Below, piece after piece: positions 1 through 49,120 of a stretch of 49,120 nucleotides of DNA. The position numbers were made by a program, and so were the translations under genes. The stretch spans positions 1 through 49,120 of the IMG/VR virus record IMGVR_UViG_3300037285_000249; one strand, given 5' to 3'. Below the pieces are notes generated by a model. It searched no databases. It saw only the letters and a program-made list of their open reading frames with translations, and was not told the DNA's origin. This DNA comes from a virus. Positions within the stretch are counted from its first letter, which is position 1. Every line of letters begins with the position of its first letter.

Positions 1-2
1 AC

Positions 3-86
3 GCTGCTACAAATGTATATACGTTCTACACGCAGGACGGTGGCACGACTTATTACGGCTTCTTAGCTGGGGCGGCAATGTCATGA
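3..86 (+). CDS. C-terminal end of a tail-fibre-like virion protein (partial)
   Basis: The window opens inside a gene. Frame 3 is open from the first base and ends at TGA 84-86, giving a 27-residue tail whose middle reads FYTQDGGTTYYGFLAGAAMS. Endings of the type YTxDGGTTYYGFxAG are familiar from large tail-fibre and baseplate-associated proteins of T4-like phages of marine bacteria. The stop overlaps the ATG of the next gene (ATGA), the usual spacing of coupled genes in this window. Only the last residues are visible, so the domain content of the whole protein is unknown; the call rests on the C-terminal motif and on the structural genes that follow. Confidence 0.6.
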   Translation, partial: AATNVYTFYTQDGGTTYYGFLAGAAMS

Positions 87-787
87 GTATTGCTAGAATG
101 CTGCAGATGGGCGCAGCTGGTGTTTCTGCTGGTGTTTCTGCTAGTGCTTATGAAGCCCCAAATAGTACAATCCTGAGTAGCTTTAGTAGTCCTGGTTCCG
201 TCCCAACCGGCCTAGCCTTTGACGGCACAAATCTCATTAGTTGTGACATTATTTCTGGCACAATCTACGTTCACTCAGGGGTCAGCAGTACAATCCTGAG
301 TAGCTTTAGTAGTCCTAGTTCCAACCCAACCGGCCTAGCCTTTGACGGTACAAATCTCATTAGTTGTGACTACGGTTCTAAAACAATCTACGTTCATTCT
401 GGCATCAGCAGTACAATCCTGAGTAGCTTTAGCAGTCCTAGTTCCGGCCCAACCAACCCAACCGGCCTAGCCTTTGACGGTACAAATCTCATTAGTTGTG
501 ACTACGGTTCTAAAACAATCTACGTTCATTCTGGCATCAGCCGTACAATCCTGAGTAGCTTTAGCAGTCCTAGTTCCGGCCGATTCGGCCTAGCCTTTGA
601 CGGTACAAATCTCATTAGTTGTGCCAACAATCTTGACACAATCTACGTTCACTCAGGGGTCAGCAGTACAATCCTGAGTAGCTTTAGCAGTCCTAGTTCC
701 GACCCAACCGGCCTAGCCTTTGACGGTACAAATCTCATTAGTTGTGACAACTATCTTGACACAATCTATAAGCATGGAAAAGGATAA
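83..787 (+). CDS. Repeat-containing tail adhesin-like protein
   Basis: This 234-residue protein has a short N-terminus rich in Ala, Gly and Ser (1-27) and then five tandem units of about 41 residues. Each unit contains TILSSFSSPSS, PTGLAFDGTNLISCD and TIYVHSG; the third is lengthened by a three-residue NPT insertion. Short GLAFDGTNL/TIYxH units resemble blade-type beta-propeller repeats (NHL/SMP-30-like) seen in secreted and phage adhesion proteins. The units are almost identical at DNA level, suggesting recent expansion or homogenisation. The start ATG overlaps the upstream stop, and tail-fibre assembly proteins follow, so a role as a receptor-binding or fibre component is likely. No catalytic motif is visible. 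The exact fold is inferred. Confidence 0.6.
   Translation: MSIARMLQMGAAGVSAGVSASAYEAPNSTILSSFSSPGSVPTGLAFDGTNLISCDIISGTIYVHSGVSSTILSSFSSPSSNPTGLAFDGTNLISCDYGSKTIYVHSGISSTILSSFSSPSSGPTNPTGLAFDGTNLISCDYGSKTIYVHSGISRTILSSFSSPSSGRFGLAFDGTNLISCANNLDTIYVHSGVSSTILSSFSSPSSDPTGLAFDGTNLISCDNYLDTIYKHGKG
164..787 (+). repeat. Five tandem ~123-bp coding repeats
   Basis: Units begin at 164, 287, 410, 542 and 665, with period 123, 123, 132 and 123 bases; the extra 9 bases in the third unit encode NPT. The phrases acaatcctgagtagcttta and ctagcctttgacgg recur almost unchanged. Changes concentrate in the linker codons around PSSNP and CDYGSK. All periods are multiples of three, so gain or loss of a unit keeps the frame. 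Confidence 0.9.
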
Positions 788-790
788 CAA

Positions 791-874
791 ATGACACTTA
801 TACTACACTCATTGCAGCCGAGGCTATTCCCGACAGCCGCCCAATTTGGAGAACCAAAATGTACATTAAAATAA
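791..874 (+). CDS. Possible 27-residue small ORF
   Basis: An ATG at 791 follows a good AAAAGGA ribosome-binding site (about 778-784) and encodes 27 residues beginning MTLILHSLQPRLFPTAAQF. It ends inside the start of the next gene. The ribosome-binding site and its spacing are the only support; no family is recognised and the peptide may not be made. Confidence 0.25.
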   Translation: MTLILHSLQPRLFPTAAQFGEPKCTLK

Positions 875-1353
875 TCGGCGAAACTGCGCACCCATACAGT
901 CTCAAGGACTTACGTAAGGACAACCCTCAAACAAGTTTCCCGCATGATATTCCTGACAACATTCTAGCTTCATATGATGTGTTTCCTACCCGCAATATGG
1001 AACGCCCCAAGATTGACGCCAATCAGCGAGCCACACTGTCCGAGAGTTTCACGCAGGTTGATGGCGAATGGGTGCGGGAATGGACAGTGCGGACGCTGAC
1101 ACAAGACGAGGTGCGCGCTGGAATGGTATGCACCAGATTGCAAGGCCGATTGGCTCTGGGCAGGGTTGAGATTGACCGCCTCGACGCCTTCATTAATGGA
1201 TTTCCGAATAGCTGGGCATTGCGGCAGATCGTAGACAATTCGGTAAACTGGCGGCGCACCAGTCAGGATATGGAGATGCTAGCACACGCGCTTGACTACA
1301 GCCCTACCCAGATGGATGAGGCTTTCATCCGCGCCATGGCGATTGAAATATGA
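859..1353 (+). CDS. Tail-fibre assembly-type protein (N-terminal part of the usual protein)
   Basis: The 164-residue product opens MYIKIIGETAHPYSLKDLR and continues with SFPHDIPDNILASYDVFPT. This is the layout of phage proteins encoded just after tail fibres and annotated as fibre-assembly/chaperone-like, where a YSLxxLRxDNPxxSFP segment is followed by a VYPV..ERP segment and a QVDGxWxxxW strand. The start is supported by GGAG eight bases upstream. The gene ends in an ATGA overlap with a 47-residue ORF carrying the rest of the familiar C-terminus. Base composition is clearly richer in G and C than in the flanking genes, which suggests acquisition together with the adhesin. A role in folding or trimerising the preceding adhesin is inferred. 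Confidence 0.55.
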   Translation: MYIKIIGETAHPYSLKDLRKDNPQTSFPHDIPDNILASYDVFPTRNMERPKIDANQRATLSESFTQVDGEWVREWTVRTLTQDEVRAGMVCTRLQGRLALGRVEIDRLDAFINGFPNSWALRQIVDNSVNWRRTSQDMEMLAHALDYSPTQMDEAFIRAMAIEI

Positions 1354-1493
1354 CCAATCCCGCAAAGCGCATGATGATGACTCTAAGCGACACCACAATG
1401 GGCGAGGCCATGACAACCTACCGCCAAGCCCTGCGTGACATACCAAATCAGGATGGGTTTCCGTTTGATGTTGTGTGGCCTACTATATCTTAA
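1350..1493 (+). CDS. Small tail-fibre assembly protein, C-terminal-type
   Basis: This 47-residue ORF starts at the ATGA overlap with the preceding gene and ends at TAA 1491-1493. Its second half contains TTYRQALRDIPNQDGF followed by PFDVVWP. That closely matches the YRQALRDxPxQxGFPxxVxWP ending of phage tail-fibre assembly/chaperone proteins, where it usually closes a longer protein. Here it is a separate, translationally coupled ORF. Either the family member is naturally split, or the two ORFs were once one and were separated by a small change. The peptide motif makes the assignment fairly sure despite the short length. Confidence 0.6.
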   Translation: MTNPAKRMMMTLSDTTMGEAMTTYRQALRDIPNQDGFPFDVVWPTIS

Positions 1494-1532
1494 TGTGAGT
1501 ACCAGGACAATTTTTAATAGTATTTTCAACAG

Positions 1533-1539
1533 CTAAATA
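1533..1539 (+). promoter_or_regulatory. T4-type late promoter box (CTAAATA)
   Basis: CTAAATA at 1533-1539 resembles the T4 late box TATAAATA. Counting from the T4 geometry, transcription would start near 1545, ahead of AGAAGG and the TTG start at 1562. The same box type recurs before other genes in the window. Confidence 0.5.
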
Positions 1540-1561
1540 CTACAAACAAGAAGGTAACACA

Positions 1562-2137
1562 TTGGATCATTTGAAATTACATGTACAAGGCCACGTTGAG
1601 ATAACAGACGTGGACACAGGCGAAGTTATTATGAATCGCCGCAATGCCATTCATCGTGAAAACATGAGTGCTGCAATTGCCAGTTCAATGACAAATACAA
1701 CATACAGTGATGGACGCGCCGGATTTATTAAAAATATAGTTTTTGGAAACAGTGGAGTAGTAGTTGACGGTAATGGTAATATAACGTATAATACGGTTAA
1801 TGTCACAGACGTCACGGCTGAATTACACAATCAAACATATTTAAAATTAGTAGACAACACTGTCGATGTTGATCCTGATAACCACACCACAATGGTACAC
1901 ACTGGTGGAAAACCATTCAGTGATATAATTATCACCAGCACACTTGACTATGGCGAGCCTGCAACACAGGATGCCTTGGACGATACAGCCGACCAAGAAG
2001 GCGATTTTGTATTCGACGAGATTGGTTTGGTGTCCCAACAAGGTAGATTACTTACACATTTAATTTTTCATCCTGTGCAAAAAAGCGCAAATAGAAAAAT
2101 TCAAATAGTATATACCGTCAGAATATCAGTAGGATAA
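1562..2137 (+). CDS. Virion structural protein, T4-like phage type
   Basis: The product is 191 residues if the TTG at 1562 is used; AGAAGG lies about nine bases upstream and no ATG comes before the conserved part. It opens with a beta-rich segment HVEITDVDTGEVIMNRRNAI, followed by IHRENMSAAIASSM and KNIVFGNSG. Proteins with this opening (V.I.D..TGEV...KxNAIH..NM...IA) are common among tail/baseplate structural genes of T4-like phages, and the C-terminus ends in strands suited to a virion protein. It lies in a run with two other structural genes. The exact position in the particle is unknown. Confidence 0.55.
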   Translation: MDHLKLHVQGHVEITDVDTGEVIMNRRNAIHRENMSAAIASSMTNTTYSDGRAGFIKNIVFGNSGVVVDGNGNITYNTVNVTDVTAELHNQTYLKLVDNTVDVDPDNHTTMVHTGGKPFSDIIITSTLDYGEPATQDALDDTADQEGDFVFDEIGLVSQQGRLLTHLIFHPVQKSANRKIQIVYTVRISVG

Positions 2138-2141
2138 AATA

Positions 2142-3200
2142 ATGGCATATACCATAGATTACACAAACGGCAACAAAACAGCAATTACAGTTGTAAATTC
2201 CAAGATAAACACCAGCACTGATTTGGGGCTAGTAGGCCAAGGCTACAACAACTTTGGTGAAGTTATTGCTGAAGACTTGCTCCACCTGATGGAGCATTTT
2301 GCAAACGACACTGCACCCAGCAAGCCTGTGGAAGGACAAATTTGGTACGATTCATCTGTAAATGCTTTAAAGTATTTTGATGAAACCATTGCCAATTCCG
2401 GAAACTGGAAACCAATTGCCAGCATGACATATCAGAGTACAGCCCCCACCACTGTTGGTGAAACTGACGGTCATTTTTGGCTTGACAGTGACACAGGACT
2501 ATTGCACATTTATTACAATGGATCATGGATTGCAATCAGTGATGTTGTGGGTGATACTCGTGTAATTGCCCGGACACGTTATGACACCGATGATGCAACT
2601 CACCGTACATTGGAATTTATAGTTGCTGGTAAAATTGTTAGTATTACAGGTAGTGACAGTGTATCTTGGGCACCACAAAACTCTGGAACAAACACAGAAT
2701 ATTTAGAAGATGGCGTGACATTGTTGAACACAGAATTTCCAACTATCACGCAAGGTATTAACTTGAACACTGCTGACGATTACTTTTTCTCAGGCACAGC
2801 AACCAGTGCATTATATGCTGACTTGGCAGAACGTTATTCAGCTGATGCTGTTTATGGTTATGGGCACGTTGTAAAAATCGGCGGTGTAAAAGAAATTACA
2901 CAAACAACATCAGCATATTGCACAGATGTATTTGGTATCATATCAGACAAACCAGCATTTGCGATGAACAGTGGCGCTGGTCCAAATGCGACGCACCCTT
3001 ATGTGGCGTTGGCAGGACGAGTACCAATCAAAGTTATCGGTACAATTAACAAAGGTGAACGATTGGTATCCAGCGATGTAGCTGGCCATGCACAAGCAGC
3101 AAGCTTGGATGCAGATAGCCGTGCTGTTATTGGTCGTGCGTTGGAAAATAAAATCAATGAGGTCGCCGGACACATTGAGGCAGTGGTGGGAACCAAGTAA
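2142..3200 (+). CDS. Tail-fibre-like structural protein
   Basis: This 352-residue protein starts MAYTIDYTNGNKTAITV. Residues about 30-130 contain two structural-protein phrases, PVEGQIWYDSSVNALKYF and DGHFWLDSDTGLLHIYYNG, widespread in fibre proteins of T4-like marine phages. From about 220 it has ATSALYADLAERY, then VFGIISDKPAF and VALAGRVPIKVIG, a C-terminal domain typical of fibre proteins and similar to autoproteolytic or chaperone-type fibre tips. AGGATAA overlapping the previous stop provides the ribosome-binding site. The next gene starts at the base after the stop, so the three structural genes look co-transcribed. Whether the C-terminus is cleaved cannot be seen. Confidence 0.65.
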   Translation: MAYTIDYTNGNKTAITVVNSKINTSTDLGLVGQGYNNFGEVIAEDLLHLMEHFANDTAPSKPVEGQIWYDSSVNALKYFDETIANSGNWKPIASMTYQSTAPTTVGETDGHFWLDSDTGLLHIYYNGSWIAISDVVGDTRVIARTRYDTDDATHRTLEFIVAGKIVSITGSDSVSWAPQNSGTNTEYLEDGVTLLNTEFPTITQGINLNTADDYFFSGTATSALYADLAERYSADAVYGYGHVVKIGGVKEITQTTSAYCTDVFGIISDKPAFAMNSGAGPNATHPYVALAGRVPIKVIGTINKGERLVSSDVAGHAQAASLDADSRAVIGRALENKINEVAGHIEAVVGTK

Positions 3201-4682
3201 GTGTCACTAATTGCAGGTAACCTTATTGAGATTGCAGACTACAATGTTTTAGCGTTGGAGATTAACCGTCTGTTCAGCGATAACACTGTGAATCTTGTGT
3301 GGTCCACCAGCAATGTGATTTTAGATGATGTTGTGGACGGTGCTGGTGAATCAGCCAACGCAACCAGAACACTAACCCCTGAGCCTGCCGCCACTGATTT
3401 TTTAGTGGTCAGCGTGGCTGGATTAACTTTAACAGCCAGTGTAGATTATACAGTGTCAACCGACACAATTACATATTTAGACCCACTACCAGCCGATGCT
3501 GAGTTAAAGGTTTGGAACAGAACAGCCCACAGATATGGTTGGGGCCAACTGGCAAGTGTTTATCCTGTGACTGTGGGTGAATTAATTTTAGCTGATGAAG
3601 CCACATTGCAGGCATATTTGCAAGCAAACTTCAACAATTTACTTGACAAAGTAAACATCATGGAAGTTCACATTGGCGGCCCAACAGCATTGACTCGTGT
3701 TACATCAAATGACTTGATATATGCAGCTGATACTATTTTGGTTGACAGCACTGTCACAGATGATGTTGTTGCTGGTGAAAATTATTGGTTAAATGACTTG
3801 GCCACTGTATATGCAGATGTATTGGCGTTCACTCGTACATATGATTGGAACAATGAATTAATTGGTGAAATGCAACACTCGTGGGAAACATATGACGATT
3901 TCCGATATTTTTTCAACTCTGGTAATGAAATTCGTGCCAGTCTCAGCATGACTGGCAACACATCAAATCAAGGCTACAACAACTGGAGTCAAGTATGCAA
4001 CACAATGGGTACATTGTCAATTAATTATGCAACCAGCTTTCAATCCGGTTCGGGCGGTGAATCTGCAGATCTTGGTGCATATGACCTGACAACTGAATGG
4101 CAGACTGTGTTTACATCAGGCTCACCACAATTTCCAACCAATGAAGCAGGCGAATACAACGATCCTGGCAACACATCAGACGAATATGGCGTATATGCAG
4201 ATCAGGTTATTTTGTGGGAGGCGCGTATCGTTGAAGATGCACCAGCCACAGGAAACATTGCTCTGGAAATTCGTGTGACACTGAATGACAGCGCTCTCAA
4301 TGTTATCACCACTGGAACAACCACATATCGCGGCAGTTATTTGCTGGCTGATGATATTACTGACAACTCCGCAGTGTTTAGTCAAACAACACGGGTGCCC
4401 ATCTTTGTTAACACTAACCCATTCGACACCACGGCCACAGTTGATATCACCAACATCACTCAAGATACTGCGGCAGTGGTAACTATAGCCAACACCAGTG
4501 TGCTGACTGACGGCAGTCTAGTAACCATAACTGGGGTGATTGGGATGACGCAAGTTAACGACTTGGAATTCAACATCAATATTATTGATGCCACAACCTT
4601 TGAGTTGGTGGGTACTGACAGCACAGCATACACCGCTTATGACAGTGGCGGCGTGATGACGTATCCCACAGACGATACGTAA
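3201..4682 (+). CDS. Virion structural protein with E1-FCCH-like C-terminal repeat
   Basis: A 493-residue protein starting at GTG immediately after the previous stop. The N-terminus, AGNLIEIADYNVLALEINRLF and later HRYGWGQLASVYPV, follows the pattern of T4-like phage structural proteins with an ADYN...GYGQ opening. The C-terminal 80 residues contain TVDITNITQDTAAVVTIA, VTITGVIGMTQVND and FELVGTDSTAYTAYDSGG. That last phrase is a repeat found in many phage structural proteins and resembles the FCCH domain of ubiquitin-activating enzyme E1. The central part is rich in Thr, Asn and Asp and has no recognised domain. A fibre or baseplate role is likely from context. Confidence 0.6.
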   Translation: MSLIAGNLIEIADYNVLALEINRLFSDNTVNLVWSTSNVILDDVVDGAGESANATRTLTPEPAATDFLVVSVAGLTLTASVDYTVSTDTITYLDPLPADAELKVWNRTAHRYGWGQLASVYPVTVGELILADEATLQAYLQANFNNLLDKVNIMEVHIGGPTALTRVTSNDLIYAADTILVDSTVTDDVVAGENYWLNDLATVYADVLAFTRTYDWNNELIGEMQHSWETYDDFRYFFNSGNEIRASLSMTGNTSNQGYNNWSQVCNTMGTLSINYATSFQSGSGGESADLGAYDLTTEWQTVFTSGSPQFPTNEAGEYNDPGNTSDEYGVYADQVILWEARIVEDAPATGNIALEIRVTLNDSALNVITTGTTTYRGSYLLADDITDNSAVFSQTTRVPIFVNTNPFDTTATVDITNITQDTAAVVTIANTSVLTDGSLVTITGVIGMTQVNDLEFNINIIDATTFELVGTDSTAYTAYDSGGVMTYPTDDT

Positions 4683-4696
4683 CCCACAGAAAACGC

Positions 4697-4725
4697 TTGA
4701 CATTTTAAGGATATATACGTATACT
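4697..4725 (+). promoter_or_regulatory. Sigma70-type promoter
   Basis: TTGACA (4697-4702) and TATACT (4720-4725) are separated by exactly 17 bases, an almost consensus bacterial sigma70 promoter. It lies in the only sizeable gap of this region, 27 bases before the next ATG, and would start the downstream plus-strand operon independently of the late structural genes. Confidence 0.75.
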
Positions 4726-4751
4726 ACAAAGGTATAACCAAAGGATCTATC

Positions 4752-5099
4752 ATGGATGAACGACTTGAGAAGGCGTTGGCTTTCTCCAACTACCGCATTA
4801 CAATTGAAAACAAACGTATAGCACTCAAACGCAGATTTGAAACCATGTTGGTAGTACACCACAACAATGGACAATTTACAGCTGACGCAGTAACTATTAG
4901 TTTTGTAACAGCTATGATTGCTGAAGGCAACACAGATATGGTATTACTTGATCAAAAAAATATGCCGGTGTCAATTGACGATGCAGACACATTTAAAACC
5001 ATGTTACTTGAAGCATACTATACAGCAACCAACGAATATGCCAGTGAAATGAAAAAACTTTCGCAGGCGCGTGACGTTAAGAAGGCAATGGACTGGTAA
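4752..5099 (+). CDS. Conserved small phage protein of unknown function
   Basis: The 115-residue product has a coiled-coil-like, charged N-terminus (LEKALAFSNYRITIENKRIA), a middle with LVVHHNNGQFTADAVTISFV, and a helical C-terminus. The pattern xxLxxALxFSNYxxTxxNxxxxL followed by YxNGGQFT is, to my recollection, shared by proteins of T4-like phages of marine bacteria; none has a known function. It is the first gene after a near-consensus sigma70 promoter and its stop overlaps the next start (TAATG). It may therefore be expressed earlier than the structural genes. No catalytic or metal-binding motif is visible. Confidence 0.55.
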   Translation: MDERLEKALAFSNYRITIENKRIALKRRFETMLVVHHNNGQFTADAVTISFVTAMIAEGNTDMVLLDQKNMPVSIDDADTFKTMLLEAYYTATNEYASEMKKLSQARDVKKAMDW

Positions 5100-5989
5100 T
5101 GACCACAGGCGTAGTATTTTTTGCATACAACACTGGTCAAATAGATTATCTCAAACTGGCTGTGGTAGCTGGGCGGTATGTGCGTCGTCATATGCCTGGT
5201 CGTGAAATATGTTTGATAACTGACCAAGGATCATGGGATTGGTTCAGTGCAAGTGCATTGGGCGCAATGGCTGAAGAATTATTTGATGATGTAGTGTTGC
5301 TGGCGCCGGACCCCACGCCAAACAAGCGCCAACATCGTGATTCACCATATACACGCTTTATCAGTGACTTCAAGAATGGCAATAAGCATTTGGTATTTGA
5401 TCATTCACCATATGATCAGACGCTGCTGTTGGACACAGACTACATTGTGCAAAACAATTCCTTGGATTATGTGTTTGCATCAGATTCAGCTGTGACCATG
5501 TTTGATACAGCTGAATCACTAAATGGCAATCCACCAGCAGCACCACAACAATATCTCAGCAATCAAGGGGTGCCAATGTTGTGGAGCACCGCTGTGTATT
5601 TCAACAAGCATGACCCTGTAACCAAGATGTTTTTTGATATGTGGTCGCACGTCAGAGACAACTATGAATTTTATCAATTTTTGTATGGCTTTCCGGGCAC
5701 ACTGTTCCGCACAGACTTCTGTGTGAGCATCGCAGTCCACTTACTCAATGGACAAGGCACTGGCGGACTAATTGACAGCTTTTCCAGACCTATGATCAAC
5801 ATGAGTCAATTAGACGATATTGTGAAAATCAACAACGCAGATGAATGGGTATACTCTATTACTGATCAAGCTGAAACTTGGAAATCATCGCTGACTTCCA
5901 TCAAGAACGAAAACGTACATGTTATGAACAAACGTGCCCTGGATCGAAACTTCAACGACATTATAGCAGCATTGGACAACACTGTATGA
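5099..5989 (+). CDS. GT-A-type glycosyltransferase
   Basis: The 296-residue protein has the plan of a GT-A-fold glycosyltransferase: an N-terminal strand MTTGVVFFAYNTG, a nucleotide-binding half with REICLITDQGSWDW, and TLLLDTDYIV, whose D112-x-D114 is the DXD motif that holds the metal and the sugar nucleotide. The following part (STAVYFNKHDPVTKMFF, FRTDFCVSIAVHLL) fits the acceptor half. Donor and acceptor cannot be deduced. It is coupled at both ends (TAATG upstream, ATGA downstream). The next gene looks like a diverged relative that lacks the DXD. Confidence 0.7.
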   Translation: MTTGVVFFAYNTGQIDYLKLAVVAGRYVRRHMPGREICLITDQGSWDWFSASALGAMAEELFDDVVLLAPDPTPNKRQHRDSPYTRFISDFKNGNKHLVFDHSPYDQTLLLDTDYIVQNNSLDYVFASDSAVTMFDTAESLNGNPPAAPQQYLSNQGVPMLWSTAVYFNKHDPVTKMFFDMWSHVRDNYEFYQFLYGFPGTLFRTDFCVSIAVHLLNGQGTGGLIDSFSRPMINMSQLDDIVKINNADEWVYSITDQAETWKSSLTSIKNENVHVMNKRALDRNFNDIIAALDNTV

Positions 5990-6846
5990 CACAGGGATAT
6001 ATATTTCTTGGAGTGGATGACGTAAATAAAACCATGAATATTGAATGTGCATATGCGCTGAGTTTAAGTCTCAAACTAGCAGACCCCACCAGAGAAACTT
6101 GTGTGGTGGTGCATAAATTTGCGCATGTTCCAATAAAATATGAAGCTGGATTTGACTATATTGTAGAGTTACCATTTGACCGATCAGATGTCAATCACCA
6201 TAATATTTTTATCGATTTTTGGCAACTATACTACTGCACACCATTTGATGACACTATGTTTGTTAACACATACTCTTTGGCCATTGACAACATCCAAAGT
6301 TTATGGGAAGTTGTCAATATTGACAGTTTGGTGTTTGCCAGTGCTGCTGACTTTCGTGGTGATGGCACAGTGGATATTGCGAATTTCACACCACAGCACA
6401 GAAACAAAATTCCCAGCTTTGACACAGACATGGTTTATTTCCGTAAAGATCAAAGGCCCAGTGAGTTTTTTAAAATGGCTGATCCAGTGTTCAAAAACTG
6501 GCGGGCGGTGTTTCGCAGCCACTTACCAGAATACAGCGTAGCTGACTTTGATTTTACACTGATGGTGAATTTGGTGTCACAGATGTTGGGAGAAACATAT
6601 GCCCGACCTGAATATTTTGATTACACTGATTTGGCCTTGAACTTCTTATATGATCCAGATTCACAGCAACAAATCGACTGGTTAAATAGTATTAATATAT
6701 GGGTGACAGATGATATTGATGTTAAAATAAACAATCATCGCCAAACAGGTATTTTTTATTATCATGATCCCAGTATCATGACCCCAGACATTCTAAGGAA
6801 ATTGCATGACCGTTACCGCGCAGCCACGACAAAACTCATCGAATAA
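5986..6846 (+). CDS. Glycosyltransferase-like protein lacking the DXD
   Basis: The start at 5986 overlaps the preceding TGA and gives 286 residues, opening MTQGYIFLGVDDVNKTMN. The arrangement follows the neighbouring glycosyltransferase: an N-terminal strand, a TCVVVHKFAHV stretch, and at the DXD position TPFDDTMFVNTYSLAI, aligning with SPYDQTLLLDTDYIV of the upstream gene. The DTD is replaced by NTY, so metal-dependent transfer is doubtful. It may be a partner subunit, a binding protein, or an enzyme with a different mechanism. The relation to the upstream gene is a reading by eye and is moderately sure. The gene overlaps the next by 41 bases. Confidence 0.5.
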   Translation: MTQGYIFLGVDDVNKTMNIECAYALSLSLKLADPTRETCVVVHKFAHVPIKYEAGFDYIVELPFDRSDVNHHNIFIDFWQLYYCTPFDDTMFVNTYSLAIDNIQSLWEVVNIDSLVFASAADFRGDGTVDIANFTPQHRNKIPSFDTDMVYFRKDQRPSEFFKMADPVFKNWRAVFRSHLPEYSVADFDFTLMVNLVSQMLGETYARPEYFDYTDLALNFLYDPDSQQQIDWLNSINIWVTDDIDVKINNHRQTGIFYYHDPSIMTPDILRKLHDRYRAATTKLIE

Positions 6847-7795
6847 ACCCAGTTACGTTTATTATGATGACTGGACTGGTGAGATTATATCAGTGGGACA
6901 CAGTATTCGTAATGATTGCCCAGCCCCATTTTTTAAATGTGATGATGCAGACGCCAATGATATTATCAGTGGTGTAAAATCTGATAAAAACTATCTAGTC
7001 AGTGTGGGCACAGATAATCAAGCCGGTCTGGTTATGAAATCCAAGTATTTTCGCTTGTCTGAAAAAGAGCACAAGTTGCATTTGATTTCAGAAACACCAT
7101 TGCACACATGGGACATTCGTGCTATAGTATACACAACACATGCTATGCTAGTGATTGAAATAAATCAGGAGATGGTATCAAGACTGGTGGCAGATCACAT
7201 GCGCAGTACAGTATCTTTGTCCAAAGATATTGACTTTAAGTTTTATATCATACGTAAAAATAGACCTGATTGCTTGCTCAAAGTAGTGAATATAAATGTC
7301 ACGGAATTAGTTAAAACAGGGTCAATAGCAACTGCTATTGATGATGTTCATGCGTTTGCTGGTTTAACAGACATTGCAATTATGACTTGTCGTTACTTTG
7401 AGCATTATTATGCTGATGTAACCACTGCTGAGTATGTGGGCAAGTCCACTGAAGCAGTACATATTGACAATGACAACAAATGGCAAACTGTGTCAGTAAA
7501 TCAAGCTGGTCATTTGGAACTTGTGCAAACTGGCAATATACTTGAGATCACCAGCGTTGTGGATGCACAAAAATTGACCGCGGTGGGCATGCATCACCGC
7601 CATATGAATTTCTATATAGTAGGTGACACACCAGATAAGTATCATGCACAAATGTCCATAGACATATCCAAGTTACGCATGGGCAAACCGACCAAAATTA
7701 TAATCGACTTTGATATCATGGATATGAATATCATATACCAACATCAACAACTAAAAGTCAATAAAAGGGCCATATATGACACTGACACCAATTAA
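6806..7795 (+). CDS. Unknown protein, possible virion component
   Basis: The 329-residue product starts at an ATG seven bases after AAGGA, inside the end of the previous gene. Its N-terminus, KPSYVYYDDWTGEIISVG, followed by a DADANDIISGVKSDKNYLV segment, resembles proteins of unknown function in T4-like marine phages that start with SYVYYxKWTGxIxSVG. The rest alternates short beta strands (HKLHLISETPLHTWDIRAIV, LVIEINQEMV, HLELVQTGNILEITSV), as in virion or carbohydrate-binding proteins. No catalytic motif is visible. Its place between glycosyltransferase-like genes would suit a decorated structural protein, but that is inference. Confidence 0.45.
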   Translation: MTVTAQPRQNSSNKPSYVYYDDWTGEIISVGHSIRNDCPAPFFKCDDADANDIISGVKSDKNYLVSVGTDNQAGLVMKSKYFRLSEKEHKLHLISETPLHTWDIRAIVYTTHAMLVIEINQEMVSRLVADHMRSTVSLSKDIDFKFYIIRKNRPDCLLKVVNINVTELVKTGSIATAIDDVHAFAGLTDIAIMTCRYFEHYYADVTTAEYVGKSTEAVHIDNDNKWQTVSVNQAGHLELVQTGNILEITSVVDAQKLTAVGMHHRHMNFYIVGDTPDKYHAQMSIDISKLRMGKPTKIIIDFDIMDMNIIYQHQQLKVNKRAIYDTDTN

Positions 7796-8774
7796 TGAAT
7801 TCGACATCGTTTATATAAGCTATGACGAACCAAATGCCGATAACAACTGGCATGACCTATTAGATAAATGCCCATGGGCAAAGCGTAGCCATGGTGTACA
7901 TGGTAGTGATGCAGCCCACAAAGCCGCAGCTAAATTATCAGAGACCAGCCGCTTTATCACAGTGGATGCAGACAACATTGTTGATCCAGAGTTCTTTAAT
8001 TTGGAGATTGACATGGGTAAATTAGATCGCAGTGATGTTATCAGTTGGGCCGCGAAGAACGAAATTAATGGCCTGGTATATGGCAACGGCGGCATTAAAT
8101 GCTGGCCCAAGCATGTTGTTGAGCGTATGCGTACACATGAAGCAGCACCGGCAAATAATCCCGCCGCACAAGTTGACTTTTGTTGGAATATCAACTATGT
8201 ACAGATGAACAATGTGTACTCTCATGTATACAACAATGCCAGTCCGTTGCAGGCATGGCGTGCTGGCTTTCGAGAAGGCTGCAAGATGACACTCAATGCT
8301 GGTGACGTTGTTGAAAAACATCAAGTAAAGAATGTACATCACAAAAACCTCCAGAGACTGCTGGTATGGCAATCCGTAGGTGCAGACACTCAAAATGGCA
8401 TGTGGGCTATGTACGGGGCTAGATTGGGCACTGTAATGACAAATCTACGACGTGATGAGTGGGACTGGCATATGGTCAGAGATTTCCAGTGGCTCAACGA
8501 TTATTGGGCCACCAAAATTGCACCACAATTTGTTCAACAAACCATGTTGTCAGCAGATATGACAATGTGCCACAACACTGGTTATCAGTGGGATAAAGCT
8601 GCACTGGCTCAAGCAACAGAATCATTGGGCATACAATGTCGTGATGAACTGGATTTGGTAATAGCCGATCTTGATACACAGGGCAGCAAGTTTTTCAAAG
8701 AAGTATATGTCAACCCTGCTCGTGTGCCGCCTATGACGCGCGAACAAGACGTTGTCAATGAGATAGGACAATAA
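7776..8774 (+). CDS. Phage glycosyltransferase-like protein (paralogue of 25268-25975)
   Basis: This 332-residue protein opens with FDIVYISYDEPNADNNWHDL, then SHGVHGSDAAHKAA and SRFITVDADNIVDPEFF, where D64-A-D66 is a DXD of the GT-A type. NGLVYGNGGIKCWPK and QAWRAGFREG follow. The same order (FxSYDEPxADxN, KRxHGVxG, VDADxxI, LxYGxGGxKxxPK, AWxxxFREC) occurs in the product at 25268-25975, which lacks the C-terminal 100 residues. Proteins of this type occur in T4-like phages of marine bacteria. Substrates are unknown. AAAGGG eight bases upstream supports the start, which lies inside the preceding gene. Confidence 0.6.
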   Translation: MTLTPINEFDIVYISYDEPNADNNWHDLLDKCPWAKRSHGVHGSDAAHKAAAKLSETSRFITVDADNIVDPEFFNLEIDMGKLDRSDVISWAAKNEINGLVYGNGGIKCWPKHVVERMRTHEAAPANNPAAQVDFCWNINYVQMNNVYSHVYNNASPLQAWRAGFREGCKMTLNAGDVVEKHQVKNVHHKNLQRLLVWQSVGADTQNGMWAMYGARLGTVMTNLRRDEWDWHMVRDFQWLNDYWATKIAPQFVQQTMLSADMTMCHNTGYQWDKAALAQATESLGIQCRDELDLVIADLDTQGSKFFKEVYVNPARVPPMTREQDVVNEIGQ

Positions 8775-8777
8775 AAT

Positions 8778-10349
8778 ATGACAGCTAAATTAAACGACAC
8801 CAACTGGAACGCAACTAAAACAGGCCATGTTCATAATAATGCTGAAAATGCTGCCAACGTAAAAAATCTGCTTGACAAAACTGGTTGCGGTATGTGCTTG
8901 GCAAAATTCAAACAGATGACATTGCATTTGGGCACAGGGATGGTACACAGTTGTCACCATCCCACTCCTCATAAAATTCCACTTAAAGAACTGGCCAATA
9001 ACTCTAACGCATTGTTTAACACACAGCATTTGAAAACTGCAAGAAAAGAAATGCTCAATGACAAACGTCCCAGCGAATGTGATTATTGCTGGCGTGTGGA
9101 GGATGACGGAAACAACAGTGACCGTCAATTCAAAAGTTTGGAAAGCTGGGCGTTACCTGATCATGACAAAGTTGTAGCCTTAACTGGTGACGAAGATATC
9201 TTTCCCAGCTATTTGGAAGTCAGCTTCAGTAACGCATGCAATATGAAATGCACTTACTGTGGTCCGGAATTTTCCAGTAAATGGGTGGAAGAACTTAAAA
9301 AAGATGGCCCAATTAAATTACTTGAGGGCACTGATGAAGAAGCATGGTCACATGGTTGGCAAGACTTGGACACATTAAACATTCCCAAAAAGGATCATAA
9401 TCCTTACGTGGAAGCATTTTGGGAATGGTTCCCACGCGCCCTGCCGCACCTAAAGCATTACCGTATCACAGGTGGCGAGCCATTGATGAGCAAAGATACA
9501 TTCAAGAGTATGCAATGGCTGATTGACAATCCCAACTTGGACTTGGAGTTTTCCATCAACAGTAACTTCAGTATTCCTGAAAAGTTATGGCAACAGTTTG
9601 TTGACAAACTTGAATTAATGCAGTACAACACAGTTAAGAAAATTACAATCTTCACCAGTGCTGAGTCATGGGGCGCACAAGCAGAATACGCCCGCACAGG
9701 CATGGACTTCGAATTGTTCCAAGCACGTACAGAACAATTGTTAAAGATGGGTAATATCAGAGTTGTTGTGATGTCAGCGTTTAACGTGTTCAGCGCCACC
9801 ACATTCCAATCATTACTTGAATGGGTGTTGGAACTTAAAAAGAAATACAACCCCAATGAAGAAGCACAGGGGCTTGAGGAAAACACTGGGTTCAATCTGC
9901 GGAGTGGTACCACAAACTATACTCAACGTAAGGAACTTAATCCTGATCATAGTTTTATTATTGGTATTGACATTCCATATTTACGTCACCCAACCTTCTT
10001 GGACGCACAAATTTTGACTGATGACATAGTTGAAGAGTTCCTACTGCCCACTATGAACTATATGGCGGAAAACACTGCGCAAGGTGATTGGGATGCACAC
10101 CAAGGGTTCGAAACTCATGAGCTGGAAAAGTTGCGCCGGATCGTAATTCACCGTTTGTTCTTTAATAGAAAGAACATGGATAAACCTCGCCCAGACATTG
10201 ATCTTGAACGTGCAAAATTCTATGAGTTTGTAAAGCAAATTGATACTCGACGTGACCGTGACTTCCTAACTACGTTTCCAGAAATGGAAGAATTCTATGT
10301 TGAGTGTAAGAAACAAGCTGGCCTCAGAGGAAAGCCAAATGAAGTTTGA
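8778..10349 (+). CDS. Radical SAM protein with N-terminal twitch domain
   Basis: The 523-residue protein has CNMKCTYC at 154-161 (CxxxCxxC, ligands of the SAM-binding [4Fe-4S] cluster) and ITGGEPLM, the SAM-contacting GGEP motif. Before the core, residues 30-115 carry further Cys/His (CGMCLAKFKQM, SCHHP, CDYCWRVED), as in phage radical SAM proteins with an N-terminal auxiliary-cluster or twitch domain. The C-terminus ends RDRDFLTTFPEMEEF, a phrase also found in the products at 32933 and 37586 (TYPEM, LFPHI). The reaction is unknown; it is one of nine radical SAM genes in the window. AGGACAA upstream is the ribosome-binding site. Confidence 0.85.
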   Translation: MTAKLNDTNWNATKTGHVHNNAENAANVKNLLDKTGCGMCLAKFKQMTLHLGTGMVHSCHHPTPHKIPLKELANNSNALFNTQHLKTARKEMLNDKRPSECDYCWRVEDDGNNSDRQFKSLESWALPDHDKVVALTGDEDIFPSYLEVSFSNACNMKCTYCGPEFSSKWVEELKKDGPIKLLEGTDEEAWSHGWQDLDTLNIPKKDHNPYVEAFWEWFPRALPHLKHYRITGGEPLMSKDTFKSMQWLIDNPNLDLEFSINSNFSIPEKLWQQFVDKLELMQYNTVKKITIFTSAESWGAQAEYARTGMDFELFQARTEQLLKMGNIRVVVMSAFNVFSATTFQSLLEWVLELKKKYNPNEEAQGLEENTGFNLRSGTTNYTQRKELNPDHSFIIGIDIPYLRHPTFLDAQILTDDIVEEFLLPTMNYMAENTAQGDWDAHQGFETHELEKLRRIVIHRLFFNRKNMDKPRPDIDLERAKFYEFVKQIDTRRDRDFLTTFPEMEEFYVECKKQAGLRGKPNEV

Positions 10350-11583
10350 CGTTTGCCCAATGTGGGCACCAGCTAGTGATCAAGAACGTGAGTCATTTGC
10401 CAACAAATACAACATTGTCAATCAACCACAACAACAACCCATGTTGTTGTGGTATGAAATAAATGGTGACCCCAATGACACACCGTACAATACAATTCTT
10501 GATGGCACTATTTTTCAAACGTTGTCCACAGAGGCGGTCGCTTGGTTAAACGCTGGTACAGCATTTGTAGTTGTACACACTGCAAATGAATGTCAAGGTC
10601 CAATTTACACTGATGAAGTTGAAAATGCAGACTATTTCAACAGTCACATAACCATGGCACAAGCTGCAATCGCCGCCGGATTTCCAGCGCAGTCAGTTAT
10701 ATGGATCACTGGTGACCTCAATGCAGAAGCCACATTCAATCACACTGCTGACATTCATATTATCAGCGAGTGCGTATTTGTGAGTATGATGCACAGAATG
10801 ATAACACCTGGCCACAACAACATTACTGAAACCACATTTGATCATCCTGGTGATTTCCACAACTTACGAGCAATCTCACCAAACAGACACATCAACAGTC
10901 ACCGCACTTATATGCTCAGTCGTATATTTCAGGAAGGACTGATGCAAAAAATCAATCTCAGTTTTCCCAGACATCTGCATGGCAAGACTATAAATGATGG
11001 TTATTGTGACTTGCGCATCATTGCCAAAAACCAGCCGTCATTTGACAAATACCATATCATTGATTATCAACGACTGGCACACACTTGCTTGGAATTATAT
11101 CAGTGTCAACTACCACGAACAATTGACATTGATCCCAACACAAATACATGTTTGGGCATGGATGCTTTCCTATCACTTAAAGAACCATACCAGAAAAGCA
11201 TGTACTGTATACTAACAGAGTCACATGCCACAGGTGGAAAATGTTTTATAAGTGAAGCGCTGATACTGTCTATAGTATTGCGCACCCCAGCATTGGTGGT
11301 GGGCAACAAAGGAACTATTGCACAAATGAAAGCATGGGGGTTCCATACTTTCGATGATATGTTTGATGAATCATATGATGATCAAGTAGATGATGTACAG
11401 CGTTACGAAATGATCGTACAACAGATTCGTGAGATCAACAGTTGGCCATTTGCACAAGCGCTGGCCGTCCGTCGCAGTATGCAACAAAAGATGGATGAGA
11501 ATTTCCAACGTTTGTCAACATTAGCTGCTGAATTAGACCAAACATTGGAAAACAAGCTGTTGACTATTATGGGCGTATTGTAA
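10339..11583 (+). CDS. Glycosyltransferase-like protein (paralogue of 18110-19342)
   Basis: The start at 10339 follows AGAGGA and overlaps the previous gene by 11 bases, giving 414 residues. The C-terminal half contains CILTESHATGGKCFISEALI, TPALVVGNKGTIAQMKAWGF and HTFDDMFDESYDDQVDD. The gene at 18110 has the matching FFSEKMFKPMQYLQPFVV, LKELQRQGYQTFDRWFDES. The order FxSEKxxKP...G...L...GF.TFD..WDESYD is common in phage and bacterial proteins related to fucosyltransferase/exostosin-type glycosyltransferases. Here the SEK lysine is SEA. Function as a glycosyltransferase is likely but not proven, and the sugar is unknown. A perfect inverted repeat lies in the early coding region. Confidence 0.5.
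   Translation: MKFDVCPMWAPASDQERESFANKYNIVNQPQQQPMLLWYEINGDPNDTPYNTILDGTIFQTLSTEAVAWLNAGTAFVVVHTANECQGPIYTDEVENADYFNSHITMAQAAIAAGFPAQSVIWITGDLNAEATFNHTADIHIISECVFVSMMHRMITPGHNNITETTFDHPGDFHNLRAISPNRHINSHRTYMLSRIFQEGLMQKINLSFPRHLHGKTINDGYCDLRIIAKNQPSFDKYHIIDYQRLAHTCLELYQCQLPRTIDIDPNTNTCLGMDAFLSLKEPYQKSMYCILTESHATGGKCFISEALILSIVLRTPALVVGNKGTIAQMKAWGFHTFDDMFDESYDDQVDDVQRYEMIVQQIREINSWPFAQALAVRRSMQQKMDENFQRLSTLAAELDQTLENKLLTIMGVL
10425..10453 (+). other. Perfect 12-bp inverted repeat inside coding sequence
   Basis: Bases 10425-10436 and 10442-10453 are perfectly complementary around the 5-base loop accca, encoding NQPQQQPMLLW. In RNA this makes a 12-bp hairpin about 90 bases into the gene. No U-tract follows, so it is not a standard intrinsic terminator. 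Confidence 0.6.
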
Positions 11584-11932
11584 CCAACGGTACTGCACAA
11601 TCGTCCCAGCGTTTGGTAAGCATACTCACAAAACTCATGTCAGTCACTGCCCGAAACGAATGTGCAACATTCTTGGGAACACGTACACTATCGCCAGCAT
11701 ACATTGTGTTAGCAAGCGCATCAGTTTCAGTATATTCTGTGAACACACATTGACCATGCACAATCATAATGTATTCAACAAACTCGGGATGATAGTGGTA
11801 ACCACGTTCCATTCCAGGCTTGTTGGTGAGTAGATTGTATTCCACGATGTTGTCATCTGGGAAGAAACTCCGGATGACACCACGATGGTCACCGAATACA
11901 GTGGGGTGCATAATTGTACATTTATCTAGCAT
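11567..11932 (-). CDS. Cupin of the WxcM/RmlC type (dTDP-sugar isomerase-like)
   Basis: I chose the ATG at 11932 because AAAAGGA sits about eight bases upstream; a TTG six bases earlier is possible. The 121-residue single-domain cupin opens with HPTVFGDHRGVIRSFFPD, then GMERGYHYHPEFVEYIMIVHG and AGDSVRVPKNVAHSFRAV. The HxH...E and late VPxxxAHxF pattern is that of cupins in the FdtA/WxcM family (3,4-ketoisomerases of dTDP-sugars) and RmlC relatives. It is the last gene of a minus-strand sugar-nucleotide operon, following an aminotransferase. FdtA and a DegT-type aminotransferase act in sequence in dTDP-aminosugar pathways, which suits this context. It overlaps the plus-strand neighbour by 17 bases tail to tail. 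Confidence 0.65.
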   Translation of the reverse strand: MLDKCTIMHPTVFGDHRGVIRSFFPDDNIVEYNLLTNKPGMERGYHYHPEFVEYIMIVHGQCVFTEYTETDALANTMYAGDSVRVPKNVAHSFRAVTDMSFVSMLTKRWDDCAVPLVTIRP

Positions 11933-13010
11933 TGTCAAGTCCTTTTTTAACTACGTTGCTGATGAAGATCACATCTTCATGTGTTAGGCTGTGTTGGCTG
12001 GGCAAGTGTATACCACCTGCGGCAATATGTCTGGTAAAGTGCAGTGGATTATCAGCGTCAGCATATTGCTGGTGAAATGGCTGGTCTGCCAAACAGTTAT
12101 ATGCCTGCCGATATCCAATGTTATTGCCTTTTAATTCTGCCATAACTGCCATGGGATTATCCACGATAATTTCAGGATACACTGGTGCAGTGTCAGATAA
12201 ATCAGTGTATAAGAAAACAGTGTCATGGATAAGCTGGTCGTTGTACCACTGATAAATTTGTTTCTTGTGTTCCACAATTTCAGGCAGTCGTTCCATCTGT
12301 CCCAAGCCAAATGCAGCTTGCAAGTCTGTGAATTTATAATTCAGTCCCATTGTGTTGTAAATCTCACCATAGGACACAGTGCGACCAAAGTTCTTGATAG
12401 CCAAAATTTGTTTGCTGACATCCGAATAGTTTGTAATGATACAACCACCTTGACCAGTGGTAATTATTTTTGGCGCACCAAAACTGAACACACCCATGTC
12501 GCCAAAGGTGCCCACATGTTGTCCGTCATGAAAACTTCCCAAGGACTGTGCTGCATCTTCAATAACTGTAACACCACGTGATCGTAGTCGGGTAATCTGT
12601 TCTGCAGCATCCATAGACAATCTGCCATTTATGCTGGTGACAAACACCACTTCACAATCGTCATGAATTTGATCAAAGTCAATTGTACAACTGGGGAATG
12701 AAATGTCCACAAATGTGGGTATACCACCCAAACTGATGGCACCGTTGACGGTTGCGGCTTGTGTATAAGCACTGGCCGCAAATTTTGTCCCAGGTTTGAT
12801 ACCTGCAATCATAGCAGCGATATGCAATCCTGCAGTGGCACTGGTGACCATGTGTGCATATTGCGCACCAGTGTATTTGCAAATTTCGCTCTCCAGTTGC
12901 CTTGTAAGCTTGTGCTCCATTATCCATGACCCGGTGGCCATGTAATCAGACACTCGATCTCGCTCGGTCTGGGTGTACTCTGGGTTCATATAACTGTTGG
13001 GTGTAATCAT
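11922..13010 (-). CDS. DegT/DnrJ/EryC1/StrS-family aminotransferase
   Basis: This 362-residue protein is a PLP-dependent nucleotide-sugar aminotransferase by family. It opens with SYMNPEYTQTERDRVSDYM, has YTGAQYAHMVTSATAGLHIA, VIEDAAQSLGSF (D152 contacts the PLP ring) and FSFGAPKIITTGQGGCIIT, where K181 forms the Schiff base. The substrate would be a keto-sugar nucleotide such as a dTDP- or UDP-4-keto-hexose, with glutamate as usual amino donor. Length is normal for the family. It sits between the epimerase and the cupin with short overlaps on both sides, which makes an amino-deoxy sugar a likely product of the operon. Confidence 0.9.
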   Translation of the reverse strand: MITPNSYMNPEYTQTERDRVSDYMATGSWIMEHKLTRQLESEICKYTGAQYAHMVTSATAGLHIAAMIAGIKPGTKFAASAYTQAATVNGAISLGGIPTFVDISFPSCTIDFDQIHDDCEVVFVTSINGRLSMDAAEQITRLRSRGVTVIEDAAQSLGSFHDGQHVGTFGDMGVFSFGAPKIITTGQGGCIITNYSDVSKQILAIKNFGRTVSYGEIYNTMGLNYKFTDLQAAFGLGQMERLPEIVEHKKQIYQWYNDQLIHDTVFLYTDLSDTAPVYPEIIVDNPMAVMAELKGNNIGYRQAYNCLADQPFHQQYADADNPLHFTRHIAAGGIHLPSQHSLTHEDVIFISNVVKKGLDNAR

Positions 13011-13906
13011 GTGTTAACTATATAGTCTTTGTAGGTTGTTGTCAAGGCATCTTCTATGGTGAACTTGGGTGCCCATCCCAATGAACGCAATCTGGAATTG
13101 TCCATGTGACGACGCAACACGCCCTCTGGCCGATCAGTGTTGAACCATAGTTCACCAGTGTATCCGCTTATAGATTTCAGATGGTTGGCGATGTCAGCAA
13201 TACTCACAGCGTCACCATAACTCACGTTGACTGTATCAAATTCATCGTTGTTGATAATCAAGTCGTATGCAGGAACAGCATCTTCCACATAAAGCAAATC
13301 GCGTGTTTGATGACCGCTGCCCCAAATTTCAATCTGTTTGTGGTCATGTGTCACAGCGTTGTAAAACTTTTCAATCAAAGCACCAATCACGTGTGCATGT
13401 TTGCCACCACGTTCACCAGGTCCAAAAATGTTGGTGTTGATGGCAGTTGTCCACCGGGTGCCAAAGTCTGCATTGTGCGCACGAACTTGTTCCATTCCCA
13501 TCAGCTTGCACATGGCGGTGGGCATATATGCAAGATGAGGCTTGCCTGTCATCAAGTCGTCTTCTTTATGAAATTGTGTTGTACCATTGTCAGGATAACT
13601 ACATCCACTGCCCTGTAACAGCACACGATTGATTTGATTATCATGGGCTGCATTAAACAAATTGTTTTGAATGGCCATGTTGTTACCGTATGCACGAAAG
13701 TTGCTGTCCAAGTCTGATTGAATGCCTCCGAATGACGCTGCATTGATCACCATGTGCGTGACGATATATTCGTTTACATGATGTGTGGTGGCAACACTAT
13801 TCTTATAATCCACAGTTGTGGTGTTGCCACCTTGACAGTTGTCAAAGTGTTTCATCATCTGGGTACCGATTAATCCACGGTTGCCTGCGATGTAGTAAGA
13901 GTTCAT
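13007..13906 (-). CDS. GDP-L-fucose synthase-like epimerase/reductase with altered active site
   Basis: The 299-residue extended SDR protein starts MNSYYIAGNRGLIGTQMM, with the NAD(P)-binding GxxGxxG. It follows GDP-fucose synthase (WcaG/FcI) closely: LLQGSGCSYP (for GSSCIYP), NTNIFGPGE, HAHVIGALIEKF and IWGSGHQTRDLLYVED. Where the family has PYAIAKIAG, with the catalytic Tyr and Lys, this protein reads PTAMCKLMG: Lys is kept and Tyr is replaced by Thr. The Cys and His thought to do the epimerisation are kept. The enzyme may therefore epimerise but not reduce, or may be inactive. It overlaps its neighbours by 4 bases (ATGA) on each side. Confidence 0.75.
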   Translation of the reverse strand: MNSYYIAGNRGLIGTQMMKHFDNCQGGNTTTVDYKNSVATTHHVNEYIVTHMVINAASFGGIQSDLDSNFRAYGNNMAIQNNLFNAAHDNQINRVLLQGSGCSYPDNGTTQFHKEDDLMTGKPHLAYMPTAMCKLMGMEQVRAHNADFGTRWTTAINTNIFGPGERGGKHAHVIGALIEKFYNAVTHDHKQIEIWGSGHQTRDLLYVEDAVPAYDLIINNDEFDTVNVSYGDAVSIADIANHLKSISGYTGELWFNTDRPEGVLRRHMDNSRLRSLGWAPKFTIEDALTTTYKDYIVNT

Positions 13907-14652
13907 AGTGTGTTCCTTATGACAATGTAGTCTGTGTTACAATGAATGGTAAATGGCATATAAGCTGAGTCATCCTTAAATGTATTCAAGTATTGTGAAG
14001 TTTCTGTGATTGCTGTTATATTTATATCAGGTGTATACACGTATGGGTGAGGATTGATTATCGCCACACCTGTGGGTGTCAAATATTGTTTTATATTGTC
14101 AACTAGAAATTTAAATTCATCTGCACACCATGGGGCCATGTTGATAACAGTTTCATTATTTTGAGAATATAAAGGCATGGAATGATTGGGGTAGAATGTA
14201 TTGGTATCCACATTCCATTGAACAATTGGTGTCCGGTTCCAGAAAAACTCTGAATTGATTATAAGAATAAGGTCATACTTTTCTGGTAACGCCATATCAC
14301 CAAATGGTGTAATAGTTAACTCATATGGTGTTACATTAAAGAACTCATGATATTTGTGCATGGCGCTGTTCAATACGCTACTTTGATCGGTTGCAGACAC
14401 ATTATTGAATCCATACTTTTTTAGTATATAAGGAATATATCCAAAGAACGTTCCAATGTCTAGAATTTTTATATCTGAATCAGCGTTACTTAAATCCAGC
14501 TGGTCAAATATATGCTTGTGTATACACCAATGCCAACCATCAACAAAACAGTCATGGCTATATTTTCCACTGCGCAAAGTGGTGAGATGATGTCGATCAG
14601 CATCTGTACGTTGGGCTATATCGTGGTCAATAAATGAGCTGAGTTTACTCAT
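13903..14652 (-). CDS. Class I SAM-dependent methyltransferase
   Basis: The 249-residue product has KILDIGTFFGYIPYILKKYG at about 62-81, a standard SAM-binding motif I, followed by NVSATDQS in the motif II position and KYDLILIINSEFFW in the motif III position. No second domain is visible. Its place between a C-methyltransferase and an epimerase suggests it methylates a sugar, a sugar nucleotide or a glycan, though the acceptor cannot be read from the sequence. The start codon lies directly next to a 13-bp tandem repeat whose units carry AGAAG; the last of these sits about nine bases before the ATG and may act as its ribosome-binding site. Confidence 0.7.
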   Translation of the reverse strand: MSKLSSFIDHDIAQRTDADRHHLTTLRSGKYSHDCFVDGWHWCIHKHIFDQLDLSNADSDIKILDIGTFFGYIPYILKKYGFNNVSATDQSSVLNSAMHKYHEFFNVTPYELTITPFGDMALPEKYDLILIINSEFFWNRTPIVQWNVDTNTFYPNHSMPLYSQNNETVINMAPWCADEFKFLVDNIKQYLTPTGVAIINPHPYVYTPDINITAITETSQYLNTFKDDSAYMPFTIHCNTDYIVIRNTL

Positions 14653-14653
14653 T

Positions 14654-14711
14654 ACTGTGCACTTCTACTGTGCACTTCTACTGTGCACTTCTACTGTGCA
14701 CTTCTACTGTG
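14654..14711 (-). repeat. 13-bp tandem repeat at a gene junction (4.4 copies)
   Basis: The unit actgtgcacttct on the plus strand is repeated at 14654, 14667, 14680 and 14693, with a further partial copy from 14706. It covers the last codons and stop of the upstream minus-strand methyltransferase gene and the spacer up to the next start at 14652. Thirteen is not a multiple of three, so reading passes through three frames and stops in the third copy. Confidence 0.95.
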
Positions 14712-15856
14712 GGCATGGCAAACACCATCCGGCCACCAGCAGCAATCCAAGCTGATTCCTTTTCAATAAACATATCACGGAATCCAAAATTTGGCACAAA
14801 AAATACATCAGCTAGTTCACGCGCCTGAGTCTCATCAATGATGGGAATGTTTGTGCCCACTGTGTACAGACCAAATTTGTCAGGATGCACTTCAGCTGCA
14901 CCTGCAAACACTGCCCCCAAGTCCCAGTATTGTAACATGGTATTGCCTTTGGTACTTGCACCGTACACATAACATTTCAATCCCTGCGCAACATAACTTT
15001 CCAACAAAGATTTTAACTGTGTGCCATTTTCTTTTATACGTTGAATGAATTCTGGTATAGTTGAAATATCTTCAGCATATGTAATACTGCCTGTGGTGTA
15101 ATGACGTGCATAAATTTGATAACTGCCACCTTGGATGTCATTCTCTACAACCTGATATATTTCCATACCATTGCGTTCGAACAATTCCACCAAGCTTGTG
15201 TAACTGTAAAACTCCAAGTGCTCATGACAAATATTACCAAGGTCATATTCGCGCAGCATAGGAGCCAGTGTCATCAACTGTGCAATGAATACGCCGTCTG
15301 TTGCCAATGTCTGCTGGACACTGTGGATGAATGTGTTGGGATTGTCCATATCGTAAAACATACCAATGGCTGTAATAACCTGTGCTTTGCCTTGTGCAAT
15401 ATATTTGTGATGCCACACGTCATTAATGGAAGCGTCACAATGTTGTATCAGTTGCGCCTGCAAATTGGGCGCAGGCTCCACACCAATTCGGTAACGGTTG
15501 GTTTCCACACCACTCAACAGTGTGCCATCGTTTGCACCGATGTCGATTATTAAATCGCCAGCACGTGACAAGTTGTTTACTATGGCAGCAATGTCGAGTA
15601 AATTGTTTCGGAGTTTTGCATTGATTCCACTCTGATACCAATAGTGTTCTGCGTACAACGTGTCAGGGTCAACTGTGTGTCGAATTTGTACTAGGGCACA
15701 ATGTTGACATTGGTCCAACACAATAGGAGACTTGGGCGCGTCATCAGTGGGTGTGGCAGGAAAGTCATTGATGCAAATTTCACCCATGTTAAATACTTGC
15801 TGCACTGGACTTGCGCATACTCTACAAACCAGTGCAACGTTGATATAATTATTCAT
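14678..15856 (-). CDS. Zinc-binding sugar C-methyltransferase-like protein
   Basis: A 392-residue protein with the three-part plan of NDP-hexose C-methyltransferases (TylCIII-like; Methyltransf_13/11/14). An N-terminal zinc site has C11-x2-C14 and C50-x2-C53. A SAM-binding core has LIIDIGANDGTLLSG at about 103-116. A C-terminal domain has YVYGASTKGNTMLQYW and a Rossmann-like end. Members methylate carbon 3 of 4-keto-sugar nucleotides and also act in related keto-sugar chemistry. Context in the operon agrees. The last nine residues, VEVHSRSAQ, are encoded by the 13-bp tandem repeat and are probably not a conserved end. It overlaps the upstream gene by 8 bases. Confidence 0.85.
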   Translation of the reverse strand: MNNYINVALVCRVCASPVQQVFNMGEICINDFPATPTDDAPKSPIVLDQCQHCALVQIRHTVDPDTLYAEHYWYQSGINAKLRNNLLDIAAIVNNLSRAGDLIIDIGANDGTLLSGVETNRYRIGVEPAPNLQAQLIQHCDASINDVWHHKYIAQGKAQVITAIGMFYDMDNPNTFIHSVQQTLATDGVFIAQLMTLAPMLREYDLGNICHEHLEFYSYTSLVELFERNGMEIYQVVENDIQGGSYQIYARHYTTGSITYAEDISTIPEFIQRIKENGTQLKSLLESYVAQGLKCYVYGASTKGNTMLQYWDLGAVFAGAAEVHPDKFGLYTVGTNIPIIDETQARELADVFFVPNFGFRDMFIEKESAWIAAGGRMVFAMPTVEVHSRSAQ

Positions 15857-16427
15857 ATTTGATGACCTTGATAGTTACGTGATTGGTGTTTAATAGTGTG
15901 ACATTGTTCCATGCCTGCCGCGCATAGTCATGTAAGAATGAACGGTTTTCGTCAAGCATTGGAAATGTACATTGATGTAATATAAAATTGTGGAAAAACG
16001 GATACAATAATCTGGCGTTAGTGATGCTACTGGCCAAACAAATTTCACTATGTATTCCAGCCCATATGAAACCACGTTGGTTCCATGCTGTGGGATTGTG
16101 CTTTGATATTTTTACATTATTGTCATCGAAGAACGCCTGCAAAACTGGATCAAAATTATATGGATTTAAACCTTGACTTACACCATGGCGTTGCAACGAT
16201 TCCAACATGAATTCACTGTTGTCAACCACATTGATAAACTCAGTTACACAATGGTCAATATGCTGTTGAACCACTGAGGTAGGCATATCAGGAGTGCTTA
16301 ATACTTCAGCATCGGCACGTAAATCTCCTAATGTAATTTGCCACTGTATGGGAGATAAGTGCATAGTTACATCATCTGTGACAAATTCACCATATATCAC
16401 GTGAGGGTATTCTTGTAAGTTATTCAT
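15849..16427 (-). CDS. Protein of unknown function in sugar operon
   Basis: I do not recognise this 192-residue protein. It opens MNNLQEYPHVIYGEFVTDDV, has a central helical stretch PTSVVQQHIDHCVTEFINVV, and a C-terminal half rich in aromatic residues, Asn and His (WNQRGFIWAGIHSEICLASS, LLYPFFHNFILHQCTFP). No signal peptide, transmembrane segment or metal site stands out. It overlaps the preceding dehydrogenase gene and the following C-methyltransferase gene by 8 bases each, so it is surely part of the operon and may act on the same sugar or its acceptor. Confidence 0.6.
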   Translation of the reverse strand: MNNLQEYPHVIYGEFVTDDVTMHLSPIQWQITLGDLRADAEVLSTPDMPTSVVQQHIDHCVTEFINVVDNSEFMLESLQRHGVSQGLNPYNFDPVLQAFFDDNNVKISKHNPTAWNQRGFIWAGIHSEICLASSITNARLLYPFFHNFILHQCTFPMLDENRSFLHDYARQAWNNVTLLNTNHVTIKVIKYE

Positions 16428-17220
16428 CGCGCATCCCCTTAAATGTAGTCCTAGTTAACTTATTGTTATCATTGATTATAACAGGAATTATATCAAAGTC
16501 AACATTCAAATTGTCACACACTGCCGCCAACGCCGCCATGTCTTTGGGGAAACATGCACCACCATAGCCACGTGATTGAGCACTGACATCCAGATATTCA
16601 TCAGGCAAGCCATTGCGCTCCACAAAACCATTTTTGACTTTGTTGTAGTCTACATCAGGAAACTTTTGTGCAAGTTCGTAGAACATATTACCAAACACTA
16701 CCCGCATAGCGCCAAAACTATTGTGCATATATTTCAATGTCTCTGCCTCCGTGGGAGTCATGCGCAACAACTTCTTACAAATTTTGCCGTGGCTCCTGAA
16801 TATAACGTCACCAACATTAATGTCATCAGTGCCCACAATTAGTACATCGTTGTTAAACAAGAAGTCATAATTGGCGCTGCGCTCTTTGATAAATTCTGGT
16901 ACAAATGCGATCTGTTGACTGTTATAAAGATTGATCAACGCTTGTGTAGTGCCAGGTGCAATGGTGCTTTTAATAGCAATGACACCAGTGTAATTAATGT
17001 GTTGTAACTCGTCAACGCATTGTTCTATAATTGACGTGTCACATGCCCCGTTGGGTAACGATGGTGTGGGCACACAGATATATACAATCTCAGTATCCAG
17101 CATATCAGTTATATTGGTATGCAATTTGGTGTCATGCACCACCACGTCAAATCCCTGACGTTCGAAGCCATGTCGGGAGGCGTTGCCCACAACGCCTAAT
17201 CCGATAATTCCTATTTTCAT
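16420..17220 (-). CDS. UDP-glucose/GDP-mannose dehydrogenase family, short form
   Basis: The protein begins MKIGIIGLGVVGNASRHGFE (NAD-binding GxGxxG). It continues with VYICVPTPSLPNGACD, IAIKSTIAPGTT and LKYMHNSFGAM, where K163 and N167 fit the conserved Lys and Asn, and SRGYGGACFPKDMAAL, where C223 is the thioester-forming cysteine. These enzymes oxidise the C6 hydroxyl of a UDP- or GDP-sugar to a uronic acid using two NAD. At 266 residues it stops soon after the cysteine and lacks the usual C-terminal UDP-binding domain; family members are normally about 400-450 residues. It overlaps both neighbours. A second, full-length relative with an intein lies at 19371-21647. Confidence 0.85.
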   Translation of the reverse strand: MKIGIIGLGVVGNASRHGFERQGFDVVVHDTKLHTNITDMLDTEIVYICVPTPSLPNGACDTSIIEQCVDELQHINYTGVIAIKSTIAPGTTQALINLYNSQQIAFVPEFIKERSANYDFLFNNDVLIVGTDDINVGDVIFRSHGKICKKLLRMTPTEAETLKYMHNSFGAMRVVFGNMFYELAQKFPDVDYNKVKNGFVERNGLPDEYLDVSAQSRGYGGACFPKDMAALAAVCDNLNVDFDIIPVIINDNNKLTRTTFKGMRDE

Positions 17221-18065
17221 GATAATGTCTTTCCGATTCCATCTTTGAATGTAGTGAATTCATATTCACCAATCACTGATAATAACTTGGTTAAGTCTGG
17301 TGCGCGATGGTTAACGCTGCCAGCCATACCAGCCTCTCTAGTCAATAATGATCTATCTGCTCCAAGGTGGTCACAAATTAAATGTGCAGCTTGGTAAATG
17401 GATATATCAACGTTTGACCCTATGTGAAATATTTCGTTTTGTAGTGAATATACTTTTGTGATAATGTCAATAGCATCATCAATGTGACAAAAGCTGCGGC
17501 GTTCATCATGTCCAAATACACGGTGGTCGCCTGCCATTACTCTATTGACAAACTCTGGTATAAAGTGTAGTTGTTGATGTTTACCATATATGTTATGGAA
17601 GCGCATGATGTTATACGTGTGACCAAATTGTGCACTGTGGCCAATCACTGCGCTTTCCATTGCAATCTTAGCAGCAGCATAACTCCATCGTAAGTTGGTA
17701 ATATCATCTATTACGAGTGGCACAGTTTCAGCAGTTGGCACAGGCACAATGCCCAAGTTGACCCCACCTGCATATGCCTCACTTGTACCAGCATACACAA
17801 AATGTGCATCCGGATATCTGTCAAGTAGATTCATGGTTGGCTTGACGATACTGGCAGTTACGTCATATGGAGTAGTGTAGAAATTTGCAGTGCTGTTGAA
17901 TGCGGCCAGATGAATTACTGTGTCCACGTCAGGCAATGATGCCACAAACTCAGGGTCTGTTAGGTCCCCATTGTGTTGTGTGTTGGCATGGTCTGTTGTG
18001 ATAACTGGTAACATTTTAGCTAAGTATGAGCCGATAAATCCATCAGCCCCTGTTAATAAAATCAT
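17217..18065 (-). CDS. NAD-dependent nucleotide-sugar epimerase/dehydratase
   Basis: This 282-residue extended SDR protein opens MILLTGADGFIGSYLAKMLP. It has DTVIHLAAFNSTANF, FVYAGTSEAYAG and WSYAAAKIAMESAV, an intact YxxxK catalytic pair, and RFHNIYGKHQQLHF and DERRSFCHIDDAIDII. The fold and motifs are those of UDP-glucose 4-epimerase, UDP-glucuronate decarboxylase and dTDP-glucose dehydratase relatives; the exact reaction cannot be decided. Next to a UDP-sugar dehydrogenase gene (ATGA overlap), a UDP-glucuronate epimerase or decarboxylase would make sense, but this is inference. It is the first gene of the minus-strand operon, with a GAGG ribosome-binding site and a late-type promoter box upstream. 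Confidence 0.85.
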   Translation of the reverse strand: MILLTGADGFIGSYLAKMLPVITTDHANTQHNGDLTDPEFVASLPDVDTVIHLAAFNSTANFYTTPYDVTASIVKPTMNLLDRYPDAHFVYAGTSEAYAGGVNLGIVPVPTAETVPLVIDDITNLRWSYAAAKIAMESAVIGHSAQFGHTYNIMRFHNIYGKHQQLHFIPEFVNRVMAGDHRVFGHDERRSFCHIDDAIDIITKVYSLQNEIFHIGSNVDISIYQAAHLICDHLGADRSLLTREAGMAGSVNHRAPDLTKLLSVIGEYEFTTFKDGIGKTLS

Positions 18066-18087
18066 TGGTTAACCTCGTTGTTAATGA

Positions 18088-18104
18088 TATTTATGTGATA
18101 AATA
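18088..18104. promoter_or_regulatory. Divergent pair of T4-type late promoter boxes
   Basis: CATAAATA on the minus strand (18095-18088) and GATAAATA on the plus strand (18097-18104) lie back to back between divergent genes. T4 geometry places the minus start near 18082, ahead of a GAGG site and the ATG at 18065. On the plus strand it places the start at about 18110, the A of the ATG, implying a leaderless message. Confidence 0.55.
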
Positions 18105-18109
18105 TACGT

Positions 18110-19342
18110 ATGAAATTATTACCTTTGTATTTTGAAAACGAACATAACCACGTAAACGGCCTAAGTGACGATATGATACGACGTGTATCAGAATCTACCA
18201 ATAATGACAGCGATGTTATTACTGACCCTAAGAACATATTCCAAGAACCATTTTCACGAACAAAAAATATATGCTGGAGACAGCCAACGGGTGATGAAAA
18301 TTATTTTTATCCAGTGTCATGCGTGTTCCCTTTGGAACAATATGGAAACTATAATAGAAACACAGGATATTCGTTTGTGAATATTCCATCACATGTAGTT
18401 GATGATTGTCGCGCCGGGAAGGCAGCGGTGTTATTGTATGAGACATGGGAAGGTAATTCATGGTATGAATATATGGAAATGATAACACATATCTGTCTGA
18501 GAAACGACTACCTCCGCCCACATCATTTTATTGTATTGTCAGGAAATATGAATATGCCGCGCGACATACCGTACAAGCACGTAGCTGTAACTTGGCTACA
18601 AACCATATTACAAGACAACTTGAATTTTGAAGGCACACGACAAAGCATCCTGGACACCACTATTCGTAAGGATAAGTTCTTATGCATGAACCGCCGCCCT
18701 GCTCCACATCGCCTGGCATTATTATATCACCTATGGGAATACCGGGATCAAGGCTCCATGAGTTTTGCAGTCTGGGAAGACCTCATGCCTAGATTATACT
18801 CAGAGACACATGAAATATTTGAACTTTCAGATCAGGAAAAATTAACTGACATTAAACTCCAACTACCTATTATACTAGATGACGGAGTAGATGTTGCCAC
18901 CAATCCCGTGAGGGATAGCAGCAACCAAAAGTTTATGGATTCACACTTGCACATCGTAGCAGAAACATATTATGCCTGTGCAGACAGAGAAAATAATATG
19001 TTTTTCTCCGAAAAGATGTTTAAGCCTATGCAATATCTACAGCCGTTTGTGGTGTTAAATTATCCATATAGTTTAAAGGAATTACAGCGGCAGGGATACC
19101 AGACATTTGATAGATGGTTCGACGAAAGTTACGACACTCAGCTGGATTTAAATCAAAGGGCAATTGAAGTCGCACAAGTTGTCAGGGATTTTTGTGACCA
19201 GTCACCGCAAACTATTGCAGCACAACATAAAGAAATGTTGCCGGTATTGGAACACAACTATCATCACCGAATCGCCATGGCCGCTGCAATGGACGAACAT
19301 ATTTATGACCTGTTACACACTGCATTTAATACACCATTGTAA
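18110..19342 (+). CDS. Glycosyltransferase-like protein (paralogue of 10339-11583)
   Basis: I chose the ATG at 18110; an in-frame TTG 45 bases upstream lies in the promoter region. The 410-residue protein contains FLCMNRRPAPHRLALLYHL, a phrase found in fucosyltransferase/exostosin-like phage proteins. It then has NMFFSEKMFKPMQYLQPFVV, LNYPYSLKELQRQGYQTFD and RWFDESYDTQLDL. The EK(x)nKP segment corresponds to the donor-binding part of such enzymes. It faces the sugar-nucleotide operon from the other side of a shared promoter region, which supports a role in transferring the sugar made there. Donor and acceptor are unknown. No ribosome-binding site is evident. Confidence 0.55.
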   Translation: MKLLPLYFENEHNHVNGLSDDMIRRVSESTNNDSDVITDPKNIFQEPFSRTKNICWRQPTGDENYFYPVSCVFPLEQYGNYNRNTGYSFVNIPSHVVDDCRAGKAAVLLYETWEGNSWYEYMEMITHICLRNDYLRPHHFIVLSGNMNMPRDIPYKHVAVTWLQTILQDNLNFEGTRQSILDTTIRKDKFLCMNRRPAPHRLALLYHLWEYRDQGSMSFAVWEDLMPRLYSETHEIFELSDQEKLTDIKLQLPIILDDGVDVATNPVRDSSNQKFMDSHLHIVAETYYACADRENNMFFSEKMFKPMQYLQPFVVLNYPYSLKELQRQGYQTFDRWFDESYDTQLDLNQRAIEVAQVVRDFCDQSPQTIAAQHKEMLPVLEHNYHHRIAMAAAMDEHIYDLLHTAFNTPL

Positions 19343-19370
19343 ATTACGTATTATAAAATTTTGTTGAACA

Positions 19371-21647
19371 TTATATTCTCGTGTTACCATAATGGATCAC
19401 TGTGACGTCGGCATTCTCATATGTACGCCATGGATCAACCACAATGCTGCCATCAGGAATGGCACAGTACATTGGCTGTGGGTTATCGCCACCCAAATAT
19501 TTGTATGTGGTGCTTGCATCATGTGCAAGCAAAAACACACTGGGCATAATGGGATTGTAATGATCGCCCGTCAATGGGTCAGCGTACATGGGAATTACTC
19601 CTAACTCTTCACAAAAATGTCCGACTAATAAACTATAGCTACCATCTTCATAGGCTACGCCAGGTTTGTATGCCTTACCATGAATTACAATCTGCATGCC
19701 ATTGAGTTGTGCTTCTGATACCAACCGCTTGGCAATATTTTTAGCTTGCACGTCACGTGCATTCATAATAGCATCAAACATGTCATACCCTAAGTCCAGC
19801 TTTTCAGCCATGTGTCGCAGCGCAATGTTATCACGTGGGTGACATCCGCCACCATCGCCCATACCAGCTTTCATGTATTGTGGACCAGTGATGCGCATGT
19901 TTGACTTTGCCAATGCATCTGTCACCACATCAACATTGATATTGCCTTGTGCCTGTGCCACATCTTGTATCATATTGACAATGCCAATTTTTGCACTAAT
20001 GAACGTGTTTCCTTGCCACGTGCATTTTCCGTTACGTCTAGTCATAAACACATGATATTTTGGCAACATAGCGCAATACACTTGACCTGAATAATTTATC
20101 CTGTCAAATTTTAAACCTACAGAAGAAGATTTCTGATAGTTCGACGTATTGCCAACTAACTCATAAATTAAGTGGCATGGCTTATTTGATAATTCAGATT
20201 CAGTTGTTCTATAGCTTGGGAAACGACCAATTTTGATAATAAGTTCTCCTAAATCAGCCGCCATTTGGTCAGAACTAGAAGCATAATACTTATAACGTCT
20301 GTCATTTTCAACAGTCCCATTAAATCTGGTAGTCCCCATTGCACTACCGTCTGCTAAATTGTATATATCTAAAAACAATCGAATCATATCTGTGCCTAAT
20401 GTTTTAATAGTTTCAGGAATAAACTTATCAAAAGATTTACCGTATATTGACAGTTCTTGGGCCAACTCTTTCCACAATAATGACATTCCTGCCTTACCTT
20501 CACACAGTTTATTGTTACCAGGATATAGCGAATGTATAACAGTAAATACTTCATTAATCATTTCGTATTTGTCAGCGTTTACATCACGATCTTGACTAAT
20601 AATAATTCTGCCAGAACTACAGCACCCTTCACTTAAATACCATGCCATAAATTGGACATATATAGCAGTTGGTATTTCTATCCCTGCAAGTGCAATAGTA
20701 TTTGGTGAATCGTTATGCCATTCAGTTGACCTTTGAAATACAAATCCAGATCGCTTGACAACATCTTCTGCGGCCATTAGGCCCCAAGAATATCCCCATT
20801 GGTTACCGTCTAATTGCGGTGATCTGTACGAAGTTTGTTTGCCCATAAACATATTATGATTGGGCGTAACAAGTATATCGTCCTTGCTACTGTGGAAGTG
20901 AATCATCTCCCCATCCCACAATCTTGATACCCATTTATTGGGTTTGACCCACTCAGGTATCATCGTTTCTGGATTTAATGCAAGCACTTCATCATCATGC
21001 CCAGCATCACTAAAATTCTTCCAGCCATTGTCAGTTAACACTTCAGTGTCTGCTGAATAACAATTATAAAATACTTTGATACATTCACATTCATCCCATG
21101 TACCAATTTCATAACGTGGATCATTCTGCATAATAGTTCGATAAAAGTCAACCAACTGTCGGGCGTCACCAGTTTGTGACCCATCTTCTGTGCCAATCAT
21201 AACCATCTCTGGATTAACCATGTCCCATGCTACACTGCCCATGGCAATCAGGTATGGGTTGTAAATGAATCTGGTGTTGGTAACAAGAGGGATAAATTCT
21301 CTGCGAGTGGTACCTGGCAATACTGTGCTGATCAATACCAGCAATTGGTCGCGGGTCATATGCTTATCAGCTTCTGTCATTACTGCCTTGACAATATCAT
21401 AATTGAAGTCTTTGGGCGCAAGGTGTGCAGTTGGGGCGCGGCCATCATACTCTGGGTCATGTGGTGTTGGCACTGCAATGAACACAATGTCTTTATCCTG
21501 AACACAATCTTTAATAGTGTCAACCACTGTGATTATATCTGATTCACGTGGTGCAACATCATAACCTGTGACTGTGTGTCCACCTTGTGCCATGGCTTCT
21601 GCACATGGCATTCCTAATTTTCCAATTCCAATAAATCCAATTCTCAT
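19371..21647 (-). CDS. UDP-glucose/GDP-mannose dehydrogenase interrupted by an intein
   Basis: The 758-residue precursor splits into N-extein 1-195, intein 196-547 and C-extein 548-758, leaving a 406-residue host enzyme of normal size. The N-extein has MRIGFIGIGKLGMPCAEAMA, FIAVPTPHDPEYDG and LISTVLPGTT. After splicing, ECIKVFYN joins TFISAKIG, restoring the conserved K-x3-N helix. The C-extein carries MGDGGGCHPRDNIAL with catalytic C602, and VIHGKAYKPGVAYEDGS of the C-terminal domain. The reaction would be NAD-dependent oxidation of a UDP- or GDP-sugar to its uronic acid. The intein lies within the active-site helix, so the enzyme should be inactive until splicing. Confidence 0.9.
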   Translation of the reverse strand: MRIGFIGIGKLGMPCAEAMAQGGHTVTGYDVAPRESDIITVVDTIKDCVQDKDIVFIAVPTPHDPEYDGRAPTAHLAPKDFNYDIVKAVMTEADKHMTRDQLLVLISTVLPGTTRREFIPLVTNTRFIYNPYLIAMGSVAWDMVNPEMVMIGTEDGSQTGDARQLVDFYRTIMQNDPRYEIGTWDECECIKVFYNCYSADTEVLTDNGWKNFSDAGHDDEVLALNPETMIPEWVKPNKWVSRLWDGEMIHFHSSKDDILVTPNHNMFMGKQTSYRSPQLDGNQWGYSWGLMAAEDVVKRSGFVFQRSTEWHNDSPNTIALAGIEIPTAIYVQFMAWYLSEGCCSSGRIIISQDRDVNADKYEMINEVFTVIHSLYPGNNKLCEGKAGMSLLWKELAQELSIYGKSFDKFIPETIKTLGTDMIRLFLDIYNLADGSAMGTTRFNGTVENDRRYKYYASSSDQMAADLGELIIKIGRFPSYRTTESELSNKPCHLIYELVGNTSNYQKSSSVGLKFDRINYSGQVYCAMLPKYHVFMTRRNGKCTWQGNTFISAKIGIVNMIQDVAQAQGNINVDVVTDALAKSNMRITGPQYMKAGMGDGGGCHPRDNIALRHMAEKLDLGYDMFDAIMNARDVQAKNIAKRLVSEAQLNGMQIVIHGKAYKPGVAYEDGSYSLLVGHFCEELGVIPMYADPLTGDHYNPIMPSVFLLAHDASTTYKYLGGDNPQPMYCAIPDGSIVVDPWRTYENADVTVIHYGNTRI
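20007..21062 (-). mobile_element. Large intein with LAGLIDADG-type endonuclease domain
   Basis: The intein is 352 residues, from C196 to N547 of the precursor, followed by Thr as +1 residue. Block A is CYSADTEVLTDNGW. Block B is ILVTPNHNMFMG, with the TxxH pair. Endonuclease motifs are FMAWYLSEGC (about 333) and LFLDIYNLADGSA (about 424). Block F/G is VYCAMLPKYHVFMTRRNG, ending WQGN. The residue before the terminal Asn is Gly instead of the usual His. Both endonuclease motifs keep an acidic residue (E340, D433), so the homing activity may be intact. Confidence 0.92.
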
Positions 21648-22363
21648 TGAGTTTCCTTTGTGTTTGTGGTAATAAAAATTGCTACTTTATCTTTGAGATA
21701 AGCCGCGTATAGTTCAGTGCCCTTGCGGTTTGGATGCACCCCTAAGAATAATGGGGTATGATACTTTGCTAGTGCATCCCAGATGGCAAATTGTGTGTCC
21801 ATGGCGTTTAGCACTGCGTCTGATACTTTGCTATTTACGAATAATATATTCCTAAAAATTCTATGTGCAACATCAACCCCCCATCCAGTTATAGGTTGCT
21901 GGATGGAATGATCAGATAAAAATTGCTGCCAACTTGAATCTATAATAGTTAAATTATCAAAGCCCAACACCTGTGTATCTGTGATGTCTGTGTGACCACC
22001 AATTAATCCCACAGGACGTCCTAGTTGATTTAACTGTGTTAGTGTGTCATGCATTAGTATGCGACGGTACCCTTCAACGTCATCACACTGTAAAAACTCT
22101 TCACAGGCTGCACTGTCACATTTACTCCGATTAATGTCTATATCCATTAGTGGCTCTGCTAATACCATTATAATAGGCAAGCTACCTCTATAATCTTTAA
22201 TTCTAGTTATACTGGCGCAATTGTTACACCCACGAGCACTTATATCATGGAATGAGATTTTCCATTCCATTGATAAATTAGTAAAATCAAGTTCAGTGCC
22301 TTCTATGGTATCATAACTTCGCGCCGCCCAACTTGGGCCAGCGTATATATATTTAGGTATCAT
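21644..22363 (-). CDS. SGNH-hydrolase-like protein
   Basis: The 239-residue protein opens with IYAGPSWAARSYD, resembling block I (GxS) of SGNH hydrolases. It has LPIIMVLAEPLMDI and PVGLIGGHTDIT in the middle, and near the end FLGVHPNRKGTELYAAYL, which fits block V with its histidine. Such enzymes usually remove or transfer acetyl groups on sugars or lipids. The motifs are weaker than in the neighbouring gene, so I call it SGNH-like only. It overlaps the dehydrogenase gene by 4 bases and the upstream SGNH gene by 11, placing all three in one transcript. Confidence 0.55.
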   Translation of the reverse strand: MIPKYIYAGPSWAARSYDTIEGTELDFTNLSMEWKISFHDISARGCNNCASITRIKDYRGSLPIIMVLAEPLMDIDINRSKCDSAACEEFLQCDDVEGYRRILMHDTLTQLNQLGRPVGLIGGHTDITDTQVLGFDNLTIIDSSWQQFLSDHSIQQPITGWGVDVAHRIFRNILFVNSKVSDAVLNAMDTQFAIWDALAKYHTPLFLGVHPNRKGTELYAAYLKDKVAIFITTNTKETQ

Positions 22364-23015
22364 TGAATTCTTTCACACAAAGTTGATGTAATTGCTCCGC
22401 CACATATTTATGCCCAGTGTTATTCATATGACCTAAATTGGTTGGTGATTGTGGATGATCTAGTCCAATTAACATTTCACGAGTATAGTTGTATTCAGGA
22501 AAATTAAAATGATTCTCATTATGTAGTTCGCGACCATAAGACATTGCCTTTACAAATATAGTAGGAATCTTATGCACATACAACATATTTTGGAAATTAA
22601 AATTAAATACTGACGCCTTTTCATGTGCATACTCTGGCAACATATGCTGCTCAATATAAATTTTTAGGAATTCTGAATCATTGGATGATTGTGAAAGCGC
22701 TGTATTGTATTTAATCCGTAATAAATGACCACCATGTGTATATGGTTCATAACCATTATCAACTGTGCCTCGATGCTCACTCCAAATTTCATCACGTGTG
22801 ATTTCTGTGTATTGAATAACTAATATGTCATCACTAGTGATGACACCATTCATTACAGCATTAGTCACAACTCGCCATATTCTAGTATTGCTACCAGCAC
22901 TAGCAGCTTGATGAATATATTCAGCATTTAAATGTTTGGCAAGGTGATCACCATATGCTAAATTATTGCTGGGGCGATCACTAAAACTGCATCCCGCTAC
23001 CATTAACTTTGTCAT
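22353..23015 (-). CDS. SGNH-hydrolase-type esterase
   Basis: I placed the start at the ATG 23015, eight bases after AAGGG; a longer frame upstream would run through the promoter. The 220-residue protein has block I KLMVAGCSFSDRPSNN (Ser nucleophile in GCSFS), block II AASAGSNTRIW (conserved Gly), block III ILVIQYTEITRDE, where a Thr-Glu replaces the usual GxND, and block V LGHMNNTGHKYVAEQL with the general-base His. GCSFS-type SGNH proteins are common in modification clusters of marine T4-like phages. The likely role is O-deacylation or O-acyl transfer on a glycan; the substrate is unknown. Confidence 0.7.
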   Translation of the reverse strand: MTKLMVAGCSFSDRPSNNLAYGDHLAKHLNAEYIHQAASAGSNTRIWRVVTNAVMNGVITSDDILVIQYTEITRDEIWSEHRGTVDNGYEPYTHGGHLLRIKYNTALSQSSNDSEFLKIYIEQHMLPEYAHEKASVFNFNFQNMLYVHKIPTIFVKAMSYGRELHNENHFNFPEYNYTREMLIGLDHPQSPTNLGHMNNTGHKYVAEQLHQLCVKEFNDT

Positions 23016-23027
23016 ACTTTTATCCCT

Positions 23028-23049
23028 TATAAATACGTATATATTTATC
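23028..23049. promoter_or_regulatory. Divergent T4-type late promoters
   Basis: TATAAATA at 23028-23035 (+) exactly matches the T4 late box; transcription would start near 23041 with a 21-base leader carrying AAGGA. On the minus strand GATAAATA (23049-23042) would start near 23036 for the SGNH gene. The intergenic region is close to palindromic and serves both directions. Confidence 0.75.
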
Positions 23050-23061
23050 AAGGATAAAACA

Positions 23062-24552
23062 ATGATTAAATGGGGAATTTCTGCACAAAGTCACGACGCA
23101 GCACTGGCAGTAATGGTGGATGACCAATTGGTTTACGCCAGCCACGGTGAACGATACAGTCGTGTAAAAAATGACCGAGACTTGCATCCAGATCAAATTA
23201 CTGAGGCACTGCAATACGGTGAGCCTGACCGGTTGTTTTATTACGAACGACCACTGATGAAGAAGTGGCGGCAATTGTGTGCTGGCCAATATGACTTATT
23301 ACTCAAGCAAGGGCCAAGATCATACATGCGTGAGTTTGGCATTCGCGCACCCATGACAATGACTGATCACCACCACAGTCATGCAGCTTATGGATATTAC
23401 ACCAGTCCGTATGATTATGCTGATGTATTGGTGATTGACAGCATTGGCGAATTTACAACAACATCACTTTGGCAGGGCGAAGGTGATAAATTAACAAAGA
23501 TTAAAACACAATCATATCCTGATAGCATAGGCCTATGGTACAGCGCAATGACACAACGATTGGGACTCAAGCCACAAGAGCATGAATACATATTAATGGG
23601 CATGGCTGCTTATGGCGACCCAAAAAAATATAAAGCAGAAATACTCCAAGATTTTTTCGTACAGTTACCAAGTGAACACACCTTTGATGTCACGTTTACA
23701 CATAACCTACATCGCGGATGTCAGTGGTGGCGCCCAGATTTAAACACTGTGCAAGACTTCACAGACATCGCCGCAGCCGTGCAGGAAATTTATGTGGATA
23801 TATTCAGGCAATTGTTGATTTACATCCGGCGTGGTAGCATGAGTTCAAATTTGGTTGTAGTTGGCGGATGCGCTCTTAATTGCGTGGCCAACACGCATGC
23901 GTTTGCATATTACCAGAATGTGTGGATACCTGCAAACCCTGGCGATGCTGGTTCAAGTGTGGGGGCCATATTGGCAAATAATCCACAGCACATTGGTATG
24001 CCCACAGCCAACCTGGGCACAGATATTCCCGGTGACTATCCAGTGGATGACATCATTCAGGATCTATTAACCACTGGCGTGAGTGCCGTGGCGGCTGGAC
24101 GTGCGGAATTTGGACCACGGGCACTGGGCAATAGAAGCATACTTGCTGATCCCAGAATCATCGGTGTAAAAGATAAAGTCAACGCACTCAAGCATCGTGA
24201 AGAATTTAGACCGTTCGCACCAGCAGTGTTGCGTTCACATGCCCACAAGTATTTTACCACACCCATCATACAACCAGGATTGAATTCACCATTCATGCAA
24301 TATGCGTGGCCATGTATTGCGCCGGATAAGTTTCCGGGCATTGTGCATGTGGACAACACCAGCCGTGTTCAAACTGTGGCCAATGATAACTCAGGATTCC
24401 GACGTCTGTTGGACGCATGGTACGCAAAAACTGGTTGCCCCATGTTGCTGAACACCAGTTTGAATATCAAAGGAGAACCTTTGGTAAATACCAGAGAAGA
24501 CGCTGAACGCTGGAGCCAGCAGTATGGCGTACAAGTGAGGACACCCCAATGA
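23062..24552 (+). CDS. Carbamoyltransferase (NodU/CmcH family)
   Basis: The ATG at 23062 follows AAGGA and gives 496 residues. The N-terminal ASKHA-like domain starts MIKWGISAQSHDAALAVM, with ASHGERYSRVKND and MTDHHHSHAAYGYY, whose histidines bind metal. LVIDSIGEFTTTSLW and NLVVVGGCALNCVANTHAF follow. The C-terminal domain has GRAEFGPRALGNRSILADPR, FRPFAPAVL and LLNTSLNIKGEPLVN. Family members move a carbamoyl group from carbamoyl phosphate, through carbamoyl-AMP, to a hydroxyl on a sugar, antibiotic or nucleoside. All family motifs I know are present, so activity is likely. A carbamoylated glycan is the simplest guess from context; a nucleoside acceptor is possible. Confidence 0.92.
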   Translation: MIKWGISAQSHDAALAVMVDDQLVYASHGERYSRVKNDRDLHPDQITEALQYGEPDRLFYYERPLMKKWRQLCAGQYDLLLKQGPRSYMREFGIRAPMTMTDHHHSHAAYGYYTSPYDYADVLVIDSIGEFTTTSLWQGEGDKLTKIKTQSYPDSIGLWYSAMTQRLGLKPQEHEYILMGMAAYGDPKKYKAEILQDFFVQLPSEHTFDVTFTHNLHRGCQWWRPDLNTVQDFTDIAAAVQEIYVDIFRQLLIYIRRGSMSSNLVVVGGCALNCVANTHAFAYYQNVWIPANPGDAGSSVGAILANNPQHIGMPTANLGTDIPGDYPVDDIIQDLLTTGVSAVAAGRAEFGPRALGNRSILADPRIIGVKDKVNALKHREEFRPFAPAVLRSHAHKYFTTPIIQPGLNSPFMQYAWPCIAPDKFPGIVHVDNTSRVQTVANDNSGFRRLLDAWYAKTGCPMLLNTSLNIKGEPLVNTREDAERWSQQYGVQVRTPQ

Positions 24553-24650
24553 AATATATCCGAGATTGGATAGCCAATATTCGCCGTAGACGTGAACGCA
24601 AACTTCGTATAAAGAAACTACGTGAGCGTGATCCGTTCATCTACAAATAA
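24549..24650 (+). CDS. Small basic protein
   Basis: A 33-residue ORF begins at an ATGA overlap with the carbamoyltransferase and ends RERDPFIYK. It is very basic, with ANIRRRRERKLRIKKLRERD as a single predicted helix. Short Arg/Lys-rich proteins ending in DPFIYK are, as I recall, found in T4-like phages of cyanobacteria, with no known function. Nucleic-acid binding is possible from charge alone. The coupled start and the distinctive end make it probably real. Confidence 0.55.
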   Translation: MKYIRDWIANIRRRRERKLRIKKLRERDPFIYK

Positions 24651-24653
24651 CCA

Positions 24654-24682
24654 TTGACACTTTTGGTTGTATATAGTATGAT
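24654..24682 (+). promoter_or_regulatory. Sigma70-type promoter
   Basis: TTGACA (24654-24659) and TATGAT (24677-24682) are spaced by 17 bases. The next gene starts 26 bases downstream with AAAGGAG before its ATG. This second near-consensus host-type promoter would drive the small genes and the long plus-strand run that follows. Confidence 0.75.
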
Positions 24683-24707
24683 GTATGGGTAACAAAGGAG
24701 ACTATCA

Positions 24708-24929
24708 ATGTCATTTACTGAACAACAACGTAAAGAACGTGATTATCAACAACTACATGGTGAGTGGTTGTCCACAATGATGGACCCGCCAGAGATGGAC
24801 CCGCAAGAAGATTTCCATGAACCAACATTTGGTGAAATCCTACAAGATTTGGGTGAAGGGTCGCCAACACCAGTTGCGCCTGAATGTTGGACAGGCTGTG
24901 ATGATCCTCAATGTCCGTACACACATTAA
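24708..24929 (+). CDS. Small acidic protein with Cys-rich tail
   Basis: The 73-residue product is acidic and Pro/Glu/Asp-rich in the middle (MMDPPEMDPQEDFHEPTF) and ends in ECWTGCDDPQCPYTH. Three cysteines and a final histidine could form a small zinc site. It follows a strong AAAGGAG ribosome-binding site and the sigma70-like promoter, so it may be made early. I recognise no family. Acidic early phage proteins often bind host proteins, but nothing here shows that directly. Confidence 0.6.
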   Translation: MSFTEQQRKERDYQQLHGEWLSTMMDPPEMDPQEDFHEPTFGEILQDLGEGSPTPVAPECWTGCDDPQCPYTH

Positions 24930-24950
24930 CCAGCTATATAGGGAAATAAA

Positions 24951-25274
24951 ATGATTTGGACAACACAAGCAAATGGCTCACAGCATGGCATAGGTGTCAA
25001 AGGGGTATACCATTTGCACTACAATTTTGACCGTTGGTGCGCTTACGAGCCTGAGGAAGGCCAAGAAATTTGCCGCGCCAACAGTGAAGAAGTGTGTAAA
25101 AACGATTGTGAACAATATGACCTAGTTGGTCTACCCGATCTGCAAGGACGTGAGCTATTAGAATTGTTTGTACGACAGTATCATTCTGGTGCAGGTGGGT
25201 GTCATATGGAATGGAAATCTGCGCAGGCACTGGCTGTGGCTATTAATGCCATGTTGAAGGAGACTATATGCTAG
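24951..25274 (+). CDS. Small protein of unknown function
   Basis: A 107-residue ORF with AGGGA before its ATG; it overlaps the next gene by 7 bases. It contains several Cys and His residues (YHLHYNFDRWCAY, EICRANSEEVCKNDCEQYD, SGAGGCHMEW), but their spacing fits no metal motif I know. The C-terminal part looks helical (SAQALAVAINAMLKE). It belongs to the block of small genes after the sigma70-like promoter. Function unknown. Confidence 0.6.
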   Translation: MIWTTQANGSQHGIGVKGVYHLHYNFDRWCAYEPEEGQEICRANSEEVCKNDCEQYDLVGLPDLQGRELLELFVRQYHSGAGGCHMEWKSAQALAVAINAMLKETIC

Positions 25275-25975
25275 ACGTATTCTTCCTCAGCTATGACGAA
25301 CCATTTGCAGACGACAACTTTGAAATTCTACAAATGTTTGCACCCAATGCAAAACGTGTGCATGGTGTCAAAGGTATCTTTGCAGCACACCAAGAATGTG
25401 CAAGGCAGAGTAAAACACAACACTTCTATGTAATCGATGCAGATGCTGTTATTGAAGAAGAATTTAACTTCAAGTTTACACCACAGAGTGATCAAACTGT
25501 GTACGGCTCGGTTCCCGAAACCGAATGTGTGTTTGTATGGCGCAGCCGTAATCCTGTGAATGATTTATTGTATGGGTATGGTGGTGCTAAACTATTCCCC
25601 AAACAAAAGCTATTGACAGCTGATGATTGGAAGGTAGACATGACCACCACCATTGGCGCCACCTTTGTGCCCAAGTTTCAGGTCAGTAACGTAACAGCGT
25701 TTAACACTGATCCTTATAATGCATGGAAGTCAGCCTTTCGTGAATGTGCAAAATTGTCAAGTGCGATCATACCACACGGTGACAACACCGATAATGAATA
25801 CCGTTTGAAGGTATGGTGTGAACGTGGAGAAAAACGAGCGTTTGGTAAGTATGTGATCTTGGGCGCACAACAGGGCAGAGACTTTGGTGAACGTTACAAA
25901 GATAAAATTCACATACTCAATAAGATAAACGATTTTGAATGGCTCCAGGAGATATTTAATTCACATGTTGACTAG
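25268..25975 (+). CDS. Phage glycosyltransferase-like protein (short paralogue of 7776-8774)
   Basis: This 235-residue protein is a shorter relative of the product at 7776. It has VFFLSYDEPFADDNFEI, KRVHGVKGIFAAH, FYVIDADAVIEEEF (D57-A-D59), NDLLYGYGGAKLFPK and NAWKSAFRECAKL in the same order. The family appears in T4-like marine phages and has a GT-A-like core with a DXD; substrates are unknown. It keeps the core and lacks the C-terminal extension. It overlaps the upstream gene by 7 bases and the methyltransferase by 11. Confidence 0.65.
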   Translation: MLDVFFLSYDEPFADDNFEILQMFAPNAKRVHGVKGIFAAHQECARQSKTQHFYVIDADAVIEEEFNFKFTPQSDQTVYGSVPETECVFVWRSRNPVNDLLYGYGGAKLFPKQKLLTADDWKVDMTTTIGATFVPKFQVSNVTAFNTDPYNAWKSAFRECAKLSSAIIPHGDNTDNEYRLKVWCERGEKRAFGKYVILGAQQGRDFGERYKDKIHILNKINDFEWLQEIFNSHVD

Positions 25976-26930
25976 ATCACAATTACTGGATAGAATGGAA
26001 ATGCTGTATCCGTTTGACACAAGGTTTGCAGACTTGCGGCGCGCCTACATTGATCGTGACCTCAATAGTATCTTTAGATTAATGATTGACTATCGTGGCA
26101 CAGATGCAGATGAAATTCGCAAGCTTACCATGGAATCAAACCTGCATGTGTTGTTCCGTTTAATGGACGGCAAGTTTGATGTTGATGTTGATCATCGCGC
26201 AAGCCAATGGATTGAACCTGGCGACTTTCGTAAGTTCTTGTTGGAAGACAATACATGGAGCATGTATCGTTTGTTGCTGGACTTACAAGACAATCAAATT
26301 GTGCGCACTATTAAAAGTTTGCATGCCAGTGGTGTACGCTGGGATAAAGATGCTATGAGCCGAGGCCAATTACAAAGTAAAATTTGGTTGGTCGACGAGT
26401 TAGCCACCATGGACTTGAACTTGGGCACTGTGTTCTTGTGTGCAGGATGGTATGGTATATTGGCAACTATGATGTTTGAACGTGACTTAAACATTGACAA
26501 ACTTCGAAGTTTTGACATGGACCCCACGGTGGTTGACATTGCAGACAAATTTAACTCCACACAATTTGCAGACAGTTGGAAGTTCAAAGCCATCACAGAT
26601 GACATTCACAATATCAATTATGCAGGGCATCACTGGACAGCATGGAGCAACAGCAACCAGCGACCAAGCTTACCCATAGCAGACACCCCCGACACAATCA
26701 TTAACACAAGTTGTGAACACATTGACAACTTTGTGGAATGGTATGCAAAAATTCCCACGGGCAAACTGGTGATATTGCAAAGCAACGACTATGAAGAAAT
26801 TGATGAACATGTAAACTGTTCTGCAAACCTCACAGAATTTGATGCTAGCATCCCCATGACAGATGTGTTATACTTGGGTGAGAAGCCTTTGGAAAAGTAC
26901 ACAAGGTTTATGAAAATAGGTTACAAATGA
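25965..26930 (+). CDS. Class I methyltransferase-like protein
   Basis: I chose ATG 25965, which overlaps the preceding stop, giving 321 residues. The first 130 residues are helical and charged (LTRSQLLDRMEMLYPFDTRF). The C-terminal part has LNLGTVFLCAGWYGILATMM at about 151-170 (SAM motif I), then KLRSFDMDPTVVDIA with acidic D184/D186, and NTSCEHIDNFVEWYAKIP. The CGWYGxLA version of motif I is seen in methyltransferase-like proteins of marine T4-like phages. The methyl acceptor is unknown; the helical front could recognise it. Confidence 0.65.
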   Translation: MLTRSQLLDRMEMLYPFDTRFADLRRAYIDRDLNSIFRLMIDYRGTDADEIRKLTMESNLHVLFRLMDGKFDVDVDHRASQWIEPGDFRKFLLEDNTWSMYRLLLDLQDNQIVRTIKSLHASGVRWDKDAMSRGQLQSKIWLVDELATMDLNLGTVFLCAGWYGILATMMFERDLNIDKLRSFDMDPTVVDIADKFNSTQFADSWKFKAITDDIHNINYAGHHWTAWSNSNQRPSLPIADTPDTIINTSCEHIDNFVEWYAKIPTGKLVILQSNDYEEIDEHVNCSANLTEFDASIPMTDVLYLGEKPLEKYTRFMKIGYK

Positions 26931-27175
26931 TCATCACCGCAATTGTACCAATACCATGGCGCCCATTCTGTATTTCAAATATAGATGACGTGTGTGCTGC
27001 ATTAGATGCCCGTCCTGAAATTGTAAATCCCATGTATATATCTATTGAAAATCAACTCCAGAACAGCACTGACAGAACGATGTTTGGCGCAGGTGAACAA
27101 GTAATTGTGCCTGTGTATTATGCATCTAATACACACACTGGATGGTTAACAGTACACTGTAGAATATTGGCATGA
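26927..27175 (+). CDS. Small protein, MIITxI family, copy 1
   Basis: An 82-residue protein starting MIITAIVPIPWRPFCISNID, coupled by ATGA to the gene before and the gene after. The next ORF starts MIITSITQLPYPPYRVTNMK, with the same lead-in of hydrophobics, a Pro-x-x-Pro stretch and a conserved Asn. The two are probably duplicated relatives. The second half (EQVIVPVYYASNTHTGWLTV) looks beta-rich. I recognise no family. Confidence 0.6.
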   Translation: MIITAIVPIPWRPFCISNIDDVCAALDARPEIVNPMYISIENQLQNSTDRTMFGAGEQVIVPVYYASNTHTGWLTVHCRILA

Positions 27176-27432
27176 TTATTACATCTATAACCCAGTTGCC
27201 ATATCCGCCCTACCGTGTGACTAATATGAAGCATATAAATTACGTGGTATCCATCAGTGATATTAACCATACTAAATATGTGCATCCGTGTGAACAGTTG
27301 CGGCGGTGGCACCGCGCTGGGCTGCACACTGGCCACGAACATTACAGAGAGTATTTTGCAGATGTATGGTACCCAGCAAGGGATCTACAATTTTCAAACG
27401 GAACAGTTGAAGTGGAGTATGAATACATATGA
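27172..27432 (+). CDS. Small protein, MIITxI family, copy 2
   Basis: The 86-residue product shares the opening MIITxIxxxPxxPxxxxN with the gene before it and has a similar size, but its second half differs (HPCEQLRRWHRAGLHTGHEH, YFADVWYPARD) and is rich in His and aromatic residues. Both ends overlap neighbours by four bases. No function can be assigned. Confidence 0.6.
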   Translation: MIITSITQLPYPPYRVTNMKHINYVVSISDINHTKYVHPCEQLRRWHRAGLHTGHEHYREYFADVWYPARDLQFSNGTVEVEYEYI

Positions 27433-27659
27433 CCAGAGATTTACAAAAACAAACCATGCGACAACTACAGACCCTCAGTGCAAGAGCATTGGGCACCATG
27501 GTGGCCAGCAACAACAACATTCACCAATTCAACAAGCTTGCACATCACAACAGCCAAAATTGGTATCGTGCAGTTATTGCATGGTACATTGATGAGTATG
27601 GTGGATGGCCTGATGAAGTTGGCCCAGGCAAAGATATAAAATTGGTACACGATGTATAA
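27429..27659 (+). CDS. Small protein upstream of radical SAM gene
   Basis: A 76-residue, mostly helical protein (MTRDLQKQTMRQLQTLSARA, NWYRAVIAWYIDEYGGWPDE). It is coupled by ATGA upstream and overlaps the radical SAM gene that follows by 8 bases, so the two are translated together. Size and position would fit a partner or peptide substrate of the enzyme, but no leader-peptide or core motif is visible. Function unknown. Confidence 0.55.
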   Translation: MTRDLQKQTMRQLQTLSARALGTMVASNNNIHQFNKLAHHNSQNWYRAVIAWYIDEYGGWPDEVGPGKDIKLVHDV

Positions 27660-28734
27660 TTATGATCAAGTAAAAGACGTTCATTTGGAAATCACACAAC
27701 GCTGTCAAGCAGCTTGCCCCATGTGTGACCGTAATGAAAATGGTGGTGTGGATAACAAACACATTACAAACGCAGAGTTAAGTTTAGCAGACTGTCAACA
27801 AATATTTGAGCCAGCTTTTATTCGTCAACTGAAAACCATGTTCATGTGTGGCAACTTGGGTGATCCTATTATCGCCAAAGACACATTAGCAGTGTTCAAA
27901 TATTTCCGCATGCACAATGAAAAAATGTGGTTGAGCATGAACACCAATGCAGGTGCAATGTCTGCCAAGTGGTGGACAGAATTAGCTGGTGTAATAGGTC
28001 CACATGGTACAGTTATTTTCAGTGTGGATGGATTATCAGACACAAATCATCTGTACAGGCAGAATGTTGTATGGGCCAATGTTGAACGCAACATGAAAGC
28101 ATTTATTGCAGCTGGCGGTAGAGCCAGATGGGACTTTATTGTGTTTGGACATAATGAACACCAAGTAGATGAAGCTCGCGCACTGGCTGATGAATGGGGT
28201 GTTGAACGGTTCCAACTTAAAAAGTCTGGTCGATTCTTTAATGCACACAGTAAGCCCAAAGACCAACACCAAGCACAAAATCGCAAAGGTGAAAAGACTG
28301 CGGTTATTGCCAAACCTGAAAAAGCTGAGAACCAGAATCGTGCATTGGAAAAACAAGCCGAGATTGAAAAACAATATGGTGGCATGCGTGAATATTATGA
28401 CGCATGTGGTATCAAATGTAAGGTGGCCAAAGACAAAAGCATCTTTATTACTGCTGAAGGTTTGTTGATGCCATGCTGTTGGACGGCAGGCAGGATGTAC
28501 AAGTGGTGGCACAAAGACCCACATGTGGAACAAGTATGGGATCATATTGAAGCAGCGGGCGGCAAAGCAGGAATCAGTGTGTTACAGAATACTCTTGAAG
28601 AAGTCATGATGGGAAAACTACTAACTAGTATTGAGGCAAGTTGGGACAAAGACGGAATTTCAGCTGGTAAACTTGGAGTGTGCGCACAGAAGTGTGGCGC
28701 AGAGTTTGACCCATTCGGAGAACAATTTAAATGA
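27652..28734 (+). CDS. Radical SAM protein with Cys-rich C-terminal (SPASM-like) domain
   Basis: The 360-residue protein has EITQRCQAACPMCDRNENGG at 13-32, with C18, C22 and C25 binding the SAM [4Fe-4S] cluster, and MCGNLGDPIIAKD, the GNxGDP variant of the GGEP motif. A linker rich in Lys, Glu and Gln (about 200-245) precedes a C-terminal region with CGIKCKVAKD, GLLMPCCWTAG and GVCAQKCGAEFD, whose cysteines fit an auxiliary-cluster SPASM/twitch domain. Such enzymes often modify peptides, but phage members with this exact form have no known substrate. It overlaps the small ORF upstream. Confidence 0.85.
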   Translation: MYNYDQVKDVHLEITQRCQAACPMCDRNENGGVDNKHITNAELSLADCQQIFEPAFIRQLKTMFMCGNLGDPIIAKDTLAVFKYFRMHNEKMWLSMNTNAGAMSAKWWTELAGVIGPHGTVIFSVDGLSDTNHLYRQNVVWANVERNMKAFIAAGGRARWDFIVFGHNEHQVDEARALADEWGVERFQLKKSGRFFNAHSKPKDQHQAQNRKGEKTAVIAKPEKAENQNRALEKQAEIEKQYGGMREYYDACGIKCKVAKDKSIFITAEGLLMPCCWTAGRMYKWWHKDPHVEQVWDHIEAAGGKAGISVLQNTLEEVMMGKLLTSIEASWDKDGISAGKLGVCAQKCGAEFDPFGEQFK

Positions 28735-29282
28735 TCATCAACATGACCAACACCACCGACAGTATCGACCCGTATCCACATGCTAATTTTTATACCATTA
28801 TTCCCATGGACTTATGGCAAAATGTCACAGAGGAAGCACAACAGTATCCTTATTTTAAGATTGAAAAGGACCGTACCAGCAATCCCAATCGTATTTGGTT
28901 AAATCAACATGCTGGCATATTGAGTGGCATAGCTGCTGATTTTGATCGACCAGATGTCAAACAAGAAATGTCACATTTATTGCGATGTGACGTTAGGCAT
29001 GCGCGTACCAGAGTTGAACTTTGTATGGACAGTGTGGGCAGTTGGTTGGAAGAACATACCGATGATGCAGCAAAATTAACAACCATGCAACTTTATTTGT
29101 CAGACTTGGGAAGTAGCACACATTTTGGTGAACTCCCCACAAAGGTGAGTGCAAACTCTGCATGGGCATTTAACAATACAAGCCAGCCGCTGCATAGCTT
29201 ACCAGAATTAAAGTACAACCGTGTGAGCATCATTATTAACTATGTCAACGAACTTTGGCGGGATGACACTGTGCTATGGTAA
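28731..29282 (+). CDS. 2-oxoglutarate/Fe(II) oxygenase-like protein
   Basis: The 183-residue product has a jelly-roll oxygenase pattern in its second half: VGSWLEEHTDDAAKLTTMQL, with H109-x-D111 as iron ligands, then STHFGELPTKVSANSAWAFN, and QPLHSLPELKYNRVSIIINY, with distal H155 and R164 to bind 2-oxoglutarate. These are the ligands required for activity, so hydroxylation of a protein, sugar or nucleoside is likely. It lies between two radical SAM genes, with a 4-base overlap upstream and a 7-base overlap downstream. Confidence 0.75.
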   Translation: MIINMTNTTDSIDPYPHANFYTIIPMDLWQNVTEEAQQYPYFKIEKDRTSNPNRIWLNQHAGILSGIAADFDRPDVKQEMSHLLRCDVRHARTRVELCMDSVGSWLEEHTDDAAKLTTMQLYLSDLGSSTHFGELPTKVSANSAWAFNNTSQPLHSLPELKYNRVSIIINYVNELWRDDTVLW

Positions 29283-30241
29283 CTTCACTTTATTTTAACG
29301 AGCGTAATATGTATATCGATTGGCAATTGAGTGACGTGTGTAATTTTAAATGTACCTATTGCAATCTAGAAAGCATGGGCGGACTGCAAGGCTGGCCCAC
29401 TTATCAGCAAGCAGCGTCCTTAATTGACGCGATTGTAGACCATAGCATGCATGCGTATCGTACATATAATTTACTTGGTGGTGAACCTACCTTGTGGAAA
29501 CATTTTGGTGATCTGTGTGCGCACATCAAAGCAACTGATACTGACTCAATTATCCAAGTGTTGACAAATGGTAGTCGCACAATACGTTGGTGGAAAAAAT
29601 ATGCCATGGTAATGGACAAGGTGGTAATAAGCCACCACTGCAAAACTGCACTCAAAGAACATACATGTGACGTGGTAAGTGAATGTCAAGCGTATAATTC
29701 AGTTAGCGTACAAGTATTGATGGACATTACCAATTTTGACCAATGTGTTGAACATTTCGATTACATGATCGCCCATTTGCCTGGCGTAAAAATTAGTCCC
29801 AAAAAAGGTGAGACTGAATTAGGCAGCAATACATGGATGGGATATAGTGACGCCCAATTGCTGTGGATGGACCACGCATTACAACGCAGTAAAGCCAATG
29901 ATAAACTTCCACCCAATCAAGAACGAGTAGGAAGTAAGGCCTCATACACGCGAGTATTTTATGCATCAGACGACCACTCAGAATGGGAGACCAGTAACAA
30001 AGACCTTATATTACAACAAAAAAATCATTTTGAAGGATGGAAATGCAATATAGGCATTGACATGCTGTGTGTTAAGCCAAATGGAGACTTAAAGCCTTCT
30101 AGTTCGTGTTTCAAACAAATGATATTAGGCAATTACAAATTAGACGCCGCAATCAACTGGCCCACATCCCCTATGGTATGTGTGTACGCAGGATGCTATT
30201 GTGGTGCAGACATTGAGGTAGAAAAACATGCCCCCAAGTAA
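29276..30241 (+). CDS. Radical SAM protein
   Basis: The 321-residue enzyme opens with IDWQLSDVCNFKCTYCNLES. C22, C26 and C29 are the cluster ligands, and YNLLGGEPTLWKHF gives the SAM motif. IIQVLTNGSRTIRWW and VVISHHCKTALKEH follow the usual barrel. The C-terminus has GWKCNIGIDMLCVKPNGDLK, SSSCFKQMILGNY and VCVYAGCYCGAD, seven cysteines that could hold an auxiliary cluster. Its C-terminal pattern (FEGWKC...G...SCF...C.C) is shared with the intron-split gene at 43103-44473. Reaction unknown. Confidence 0.88.
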   Translation: MVTSLYFNERNMYIDWQLSDVCNFKCTYCNLESMGGLQGWPTYQQAASLIDAIVDHSMHAYRTYNLLGGEPTLWKHFGDLCAHIKATDTDSIIQVLTNGSRTIRWWKKYAMVMDKVVISHHCKTALKEHTCDVVSECQAYNSVSVQVLMDITNFDQCVEHFDYMIAHLPGVKISPKKGETELGSNTWMGYSDAQLLWMDHALQRSKANDKLPPNQERVGSKASYTRVFYASDDHSEWETSNKDLILQQKNHFEGWKCNIGIDMLCVKPNGDLKPSSSCFKQMILGNYKLDAAINWPTSPMVCVYAGCYCGADIEVEKHAPK

Positions 30242-31430
30242 ATCATTCTGTGCGTTACCATGGATGCACGTGGCAACCACTCCTGGCGGAACTTACCGTG
30301 TGTGTTGCAACAGTGATTCAAAATTGAACCAACTTACTCAAGGCAGCACATCTGAACGCTTAAAAGTTAACAAACACTCTATTGCAGAATTACATCAAAG
30401 TGATGTGATGAAGAAAATCAGAGGCGAACTGTTAGCTGGTGACCGACCTGCAATGTGCAGACGGTGTTTCACACAAGAAGATGCATCAGTGCGCAGTCCA
30501 CGTGAAATTTATAATGATCAATGGTATGATCCTGACAAAGTGTACGCTGTGGATGATCCAGTTGACGCTCGCTATCTGGATTTACGTTTGGGCAACCTGT
30601 GCAATTTAAAATGTCGTATGTGTAACCCATACTCCAGCAACCAATGGGTAGACGATTGGGAAACAATCAATGGTGTGTTTGATGACACTGAACGCGCATG
30701 GCTACGCAACATGCAATGGCCAAATTTTAAACAAGCAGGTGTGCATCTAACAGAAATGCTGTTGTCAGCAGAAGAAATATATTTTACTGGCGGTGAACCC
30801 ACCATCATTGACAAGCATGAGCAATTGTTAGACTATTGTATTGATCAGGGTATCGCGCACAAAATCGCACTCAAGTATAATACCAATTTGACAAACGCTC
30901 CCATGAAGTTAGTTAAAAAATGGAACCAATTTAAGAGTCTGCGCCTAAATTGCAGCATTGATGCAGTGGGCAAATTAAACGATTATATTCGCAATCCCAG
31001 TAAATGGAAAGGTATTTGGAAAAACTTTAACCGTGTGTTGGACAGTAACTCAGAGTTCGTAATTGACATTCATTGCACCGTGCAGGTCACAAATGCGTTG
31101 AGCTTACACAAGTTAATTGAAAGATTTGTACGCCCAATAAATGCAGTTGATGACACTAGAGTGCCGTTTGTATTTTTCAATCTATTAGAACACCCTGACC
31201 ACATGAACATCAAAGCTTTGCCGTTGGAACTAAAGGACCAAGTCGCCAACAGCTTGGCACCATGGTTGGGACACCCTGATCTATTACAGTTACAAGGTGT
31301 GATTGATTATATGTACCAAGCAGACTGGCATCACCTATGGGGAGAGTTTATGGAGCATACTTCTCGCCTGGATGAAATGCGATTGGAATCATTGACAGAT
31401 GCAGAGCCAGGATTCAAAGGATGGGTCTGA
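30228..31430 (+). CDS. Radical SAM protein with N-terminal twitch domain
   Basis: The 400-residue protein starts with SFCALPWMHVATTPGGTYRV then CC, and has AMCRRCFTQED. This is the N-terminal twitch layout that normally sits after the radical SAM core. The core follows: LGNLCNLKCRMCNPYSS (C125, C129, C132) and IYFTGGEPTIIDKHEQL. LKYNTNLTNAPMKLVKKWNQ and LNCSIDAVGKLNDYIR complete the barrel. The same plan occurs in the products at 8778, 32933, 34332 and 37586. These N-twitch proteins occur widely in marine phages and have no known substrate. The gene overlaps the previous one by 14 bases. Confidence 0.88.
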   Translation: MPPSKSFCALPWMHVATTPGGTYRVCCNSDSKLNQLTQGSTSERLKVNKHSIAELHQSDVMKKIRGELLAGDRPAMCRRCFTQEDASVRSPREIYNDQWYDPDKVYAVDDPVDARYLDLRLGNLCNLKCRMCNPYSSNQWVDDWETINGVFDDTERAWLRNMQWPNFKQAGVHLTEMLLSAEEIYFTGGEPTIIDKHEQLLDYCIDQGIAHKIALKYNTNLTNAPMKLVKKWNQFKSLRLNCSIDAVGKLNDYIRNPSKWKGIWKNFNRVLDSNSEFVIDIHCTVQVTNALSLHKLIERFVRPINAVDDTRVPFVFFNLLEHPDHMNIKALPLELKDQVANSLAPWLGHPDLLQLQGVIDYMYQADWHHLWGEFMEHTSRLDEMRLESLTDAEPGFKGWV

Positions 31431-31437
31431 CTTATAC

Positions 31438-31445
31438 TATAAATA
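31438..31445 (+). promoter_or_regulatory. T4-type late promoter (TATAAATA)
   Basis: An exact T4 late box. The start would be near 31451, directly before AAAGG and the ATG at 31465. It shares the extension TATAAATATCACG with the box at 32905 (CTAAATATCACG), so the two promoters are related. Confidence 0.7.
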
Positions 31446-31464
31446 TCACGAAAGGCATGGATAT

Positions 31465-32199
31465 ATGAAATTAGGAATTATTGGAAGCAGTTACAGCGTG
31501 GGCAGTCATGTGAACCCTGCGACAAACAAAAGTGATTTGGTGCTACCGTTTGAACATTGGTTTGATGGTATTGACGTTGTCAACGCAGCATGCGCAAGCA
31601 AAGGTACAGAATTATATTTGAATAAAGTGGTGTATCTTAAAAAACACCATGGCATCGACACGCTATTAATGGAGTCGGTAAATAATCGCAGCATGCTAAA
31701 CACGCATACTGGCCCGCAATCATATGATGTCATCAAACACAATGAAAATATTGACGAGATGGTGTGTGATGTCTACCGAGACAGTAGGAGTATGTTTGCA
31801 TACAAGCGTTACCTGCATCAAGAAATGGATTATGAAAATTATGGTACACTCGCAGAGTACAATATTTGGAAAGAGTTCCAAATGAATATTGCTGCGCCTG
31901 TGCCTATGAATGAGTTTTGGGCAATTACTGACATGGCACAGACAATTGATTTGTGTAAAATGTTGGGGATTAATGTCATTACATGGGCCAATAGATGGCA
32001 TATGGAAGAGCAACCCAGTTTCATAAATGCAATGCAGGATCAGACATATGTTAAATTTGGTAACGAGTTTAATGCATATGATTATTATTCCAAAAAATAT
32101 GATCCAGATAGTATACGATGTGATTCGTCACACTTTACTGATGCTGTCAATCAGGAGATGGTTGCTGACTTTATTATGCCTGCATTATTGAATGGGTGA
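31465..32199 (+). CDS. SGNH-hydrolase-like protein
   Basis: The start at 31465 follows AAAGG and the late promoter; an in-frame extension upstream would precede the transcript. The 244-residue protein has MKLGIIGSSYSVGSHVNP (block I with Ser), DVVNAACASKGTELYL (block II Gly), DTLLMESVNNRSM (block III with Asn) and CDSSHFTDAVNQEMVADFI (block V, His as general base). The set is that of SGNH esterases/acyltransferases, here perhaps acting on a phage-made glycan. The first gene of a late transcript that continues into an unknown gene by an 8-base overlap. Confidence 0.65.
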   Translation: MKLGIIGSSYSVGSHVNPATNKSDLVLPFEHWFDGIDVVNAACASKGTELYLNKVVYLKKHHGIDTLLMESVNNRSMLNTHTGPQSYDVIKHNENIDEMVCDVYRDSRSMFAYKRYLHQEMDYENYGTLAEYNIWKEFQMNIAAPVPMNEFWAITDMAQTIDLCKMLGINVITWANRWHMEEQPSFINAMQDQTYVKFGNEFNAYDYYSKKYDPDSIRCDSSHFTDAVNQEMVADFIMPALLNG

Positions 32200-32905
32200 C
32201 GTAACGCCACTGACTAATTATGCACACTTTGTAGAGCTAACAGCACAGTTCGACGCAGAACATAGCACTACAACATACATTGCCAAAATGAATTTAAGCA
32301 CAATTAACGAGTTGTTCTTTCAACGCAATCCATGGTTTTCAATTGAATGCTTGGTGAACGATGTGTTCTGTACCTCTAACATTGTATACAGCGATGACAC
32401 AGAGATATTGCGTGACTATAGGTCAAAGTTATATGCCTTTTATCATATTGTCAAGGATATTCAAAATGGCATAGGGCTTATACATCCAATCAACCTACAT
32501 TACTTTGGTAAAAAAGTGGGTATGCATCCTGGTAATACCAGATTGCATTTTATGCACCAATATCATAATGAGTTGGACGTAATTATAACTGACTACCCAG
32601 ACACTATAAAAACAGATCACCCCCAATGTGTGTTTGAATCTGTTGACAAGCATGCATTTGAATTACCAGGATTGGCATTCTTGACCAATGTTGCAACACT
32701 GGCCGGCGGCCCCAGAAGCATATATAACACTGCTGGTGGTTCAGTGCCCTATAAAGAATGTAACCACAGCACCACAGCAGGCATTTGGGGCCTCTCAGGC
32801 AACACTGCGCCAGTGTTGCAATATGAATACAACAATAATGTAGTATATGTCAACGGTGAGAAAATCTTATACCGACAATGTGACAAATGGTGGTTTGACA
32901 TATAA
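32192..32905 (+). CDS. Protein of unknown function with weak ParB-like motif
   Basis: A 237-residue product. The middle part, VKDIQNGIGLIHPINLHYFG, then GMHPGNTRLHFMHQYHNELD, vaguely follows the ParB/sulfiredoxin-type pattern (IxxxGhxxPIxh...GNxRhxxh...h.hh), in which the G-N-x-R loop binds phosphate or nucleotide. The C-terminus (GGSVPYKECNHSTTAGIWGL, ENGEK-like VNGEKILYRQCDKWWFDI) is not recognised. It overlaps the SGNH gene and ends just before the next late promoter. The motif is too weak for a functional call. Confidence 0.5.
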   Translation: MGDVTPLTNYAHFVELTAQFDAEHSTTTYIAKMNLSTINELFFQRNPWFSIECLVNDVFCTSNIVYSDDTEILRDYRSKLYAFYHIVKDIQNGIGLIHPINLHYFGKKVGMHPGNTRLHFMHQYHNELDVIITDYPDTIKTDHPQCVFESVDKHAFELPGLAFLTNVATLAGGPRSIYNTAGGSVPYKECNHSTTAGIWGLSGNTAPVLQYEYNNNVVYVNGEKILYRQCDKWWFDI

Positions 32906-32912
32906 CTAAATA
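32906..32912 (+). promoter_or_regulatory. T4-type late promoter box (CTAAATA)
   Basis: CTAAATA begins right after the previous stop. The predicted start is near 32918, followed by GTGGAG and the ATG at 32933. Downstream bases (TCACG) match those of the 31438 promoter. Confidence 0.6.
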
Positions 32913-32932
32913 TCACGTGGAGAAAAATACAA

Positions 32933-34342
32933 ATGACTGACAAGAAATTACCAAGCGAAACATTTTGCATCCTGCCATGGGTGCATCTCAGCACCAGACC
33001 TGATGGCCAAGTAAGGGTTTGCTGTACAGCCAACGCCAGCAGCGTAGGTCCCACCAATGATAAAGTTCATGGTGGCAGTGTGGGCGTACTCAAGGACGAA
33101 AATGGCAAGCCCAACAACTTAAATGTCAGCGACTTTGAAACAGCATGGAACAGCACTTACATGCGCAATGTTCGCAAGCAGATGTTGGCAGGTGAAAAGC
33201 CAGCCAGTTGTATGAAATGTTACAAAGAAGAAGAAGCAGGGCACAACAGCAAGCGCATGTGGGAAACCAGATACTGGGGCGAGCGTGTAAACTTAGACGA
33301 ATTATTGGAAAACACTGATGAAGACGGCAGCGTGCCTGCACAATTGGCCTACATTGATTTGCGCTTTGGTACAAAATGTCAGCTGGCCTGTGTGATGTGC
33401 AGTCCGCACGACAGTTCAGGTTGGATCAAAGAACACACTAAAATGCATCCACAGGTAAAAAACAAAGCCCTCAAAGAAACAATGGGATGGCAGGACAAAG
33501 GCAGCACCAACGGTAGCAGCTATAACTGGCACAAGCAAAACCCCACATTCTGGAAACAGTTCTATCAACAAGTACCACACATGAAGCAATTGTATTTTGC
33601 TGGTGGTGAAAGTTTAATTATTGATGAACATTACGAAATTTTAGAAGAAGTGATCAGGCAAGGACACGCTGGTAACATGGAGTTACGTTATAATTCCAAT
33701 GGTGTGGAATGGCGCGACGACTTGTTTGATCTTTGGAAACATTTCAAGCTGGTGCGGTTTCATTACAGTGTTGATGACATTGGTGAGCGCAATGAGTATG
33801 TTCGTTATCCCAGCAAGTGGGATCGCACCAACGAAGTGTTCCACATATTAGATTCACAAACTGGTGACAATGTGGAAATTACAGTCGCATGCGCTGTGCA
33901 AGCACTCAACATATATTACATTCCAGATTTTATTAAATGGAAGTTAACCCAAGGCTTCAAGAAAATAAACATGTGGCCATTTGGTGCAGGTGGTGTCAAC
34001 TACCATTTCGTATACCACCCACCACACTTGAATGTCAAGTCATTACCCAACTGGTTCAAAGACGAAGTTGAACGCAAGTATGAAGAATTTTACCCATGGT
34101 GGGAAGCCAATTGGGAGTTGGGTGTGCCCAGCTGGCACACGGGTAAAGTTGATTATGAAACATGGCGTGAAGCCAGTTATGGTATTCCCAGACTACAGGG
34201 CATGGTTAACTTTATGAAAAGTGAGGATTGGAGTCAACGCATGCCAGAACTCAAAGAGTATATTGCACTTATTGACAAGACACGTGATTTGGACTTTGCA
34301 AAAACCTATCCAGAGATGAAGGGAATTTTTGATGACGAATGA
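32933..34342 (+). CDS. Radical SAM protein with N-terminal twitch domain
   Basis: The 469-residue protein has the N-terminal segment ETFCILPWVHLSTRPDGQVR then VCC, and PASCMKCYKEEEAG. The core has RFGTKCQLACVMCSPHDSSG (C149, C153, C156) and YFAGGESLIIDEH, a GGES form of the GGEP motif. It ends LDFAKTYPEMKGIFDD, like the C-termini at 8778 and 37586. A long insertion around 165-200 (WKEH...MGWQDKG) is not seen in the shorter members. Chemistry unknown. It is the first gene after its own late promoter, and its stop is overlapped by the next radical SAM gene. Confidence 0.88.
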   Translation: MTDKKLPSETFCILPWVHLSTRPDGQVRVCCTANASSVGPTNDKVHGGSVGVLKDENGKPNNLNVSDFETAWNSTYMRNVRKQMLAGEKPASCMKCYKEEEAGHNSKRMWETRYWGERVNLDELLENTDEDGSVPAQLAYIDLRFGTKCQLACVMCSPHDSSGWIKEHTKMHPQVKNKALKETMGWQDKGSTNGSSYNWHKQNPTFWKQFYQQVPHMKQLYFAGGESLIIDEHYEILEEVIRQGHAGNMELRYNSNGVEWRDDLFDLWKHFKLVRFHYSVDDIGERNEYVRYPSKWDRTNEVFHILDSQTGDNVEITVACAVQALNIYYIPDFIKWKLTQGFKKINMWPFGAGGVNYHFVYHPPHLNVKSLPNWFKDEVERKYEEFYPWWEANWELGVPSWHTGKVDYETWREASYGIPRLQGMVNFMKSEDWSQRMPELKEYIALIDKTRDLDFAKTYPEMKGIFDDE

Positions 34343-35657
34343 TTGGTTACACTGTCCCATGAGCTATGCAGTGTATAAGTTTCAACCAGAAATTGGTGAA
34401 TTCTCTGCATGCTGCGATGCAACTGCCTATAAATTTGACTTAGAACTATTTCAATCACTAGGCAGTGACTATTTTGAAAAGCACCCAAAATTAATTAAAC
34501 GCAAGGCTGCACTATACAATAATCAACGACATGGTGATTGTACACAATGCTGGAAAAAAGAAGACACTGGACTCACTAGTATGCGACAGCAGCAAGGCCC
34601 AGAGTACACTATGCTGGCAGGCAACGAAGATTTGTCTTTCCAGTCAGCATATCCAGGACGCATTGAGATGTGGATGAACAGCACTTGTAATTTAGGGTGT
34701 TTTATGTGCCATCTAGGCAACTCAAACACGCTACGCAAAATATGGCATAGTGATCGTGACTCATTTGGCAACGATGGCAAAGGGTTTACCCAGTATGTTA
34801 ATAATTCAGAGTATATGCAAAATGACCAGCATCAACTATTTGTAGATGCCATTTTAGAGTTTACAACCAAGCATATTCGTGAAGCCAGGATAAACGATTT
34901 AACTATTGCGTATTTGGGAGGAGAACCCACACTACATAGTGAAATGTATGACCATGCTGACCATTTTATTGAAGCAGGACGGCAATCTATAAAAGATGGT
35001 AAGAAGTTGGTAATTGAGTTTACCACCAACGGTACAAGTAAAGACAAATTGAACGAACGCTTTTATCGTATGTTTGCAAAATATAAAGCTGCTGGATGGC
35101 AAGTGTGTATGAAGTTAAGCCAAGATGCGGCAGGGTCTTATGCACAAGTACGTCACGGCGCAGATTTTGAACAGATCAAGCGTAATTTTGGCAACTGGAT
35201 GTCTGCTGATTCAGATGTAGATCAAGTGGATAGCTTTTCAGTTATCAGTGCGCTGAATTTACCTTATATTGATGTGATGGCAGAATACATTGAAGAAGTA
35301 GTGCATGCAAAATACAGTCCCAACAAACATCTGTCTATACATTTTAACACTCTTATTGATCCTGCATGGATGCAAGTCAAACATGTACCTAAACGCTTCG
35401 TCACACACCCTGCGGCCACAGCTGATAAAATATTCACAGGGCTGTCCAACAAGTATAATAATTTGACTTATAACCAGAGTTTATTTAAAAATATCGTCAG
35501 CAACACTGTAGACACAGTGTCTGCAGTAGATGCCAAATATTTCTTTGATAACTTAGACTATGTAAATACAGTATACCAAAAAACTTATCCGGCGTGGGAT
35601 TTCTTTAGTACATTTCCACACTTAAATGAGTATGCAACAGAATATGGGATTAAATAA
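34332..35657 (+). CDS. Radical SAM protein with N-terminal twitch domain
   Basis: I used the ATG at 34332, overlapping the previous gene by 11 bases, giving 441 residues. The N-terminal part has MSYAVYKFQPEIGEFSACCD and GDCTQCWKKEDTG, matching the CC and CxxCxxxE of the N-twitch type. The core has MWMNSTCNLGCFMCHLGNSN (C119, C123, C126), IAYLGGEPTLHSEMYDHAD, VIEFTTNGTSKDKLNERF and KLSQDAAGSYAQVRHG. It ends TYPAWDFFSTFPHLNEY. Reaction unknown. Its TAATG stop overlaps the next radical SAM gene, so three members of the family are coupled. Confidence 0.88.
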   Translation: MTNDWLHCPMSYAVYKFQPEIGEFSACCDATAYKFDLELFQSLGSDYFEKHPKLIKRKAALYNNQRHGDCTQCWKKEDTGLTSMRQQQGPEYTMLAGNEDLSFQSAYPGRIEMWMNSTCNLGCFMCHLGNSNTLRKIWHSDRDSFGNDGKGFTQYVNNSEYMQNDQHQLFVDAILEFTTKHIREARINDLTIAYLGGEPTLHSEMYDHADHFIEAGRQSIKDGKKLVIEFTTNGTSKDKLNERFYRMFAKYKAAGWQVCMKLSQDAAGSYAQVRHGADFEQIKRNFGNWMSADSDVDQVDSFSVISALNLPYIDVMAEYIEEVVHAKYSPNKHLSIHFNTLIDPAWMQVKHVPKRFVTHPAATADKIFTGLSNKYNNLTYNQSLFKNIVSNTVDTVSAVDAKYFFDNLDYVNTVYQKTYPAWDFFSTFPHLNEYATEYGIK

Positions 35658-36910
35658 TGGGCTTGTGTGCAATCGACGATAAAACAGAAAAACAATTGAT
35701 GGTAATCTGGGACTTGGGCCGGCGCTGCACATTTGCGTGCAGCTATTGTCCACCCCACCGCAAAAACAATTGGAGTGAGACAGCTGGACTGGACGAACTA
35801 ATTGCCACTGCTGACAGTCTTGAGCGTTATAGTGAAATTTATAACGACAAGCGTGATAAAAAATTCCGTGTCGCTGCCAGCTTCACTGGTGGTGAACCCA
35901 CCGTTAATCCAGCCTTCTTTAAGTTCTTGGAATATCTGCAGGTGAATTATCCACATTGGAAACGCACACTAACAACCAACGGTTTTTATTCTGATCGCAA
36001 GTTGCGCACAGTTATGGCCAACACAAATTTTACAACTGTGAGTTGGCACTGCGAAGGCACACCCCCACAAAAGGCACAAGTGTACAAAAATCTACAAACC
36101 ATGCTGGATGAAGGTTATGGTTTTAAAATCAACATCATGTTTCATGAACAGGACAATTACTTTACTGAATGTGTGGAATTAGCAAAATGGTGTGATGATA
36201 ATGGTGTGGGCTATACACCACGTGTTATTGGCGATCAAGGTGACATCAAGCAAGGCCTCAAAGACAAAACTGTACATGAATACACCCCTATACAATTGGC
36301 ATGGATGAAAAATTACTGGGCAGCTAAAAAACTCAAGCATGCCAAGCCTGCACATGAAGCAAGTGACATGTTGACACGCCCAGAAGAGGTGGACGCCCGT
36401 CCAAAGACAAATCAAAAGAGTGTGGGACAAAAAATTGGCCGGCCGTGTTGTGGCGGTAGAGAGTTGGATCTCAAAGATGACGACACATGGACAACTGGTT
36501 CGTTTGTAGAGAACAACAACTTCAAAGGATGGAGTTGCATGATTAATTGGTATTTCCTGTACATCCATCAGGAAGTAAATCAAATTTGGCATCACCAAAC
36601 CTGCCAAGTAAACATGGAAGGTGAGATTGGACCAATATGCAAGGTCAGTGAATTTGACCAGTATTGCGATCAACTACAAGCAACAATGGACACAGGCGAG
36701 ATTCCATATATCACCTGTCCAAAATCACATTGTGGGTGTGGGTTATGTGTGCCCAAGGCAAAAAATCCAGCATTAGCTGAGGCAATCTTTGAAAGCCATG
36801 CACCTGGAATCACACCTGTGCCCATGGAAATGAAGGAAATTAACACCAAAGGCACATTGAAGAATGTGGTGTATAAATTTGACGAGGACAACGGTAATGA
36901 AACTATCTGA
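35657..36910 (+). CDS. Radical SAM protein with Cys-rich C-terminus
   Basis: The 417-residue enzyme carries VIWDLGRRCTFACSYCPPHR (C24, C28, C31), ASFTGGEPTVNPAFFKF and TLTTNGFYSDRKLRTVMANT near the front. The C-terminal region has RPCCGGRELDLKDDD, FKGWSCMINWYFLYI, QTCQVNMEGEIGPICK and ITCPKSHCGCGLCVPKAK. At least nine cysteines are spaced to hold one or two further Fe-S clusters, as in SPASM enzymes. Unlike the N-twitch members, the core is at the N-terminus. It overlaps the QueC-like gene by 14 bases, so the two are made together; a shared pathway is possible. Confidence 0.88.
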   Translation: MGLCAIDDKTEKQLMVIWDLGRRCTFACSYCPPHRKNNWSETAGLDELIATADSLERYSEIYNDKRDKKFRVAASFTGGEPTVNPAFFKFLEYLQVNYPHWKRTLTTNGFYSDRKLRTVMANTNFTTVSWHCEGTPPQKAQVYKNLQTMLDEGYGFKINIMFHEQDNYFTECVELAKWCDDNGVGYTPRVIGDQGDIKQGLKDKTVHEYTPIQLAWMKNYWAAKKLKHAKPAHEASDMLTRPEEVDARPKTNQKSVGQKIGRPCCGGRELDLKDDDTWTTGSFVENNNFKGWSCMINWYFLYIHQEVNQIWHHQTCQVNMEGEIGPICKVSEFDQYCDQLQATMDTGEIPYITCPKSHCGCGLCVPKAKNPALAEAIFESHAPGITPVPMEMKEINTKGTLKNVVYKFDEDNGNETI

Positions 36911-37586
36911 CAACAATGGACAAACCATAGACTTTCTTATACCAGATGAAACCAAAACCATCGGGGTGAATTGCAGCGGCGGAGCCGACAGTGCCATACT
37001 ATTGTATATGGTGTGTGAATATATAAAAACACATAAGATGGAAACATCAGTGGCTGTACTCACATGCGCCAACGATGCAAAGCACAGATGGAATGCTCGC
37101 AAAGCTGCTGATGTGATAAATTATACTATTGATCGATTACAATGGAATCAAATTGACATCCATTATGCTTACTACCGTTCACGACAGGAAACCACACACT
37201 TTCATAAAGTAGAAGGTGAATTATTTGATGACAATAGAATTGATATGCTGGTAGCTGGTATTACTGCCAACCCCAAACTTCAATCCATGGTGGTCAACAG
37301 TGCAGGTGAAGCAGTGGACCTTGCCGTAGATGCGTTAACGGTACGCAATGTAGATGCACAACCTGTGGACTTTAACAGTCGTTATGTTACACCGTTTGTC
37401 AATGTTGACAAGAGATTTGTTGCCAGTATGTATCAACAATATAATGTGATGGACTTGCTGGATCTCACACGCAGTTGCGAATCACTACCTGACGCAGGTA
37501 CACCATTCGATCCGGAATTTGAAAAGAATCCTTGCGGACTTTGTTGGTGGTGCCTGGAGCGTAAATGGGCATTTGGGAGATTTTAA
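36897..37586 (+). CDS. QueC-like ATP-pyrophosphatase
   Basis: The ATG at 36897 overlaps the upstream stop and gives 229 residues. It has TIGVNCSGGADSAILLYMV, whose SGGADS (27-32) is the PP-loop that binds ATP, and near the end TRSCESLPDAG, then NPCGLCWWCLERKWAFG. C194, C213, C216 and C219 match the zinc site of QueC (7-cyano-7-deazaguanine synthase: one Cys, then CxxCxxC). QueC turns 7-carboxy-7-deazaguanine into preQ0 with ATP and ammonia. The middle is diverged, and no queD, folE or queE partner is evident. It could make a different ATP-activated amide or nitrile. I am sure of the fold, less of the substrate. Confidence 0.7.
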   Translation: MKLSDNNGQTIDFLIPDETKTIGVNCSGGADSAILLYMVCEYIKTHKMETSVAVLTCANDAKHRWNARKAADVINYTIDRLQWNQIDIHYAYYRSRQETTHFHKVEGELFDDNRIDMLVAGITANPKLQSMVVNSAGEAVDLAVDALTVRNVDAQPVDFNSRYVTPFVNVDKRFVASMYQQYNVMDLLDLTRSCESLPDAGTPFDPEFEKNPCGLCWWCLERKWAFGRF

Positions 37587-38797
37587 TGGCAGGCGACAAA
37601 TTTATATGCAGTAAAATGTTCACAGACATGAACATCAAGTTTCCATATGATGGACTAAAAAATTGCTGCAAGTCAACTGATTATATTATTTCTGACGACG
37701 AACTAGATGCTCTTAGTCGTGAAGGCAAAAATGTGTTGACGCACAACGCAGAATATCAACGCCGCAAACATGAAATGGTGGTTAATAATCAGCTGCCTGA
37801 TCGCGGATGTGATACATGCATCCGCACAGAACCAAATTCACTATTCAGAAGTTGGAATATTTGGCGTGATGATTTACCCAGTAACGAACAGTTATTAAAC
37901 GGTGATAATTTTACAACATATGAGTTTGTATTGTCAAGTGCATGCGATTTGAAATGTGTGTATTGCTCTGAAGATGACAGCACCAGCTGGGCCAAAGAGC
38001 TGGGCGTACCTGTTAACAAAGGCAACACCAAGTGGAAAGATAAAATTTTAGCAGACTTAATCACACATTTGAAGGCCAAACAATACATTGCTGGCAAAGA
38101 TTATTTCTTTTTCTTCTCAGGTGGTGAGCCCACGTACAATACAGAAACGTTGCCATTAATTATGGAAATTATTGATATTGTGCCTGCCCCCACTATTATT
38201 ATTAGCACCAACATTAATATGAAATTAAAAATAATGGATAGGTACCTTTCAGCAGTACAGGATAATCCAAATGTACAGTGGACTTTTGATTGTAGTATTG
38301 ATGATATTGGGGCGCATGCTGAGGCTGTACGATACGGGCTCGACTGGGACAGGGCAATAGCAAACATAAGGCGGATAATGGAACAGCCCAACGCAAAAGT
38401 TAGAATCAGCCCCACAGTTAATATGTACAGCTTACCGCAAATGTTTGCATTTGTCAAGTATTTTCACGAACTATTCATAGAATGTAATAGAGCAGATTCA
38501 AGTATTTTTAATTTTAATATGGTGCAAGAAGATAATCTCAGTCCTTGGAGCATGCCATTAGAATATGCTCCAATATTAGATGCTGCTATTGAATATTGTG
38601 AGGTTCACAATCTTAAGTTTGCAACACATTTACGGAACGTGCAAAGACTAATTGGTACTAAAATTAACCGTACAACAGTGACTCATGTAGAAGCAAAATG
38701 GAGTTATTTTATGGCTCGTCGACCAGATACTGACTGGCCTGCACTATTCCCCCATATTGAAGATATTATTACAACCTTAAAATTAGTCAAGGATTGA
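37586..38797 (+). CDS. Radical SAM protein with N-terminal twitch domain
   Basis: I chose ATG 37586 (TAATG overlap) because GGGAG lies eight bases upstream; an ATG at 37565 would add seven residues. The 403-residue protein has FICSKMFTDMNIKFPYDGLK then NCC, and GCDTCIRTEPNSLF. The core has SSACDLKCVYCSEDDSTSWA (C120, C124, C127), FFFFSGGEPTYNTETLPLI and WTFDCSIDDIGAHAEAVRYG. The end is DWPALFPHIEDI. It is the last of the plus-strand run and ends in a 15-base tail-to-tail overlap with the SGNH gene on the other strand. Confidence 0.87.
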   Translation: MAGDKFICSKMFTDMNIKFPYDGLKNCCKSTDYIISDDELDALSREGKNVLTHNAEYQRRKHEMVVNNQLPDRGCDTCIRTEPNSLFRSWNIWRDDLPSNEQLLNGDNFTTYEFVLSSACDLKCVYCSEDDSTSWAKELGVPVNKGNTKWKDKILADLITHLKAKQYIAGKDYFFFFSGGEPTYNTETLPLIMEIIDIVPAPTIIISTNINMKLKIMDRYLSAVQDNPNVQWTFDCSIDDIGAHAEAVRYGLDWDRAIANIRRIMEQPNAKVRISPTVNMYSLPQMFAFVKYFHELFIECNRADSSIFNFNMVQEDNLSPWSMPLEYAPILDAAIEYCEVHNLKFATHLRNVQRLIGTKINRTTVTHVEAKWSYFMARRPDTDWPALFPHIEDIITTLKLVKD

Positions 38798-39433
38798 CGC
38801 TACGACAGTGGCGGCGAACATTGCATGAGATTTTGGTCCTTGATGTGGTGAACCACTCCCTGCATCACAGCCAATGTCTATAATGCAACTATCCCAATAC
38901 GCATCACATATTTTATCCTGCCATACTGGATTGGTAACCTTGGTATATTTGATATATTCTCTGTGTCTGCAGGCATCTGCAAACCTAATGTGATATTGAA
39001 TAGCATTGTAGTTTAAAAAATAAAATATATGATCAATGGCCTCAGCCTCCATTTTCAGCAGGTGCTGCTCGCCTAATAAGTCATAAAAGCAATCAGTGTT
39101 GTGAAGATGAGCTGGCTGATTTATTCCTGGTTGAATATTTGAGGGGCTAGTACCATCAGAATACACTGTATACCGTCCAAAATATGTCATTAATACTACT
39201 GCTATATCACCTGGTTGCCATGAAAAATGTATGATGTCATGCATTATGCCGTATGTACTATTACCAGGATAGGCAGCGTTTACCACAGGCAATGACATGG
39301 AATTGCCAACAATTGCTGGCCATGCAAATTTACTGGCAACTTTTCCAGCGTTGCTACCATCAGCACTAATACAATCTGACAGGCCCTGACCATATGTGTT
39401 GCTGCACCCAAAGGCAATTATACGATGTATCAT
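38783..39433 (-). CDS. SGNH-hydrolase-type protein
   Basis: The 216-residue protein has HRIIAFGCSNTYGQGLSD (block I, nucleophile Ser in GCSNTYG), LPVVNAAYPGNSTYGIMH (block II), IAVVLMTYFGRYTVYSDG (block III region) and SGSPHQGPKSHAMFAATVV (block V with His). GCSxTYGxGL proteins are common in modification clusters of marine phages. It is the only minus-strand gene between two plus-strand runs. The late-type box lies so close to the ATG that the message may start at the start codon, and no ribosome-binding site is seen. Likely deacylase or acyltransferase on a glycan; substrate unknown. Confidence 0.72.
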   Translation of the reverse strand: MIHRIIAFGCSNTYGQGLSDCISADGSNAGKVASKFAWPAIVGNSMSLPVVNAAYPGNSTYGIMHDIIHFSWQPGDIAVVLMTYFGRYTVYSDGTSPSNIQPGINQPAHLHNTDCFYDLLGEQHLLKMEAEAIDHIFYFLNYNAIQYHIRFADACRHREYIKYTKVTNPVWQDKICDAYWDSCIIDIGCDAGSGSPHQGPKSHAMFAATVVASILD

Positions 39434-39438
39434 GCCAA

Positions 39439-39445
39439 TATTTAG
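39439..39445 (-). promoter_or_regulatory. T4-type late promoter box (CTAAATA), close to start codon
   Basis: CTAAATA reads on the minus strand from 39445 to 39439 and is separated by five bases from the ATG at 39433. T4 spacing would put the first transcribed base on the A of the ATG, as at 18104/18110. Confidence 0.5.
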
Positions 39446-39480
39446 CCATAAGTAATGCTATAACATTATAGGAATATACA

Positions 39481-40035
39481 ATGAAAATATTAATCAGCGG
39501 CAACGCCCACGAGGGACTGAGTGCAGCCATAGGCAGGTTGTATCCTGACCAAGTGACGTTTGCCAGCCGTACCACAGGATACGAGTTAACCAATGATGCT
39601 GGCCGTGATGCATTTTGTGATTCAGCTGTTGACACAGACGTGATCATCATCTGCGCAGCACTGTGGAGATTTCAGCAAACTGTACTGCTGGAAGCTGTTA
39701 GCAAGCGTCTGCGCTCGGAGATGAAGTCTCCGCACATAATCGTCGTAGGTAGCACCACTGATCGTGTAAAGAATGGCAAACCCTGGTTGTACAATGCCGA
39801 AAAGAAGGCCTTGCGTGATTTCAGCAACACACTCAGCATAGGCGGAGTTTGGACTGATGGTTTGCCCAAGGTATCATACATCAGTTTTGGTACCTTGTCC
39901 AACAACCAACACAAACATCCAGACCGTAAATGTCTGGATATTGACGAAGCGGCTGGTTACATTCAGTGGTTGATTTCCCTACCCAAACATGTTAGTATAA
40001 ACGAAATAAGTATCGATCCCTTGCAAGGAGACTAA
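39481..40035 (+). CDS. Short-chain dehydrogenase-like protein
   Basis: A 184-residue Rossmann protein opening MKILISGNAHEGLSAAIGRL (GxxxGxx-I). It has TDVIIICAALWRFQQTVLLE, PHIIVVGSTTDRVKNG and WLYNAEKKALRDFSNTLS, whose Tyr-x3-Lys is the SDR catalytic pair. VSYISFGTLSN follows. It is about 60 residues shorter than a normal classical SDR, so substrate and cofactor sides may be reduced. A related short SDR lies on the minus strand at 45579-46067. TAGGA precedes the ATG. The small zinc-ribbon array starts eight bases after its stop, so both may share a transcript. Confidence 0.65.
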   Translation: MKILISGNAHEGLSAAIGRLYPDQVTFASRTTGYELTNDAGRDAFCDSAVDTDVIIICAALWRFQQTVLLEAVSKRLRSEMKSPHIIVVGSTTDRVKNGKPWLYNAEKKALRDFSNTLSIGGVWTDGLPKVSYISFGTLSNNQHKHPDRKCLDIDEAAGYIQWLISLPKHVSINEISIDPLQGD

Positions 40036-40042
40036 TTCGATT

Positions 40043-40228
40043 ATGCGGCATTATAAAATTCATCCCAGTCATTTGAGGAAATCTAAATACCCTCATGCAG
40101 GCGATATTACTTGTACCAAGTGCGGATTTCGCATGCTGGTGGCGTACTTCGACACTGCAGAAGGAAAGCTGCCATGTATTAAAAATGGCGGCAGGTTGAC
40201 AATCGTTATGCCCATGAAAGAAACATAA
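40043..40228 (+). CDS. Zinc-ribbon-like array protein 1
   Basis: First of twelve tandem paralogues, 61 residues. It carries the family pattern: H7-P-S-H10, C24-x2-C27, a third cysteine C45, and the closing strand RLTIVMPMKET. The HPSH box and the three cysteines could bind one zinc ion, and the closing strand would complete a small beta sheet. The GGAG before its ATG is the only separate ribosome-binding site of the array apart from those made by gene ends. Its stop overlaps the next ATG (TAATG). No database family is recalled with this exact pattern; role unknown. Confidence 0.75.
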   Translation: MRHYKIHPSHLRKSKYPHAGDITCTKCGFRMLVAYFDTAEGKLPCIKNGGRLTIVMPMKET

Positions 40229-40422
40229 TGCGTTATATGCACCCCAGTCATGAAGTAGAAACCAGTCATGAAGTAGAACTAAATGGGATCAGCACTGCGA
40301 GATGTAAGAATTGTAGTTGTTTTATATGGACACATCGCTCGGACGAGCTGCGACTGTTTGAACAACATTGCCTAAAAAATACCAAAAAGATAACTATAAT
40401 CTGGCCCAAGAAGGAACCATAA
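40228..40422 (+). CDS. Zinc-ribbon-like array protein 2
   Basis: Second copy, 64 residues, with H5-P-S-H8, C26-x2-C29 (plus C31), C48 and the closing strand KKITIIWPKKEP. It contains a perfect six-residue duplication near the front (SHEVETSHEVEL), so the second SH is a copy of part of the HPSH box. The end codons include AAGGAA, which serves as ribosome-binding site for the next copy. It is coupled on both sides by TAATG. Confidence 0.75.
   Translation: MRYMHPSHEVETSHEVELNGISTARCKNCSCFIWTHRSDELRLFEQHCLKNTKKITIIWPKKEP
40244..40279 (+). repeat. 18-bp tandem duplication within array gene 2
   Basis: The unit ccagtcatgaagtagaa plus one variable base occurs at 40244-40261 and again at 40262-40279. 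It encodes SHEVET/SHEVEL. The identity of 17 of 18 bases points to a recent slip or duplication event. Confidence 0.9.
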
Positions 40423-40610
40423 TGCTCCATCATCCCAGTCATGAAATAGACACATCTGTCCCAACTGAAATTGGGTCCTGTGTGCATTGTGATTTTATTA
40501 TGTGGCCACATGCCTGGCTGGATAAAAACCCTCACGACAGTCCGCAGTTTCGCCCTTGTCCCCAAAACACCAATACATTTACTATCATCATGCCCAAGAA
40601 AGAAACATAA
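40422..40610 (+). CDS. Zinc-ribbon-like array protein 3
   Basis: Third copy, 62 residues: H4-P-S-H7, C20-x2-C23, C46 and the closing strand NTFTIIMPKKET, the most typical version of the family ending. An in-frame extension upstream to 40368 exists, but the ATG at 40422 restores the family N-terminus and the TAATG overlap. The last codons (AAGAAAGAAAC) lead straight into the next start. Confidence 0.75.
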   Translation: MLHHPSHEIDTSVPTEIGSCVHCDFIMWPHAWLDKNPHDSPQFRPCPQNTNTFTIIMPKKET

Positions 40611-40813
40611 TGCCCCGACCTCGCAAAATCCATCCCAGCCACAACATGACCAGGGATACCGCTTTTCTGACCTTAGCTGGTGTTCCACCACGGCTTGGAG
40701 GTAGATGGTGTGAGTCGTGTCGTGAGCGTTGGATCACTCATCTACAACACCCTTGCAAACATAACACCAACACAATGACAATGACTATATTTTTGCCACG
40801 GAAACAAACATAA
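40610..40813 (+). CDS. Zinc-ribbon-like array protein 4
   Basis: Fourth copy, 67 residues: H8-P-S-H11, C34-x2-C37, C49 and the closing strand NTMTMTIFLPRKQT. The loop between HPSH and CxxC is about ten residues longer than in copies 1-3. It shares the C(K/P)HNTNT phrase with copies 3 and 10, evidence of common descent beyond the metal ligands. TAATG overlaps at both ends. Confidence 0.75.
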   Translation: MPRPRKIHPSHNMTRDTAFLTLAGVPPRLGGRWCESCRERWITHLQHPCKHNTNTMTMTIFLPRKQT

Positions 40814-40998
40814 TGGCGCATTACACTCATGATATGCGATACAATCCAGGATGTGATTGGGTTCAGTGCCAAAACTGCCGGATGTACGTGGCCAGGGAAG
40901 ATCAAGTATCAGAATTTAGGAAAGTGCACCTTAATCAAGTTTGTAAACATAGCATAGCTGGTGGGTTTCGTATACAGCTATTAAGGAAACAGCTATAA
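40813..40998 (+). CDS. Zinc-ribbon-like array protein 5 (diverged N-terminus)
   Basis: Fifth copy, 61 residues. The HPSH box is replaced by H3-Y-T-H6, so the two histidines keep their spacing. C19-x2-C22, C44 and the closing strand GGFRIQLLRKQL are kept; C14 is extra. It is the most diverged member but keeps size, spacing and TAATG coupling, so it is surely part of the array. Confidence 0.7.
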   Translation: MAHYTHDMRYNPGCDWVQCQNCRMYVAREDQVSEFRKVHLNQVCKHSIAGGFRIQLLRKQL

Positions 40999-41183
40999 TG
41001 AAACACTTTCGGCCGCACCCAAGTCATATCATAGACGATGTTGCCCATCCATTAATACTCTTGGGAATCAGTTGGTGTAAATATTGTCGCCGCCAGGATA
41101 CATCACTGGAAATTATGGGGCAGTGTACGCATTCCAAGTCATTTATGATCGTATTATCCCAGAAAGTCCGCGATGCAAATTAA
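40998..41183 (+). CDS. Zinc-ribbon-like array protein 6
   Basis: Sixth copy, 61 residues: H7-P-S-H10, C27-x2-C30, C43 and the closing strand KSFMIVLSQKVRDAN. The distance between CxxC and the third cysteine is the shortest in the array. It is followed by an 11-base overlap with copy 7, so coupling changes from TAATG to a longer overlap here. Confidence 0.72.
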   Translation: MKHFRPHPSHIIDDVAHPLILLGISWCKYCRRQDTSLEIMGQCTHSKSFMIVLSQKVRDAN

Positions 41184-41358
41184 AGTTATATATCATCCCA
41201 GCCACAATGTGGTTTACGATGAGCGGGCGCGATACTTGCCATGGTACTGTACACATTGCGGGGTGCCTATCACCATTGGCTCGATGCGCGGCCCGAAACC
41301 ATGCCCAGTAAATTGCCAAACAATAACTATTCAATTGCCAACAAAGGTGAACATATGA
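41173..41358 (+). CDS. Zinc-ribbon-like array protein 7
   Basis: Seventh copy, 61 residues: H8-P-S-H11, C26-x2-C29, C44 and the closing strand QTITIQLPTKVNI. An extra cysteine, C48, lies four residues after the third ligand, giving CPVNC and a possible complete four-Cys site. Its stop overlaps the next ATG (ATGA). Confidence 0.72.
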   Translation: MQIKVIYHPSHNVVYDERARYLPWYCTHCGVPITIGSMRGPKPCPVNCQTITIQLPTKVNI

Positions 41359-41612
41359 GTTTACATCCACCCCATAGTCTGCTATATCATAGGCCACTTG
41401 TGACACCCGAAGAATTTGGTGTAAAAATTCACAATAGTCACCACATGGACGTTAAAATATCGTCTGATGGCGTAACAAAATTACATGCACCACACTGCAT
41501 ACATTGTGACGCTTCTCGTAGTTGGTTGTTCAGTGTTCGTGACGTTACTGCACCGTGCACCAACTGTAGACAGTTGACAATTAGGTTGGGTAGCAATGGG
41601 TCAACAGCATGA
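41355..41612 (+). CDS. Zinc-ribbon-like array protein 8 (extended)
   Basis: Eighth and largest copy, 85 residues. It has two histidine boxes, H4-P-P-H7 and H26-N-S-H-H30, separated by about 20 residues, then C48-x2-C51, C68-x2-C71 and the closing strand RQLTIRLGSNGSTA. The extra front part may come from fusion with the start of another copy. With CxxC twice, it can form a classical four-Cys zinc ribbon by itself. ATGA overlap on both sides. Confidence 0.72.
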   Translation: MSLHPPHSLLYHRPLVTPEEFGVKIHNSHHMDVKISSDGVTKLHAPHCIHCDASRSWLFSVRDVTAPCTNCRQLTIRLGSNGSTA

Positions 41613-41815
41613 AAAAATATAAGATTGACCGCAATTTTCCAATCCATACCAGTCATGACATGATTGAATTGTACCCAGGTGGCGATTTCCGTATATACGG
41701 ATGTAACAACTGTGGTGAAACAGAGATACTTCAAGTACTGTCAGATAAACTGTCCGCAACGTGTACCAACATCAGCAACTCTTTGACCATTGTGCTGGGC
41801 AACACTGATGCATAA
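41609..41815 (+). CDS. Zinc-ribbon-like array protein 9
   Basis: Ninth copy, 68 residues: H13-T-S-H16, C32-x2-C35, C52 and the closing strand NSLTIVLGNTDA. The ending LGxxxDA is shared with copy 10 (LGKRADA) and differs from the PKKET ending of copies 1-3, so the array seems to hold at least two subgroups. It overlaps copy 10 by 8 bases. Confidence 0.72.
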   Translation: MKKYKIDRNFPIHTSHDMIELYPGGDFRIYGCNNCGETEILQVLSDKLSATCTNISNSLTIVLGNTDA

Positions 41816-41996
41816 ACCAATCCACCCCACGCACCATGCTCAACGCCTTCTAAACTTTGATGATGGGTGGGTGTGTCGCGATTGCGGCAACTTTAATGTG
41901 GGTGGTATGGATAAGTTGCCGGGCACTATGAAATTTATATGTCCACACAATACCAACACGTTTGTCATCCATTTGGGTAAACGTGCAGATGCATAA
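41808..41996 (+). CDS. Zinc-ribbon-like array protein 10
   Basis: Tenth copy, 62 residues: H6-P-T-H9, C23-x2-C26, C45 and the closing strand NTFVIHLGKRADA. WVCRDCGN resembles a textbook zinc knuckle (CxxCG). Its front, MHKPIHPTH, is nearly the same as that of copy 11 (MHKRHHPTH), pointing to a recent pairwise duplication. It overlaps the next gene by 8 bases. Confidence 0.75.
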   Translation: MHKPIHPTHHAQRLLNFDDGWVCRDCGNFNVGGMDKLPGTMKFICPHNTNTFVIHLGKRADA

Positions 41997-42171
41997 ACGT
42001 CACCACCCCACCCATAAAATAGCCTTTGATTATATCGATGGTGAGTACATCTGTCGTAATTGTGGTATTGAGGCCTGGCAAACTCACCCAGATGGTGAAA
42101 TGGCATTTGCTAATGTATGTGCTGCGGCAATTGTGTGTTCATTACCCATAGCGATGCCAACAAGGAAATGA
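41989..42171 (+). CDS. Zinc-ribbon-like array protein 11
   Basis: Eleventh copy, 60 residues: H6-P-T-H9, C22-x2-C25 in YICRNCG, C44 and C50, and an atypical end CSLPIAMPTRK. The stretch after C44 (AAAIVCSLPIAMP) departs from the family strand pattern, so this end may be frameshifted or replaced. ATGA links it to copy 12. Confidence 0.7.
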   Translation: MHKRHHPTHKIAFDYIDGEYICRNCGIEAWQTHPDGEMAFANVCAAAIVCSLPIAMPTRK

Positions 42172-42353
42172 GTATGATTCATCCCAGCCATGATGTAAGT
42201 GTATCCATAAAAGGGTATCCTGTTCTGTTGCAGTGCTATAATTGCAATCACATCACATTGCGCCCTGATGAGTACAGCAGACTGACTGCACGGTGTACCA
42301 ACAATCCAAATAAGATAACTATAACTATGCCCAGGAGAATAAATGACAGATGA
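42168..42353 (+). CDS. Zinc-ribbon-like array protein 12
   Basis: Last copy, 61 residues: H5-P-S-H8, C23-x2-C26, C43 and the closing strand NKITITMPRRINDR. The family pattern is complete. An ATG two codons on would also work. It overlaps the start of the first-exon copy of the radical SAM gene by 11 bases, so the array and the radical SAM locus were translationally coupled, at least before the endonuclease gene was inserted. Confidence 0.74.
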   Translation: MSMIHPSHDVSVSIKGYPVLLQCYNCNHITLRPDEYSRLTARCTNNPNKITITMPRRINDR

Positions 42354-42477
42354 CTTAAAATGGAGTGAATACGACTTCACCAAAATACCATTCGACGATA
42401 TTGTAAGTGTGGGTCAGCGTACAATGTTGTACCGTGACTTGTTCACTGTGAGTTGGTTGTTGGGGATAAATACTTAG
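42343..42477 (+). pseudogene. Upstream, truncated copy of the radical SAM first exon
   Basis: This 44-codon ORF encodes a protein that from codon 4 to 41 is identical to the first exon at 43103, ending TVSWLLG; it then diverges and stops after INT. Over those 38 codons about 17 differ at DNA level and all differences are synonymous; only codons 2 and 3 change residues. It lacks the Fe-S cysteines and cannot work as an enzyme. It is best read as the leftover 5' end of the original gene, cut off when the endonuclease gene with its own exon copy arrived. It is still in frame and coupled to array gene 12. Confidence 0.8.
42465..42472 (+). promoter_or_regulatory. Late-type promoter box (GATAAATA) of the endonuclease gene
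   Basis: GATAAATA begins right where the truncated exon copy stops matching its relative. Transcription would start near 42478, 65 bases before the endonuclease ATG, with GGAGG as ribosome-binding site. Homing endonuclease genes of T4-like phages are often given their own late promoter. Confidence 0.6.
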
Positions 42478-42542
42478 CGAAACTACAAGAAGCGACAACT
42501 CCTTATAGTTTCTAAACATTGCAAACTATGTGGAGGATAACA

Positions 42543-43106
42543 ATGTCTAAGTATATTTATATCGTGTATAAAACTATAAATTTAGTAAATAATAAGTTTT
42601 ATATAGGAAAACACCGCCAACAAAATGATGAGTTCGACGGATATCTCGGCAGTGGGATATTAGTAAGCAAGGCTGTAGCTAAATATGGGCGTGAGAATTT
42701 TATTAGAGAAACCATTGGTGTATTTGATACAGAAAATGACTGCTATCAAGCCGAATCCAAAATAATTGGTGATTTATGGAAAGAACGAAGTTGTTATAAT
42801 TTAGCGCCTGGTGGTGACTGTGGTGTGGCAGAAACAAAACAAGAATGGTGGAATAACAATCCAGACGCAAAAGAAAACCGTAAACAAGATTGGGAAAATA
42901 ATAATCCTTCTAAAACTCGCGCAGGACGCCAAAGAATTCAAAAATCAAATAAAAATAGAATATGGTCAACTGATGCAAAAGAAAAATGTGGATTACCTCA
43001 TAGAGGAAAACCAAAGCCAAGAAAAATTTGTCCACATTGTGATAGATCAATAGCAATTAATTTATTTGAAAGGTATCATAATGATAAATGCAAGGAGAAG
43101 AAATGA
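42543..43106 (+). CDS. GIY-YIG homing endonuclease
   Basis: The ATG follows GGAGG and gives 187 residues. The N-terminal domain has KYIYIVYKTINLVNNKFYIG (Tyr-Ile-Tyr ... Tyr-Ile-Gly, the GIY-YIG pair), FDGYLGSGILVSKAVAKYG and CYQAESKIIGDLW with the metal-binding Glu. The linker is rich in Asn, Lys and Arg. The C-terminus has CPHCDRSIAINLFERYH followed by NDKC, a CxxC...H...C zinc finger for DNA binding. It lies upstream of, and outside, the group I intron, so it is a free-standing nuclease that may cut the intronless gene. It overlaps the downstream exon by 4 bases. Confidence 0.92.
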   Translation: MSKYIYIVYKTINLVNNKFYIGKHRQQNDEFDGYLGSGILVSKAVAKYGRENFIRETIGVFDTENDCYQAESKIIGDLWKERSCYNLAPGGDCGVAETKQEWWNNNPDAKENRKQDWENNNPSKTRAGRQRIQKSNKNRIWSTDAKEKCGLPHRGKPKPRKICPHCDRSIAINLFERYHNDKCKEKK

Positions 43107-43250
43107 ATAAAGATCTAAAATGGAGTGAATATGACTTCACAAAAATACCATTTGACGACATTGTAAGTGTAGGGCAACGAACTATGTTGTATCGTGACTT
43201 GTTCACTGTCTCATGGCTTTTAGGAAGGTTTTGTAATTACCGCTGTTCGT
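43103..43250 (+). CDS. Radical SAM protein, exon 1
   Basis: Exon 1 starts at an ATGA overlap with the endonuclease gene and runs to U43250. It encodes 49 codons plus one base, ending GRFCNYRCS, with the first two cluster cysteines C44 and C48. Without splicing the frame runs into TAA within a few bases. Joined to base 43506 it reads CNYRCSYCWPYA, restoring CxxxCxxC. The spliced gene is 1116 bases, exactly 372 codons including stop. KWSEYDFTKIPFDDIVSVGQ near the front has no recognised fold. Confidence 0.9.
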
Positions 43251-43505
43251 AAACATAATGCGACTTCATACAGCGATGTATGTCGAATAATCCCTTTAAT
43301 TGCTGGAAACTCCCATTCAAATAGGACAATCAGCAGCCAAGCTCTTAGTAGAGAAGGTTCAACGACTAGTCGAAAGACGTACACTCAAGTTAGTGGAAAC
43401 GGGGGACAACTCAAGTAGTTGATGATATAGTCTAATCTATATGGTAACATATAGCAGTTCATAAGAGAACGGGATAGAATTAACGACTCTATTTGAATAT
43501 AAATG
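43251..43505 (+). mobile_element. Group I intron (255 bases, no ORF inside)
   Basis: Core elements are visible in order: P/Q strands around tgctggaaac (43301) and cagcagccaa (43331), R around aaggttcaacgacta (43354) and S around gatatagtc (43424). P7 pairs GACTA (43364-43368) with TAGTC (43428-43432). A P9-type hairpin CTATATG-GTAA-CATATAG (43437-43454) has a GNRA loop. P1 pairs exon UCGU with intron GCGA, leaving a U-G pair at the splice site, as group I introns require. The last base is G. The intron has no endonuclease gene. Confidence 0.92.
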
Positions 43506-44473
43506 ATTGTTGGCCATATGCCCGCAGCAACACCAAGGACCATCGTCCCACTGATGTTTGCCTGAGTACAATTGATGAGATCAAACGTCAGGCCAGAGAA
43601 AATGGCTTCAACAGCTTTCACTTCAGCTTGAGCGGTGGTGAGCCCACGTTCCATCCTGGCTACTTGGACATTCTAAAACACTTGGCAGACGATGTAGACA
43701 ACACAAACTACACCAGTATCCATATGACCAGTAATTGCAGCCGCCCCATGAAATGGTTTGAAGAATATGTTGAATGTGCAAAGCCATTCCATCGTGCCAG
43801 CATCACTGCCAGTTTACACACTGAACATTTGGACACAACTGAAAAACTGCAAGGCTTTGCAGACAAGTTGATTTATTGTCAACAGCATGATGTGCAAGTT
43901 ACAATCAACATGGTGATGGTGCCTGACTGGTTTGACAGAGACTGGGAAAACGCATTGTTTTTCCACAATCAGGGTATCAATGTCACACTCAAGCCCATGA
44001 GTGATCCAACTGCCAGCAGGGTGGTTGATGGTTACACAGATCAACAAATGAAGAGTCTGTACAATGGTATGCCACAACGTGGTTATACAGAGGCCAGACG
44101 TATATGGCAAGATCGTCCAAAACCTGACTTCCAAGTACCAGCCCATGCTGAAGGTGAAACCAACGACAAAAGTGTGCCGTGGCATATGCAAGTCGAGTTC
44201 AAAGACAGCACAGGCAAGAAATGGTACATGGATCAAGCCGAACGTTTTAACGCGTTCAACTTTAATAAATTTGAAGGTTGGATGTGCAACAGTGGCTATC
44301 AGGGTATTATTATTCGTGAACCAGATGGCAGCATCAAGCGCAGTTACAGTTGCCAAGATGCGCCGTTGGGGAATATCGAAACTGGATTCAAACTATTTGG
44401 CGCACCCAAGGTGTGTATTAGTAAAGCCTGTGTGTCAAGTGCAGACAGCAAAATACCCAAGAGAAAAATATGA
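43506..44473 (+). CDS. Radical SAM protein, exon 2
   Basis: Exon 2 completes a 371-residue enzyme. It supplies the tyrosine codon's last two bases, C51 (third cluster ligand), FHFSLSGGEPTFHPGYLDIL (SAM motif), IHMTSNCSRPMKWFEEYV and the barrel. The C-terminal part has FEGWMCNSGYQGIIIREPDG, YSCQDAPLGN and VCISKACVSS, resembling the Cys-rich ends of the products at 29276 and 35657 and fitting an auxiliary cluster. A false ORF beginning at ATG 43493 runs from intron into exon. Translation of the active enzyme depends on splicing. Substrate unknown; the array of small proteins just upstream is a candidate partner by position only. Confidence 0.9.
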
Positions 44474-45177
44474 GTATCCATCCTCGCAATCACACAACCA
44501 ACCGTTATCCAATATACACAGAGCTGTTTGGTAATGATGACTGCACTGTGTTTGATTTTGGTGGCAACCATGGCGGGCTGTTGCATTTTTCTCAAGGCGC
44601 AATAAAAGAGTCATCGTACACTTGTTTGGATGTGAGTGCAGATGCTGTTGATATGGGGGCTGTAGAATACCCTGAAGCATCATGGAATCATTATGACAGA
44701 TTCAATTGGGCATACAATCACACAGGCAACACAGATATTATTTTTCCTGATATTGATAAGAATCAAGATCATATATGGGCATACAGTGTTTTCAGCCACA
44801 CAGACTATAACGAATTTTTAACCACTATACAATGGTTGATGACATTTAATTATAAGAAAATAGCACTGAGTTTCCTGGATATCAATGGATACAATGTCAA
44901 GCAATATTTTATGGACAAGCGTTTAAAAACATACGGATTGACTGTTGACTTGCATGCTGTGGATGTTGATGATATGTTTTACTTCATTGATCATAATTAT
45001 ATTGAAGCCTCACAGGTTAACAGTCCACAACATGGCTGTGAGTTATTCTTGGCATTTTATAATATACGATGGTTACTAGCCCAGCTGGCAACACACGATA
45101 TATCAGCTACTGTGCAATGGACAATGGAATCTGATATTCCATTTTTAATAATCAAGGCAGAAGATAATGTTAATTAA
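44470..45177 (+). CDS. Class I methyltransferase-like protein
   Basis: The 235-residue product, coupled by ATGA to the radical SAM gene, has CTVFDFGGNHGGLLHFSQGA at 25-44, a SAM-binding motif I (D.G.N.G), then YTCLDVSADAVDMGAVEY as motif II and IIFPDIDKNQDHIWAYSVFS. The FGGNHG version and the HTDYNEFLTTIQWL segment after it are those of methyltransferases that act on small molecules or lipids. The acceptor is unknown. The chain ends SDIPFLIIKAEDNVN, overlapping the next ORF by 11 bases. Confidence 0.65.
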   Translation: MSIHPRNHTTNRYPIYTELFGNDDCTVFDFGGNHGGLLHFSQGAIKESSYTCLDVSADAVDMGAVEYPEASWNHYDRFNWAYNHTGNTDIIFPDIDKNQDHIWAYSVFSHTDYNEFLTTIQWLMTFNYKKIALSFLDINGYNVKQYFMDKRLKTYGLTVDLHAVDVDDMFYFIDHNYIEASQVNSPQHGCELFLAFYNIRWLLAQLATHDISATVQWTMESDIPFLIIKAEDNVN

Positions 45178-45634
45178 AACAATTGGAACAGTCGATATCA
45201 CACGACTACTATTGGAAGTACAACACCTTATAGATGCTAATTCCAAACAATTGATGCTGCAAGGCGTCGCAGGTGAATCATCAGATTATGGCACTGGCTA
45301 TATTGCAGGCCTCAAACATGCAGAGTCAGATTTCATTCATGAGTTGCATCATACGCCATATTTAAATACCATAATGCAGTCATATGGGATGACTAGGACA
45401 CGGCTGTTGAGACTAATACCCACTGAATGTTATTCATACCATGTGGATCCCACACCGCGTGTGCATATACCGTTGATAACTGATGAAAACTGCATGGCAG
45501 TTTTGGAAGATACCATATACCGATTACCTGCAGATGGCAGTGTGTATTTTGTTGATACCACCCGCCGACATACATTTCTCAATGCTGGTGATTATGACAG
45601 ATTTCATATAGTTGGCATAGCGCCTGCGCGATAG
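45167..45634 (+). CDS. Aspartyl/asparaginyl hydroxylase-like 2OG oxygenase
   Basis: A 155-residue cupin-type oxygenase. YSYHVDPTPRVHIPLITDEN gives H92-x-D94 as iron ligands, then a turn, and YFVDTTRRHTFLNAGDYDRF gives distal H135 and R145 for 2-oxoglutarate. Residues RLIPTECYSYHVDPTPRVHI follow the pattern of the aspartyl beta-hydroxylase family, where the small HxD...RxH.PL block is typical. All residues needed are present. It might hydroxylate a protein side chain or a sugar. It ends in a 56-base tail-to-tail overlap with the minus-strand SDR gene. Confidence 0.72.
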   Translation: MLIKTIGTVDITRLLLEVQHLIDANSKQLMLQGVAGESSDYGTGYIAGLKHAESDFIHELHHTPYLNTIMQSYGMTRTRLLRLIPTECYSYHVDPTPRVHIPLITDENCMAVLEDTIYRLPADGSVYFVDTTRRHTFLNAGDYDRFHIVGIAPAR

Positions 45635-46067
45635 TCGTACTGTCCAACAAACACGGATAGTCATGTGTAATTTTACTATCTGAATGATATCCCCATGATA
45701 TATATTCGCCTGCACCGTACAACTGATGCACAAGCAACAGGGCCGTTTTATTACGGTGTTCATCTGTGTATTCACTTGACACGGCGTGCTTTGTTATGTT
45801 GGTGCCGATGCTGACTATACGTTTGGCGTCACCATATTCATTATAATATTCCAATAGCAATTGGGCTTGACCATCAGCTGCATTTGCGTTATTAATCAAT
45901 AAATCCATGTGCGCACACTCAGTGATAATTTGTTGGCGTGATGACGCACACGTGATGTCATAACCATTGTGGCGACTGAATCCATGCACAATGTCTCCGT
46001 GCGACTCAAAGTAATTCTTTATCAGTGGCCCAAAGCCTTTAGTGTGCCCTGTCAAGCCAATGATCAT
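45579..46067 (-). CDS. Short SDR-like NAD(P)-binding protein
   Basis: The 162-residue protein opens MIIGLTGHTKGFGPLIKNYF, a GxxxGxG Rossmann start, followed by IVHGFSRHNGYDI, MDLLINNANAADGQAQLLLE (the NNA motif) and RIVSIGTNIT with the catalytic-type Ser. The usual YxxxK is less clear: YTDEHRNKTALLLVHQL has Y-x6-K. It is shorter than a full SDR and resembles the product at 39481. Activity is uncertain. It overlaps the SET gene by 29 bases on the same strand. Confidence 0.6.
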   Translation of the reverse strand: MIIGLTGHTKGFGPLIKNYFESHGDIVHGFSRHNGYDITCASSRQQIITECAHMDLLINNANAADGQAQLLLEYYNEYGDAKRIVSIGTNITKHAVSSEYTDEHRNKTALLLVHQLYGAGEYISWGYHSDSKITHDYPCLLDSTTIAQALCQLYEICHNHQH

Positions 46068-46338
46068 CTGGCACCTCCATGGTTACCCATTGTCTGTAAT
46101 TCATTACAATCTCCTCGCCTGCGGTGATATCTTGATTGGCAACCCAGCTGGCCTCACCATCCCAATCCACATTATAATTATTTAGACTGTGGTTGGTACG
46201 GCTGTTGTTTTCATTTTGATATATGTTACCGTCAATGAATAACACTATGGTGCCAGCTGAAATATTGTCGACTGCAAACCGCCCCACGCCTTGTATGGGA
46301 CTTGCTTGCACCATAGTGTCAACGTACCACGTGGTCAT
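46039..46338 (-). CDS. Small SET-domain protein
   Basis: This 99-residue protein has the three marks of a SET lysine methyltransferase. GVGRFAVDNISAGTIVLFID (17-36) is the SET-N strand with GxGRFA. RTNHSLNNYNVDW (47-59) corresponds to the NHSCxPN pseudoknot part, with N49-H50-S51. VANQDITAGEEIVMNYRQW ends with GEE and NY, corresponding to GEELxxDY. It is close to the smallest SET proteins known, such as those of bacteria and viruses. It may methylate a lysine of host or phage protein. Whether it has enough of a SAM pocket is uncertain. A Cys-rich post-SET part is absent. Confidence 0.75.
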   Translation of the reverse strand: MTTWYVDTMVQASPIQGVGRFAVDNISAGTIVLFIDGNIYQNENNSRTNHSLNNYNVDWDGEASWVANQDITAGEEIVMNYRQWVTMEVPDDHWLDRAH

Positions 46339-46978
46339 GATATGTCCCTACACTTTTTTCAATCAAAGCGGTGTGCCGGTCAGTATCCAACCAACCCACT
46401 ACAAACAACAAAAGTCTGTTGTCATCGTTTTCAGTCTTGTTGACACCGTGCATGCTACCATACGATTTTAATGCAAAACAGTCTGTGGATTCTGGAACTT
46501 CAGTGGGAATGTGTTGCGTGACTTCACCATAAGTCAACTTACCGTCAATAACAGTGGGTTCACCATCAGTCAAATACAAGCTTTTTCTGTCACCTTCAAT
46601 AATCATTCTATAGCCACATGGTTCTGTGTTCAGCTGGTGATCTCTAAACTCACGTGTGATGGCATTAAAATCTTTCCGGGGACCATCATAATCAAGGTAG
46701 TTATCATCCACATGTGGCTTGACATCACGATTGGCACGGATCAATTTCATCAACACCACTCCAGTGAATGGAAAGTGTTCAGCAACATACTCTACTAATT
46801 CTGTGTGAACAGGTTGGATGGGCATGGGATCATGAAATGGTATGGTGCGATCCCTGATGGTGATGTATTCTTCACCCCAGAAATAGAAGTCAGTGTCAGG
46901 GGCAAATTCGTCGAGTACTTTTTGTTTGTGTTGGAATTTAGGTAAATCCAAGGGCAGAAATCTTATCGCTGACGTCAT
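46319..46978 (-). CDS. 2OG oxygenase-like (aspartyl hydroxylase type)
   Basis: The 219-residue product starts at an ATG after GGAGAC. It has VVLMKLIRANRDVKPHVDDN with H89-x-D91, EPCGYRMIIEGDRKSLYLTD as the central strands, and ALKSYGSMHGVNKTENDDNR with distal H177, followed by R188 (NRLLLFVVGW). This order and spacing is that of the aspartyl/asparaginyl hydroxylase family. It is one of four such genes in a minus-strand operon. It overlaps the SET gene by 20 bases. Substrate unknown. Confidence 0.75.
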   Translation of the reverse strand: MTSAIRFLPLDLPKFQHKQKVLDEFAPDTDFYFWGEEYITIRDRTIPFHDPMPIQPVHTELVEYVAEHFPFTGVVLMKLIRANRDVKPHVDDNYLDYDGPRKDFNAITREFRDHQLNTEPCGYRMIIEGDRKSLYLTDGEPTVIDGKLTYGEVTQHIPTEVPESTDCFALKSYGSMHGVNKTENDDNRLLLFVVGWLDTDRHTALIEKSVGTYHDHVVR

Positions 46979-47468
46979 CGTATGTCTCCTTAAAGCTGAG
47001 TTGATATGTTATTCGTTCACCGTGACCCTGGTTATTGACGCCATGCAAAATATCACCACTGGTGGGATACAGCACAGGCCCGTCAGCCAAAGAAAAGCTG
47101 GTGAGTTTGTTGTGATCGCGATCGTAAAGATCAGTGTATGTGTTGGCAAAGTCACCAACCATGGGAATCATGATTGCACATTTTCTATTGCCAGTGTTAT
47201 ACAACCAATCACAATAAAATTCATTGGGATGATTAATTTGTTCAGCAAGTATGCTGTCTTCGTGTGCGGGCAAATTATAGCCCGCATCAACTTTTACAAA
47301 GCCCGAAGTAATGTGGTTGCTCCATGCATACTTACATTCAGTTGGGCCATCTGATATGCGCTGGCCCTCCAGTGAATACCATTGCACTGATTGCAACAAC
47401 TGTTGAATATGTGCTGCATCGTAGAAATTATCGTTTAGTCTGAGGAATAAATCCTGGCCATCCTGCAA
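46938..47468 (-). CDS. 2OG oxygenase-like protein
   Basis: No ATG lies near the front. I chose the TTG at 47468 because GGAGAG precedes it at good spacing; a TTG at 47510 would add 14 residues. The 176-residue product has FVKVDAGYNLPAHEDSILAE with H69-x-D71, MIPMVGDFANTYTDLYDRDH in the middle, and SGDILHGVNNQGHGERITYQ with distal H142 and R152. These fit a 2OG/Fe(II) oxygenase. It overlaps the neighbours by about 40 bases on each side, unusually large even here. Substrate unknown. Confidence 0.68.
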   Translation of the reverse strand: MQDGQDLFLRLNDNFYDAAHIQQLLQSVQWYSLEGQRISDGPTECKYAWSNHITSGFVKVDAGYNLPAHEDSILAEQINHPNEFYCDWLYNTGNRKCAIMIPMVGDFANTYTDLYDRDHNKLTSFSLADGPVLYPTSGDILHGVNNQGHGERITYQLSFKETYDDVSDKISALGFT

Positions 47469-48027
47469 TACTGTCTCTCCTTCCACTACACGGTTCCACC
47501 GCGTGGGCAATGCCTGTACGCATTATAACACAGGTATTGCGCTGGGGCAAGTAGGAAATAGTTTCTGGTGCAAACGTAATTGCAAACATTGATTGCATTT
47601 CCTTGAATCCTGTGCTACTAATATGATCTGCTTCACTGGGCAATACAATAGCACCATCATGCTCGTCAGTGAGATACATGATATAAACATACTCTCCATA
47701 AATCTCACTGTTTTCTGTGTGCAACGCATAACTGTCATCTTTTTGGAATCGCTTGTACTGCATTGCCAATTTTGATTCTGGCGCTGGCAAATTAATATCC
47801 AAATGATGTTGAATACTATCGTATATGGGCTGAAACACTGGAATGGATAGCACACGATAACTCATATCTGTATCGGCCATCAGCGGCGTCATGTCTTTGT
47901 TGTTGACATGTAACATTTTAGCATCAGATGCCATATAGGTTGTCTGCAAATAATTCAAGTCTGCGTCAGACAAGAAGTTGTTTATCGCCCAAACCTGTCC
48001 GTGTACTAAAGTCTGTAAACCACTCAT
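47428..48027 (-). CDS. Prolyl-4-hydroxylase-type 2OG oxygenase
   Basis: The 199-residue protein starts at an ATG after AAGGAAG. VWAINNFLSDADLNYLQTTY is the usual opening of the P4Hc family. MQYKRFQKDDSYALHTENSE holds H103 and E105 (Glu in place of Asp), YVYIMYLTDEHDGAIVLPS the following strands, and CVIMRTGIAHAVEPCSGRRD the distal H175 and Arg. The acidic ligand is Glu instead of the standard Asp, which changes or lowers iron binding in this fold, though some enzymes work with it. It overlaps the sulfotransferase by 62 bases. Confidence 0.72.
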   Translation of the reverse strand: MSGLQTLVHGQVWAINNFLSDADLNYLQTTYMASDAKMLHVNNKDMTPLMADTDMSYRVLSIPVFQPIYDSIQHHLDINLPAPESKLAMQYKRFQKDDSYALHTENSEIYGEYVYIMYLTDEHDGAIVLPSEADHISSTGFKEMQSMFAITFAPETISYLPQRNTCVIMRTGIAHAVEPCSGRRDSIAGWPGFIPQTKR

Positions 48028-48586
48028 ATATTTCTTCCTTGTTATCGAAGGCAGCTAGTTTGTCGCCTATGTTCTGTTTAAATGGCAATTTTCCATTTGC
48101 CGGCATCGTGTATATATCTTCATACCAAATGTGAGTTTCGCATAAAAATTTACGATTGTCAAACTCCACCAGTCGTTGTGCTAATTCATCAAACCATTGT
48201 CGTTGATAATGGCCAGTGTGAGACAATCCGTTGTTACCCTCAGCGTCAAAGCTTGCCCATTTATCAGTGAGATATCCTATCCCGTAACTCAAAAATTGCT
48301 GAAACTTATCATTGCGCTCCACCAATATAACTGGTTTGTCTGCTATGAAATCCCAAATCACATCACTCATCTCTGTACCTGTGTGCAGTTTGAAAACAGA
48401 GTCATCAGTGAGAGTGTGAATGCGATCTTGTGTTTCTTGATCAACGTCATCTGTGTGATAAAAGTCAGGATGGAAATACTCACCTAATTTTTTAGGCATA
48501 TGGTAAACGCTGTTGGGTGTTTGATTGGCGTACCACTGTGCTACAAAACTTGTGCCTGTTCGGGGTGTACCCACAATTATTTTCAT
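47966..48586 (-). CDS. Sulfotransferase-like protein
   Basis: The 206-residue protein begins MKIIVGTPRTGTSFVAQWYA, the 5'-phosphosulfate-binding loop of PAPS-dependent sulfotransferases (GTPRTGTS, like the PKxGTTW/GxPRSGTS types). VILVERNDKFQQFLSYGIGY follows in the 3'-phosphate-binding position, with R91 and S100. The remainder (HIWYEDIYTMPANGKLPF) is shortened. A sulfated glycan or protein could be the product. Phages of marine bacteria often carry such genes beside glycan genes. It is coupled to the upstream gene by ATGA. Confidence 0.75.
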   Translation of the reverse strand: MKIIVGTPRTGTSFVAQWYANQTPNSVYHMPKKLGEYFHPDFYHTDDVDQETQDRIHTLTDDSVFKLHTGTEMSDVIWDFIADKPVILVERNDKFQQFLSYGIGYLTDKWASFDAEGNNGLSHTGHYQRQWFDELAQRLVEFDNRKFLCETHIWYEDIYTMPANGKLPFKQNIGDKLAAFDNKEEIYEWFTDFSTRTGLGDKQLLV

Positions 48587-49050
48587 TTCAATAGTTTGCC
48601 TGCATGATAAAGATCCACATATTCATTAAACGTGATGTCCTCTGTTAATTCAATTTGCATAAACAATCTAAATTCATTTAACGGATTTTCTACCCAATGT
48701 TCAATAGATGTATCCACCAGGGTTGCCCCATCGTAGTGCAGGTTGCCAGCATCAAAAATGGTGGGAATATTGCTTTTATTTATTAATGGTATTGTAATTA
48801 CAGATCCTCTTCCCTGATCAGAATGACGAGTGACATCTTCCCAATTGGAATAGTAATAGATTATTCGAAAGTAATCAGTATTGATCTGTGAAACGATATT
48901 ACCAATACAATCAGGCATTTCTTCTAGCAATAAGAAGTGCAAGCCGGCATGACTATTCTTCTTAAGGGTTGCACTATGATCGTGGTAATATTGAATTACG
49001 ACATCAGGATCAGCAATCTTGAGATCAATTTTGAGATGTAAGTTATTCAT
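48583..49050 (-). CDS. 2OG oxygenase-like (aspartyl hydroxylase type)
   Basis: A 155-residue product whose second half has SNWEDVTRHSDQGRGSVITI (H76-x-D78), PLINKSNIPTIFDAG and TSIEHWVENPLNEFRLFMQI (distal H118 and R128). The order suits a small cupin-type oxygenase; the first 60 residues (LKIDLKIADPDVVIQYYHDH) are a different, helix-rich part. It is the fourth oxygenase-like gene of the minus-strand operon and overlaps the sulfotransferase and the partial gene upstream by four bases each. The family call is by motif reading only. Confidence 0.62.
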   Translation of the reverse strand: MNNLHLKIDLKIADPDVVIQYYHDHSATLKKNSHAGLHFLLLEEMPDCIGNIVSQINTDYFRIIYYYSNWEDVTRHSDQGRGSVITIPLINKSNIPTIFDAGNLHYDGATLVDTSIEHWVENPLNEFRLFMQIELTEDITFNEYVDLYHAGKLLK

Positions 49051-49120
49051 TTTACAGTTGCAACTGACGAATACACGTTGTCACATTGCCATAGAAGATT
49101 GGGTTTGTTGTACAGCACAG
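49047..49120 (-). CDS. C-terminal end of an upstream gene (partial)
   Basis: On the minus strand the frame is open from the window edge to TGA, overlapping the ATG at 49050 (ATGA). The visible end reads LYNKPNLLWQCDNVYSSVAT followed by VK. The overlap matches the operon pattern, so I think it is a real gene end. Too little is present to name it. Confidence 0.5.
   Translation of the reverse strand, partial: VLYNKPNLLWQCDNVYSSVATVK

Follow-up and report, generated by a model that had tools for sequence, protein, structure and literature searches.

The window, that is, the whole stretch of 49,120 nucleotides analysed here, is a fragment of an uncultured virus. On its plus strand, positions 40043–42353 are occupied by twelve same-strand ORFs of 59–85 amino acids tiled end to end (Table 1). 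Five of their junctions are TAATG stop/start overlaps, one is a 2-nt gap, and the others are overlaps of 11, 4, 4, 8 and 8 nt; the start of the next gene (42343) lies 11 nt inside copy 12. The twelve small consecutive ORFs reported in the initial annotation are thus confirmed, overlapping or abutting save at that one gap, as is the extension of copy 8, which is N-terminal. In 11 of the 12 copies, codon usage points to the annotated frame rather than to either alternative forward frame. Overlapping or abutting frames make translational coupling within a single transcript likely, so that the twelve genes probably form one operon. Promoter and terminator scans, including a scan for T4-like late promoter motifs, gave no signal above shuffles. 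The idea that the PKKE ends double as ribosome-binding sites is weakly supported, a strong upstream site being present at 5 of 12 starts versus 16% of random positions.

Table 1. Features of the array and of the genes that border it (positions in the window).
Feature	Position	Strand	Remarks
SDR-like gene, left slot boundary	39481–40035	+	143 relatives; 'SDR-like' by eye, no Pfam match
Array copy 1, 61 aa	40043–40228	+	HPSH-CTKC-C; PMKET end
Array copy 2, 64 aa	40228–40422	+	HPSH-CKNC-C; PKKEP end
Array copy 3, 62 aa	40422–40610	+	HPSH-CVHC-C; PKKET end
Array copy 4, 67 aa	40610–40813	+	HPSH-CESC-C; PRKQT end
Array copy 5, 61 aa	40813–40998	+	HYTH-CQNC-C; weakest frame preference; weak leave-one-out score
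Array copy 6, 61 aa	40998–41183	+	HPSH-CKYC-C; weak leave-one-out score
Array copy 7, 61 aa	41173–41358	+	HPSH-CTHC-C
Array copy 8, 85 aa	41355–41612	+	HNSH-CIHC-C; extended N-terminus; weak leave-one-out score
Array copy 9, 68 aa	41609–41815	+	HTSH-CNNC-C; LGNTDA end
Array copy 10, 62 aa	41808–41996	+	HPTH-CRDC-C; LGKRADA end; structure modelled
Array copy 11, 60 aa	41989–42171	+	HPTH-CRNC-C
Array copy 12, 59 aa	42174–42353	+	HPSH-CYNC-C; structure modelled
Truncated radical-SAM duplicate, first 41 codons	42343–42465	+	85% identical to exon 1 over 117 nt
GIY-YIG homing endonuclease gene	42543–43106	+	PHROG 314, E 1.5e-31; ORF listed from TTG 42519
Group I intron, 255 nt, ORF-less	43251–43505	+	RF00028, 94.8 bits at 43209–43454
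Radical-SAM exon 2, right slot boundary	43506–44473	+	PF04055; 237 relatives

All twelve products share one pattern: H-x-[ST]-H, 12–22 residues, CxxC, 11–24 residues, a third Cys, and a closing tail of 10–18 residues in which one Ile is invariant (12 of 12); the variants of the His box are given in Table 1. The shared two-histidine box, CxxC and third cysteine previously described are therefore present in every copy, with spacings close to those claimed. The pattern is not a chance one, as it is absent from 7,740 background ORFs of 50–100 amino acids and is reproduced in at most 0.3% of composition-preserving shuffles of each copy. When each copy was searched for, among about 30,000 background ORFs, with a profile HMM of the other eleven, it ranked first in every case, with E values from 7e-5 to 1e-10 for nine copies and weak values for copy 5 (0.004), copy 6 (0.011) and copy 8 (0.026). 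The twelve genes are paralogues that arose by amplification and have kept a common His/Cys frame, and the profile ranks bear out the amplified set that had been proposed. Subgroups, earlier defined by PKKET and LGxxxDA ends, are visible by eye as PKKE ends in copies 2 and 3, PMKET in copy 1 and LG..DA ends in copies 9 and 10. Copies that lie close together are no more alike than copies far apart in the array (Spearman 0.03, p 0.57), and the tandem order of duplication is not recoverable.

The copies are on average 34% identical in pairwise comparison; the 3' ends of copies 1–4 are 72–77% identical at the DNA level. Synonymous sites between copies are saturated (mean pS 0.79; mean pN 0.46), which together with the low mean identity indicates that the duplications are not recent. 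A mean pN below mean pS is consistent with constraint on the protein sequence. The set had also been called fast-diverging; this is not supported as stated, dN/dS having been rejected as its measure because pS is saturated and there is no second array for comparison.

The array occupies, as a cassette, a hypervariable slot in which genes are swapped. The SDR-like and radical-SAM genes that flank it are adjacent in 25 of the 46 relatives that have both, and the remaining 21 carry 0.7–4.6 kb of other genes in the slot, including radical-SAM, SGNH-like and nucleosidase-like genes (named by eye), and in no case the array. Contigs with the radical-SAM or the SDR-like gene often carry the T4-type capsid family Gp23, and the source phage is a large T4-like phage. 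In another phage (L143, 6546–9578) the slot holds four tandem SGNH-hydrolase-like paralogues, so that tandem amplification at this position is not unique to the array. This precedent, together with the truncated gene duplicate that adjoins copy 12, could suggest that tandem duplication in a slot prone to recombination simply produced the array, which would then have little function, but twelve frames have stayed open with all five candidate metal ligands intact despite synonymous saturation, and pN lies below pS; we consider this origin most improbable.

More widely, the array lies in a surface-modification island with tail and sugar-modification genes, and not among known anti-defence genes. 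Elsewhere in the window, a UDP-sugar dehydrogenase-like ORF of 758 amino acids (19371–21647) seems, by eye, to contain an intein, and an ORF of repeated units (STILSSFSSPS..PTGLAFDGTNLISC) at 83–787 is possibly a tail adhesin, also by eye. A hypervariable cluster for host recognition is known from pelagic T4-like phages, and it too acquires radical-SAM cassettes (PMC7029224). This cluster of pelagimyophages and cyanomyophages is, like the window, a large variable T4-like island in which radical-SAM cassettes accompany tail fibres and sugar enzymes, and the portions of that paper drawn on here make no mention of a small-protein array of the present kind (PMC7029224). Such surroundings and the likeness to the pelagic cluster raise the question of whether the array products are assembly factors or decorations tied to the tail-fibre and glycan-modification island, varying with the host surface. 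Single-copy relatives of the products (see below) nevertheless sit among mixed accessory or nucleotide-metabolism genes and not among tail genes, and we regard a role of this kind as quite unlikely.

Downstream of copy 12, whose end is overlapped by the truncated radical-SAM duplicate, the order is truncated duplicate, GIY-YIG gene, true exon 1, group I intron and exon 2. The intron, whose ends were set by comparison with the intronless contig L095, splits the CX3CX2C iron-sulfur motif of the radical-SAM gene. The GIY-YIG gene precedes exon 1 rather than sitting within the intron, and it does likewise in L102, where endonuclease gene, exon 1 and intron follow one another as they do here, although both the array and the truncated copy are absent. 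The truncated duplicate is probably a recombination scar, and its likely origin is the entry of the endonuclease–intron unit into a genome that had the array directly before the radical-SAM gene, an event that would have left part of the old radical-SAM 5' end behind.

Nine radical-SAM genes are present in the 49-kb window (8778–44473), and related contigs carry 22 (G040, 518 kb) and 15 (G063, 203 kb). The radical-SAM protein beside the array (ORF 43493–44473) has 237 relatives in IMG/VR, and a search of 50,697 deposited phage records with it gave no match. Radical-SAM RiPP clusters have small Cys-containing ORFs beside radical-SAM genes, an arrangement that the array shares. The proposal, made in the initial annotation, that the products are substrates of a nearby enzyme would in this case mean RiPP-like precursors of the neighbouring radical-SAM enzymes, which would fit the number of such genes in the window, the 11-nt overlap of copy 12 with a radical-SAM start codon, and products that are small, Cys-containing and hypervariable. 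This proposal is weakened by the distribution of both partners. The adjacent enzyme is about 80% identical in the 80 relatives inspected (of 237), none of which has the array; 18 of the 21 other carriers of the module described below gave no PF04055 match (several are fragments), and both complete cultured phage genomes with the module lack radical-SAM genes. Furthermore, the conserved residues are distributed along the entire chain, as they are in folded metal domains, unlike the leader and core of RiPP precursors, and nothing next to the array was recognised as a dedicated enzyme or an export gene. The adjoining radical-SAM enzyme is probably not the partner of the array, and a substrate role for the products appears very unlikely.

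A match of the array products to a well-characterised family was looked for in Pfam, PHROGs, NCBIfam, PADLOC and PDB sequences, and none was found above cut-off. The earlier statement that no described family has this pattern thus holds for the family libraries, while the pattern itself recurs elsewhere, in a single-copy module. The best sub-threshold matches are zinc ribbons (RNA polymerase, TFIIB, ribosomal). In the Pfam zinc ribbon and treble-clef families (Zn_Ribbon_TF, Zn_ribbon_RPAB4, zf_Tbcl_2) a CxxC knuckle lies between short strands, as it does in the structural models of two array copies, but all array matches to these families are below cut-off. Moreover, a classical zinc ribbon has two CxxC (or CxxH) knuckles on two hairpins, whereas array products have one CxxC, with HxxH and a lone Cys instead of the second. 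These weak matches, and a net positive charge in 9 of the 12 copies, would suit small proteins that bind nucleic acid and regulate transcription or translation in the phage or its host; however, no zinc-ribbon match reaches any cut-off and the range of charge, from –3 to +8, argues against one shared nucleic-acid ligand, and we find a regulatory function unlikely.

Structural models are of moderate quality, both for copy 12, predicted from the alignment of the twelve copies (pLDDT 74, pTM 0.47), and for copy 10, predicted with the outside module added to the alignment (pLDDT 79, pTM 0.56); in both, short strands flank the CxxC. PDB structure searches with the two models returned nothing significant (no match below E 0.6). 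In BFVD, the copy-10 model matches best a viral protein of 152 amino acids (probability 0.96, E 0.099), which is not independent evidence, as sequences of the outside module were in the copy-10 alignment; the module protein of the Rhizobium phage is equally long, and the matched protein may well be this one. Judging from the conserved residues, the array products would bind one metal ion, probably zinc, via H-x-x-H, CxxC and the later Cys.

The single-copy module is about 42 residues long (HPSH...CxxC...PC) and is either free-standing or joined to either end of different proteins. The first lead to it was contig L216, among the matches listed in a single-gene pattern scan of IMG/VR, which encodes a protein starting MSYHPSHDRRF...YICDKC...KPCP; this domain led on to Rhizobium phage RHEph12, Rhodobacter phage RcXuper, one Rhizobium plasmid ORF and 18 IMG/VR contigs. 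Whole-record searches found one clear copy per carrier, and no Pfam or NCBIfam entry matched the module. In RcXuper (L295, 5989–6507) and in L322 it is fused to PHROG 1540, a label without function. A search of genome contigs with one module member yielded two contigs only; matches on Streptomyces plasmids were rejected as members as they are without the HxxH motif.

Several comparisons link this module to the array. L216, which came from contigs preselected for the motif, gave a supporting match (E 7.7e-5); with no such preselection, the array-only profile matches a 518-kb contig of the same phage group (E 9.3e-5), whose sequence bridges the array copies and the outside module. In a joint alignment of 28 rows, 16 of them outside sequences, the five candidate ligands (HxxH, CxxC, C) are invariant and in the same order. 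The profile–profile score is 37.8, compared with a mean of 23.8 (SD 3.6) for 100 permutations that kept the ligand columns; none of these reached the real score, by a narrow margin (best 35.9), which supports a similarity that extends beyond the ligands. The profile of the outside module alone gave no significant match to array copies (best E 0.57). The module of RHEph12/RHph_N46, RcXuper and the IMG/VR contigs has the ligand order of the array with similar spacing, often at or near a protein end, but it is often fused to other proteins and is without the closing TIxMPKK strand. In addition, its strongly conserved core, (T)RxSDAS.FDE.C..CGATD..GGWG, is absent from all twelve array copies, so the array is at most a diverged branch and not a typical member of the module. 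Because the outside-only profile misses the array copies and L216 was preselected for its motif, a common origin of array and module is not proven; with moderate support from these alignments, it is likely.

The sequence searches covered IMG/VR, GTDB contigs, deposited phages and plasmids. DNA pattern scans of IMG/VR (two- and three-copy HP[ST]H spacings, the PKKE/TAATG junction), which can miss arrays with other motifs or spacings, returned simple repeats or chance matches only. No second array was found with the array or joint profile in about 140 phage records, or in the fetched relatives of the flanking genes, many related contigs being fragments, and no publication describing an array of this kind came up in literature searches.

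Our preferred interpretation is that an undescribed phage module, in its free-standing form, would have been expanded in tandem in one lineage, its copies diverging deeply after the expansion, and that the resulting array was built or inserted as a cassette in the gene-swapping slot of a large T4-like phage. We hold the evolutionary part of this interpretation, the tandem expansion of an undescribed module, with good confidence. As to the role, the reading we favour is that each product might be a minimal scaffold, stabilised by metal, and that its variable surface would bind a partner of its own from the host or the phage, in which case host takeover or counter-defence would be the likeliest use; that the set consists of small metal-stabilised binders with differing partners is a tentative proposal. 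Taken as a whole, the combination of lineage-specific expansion of a one-metal module with binding of varied partners commands somewhat less than even confidence. More doubtful still is a stronger form, in which the phage would carry an exchangeable panel of twelve mini-binders, stabilised by metal and obtained by amplification of a single scaffold that is diversified much as antibody-like scaffolds are, every binder having its own target among host factors or defence proteins.

In conclusion, these findings suggest that an unannotated putative metal-binding module is common to phages of several hosts, and that one phage carries twelve diverged copies of it. If these copies bind different partners, they would constitute a natural collection of variants built on a single small scaffold, and the array may then be useful for finding host factors or defences that are targeted by phages.
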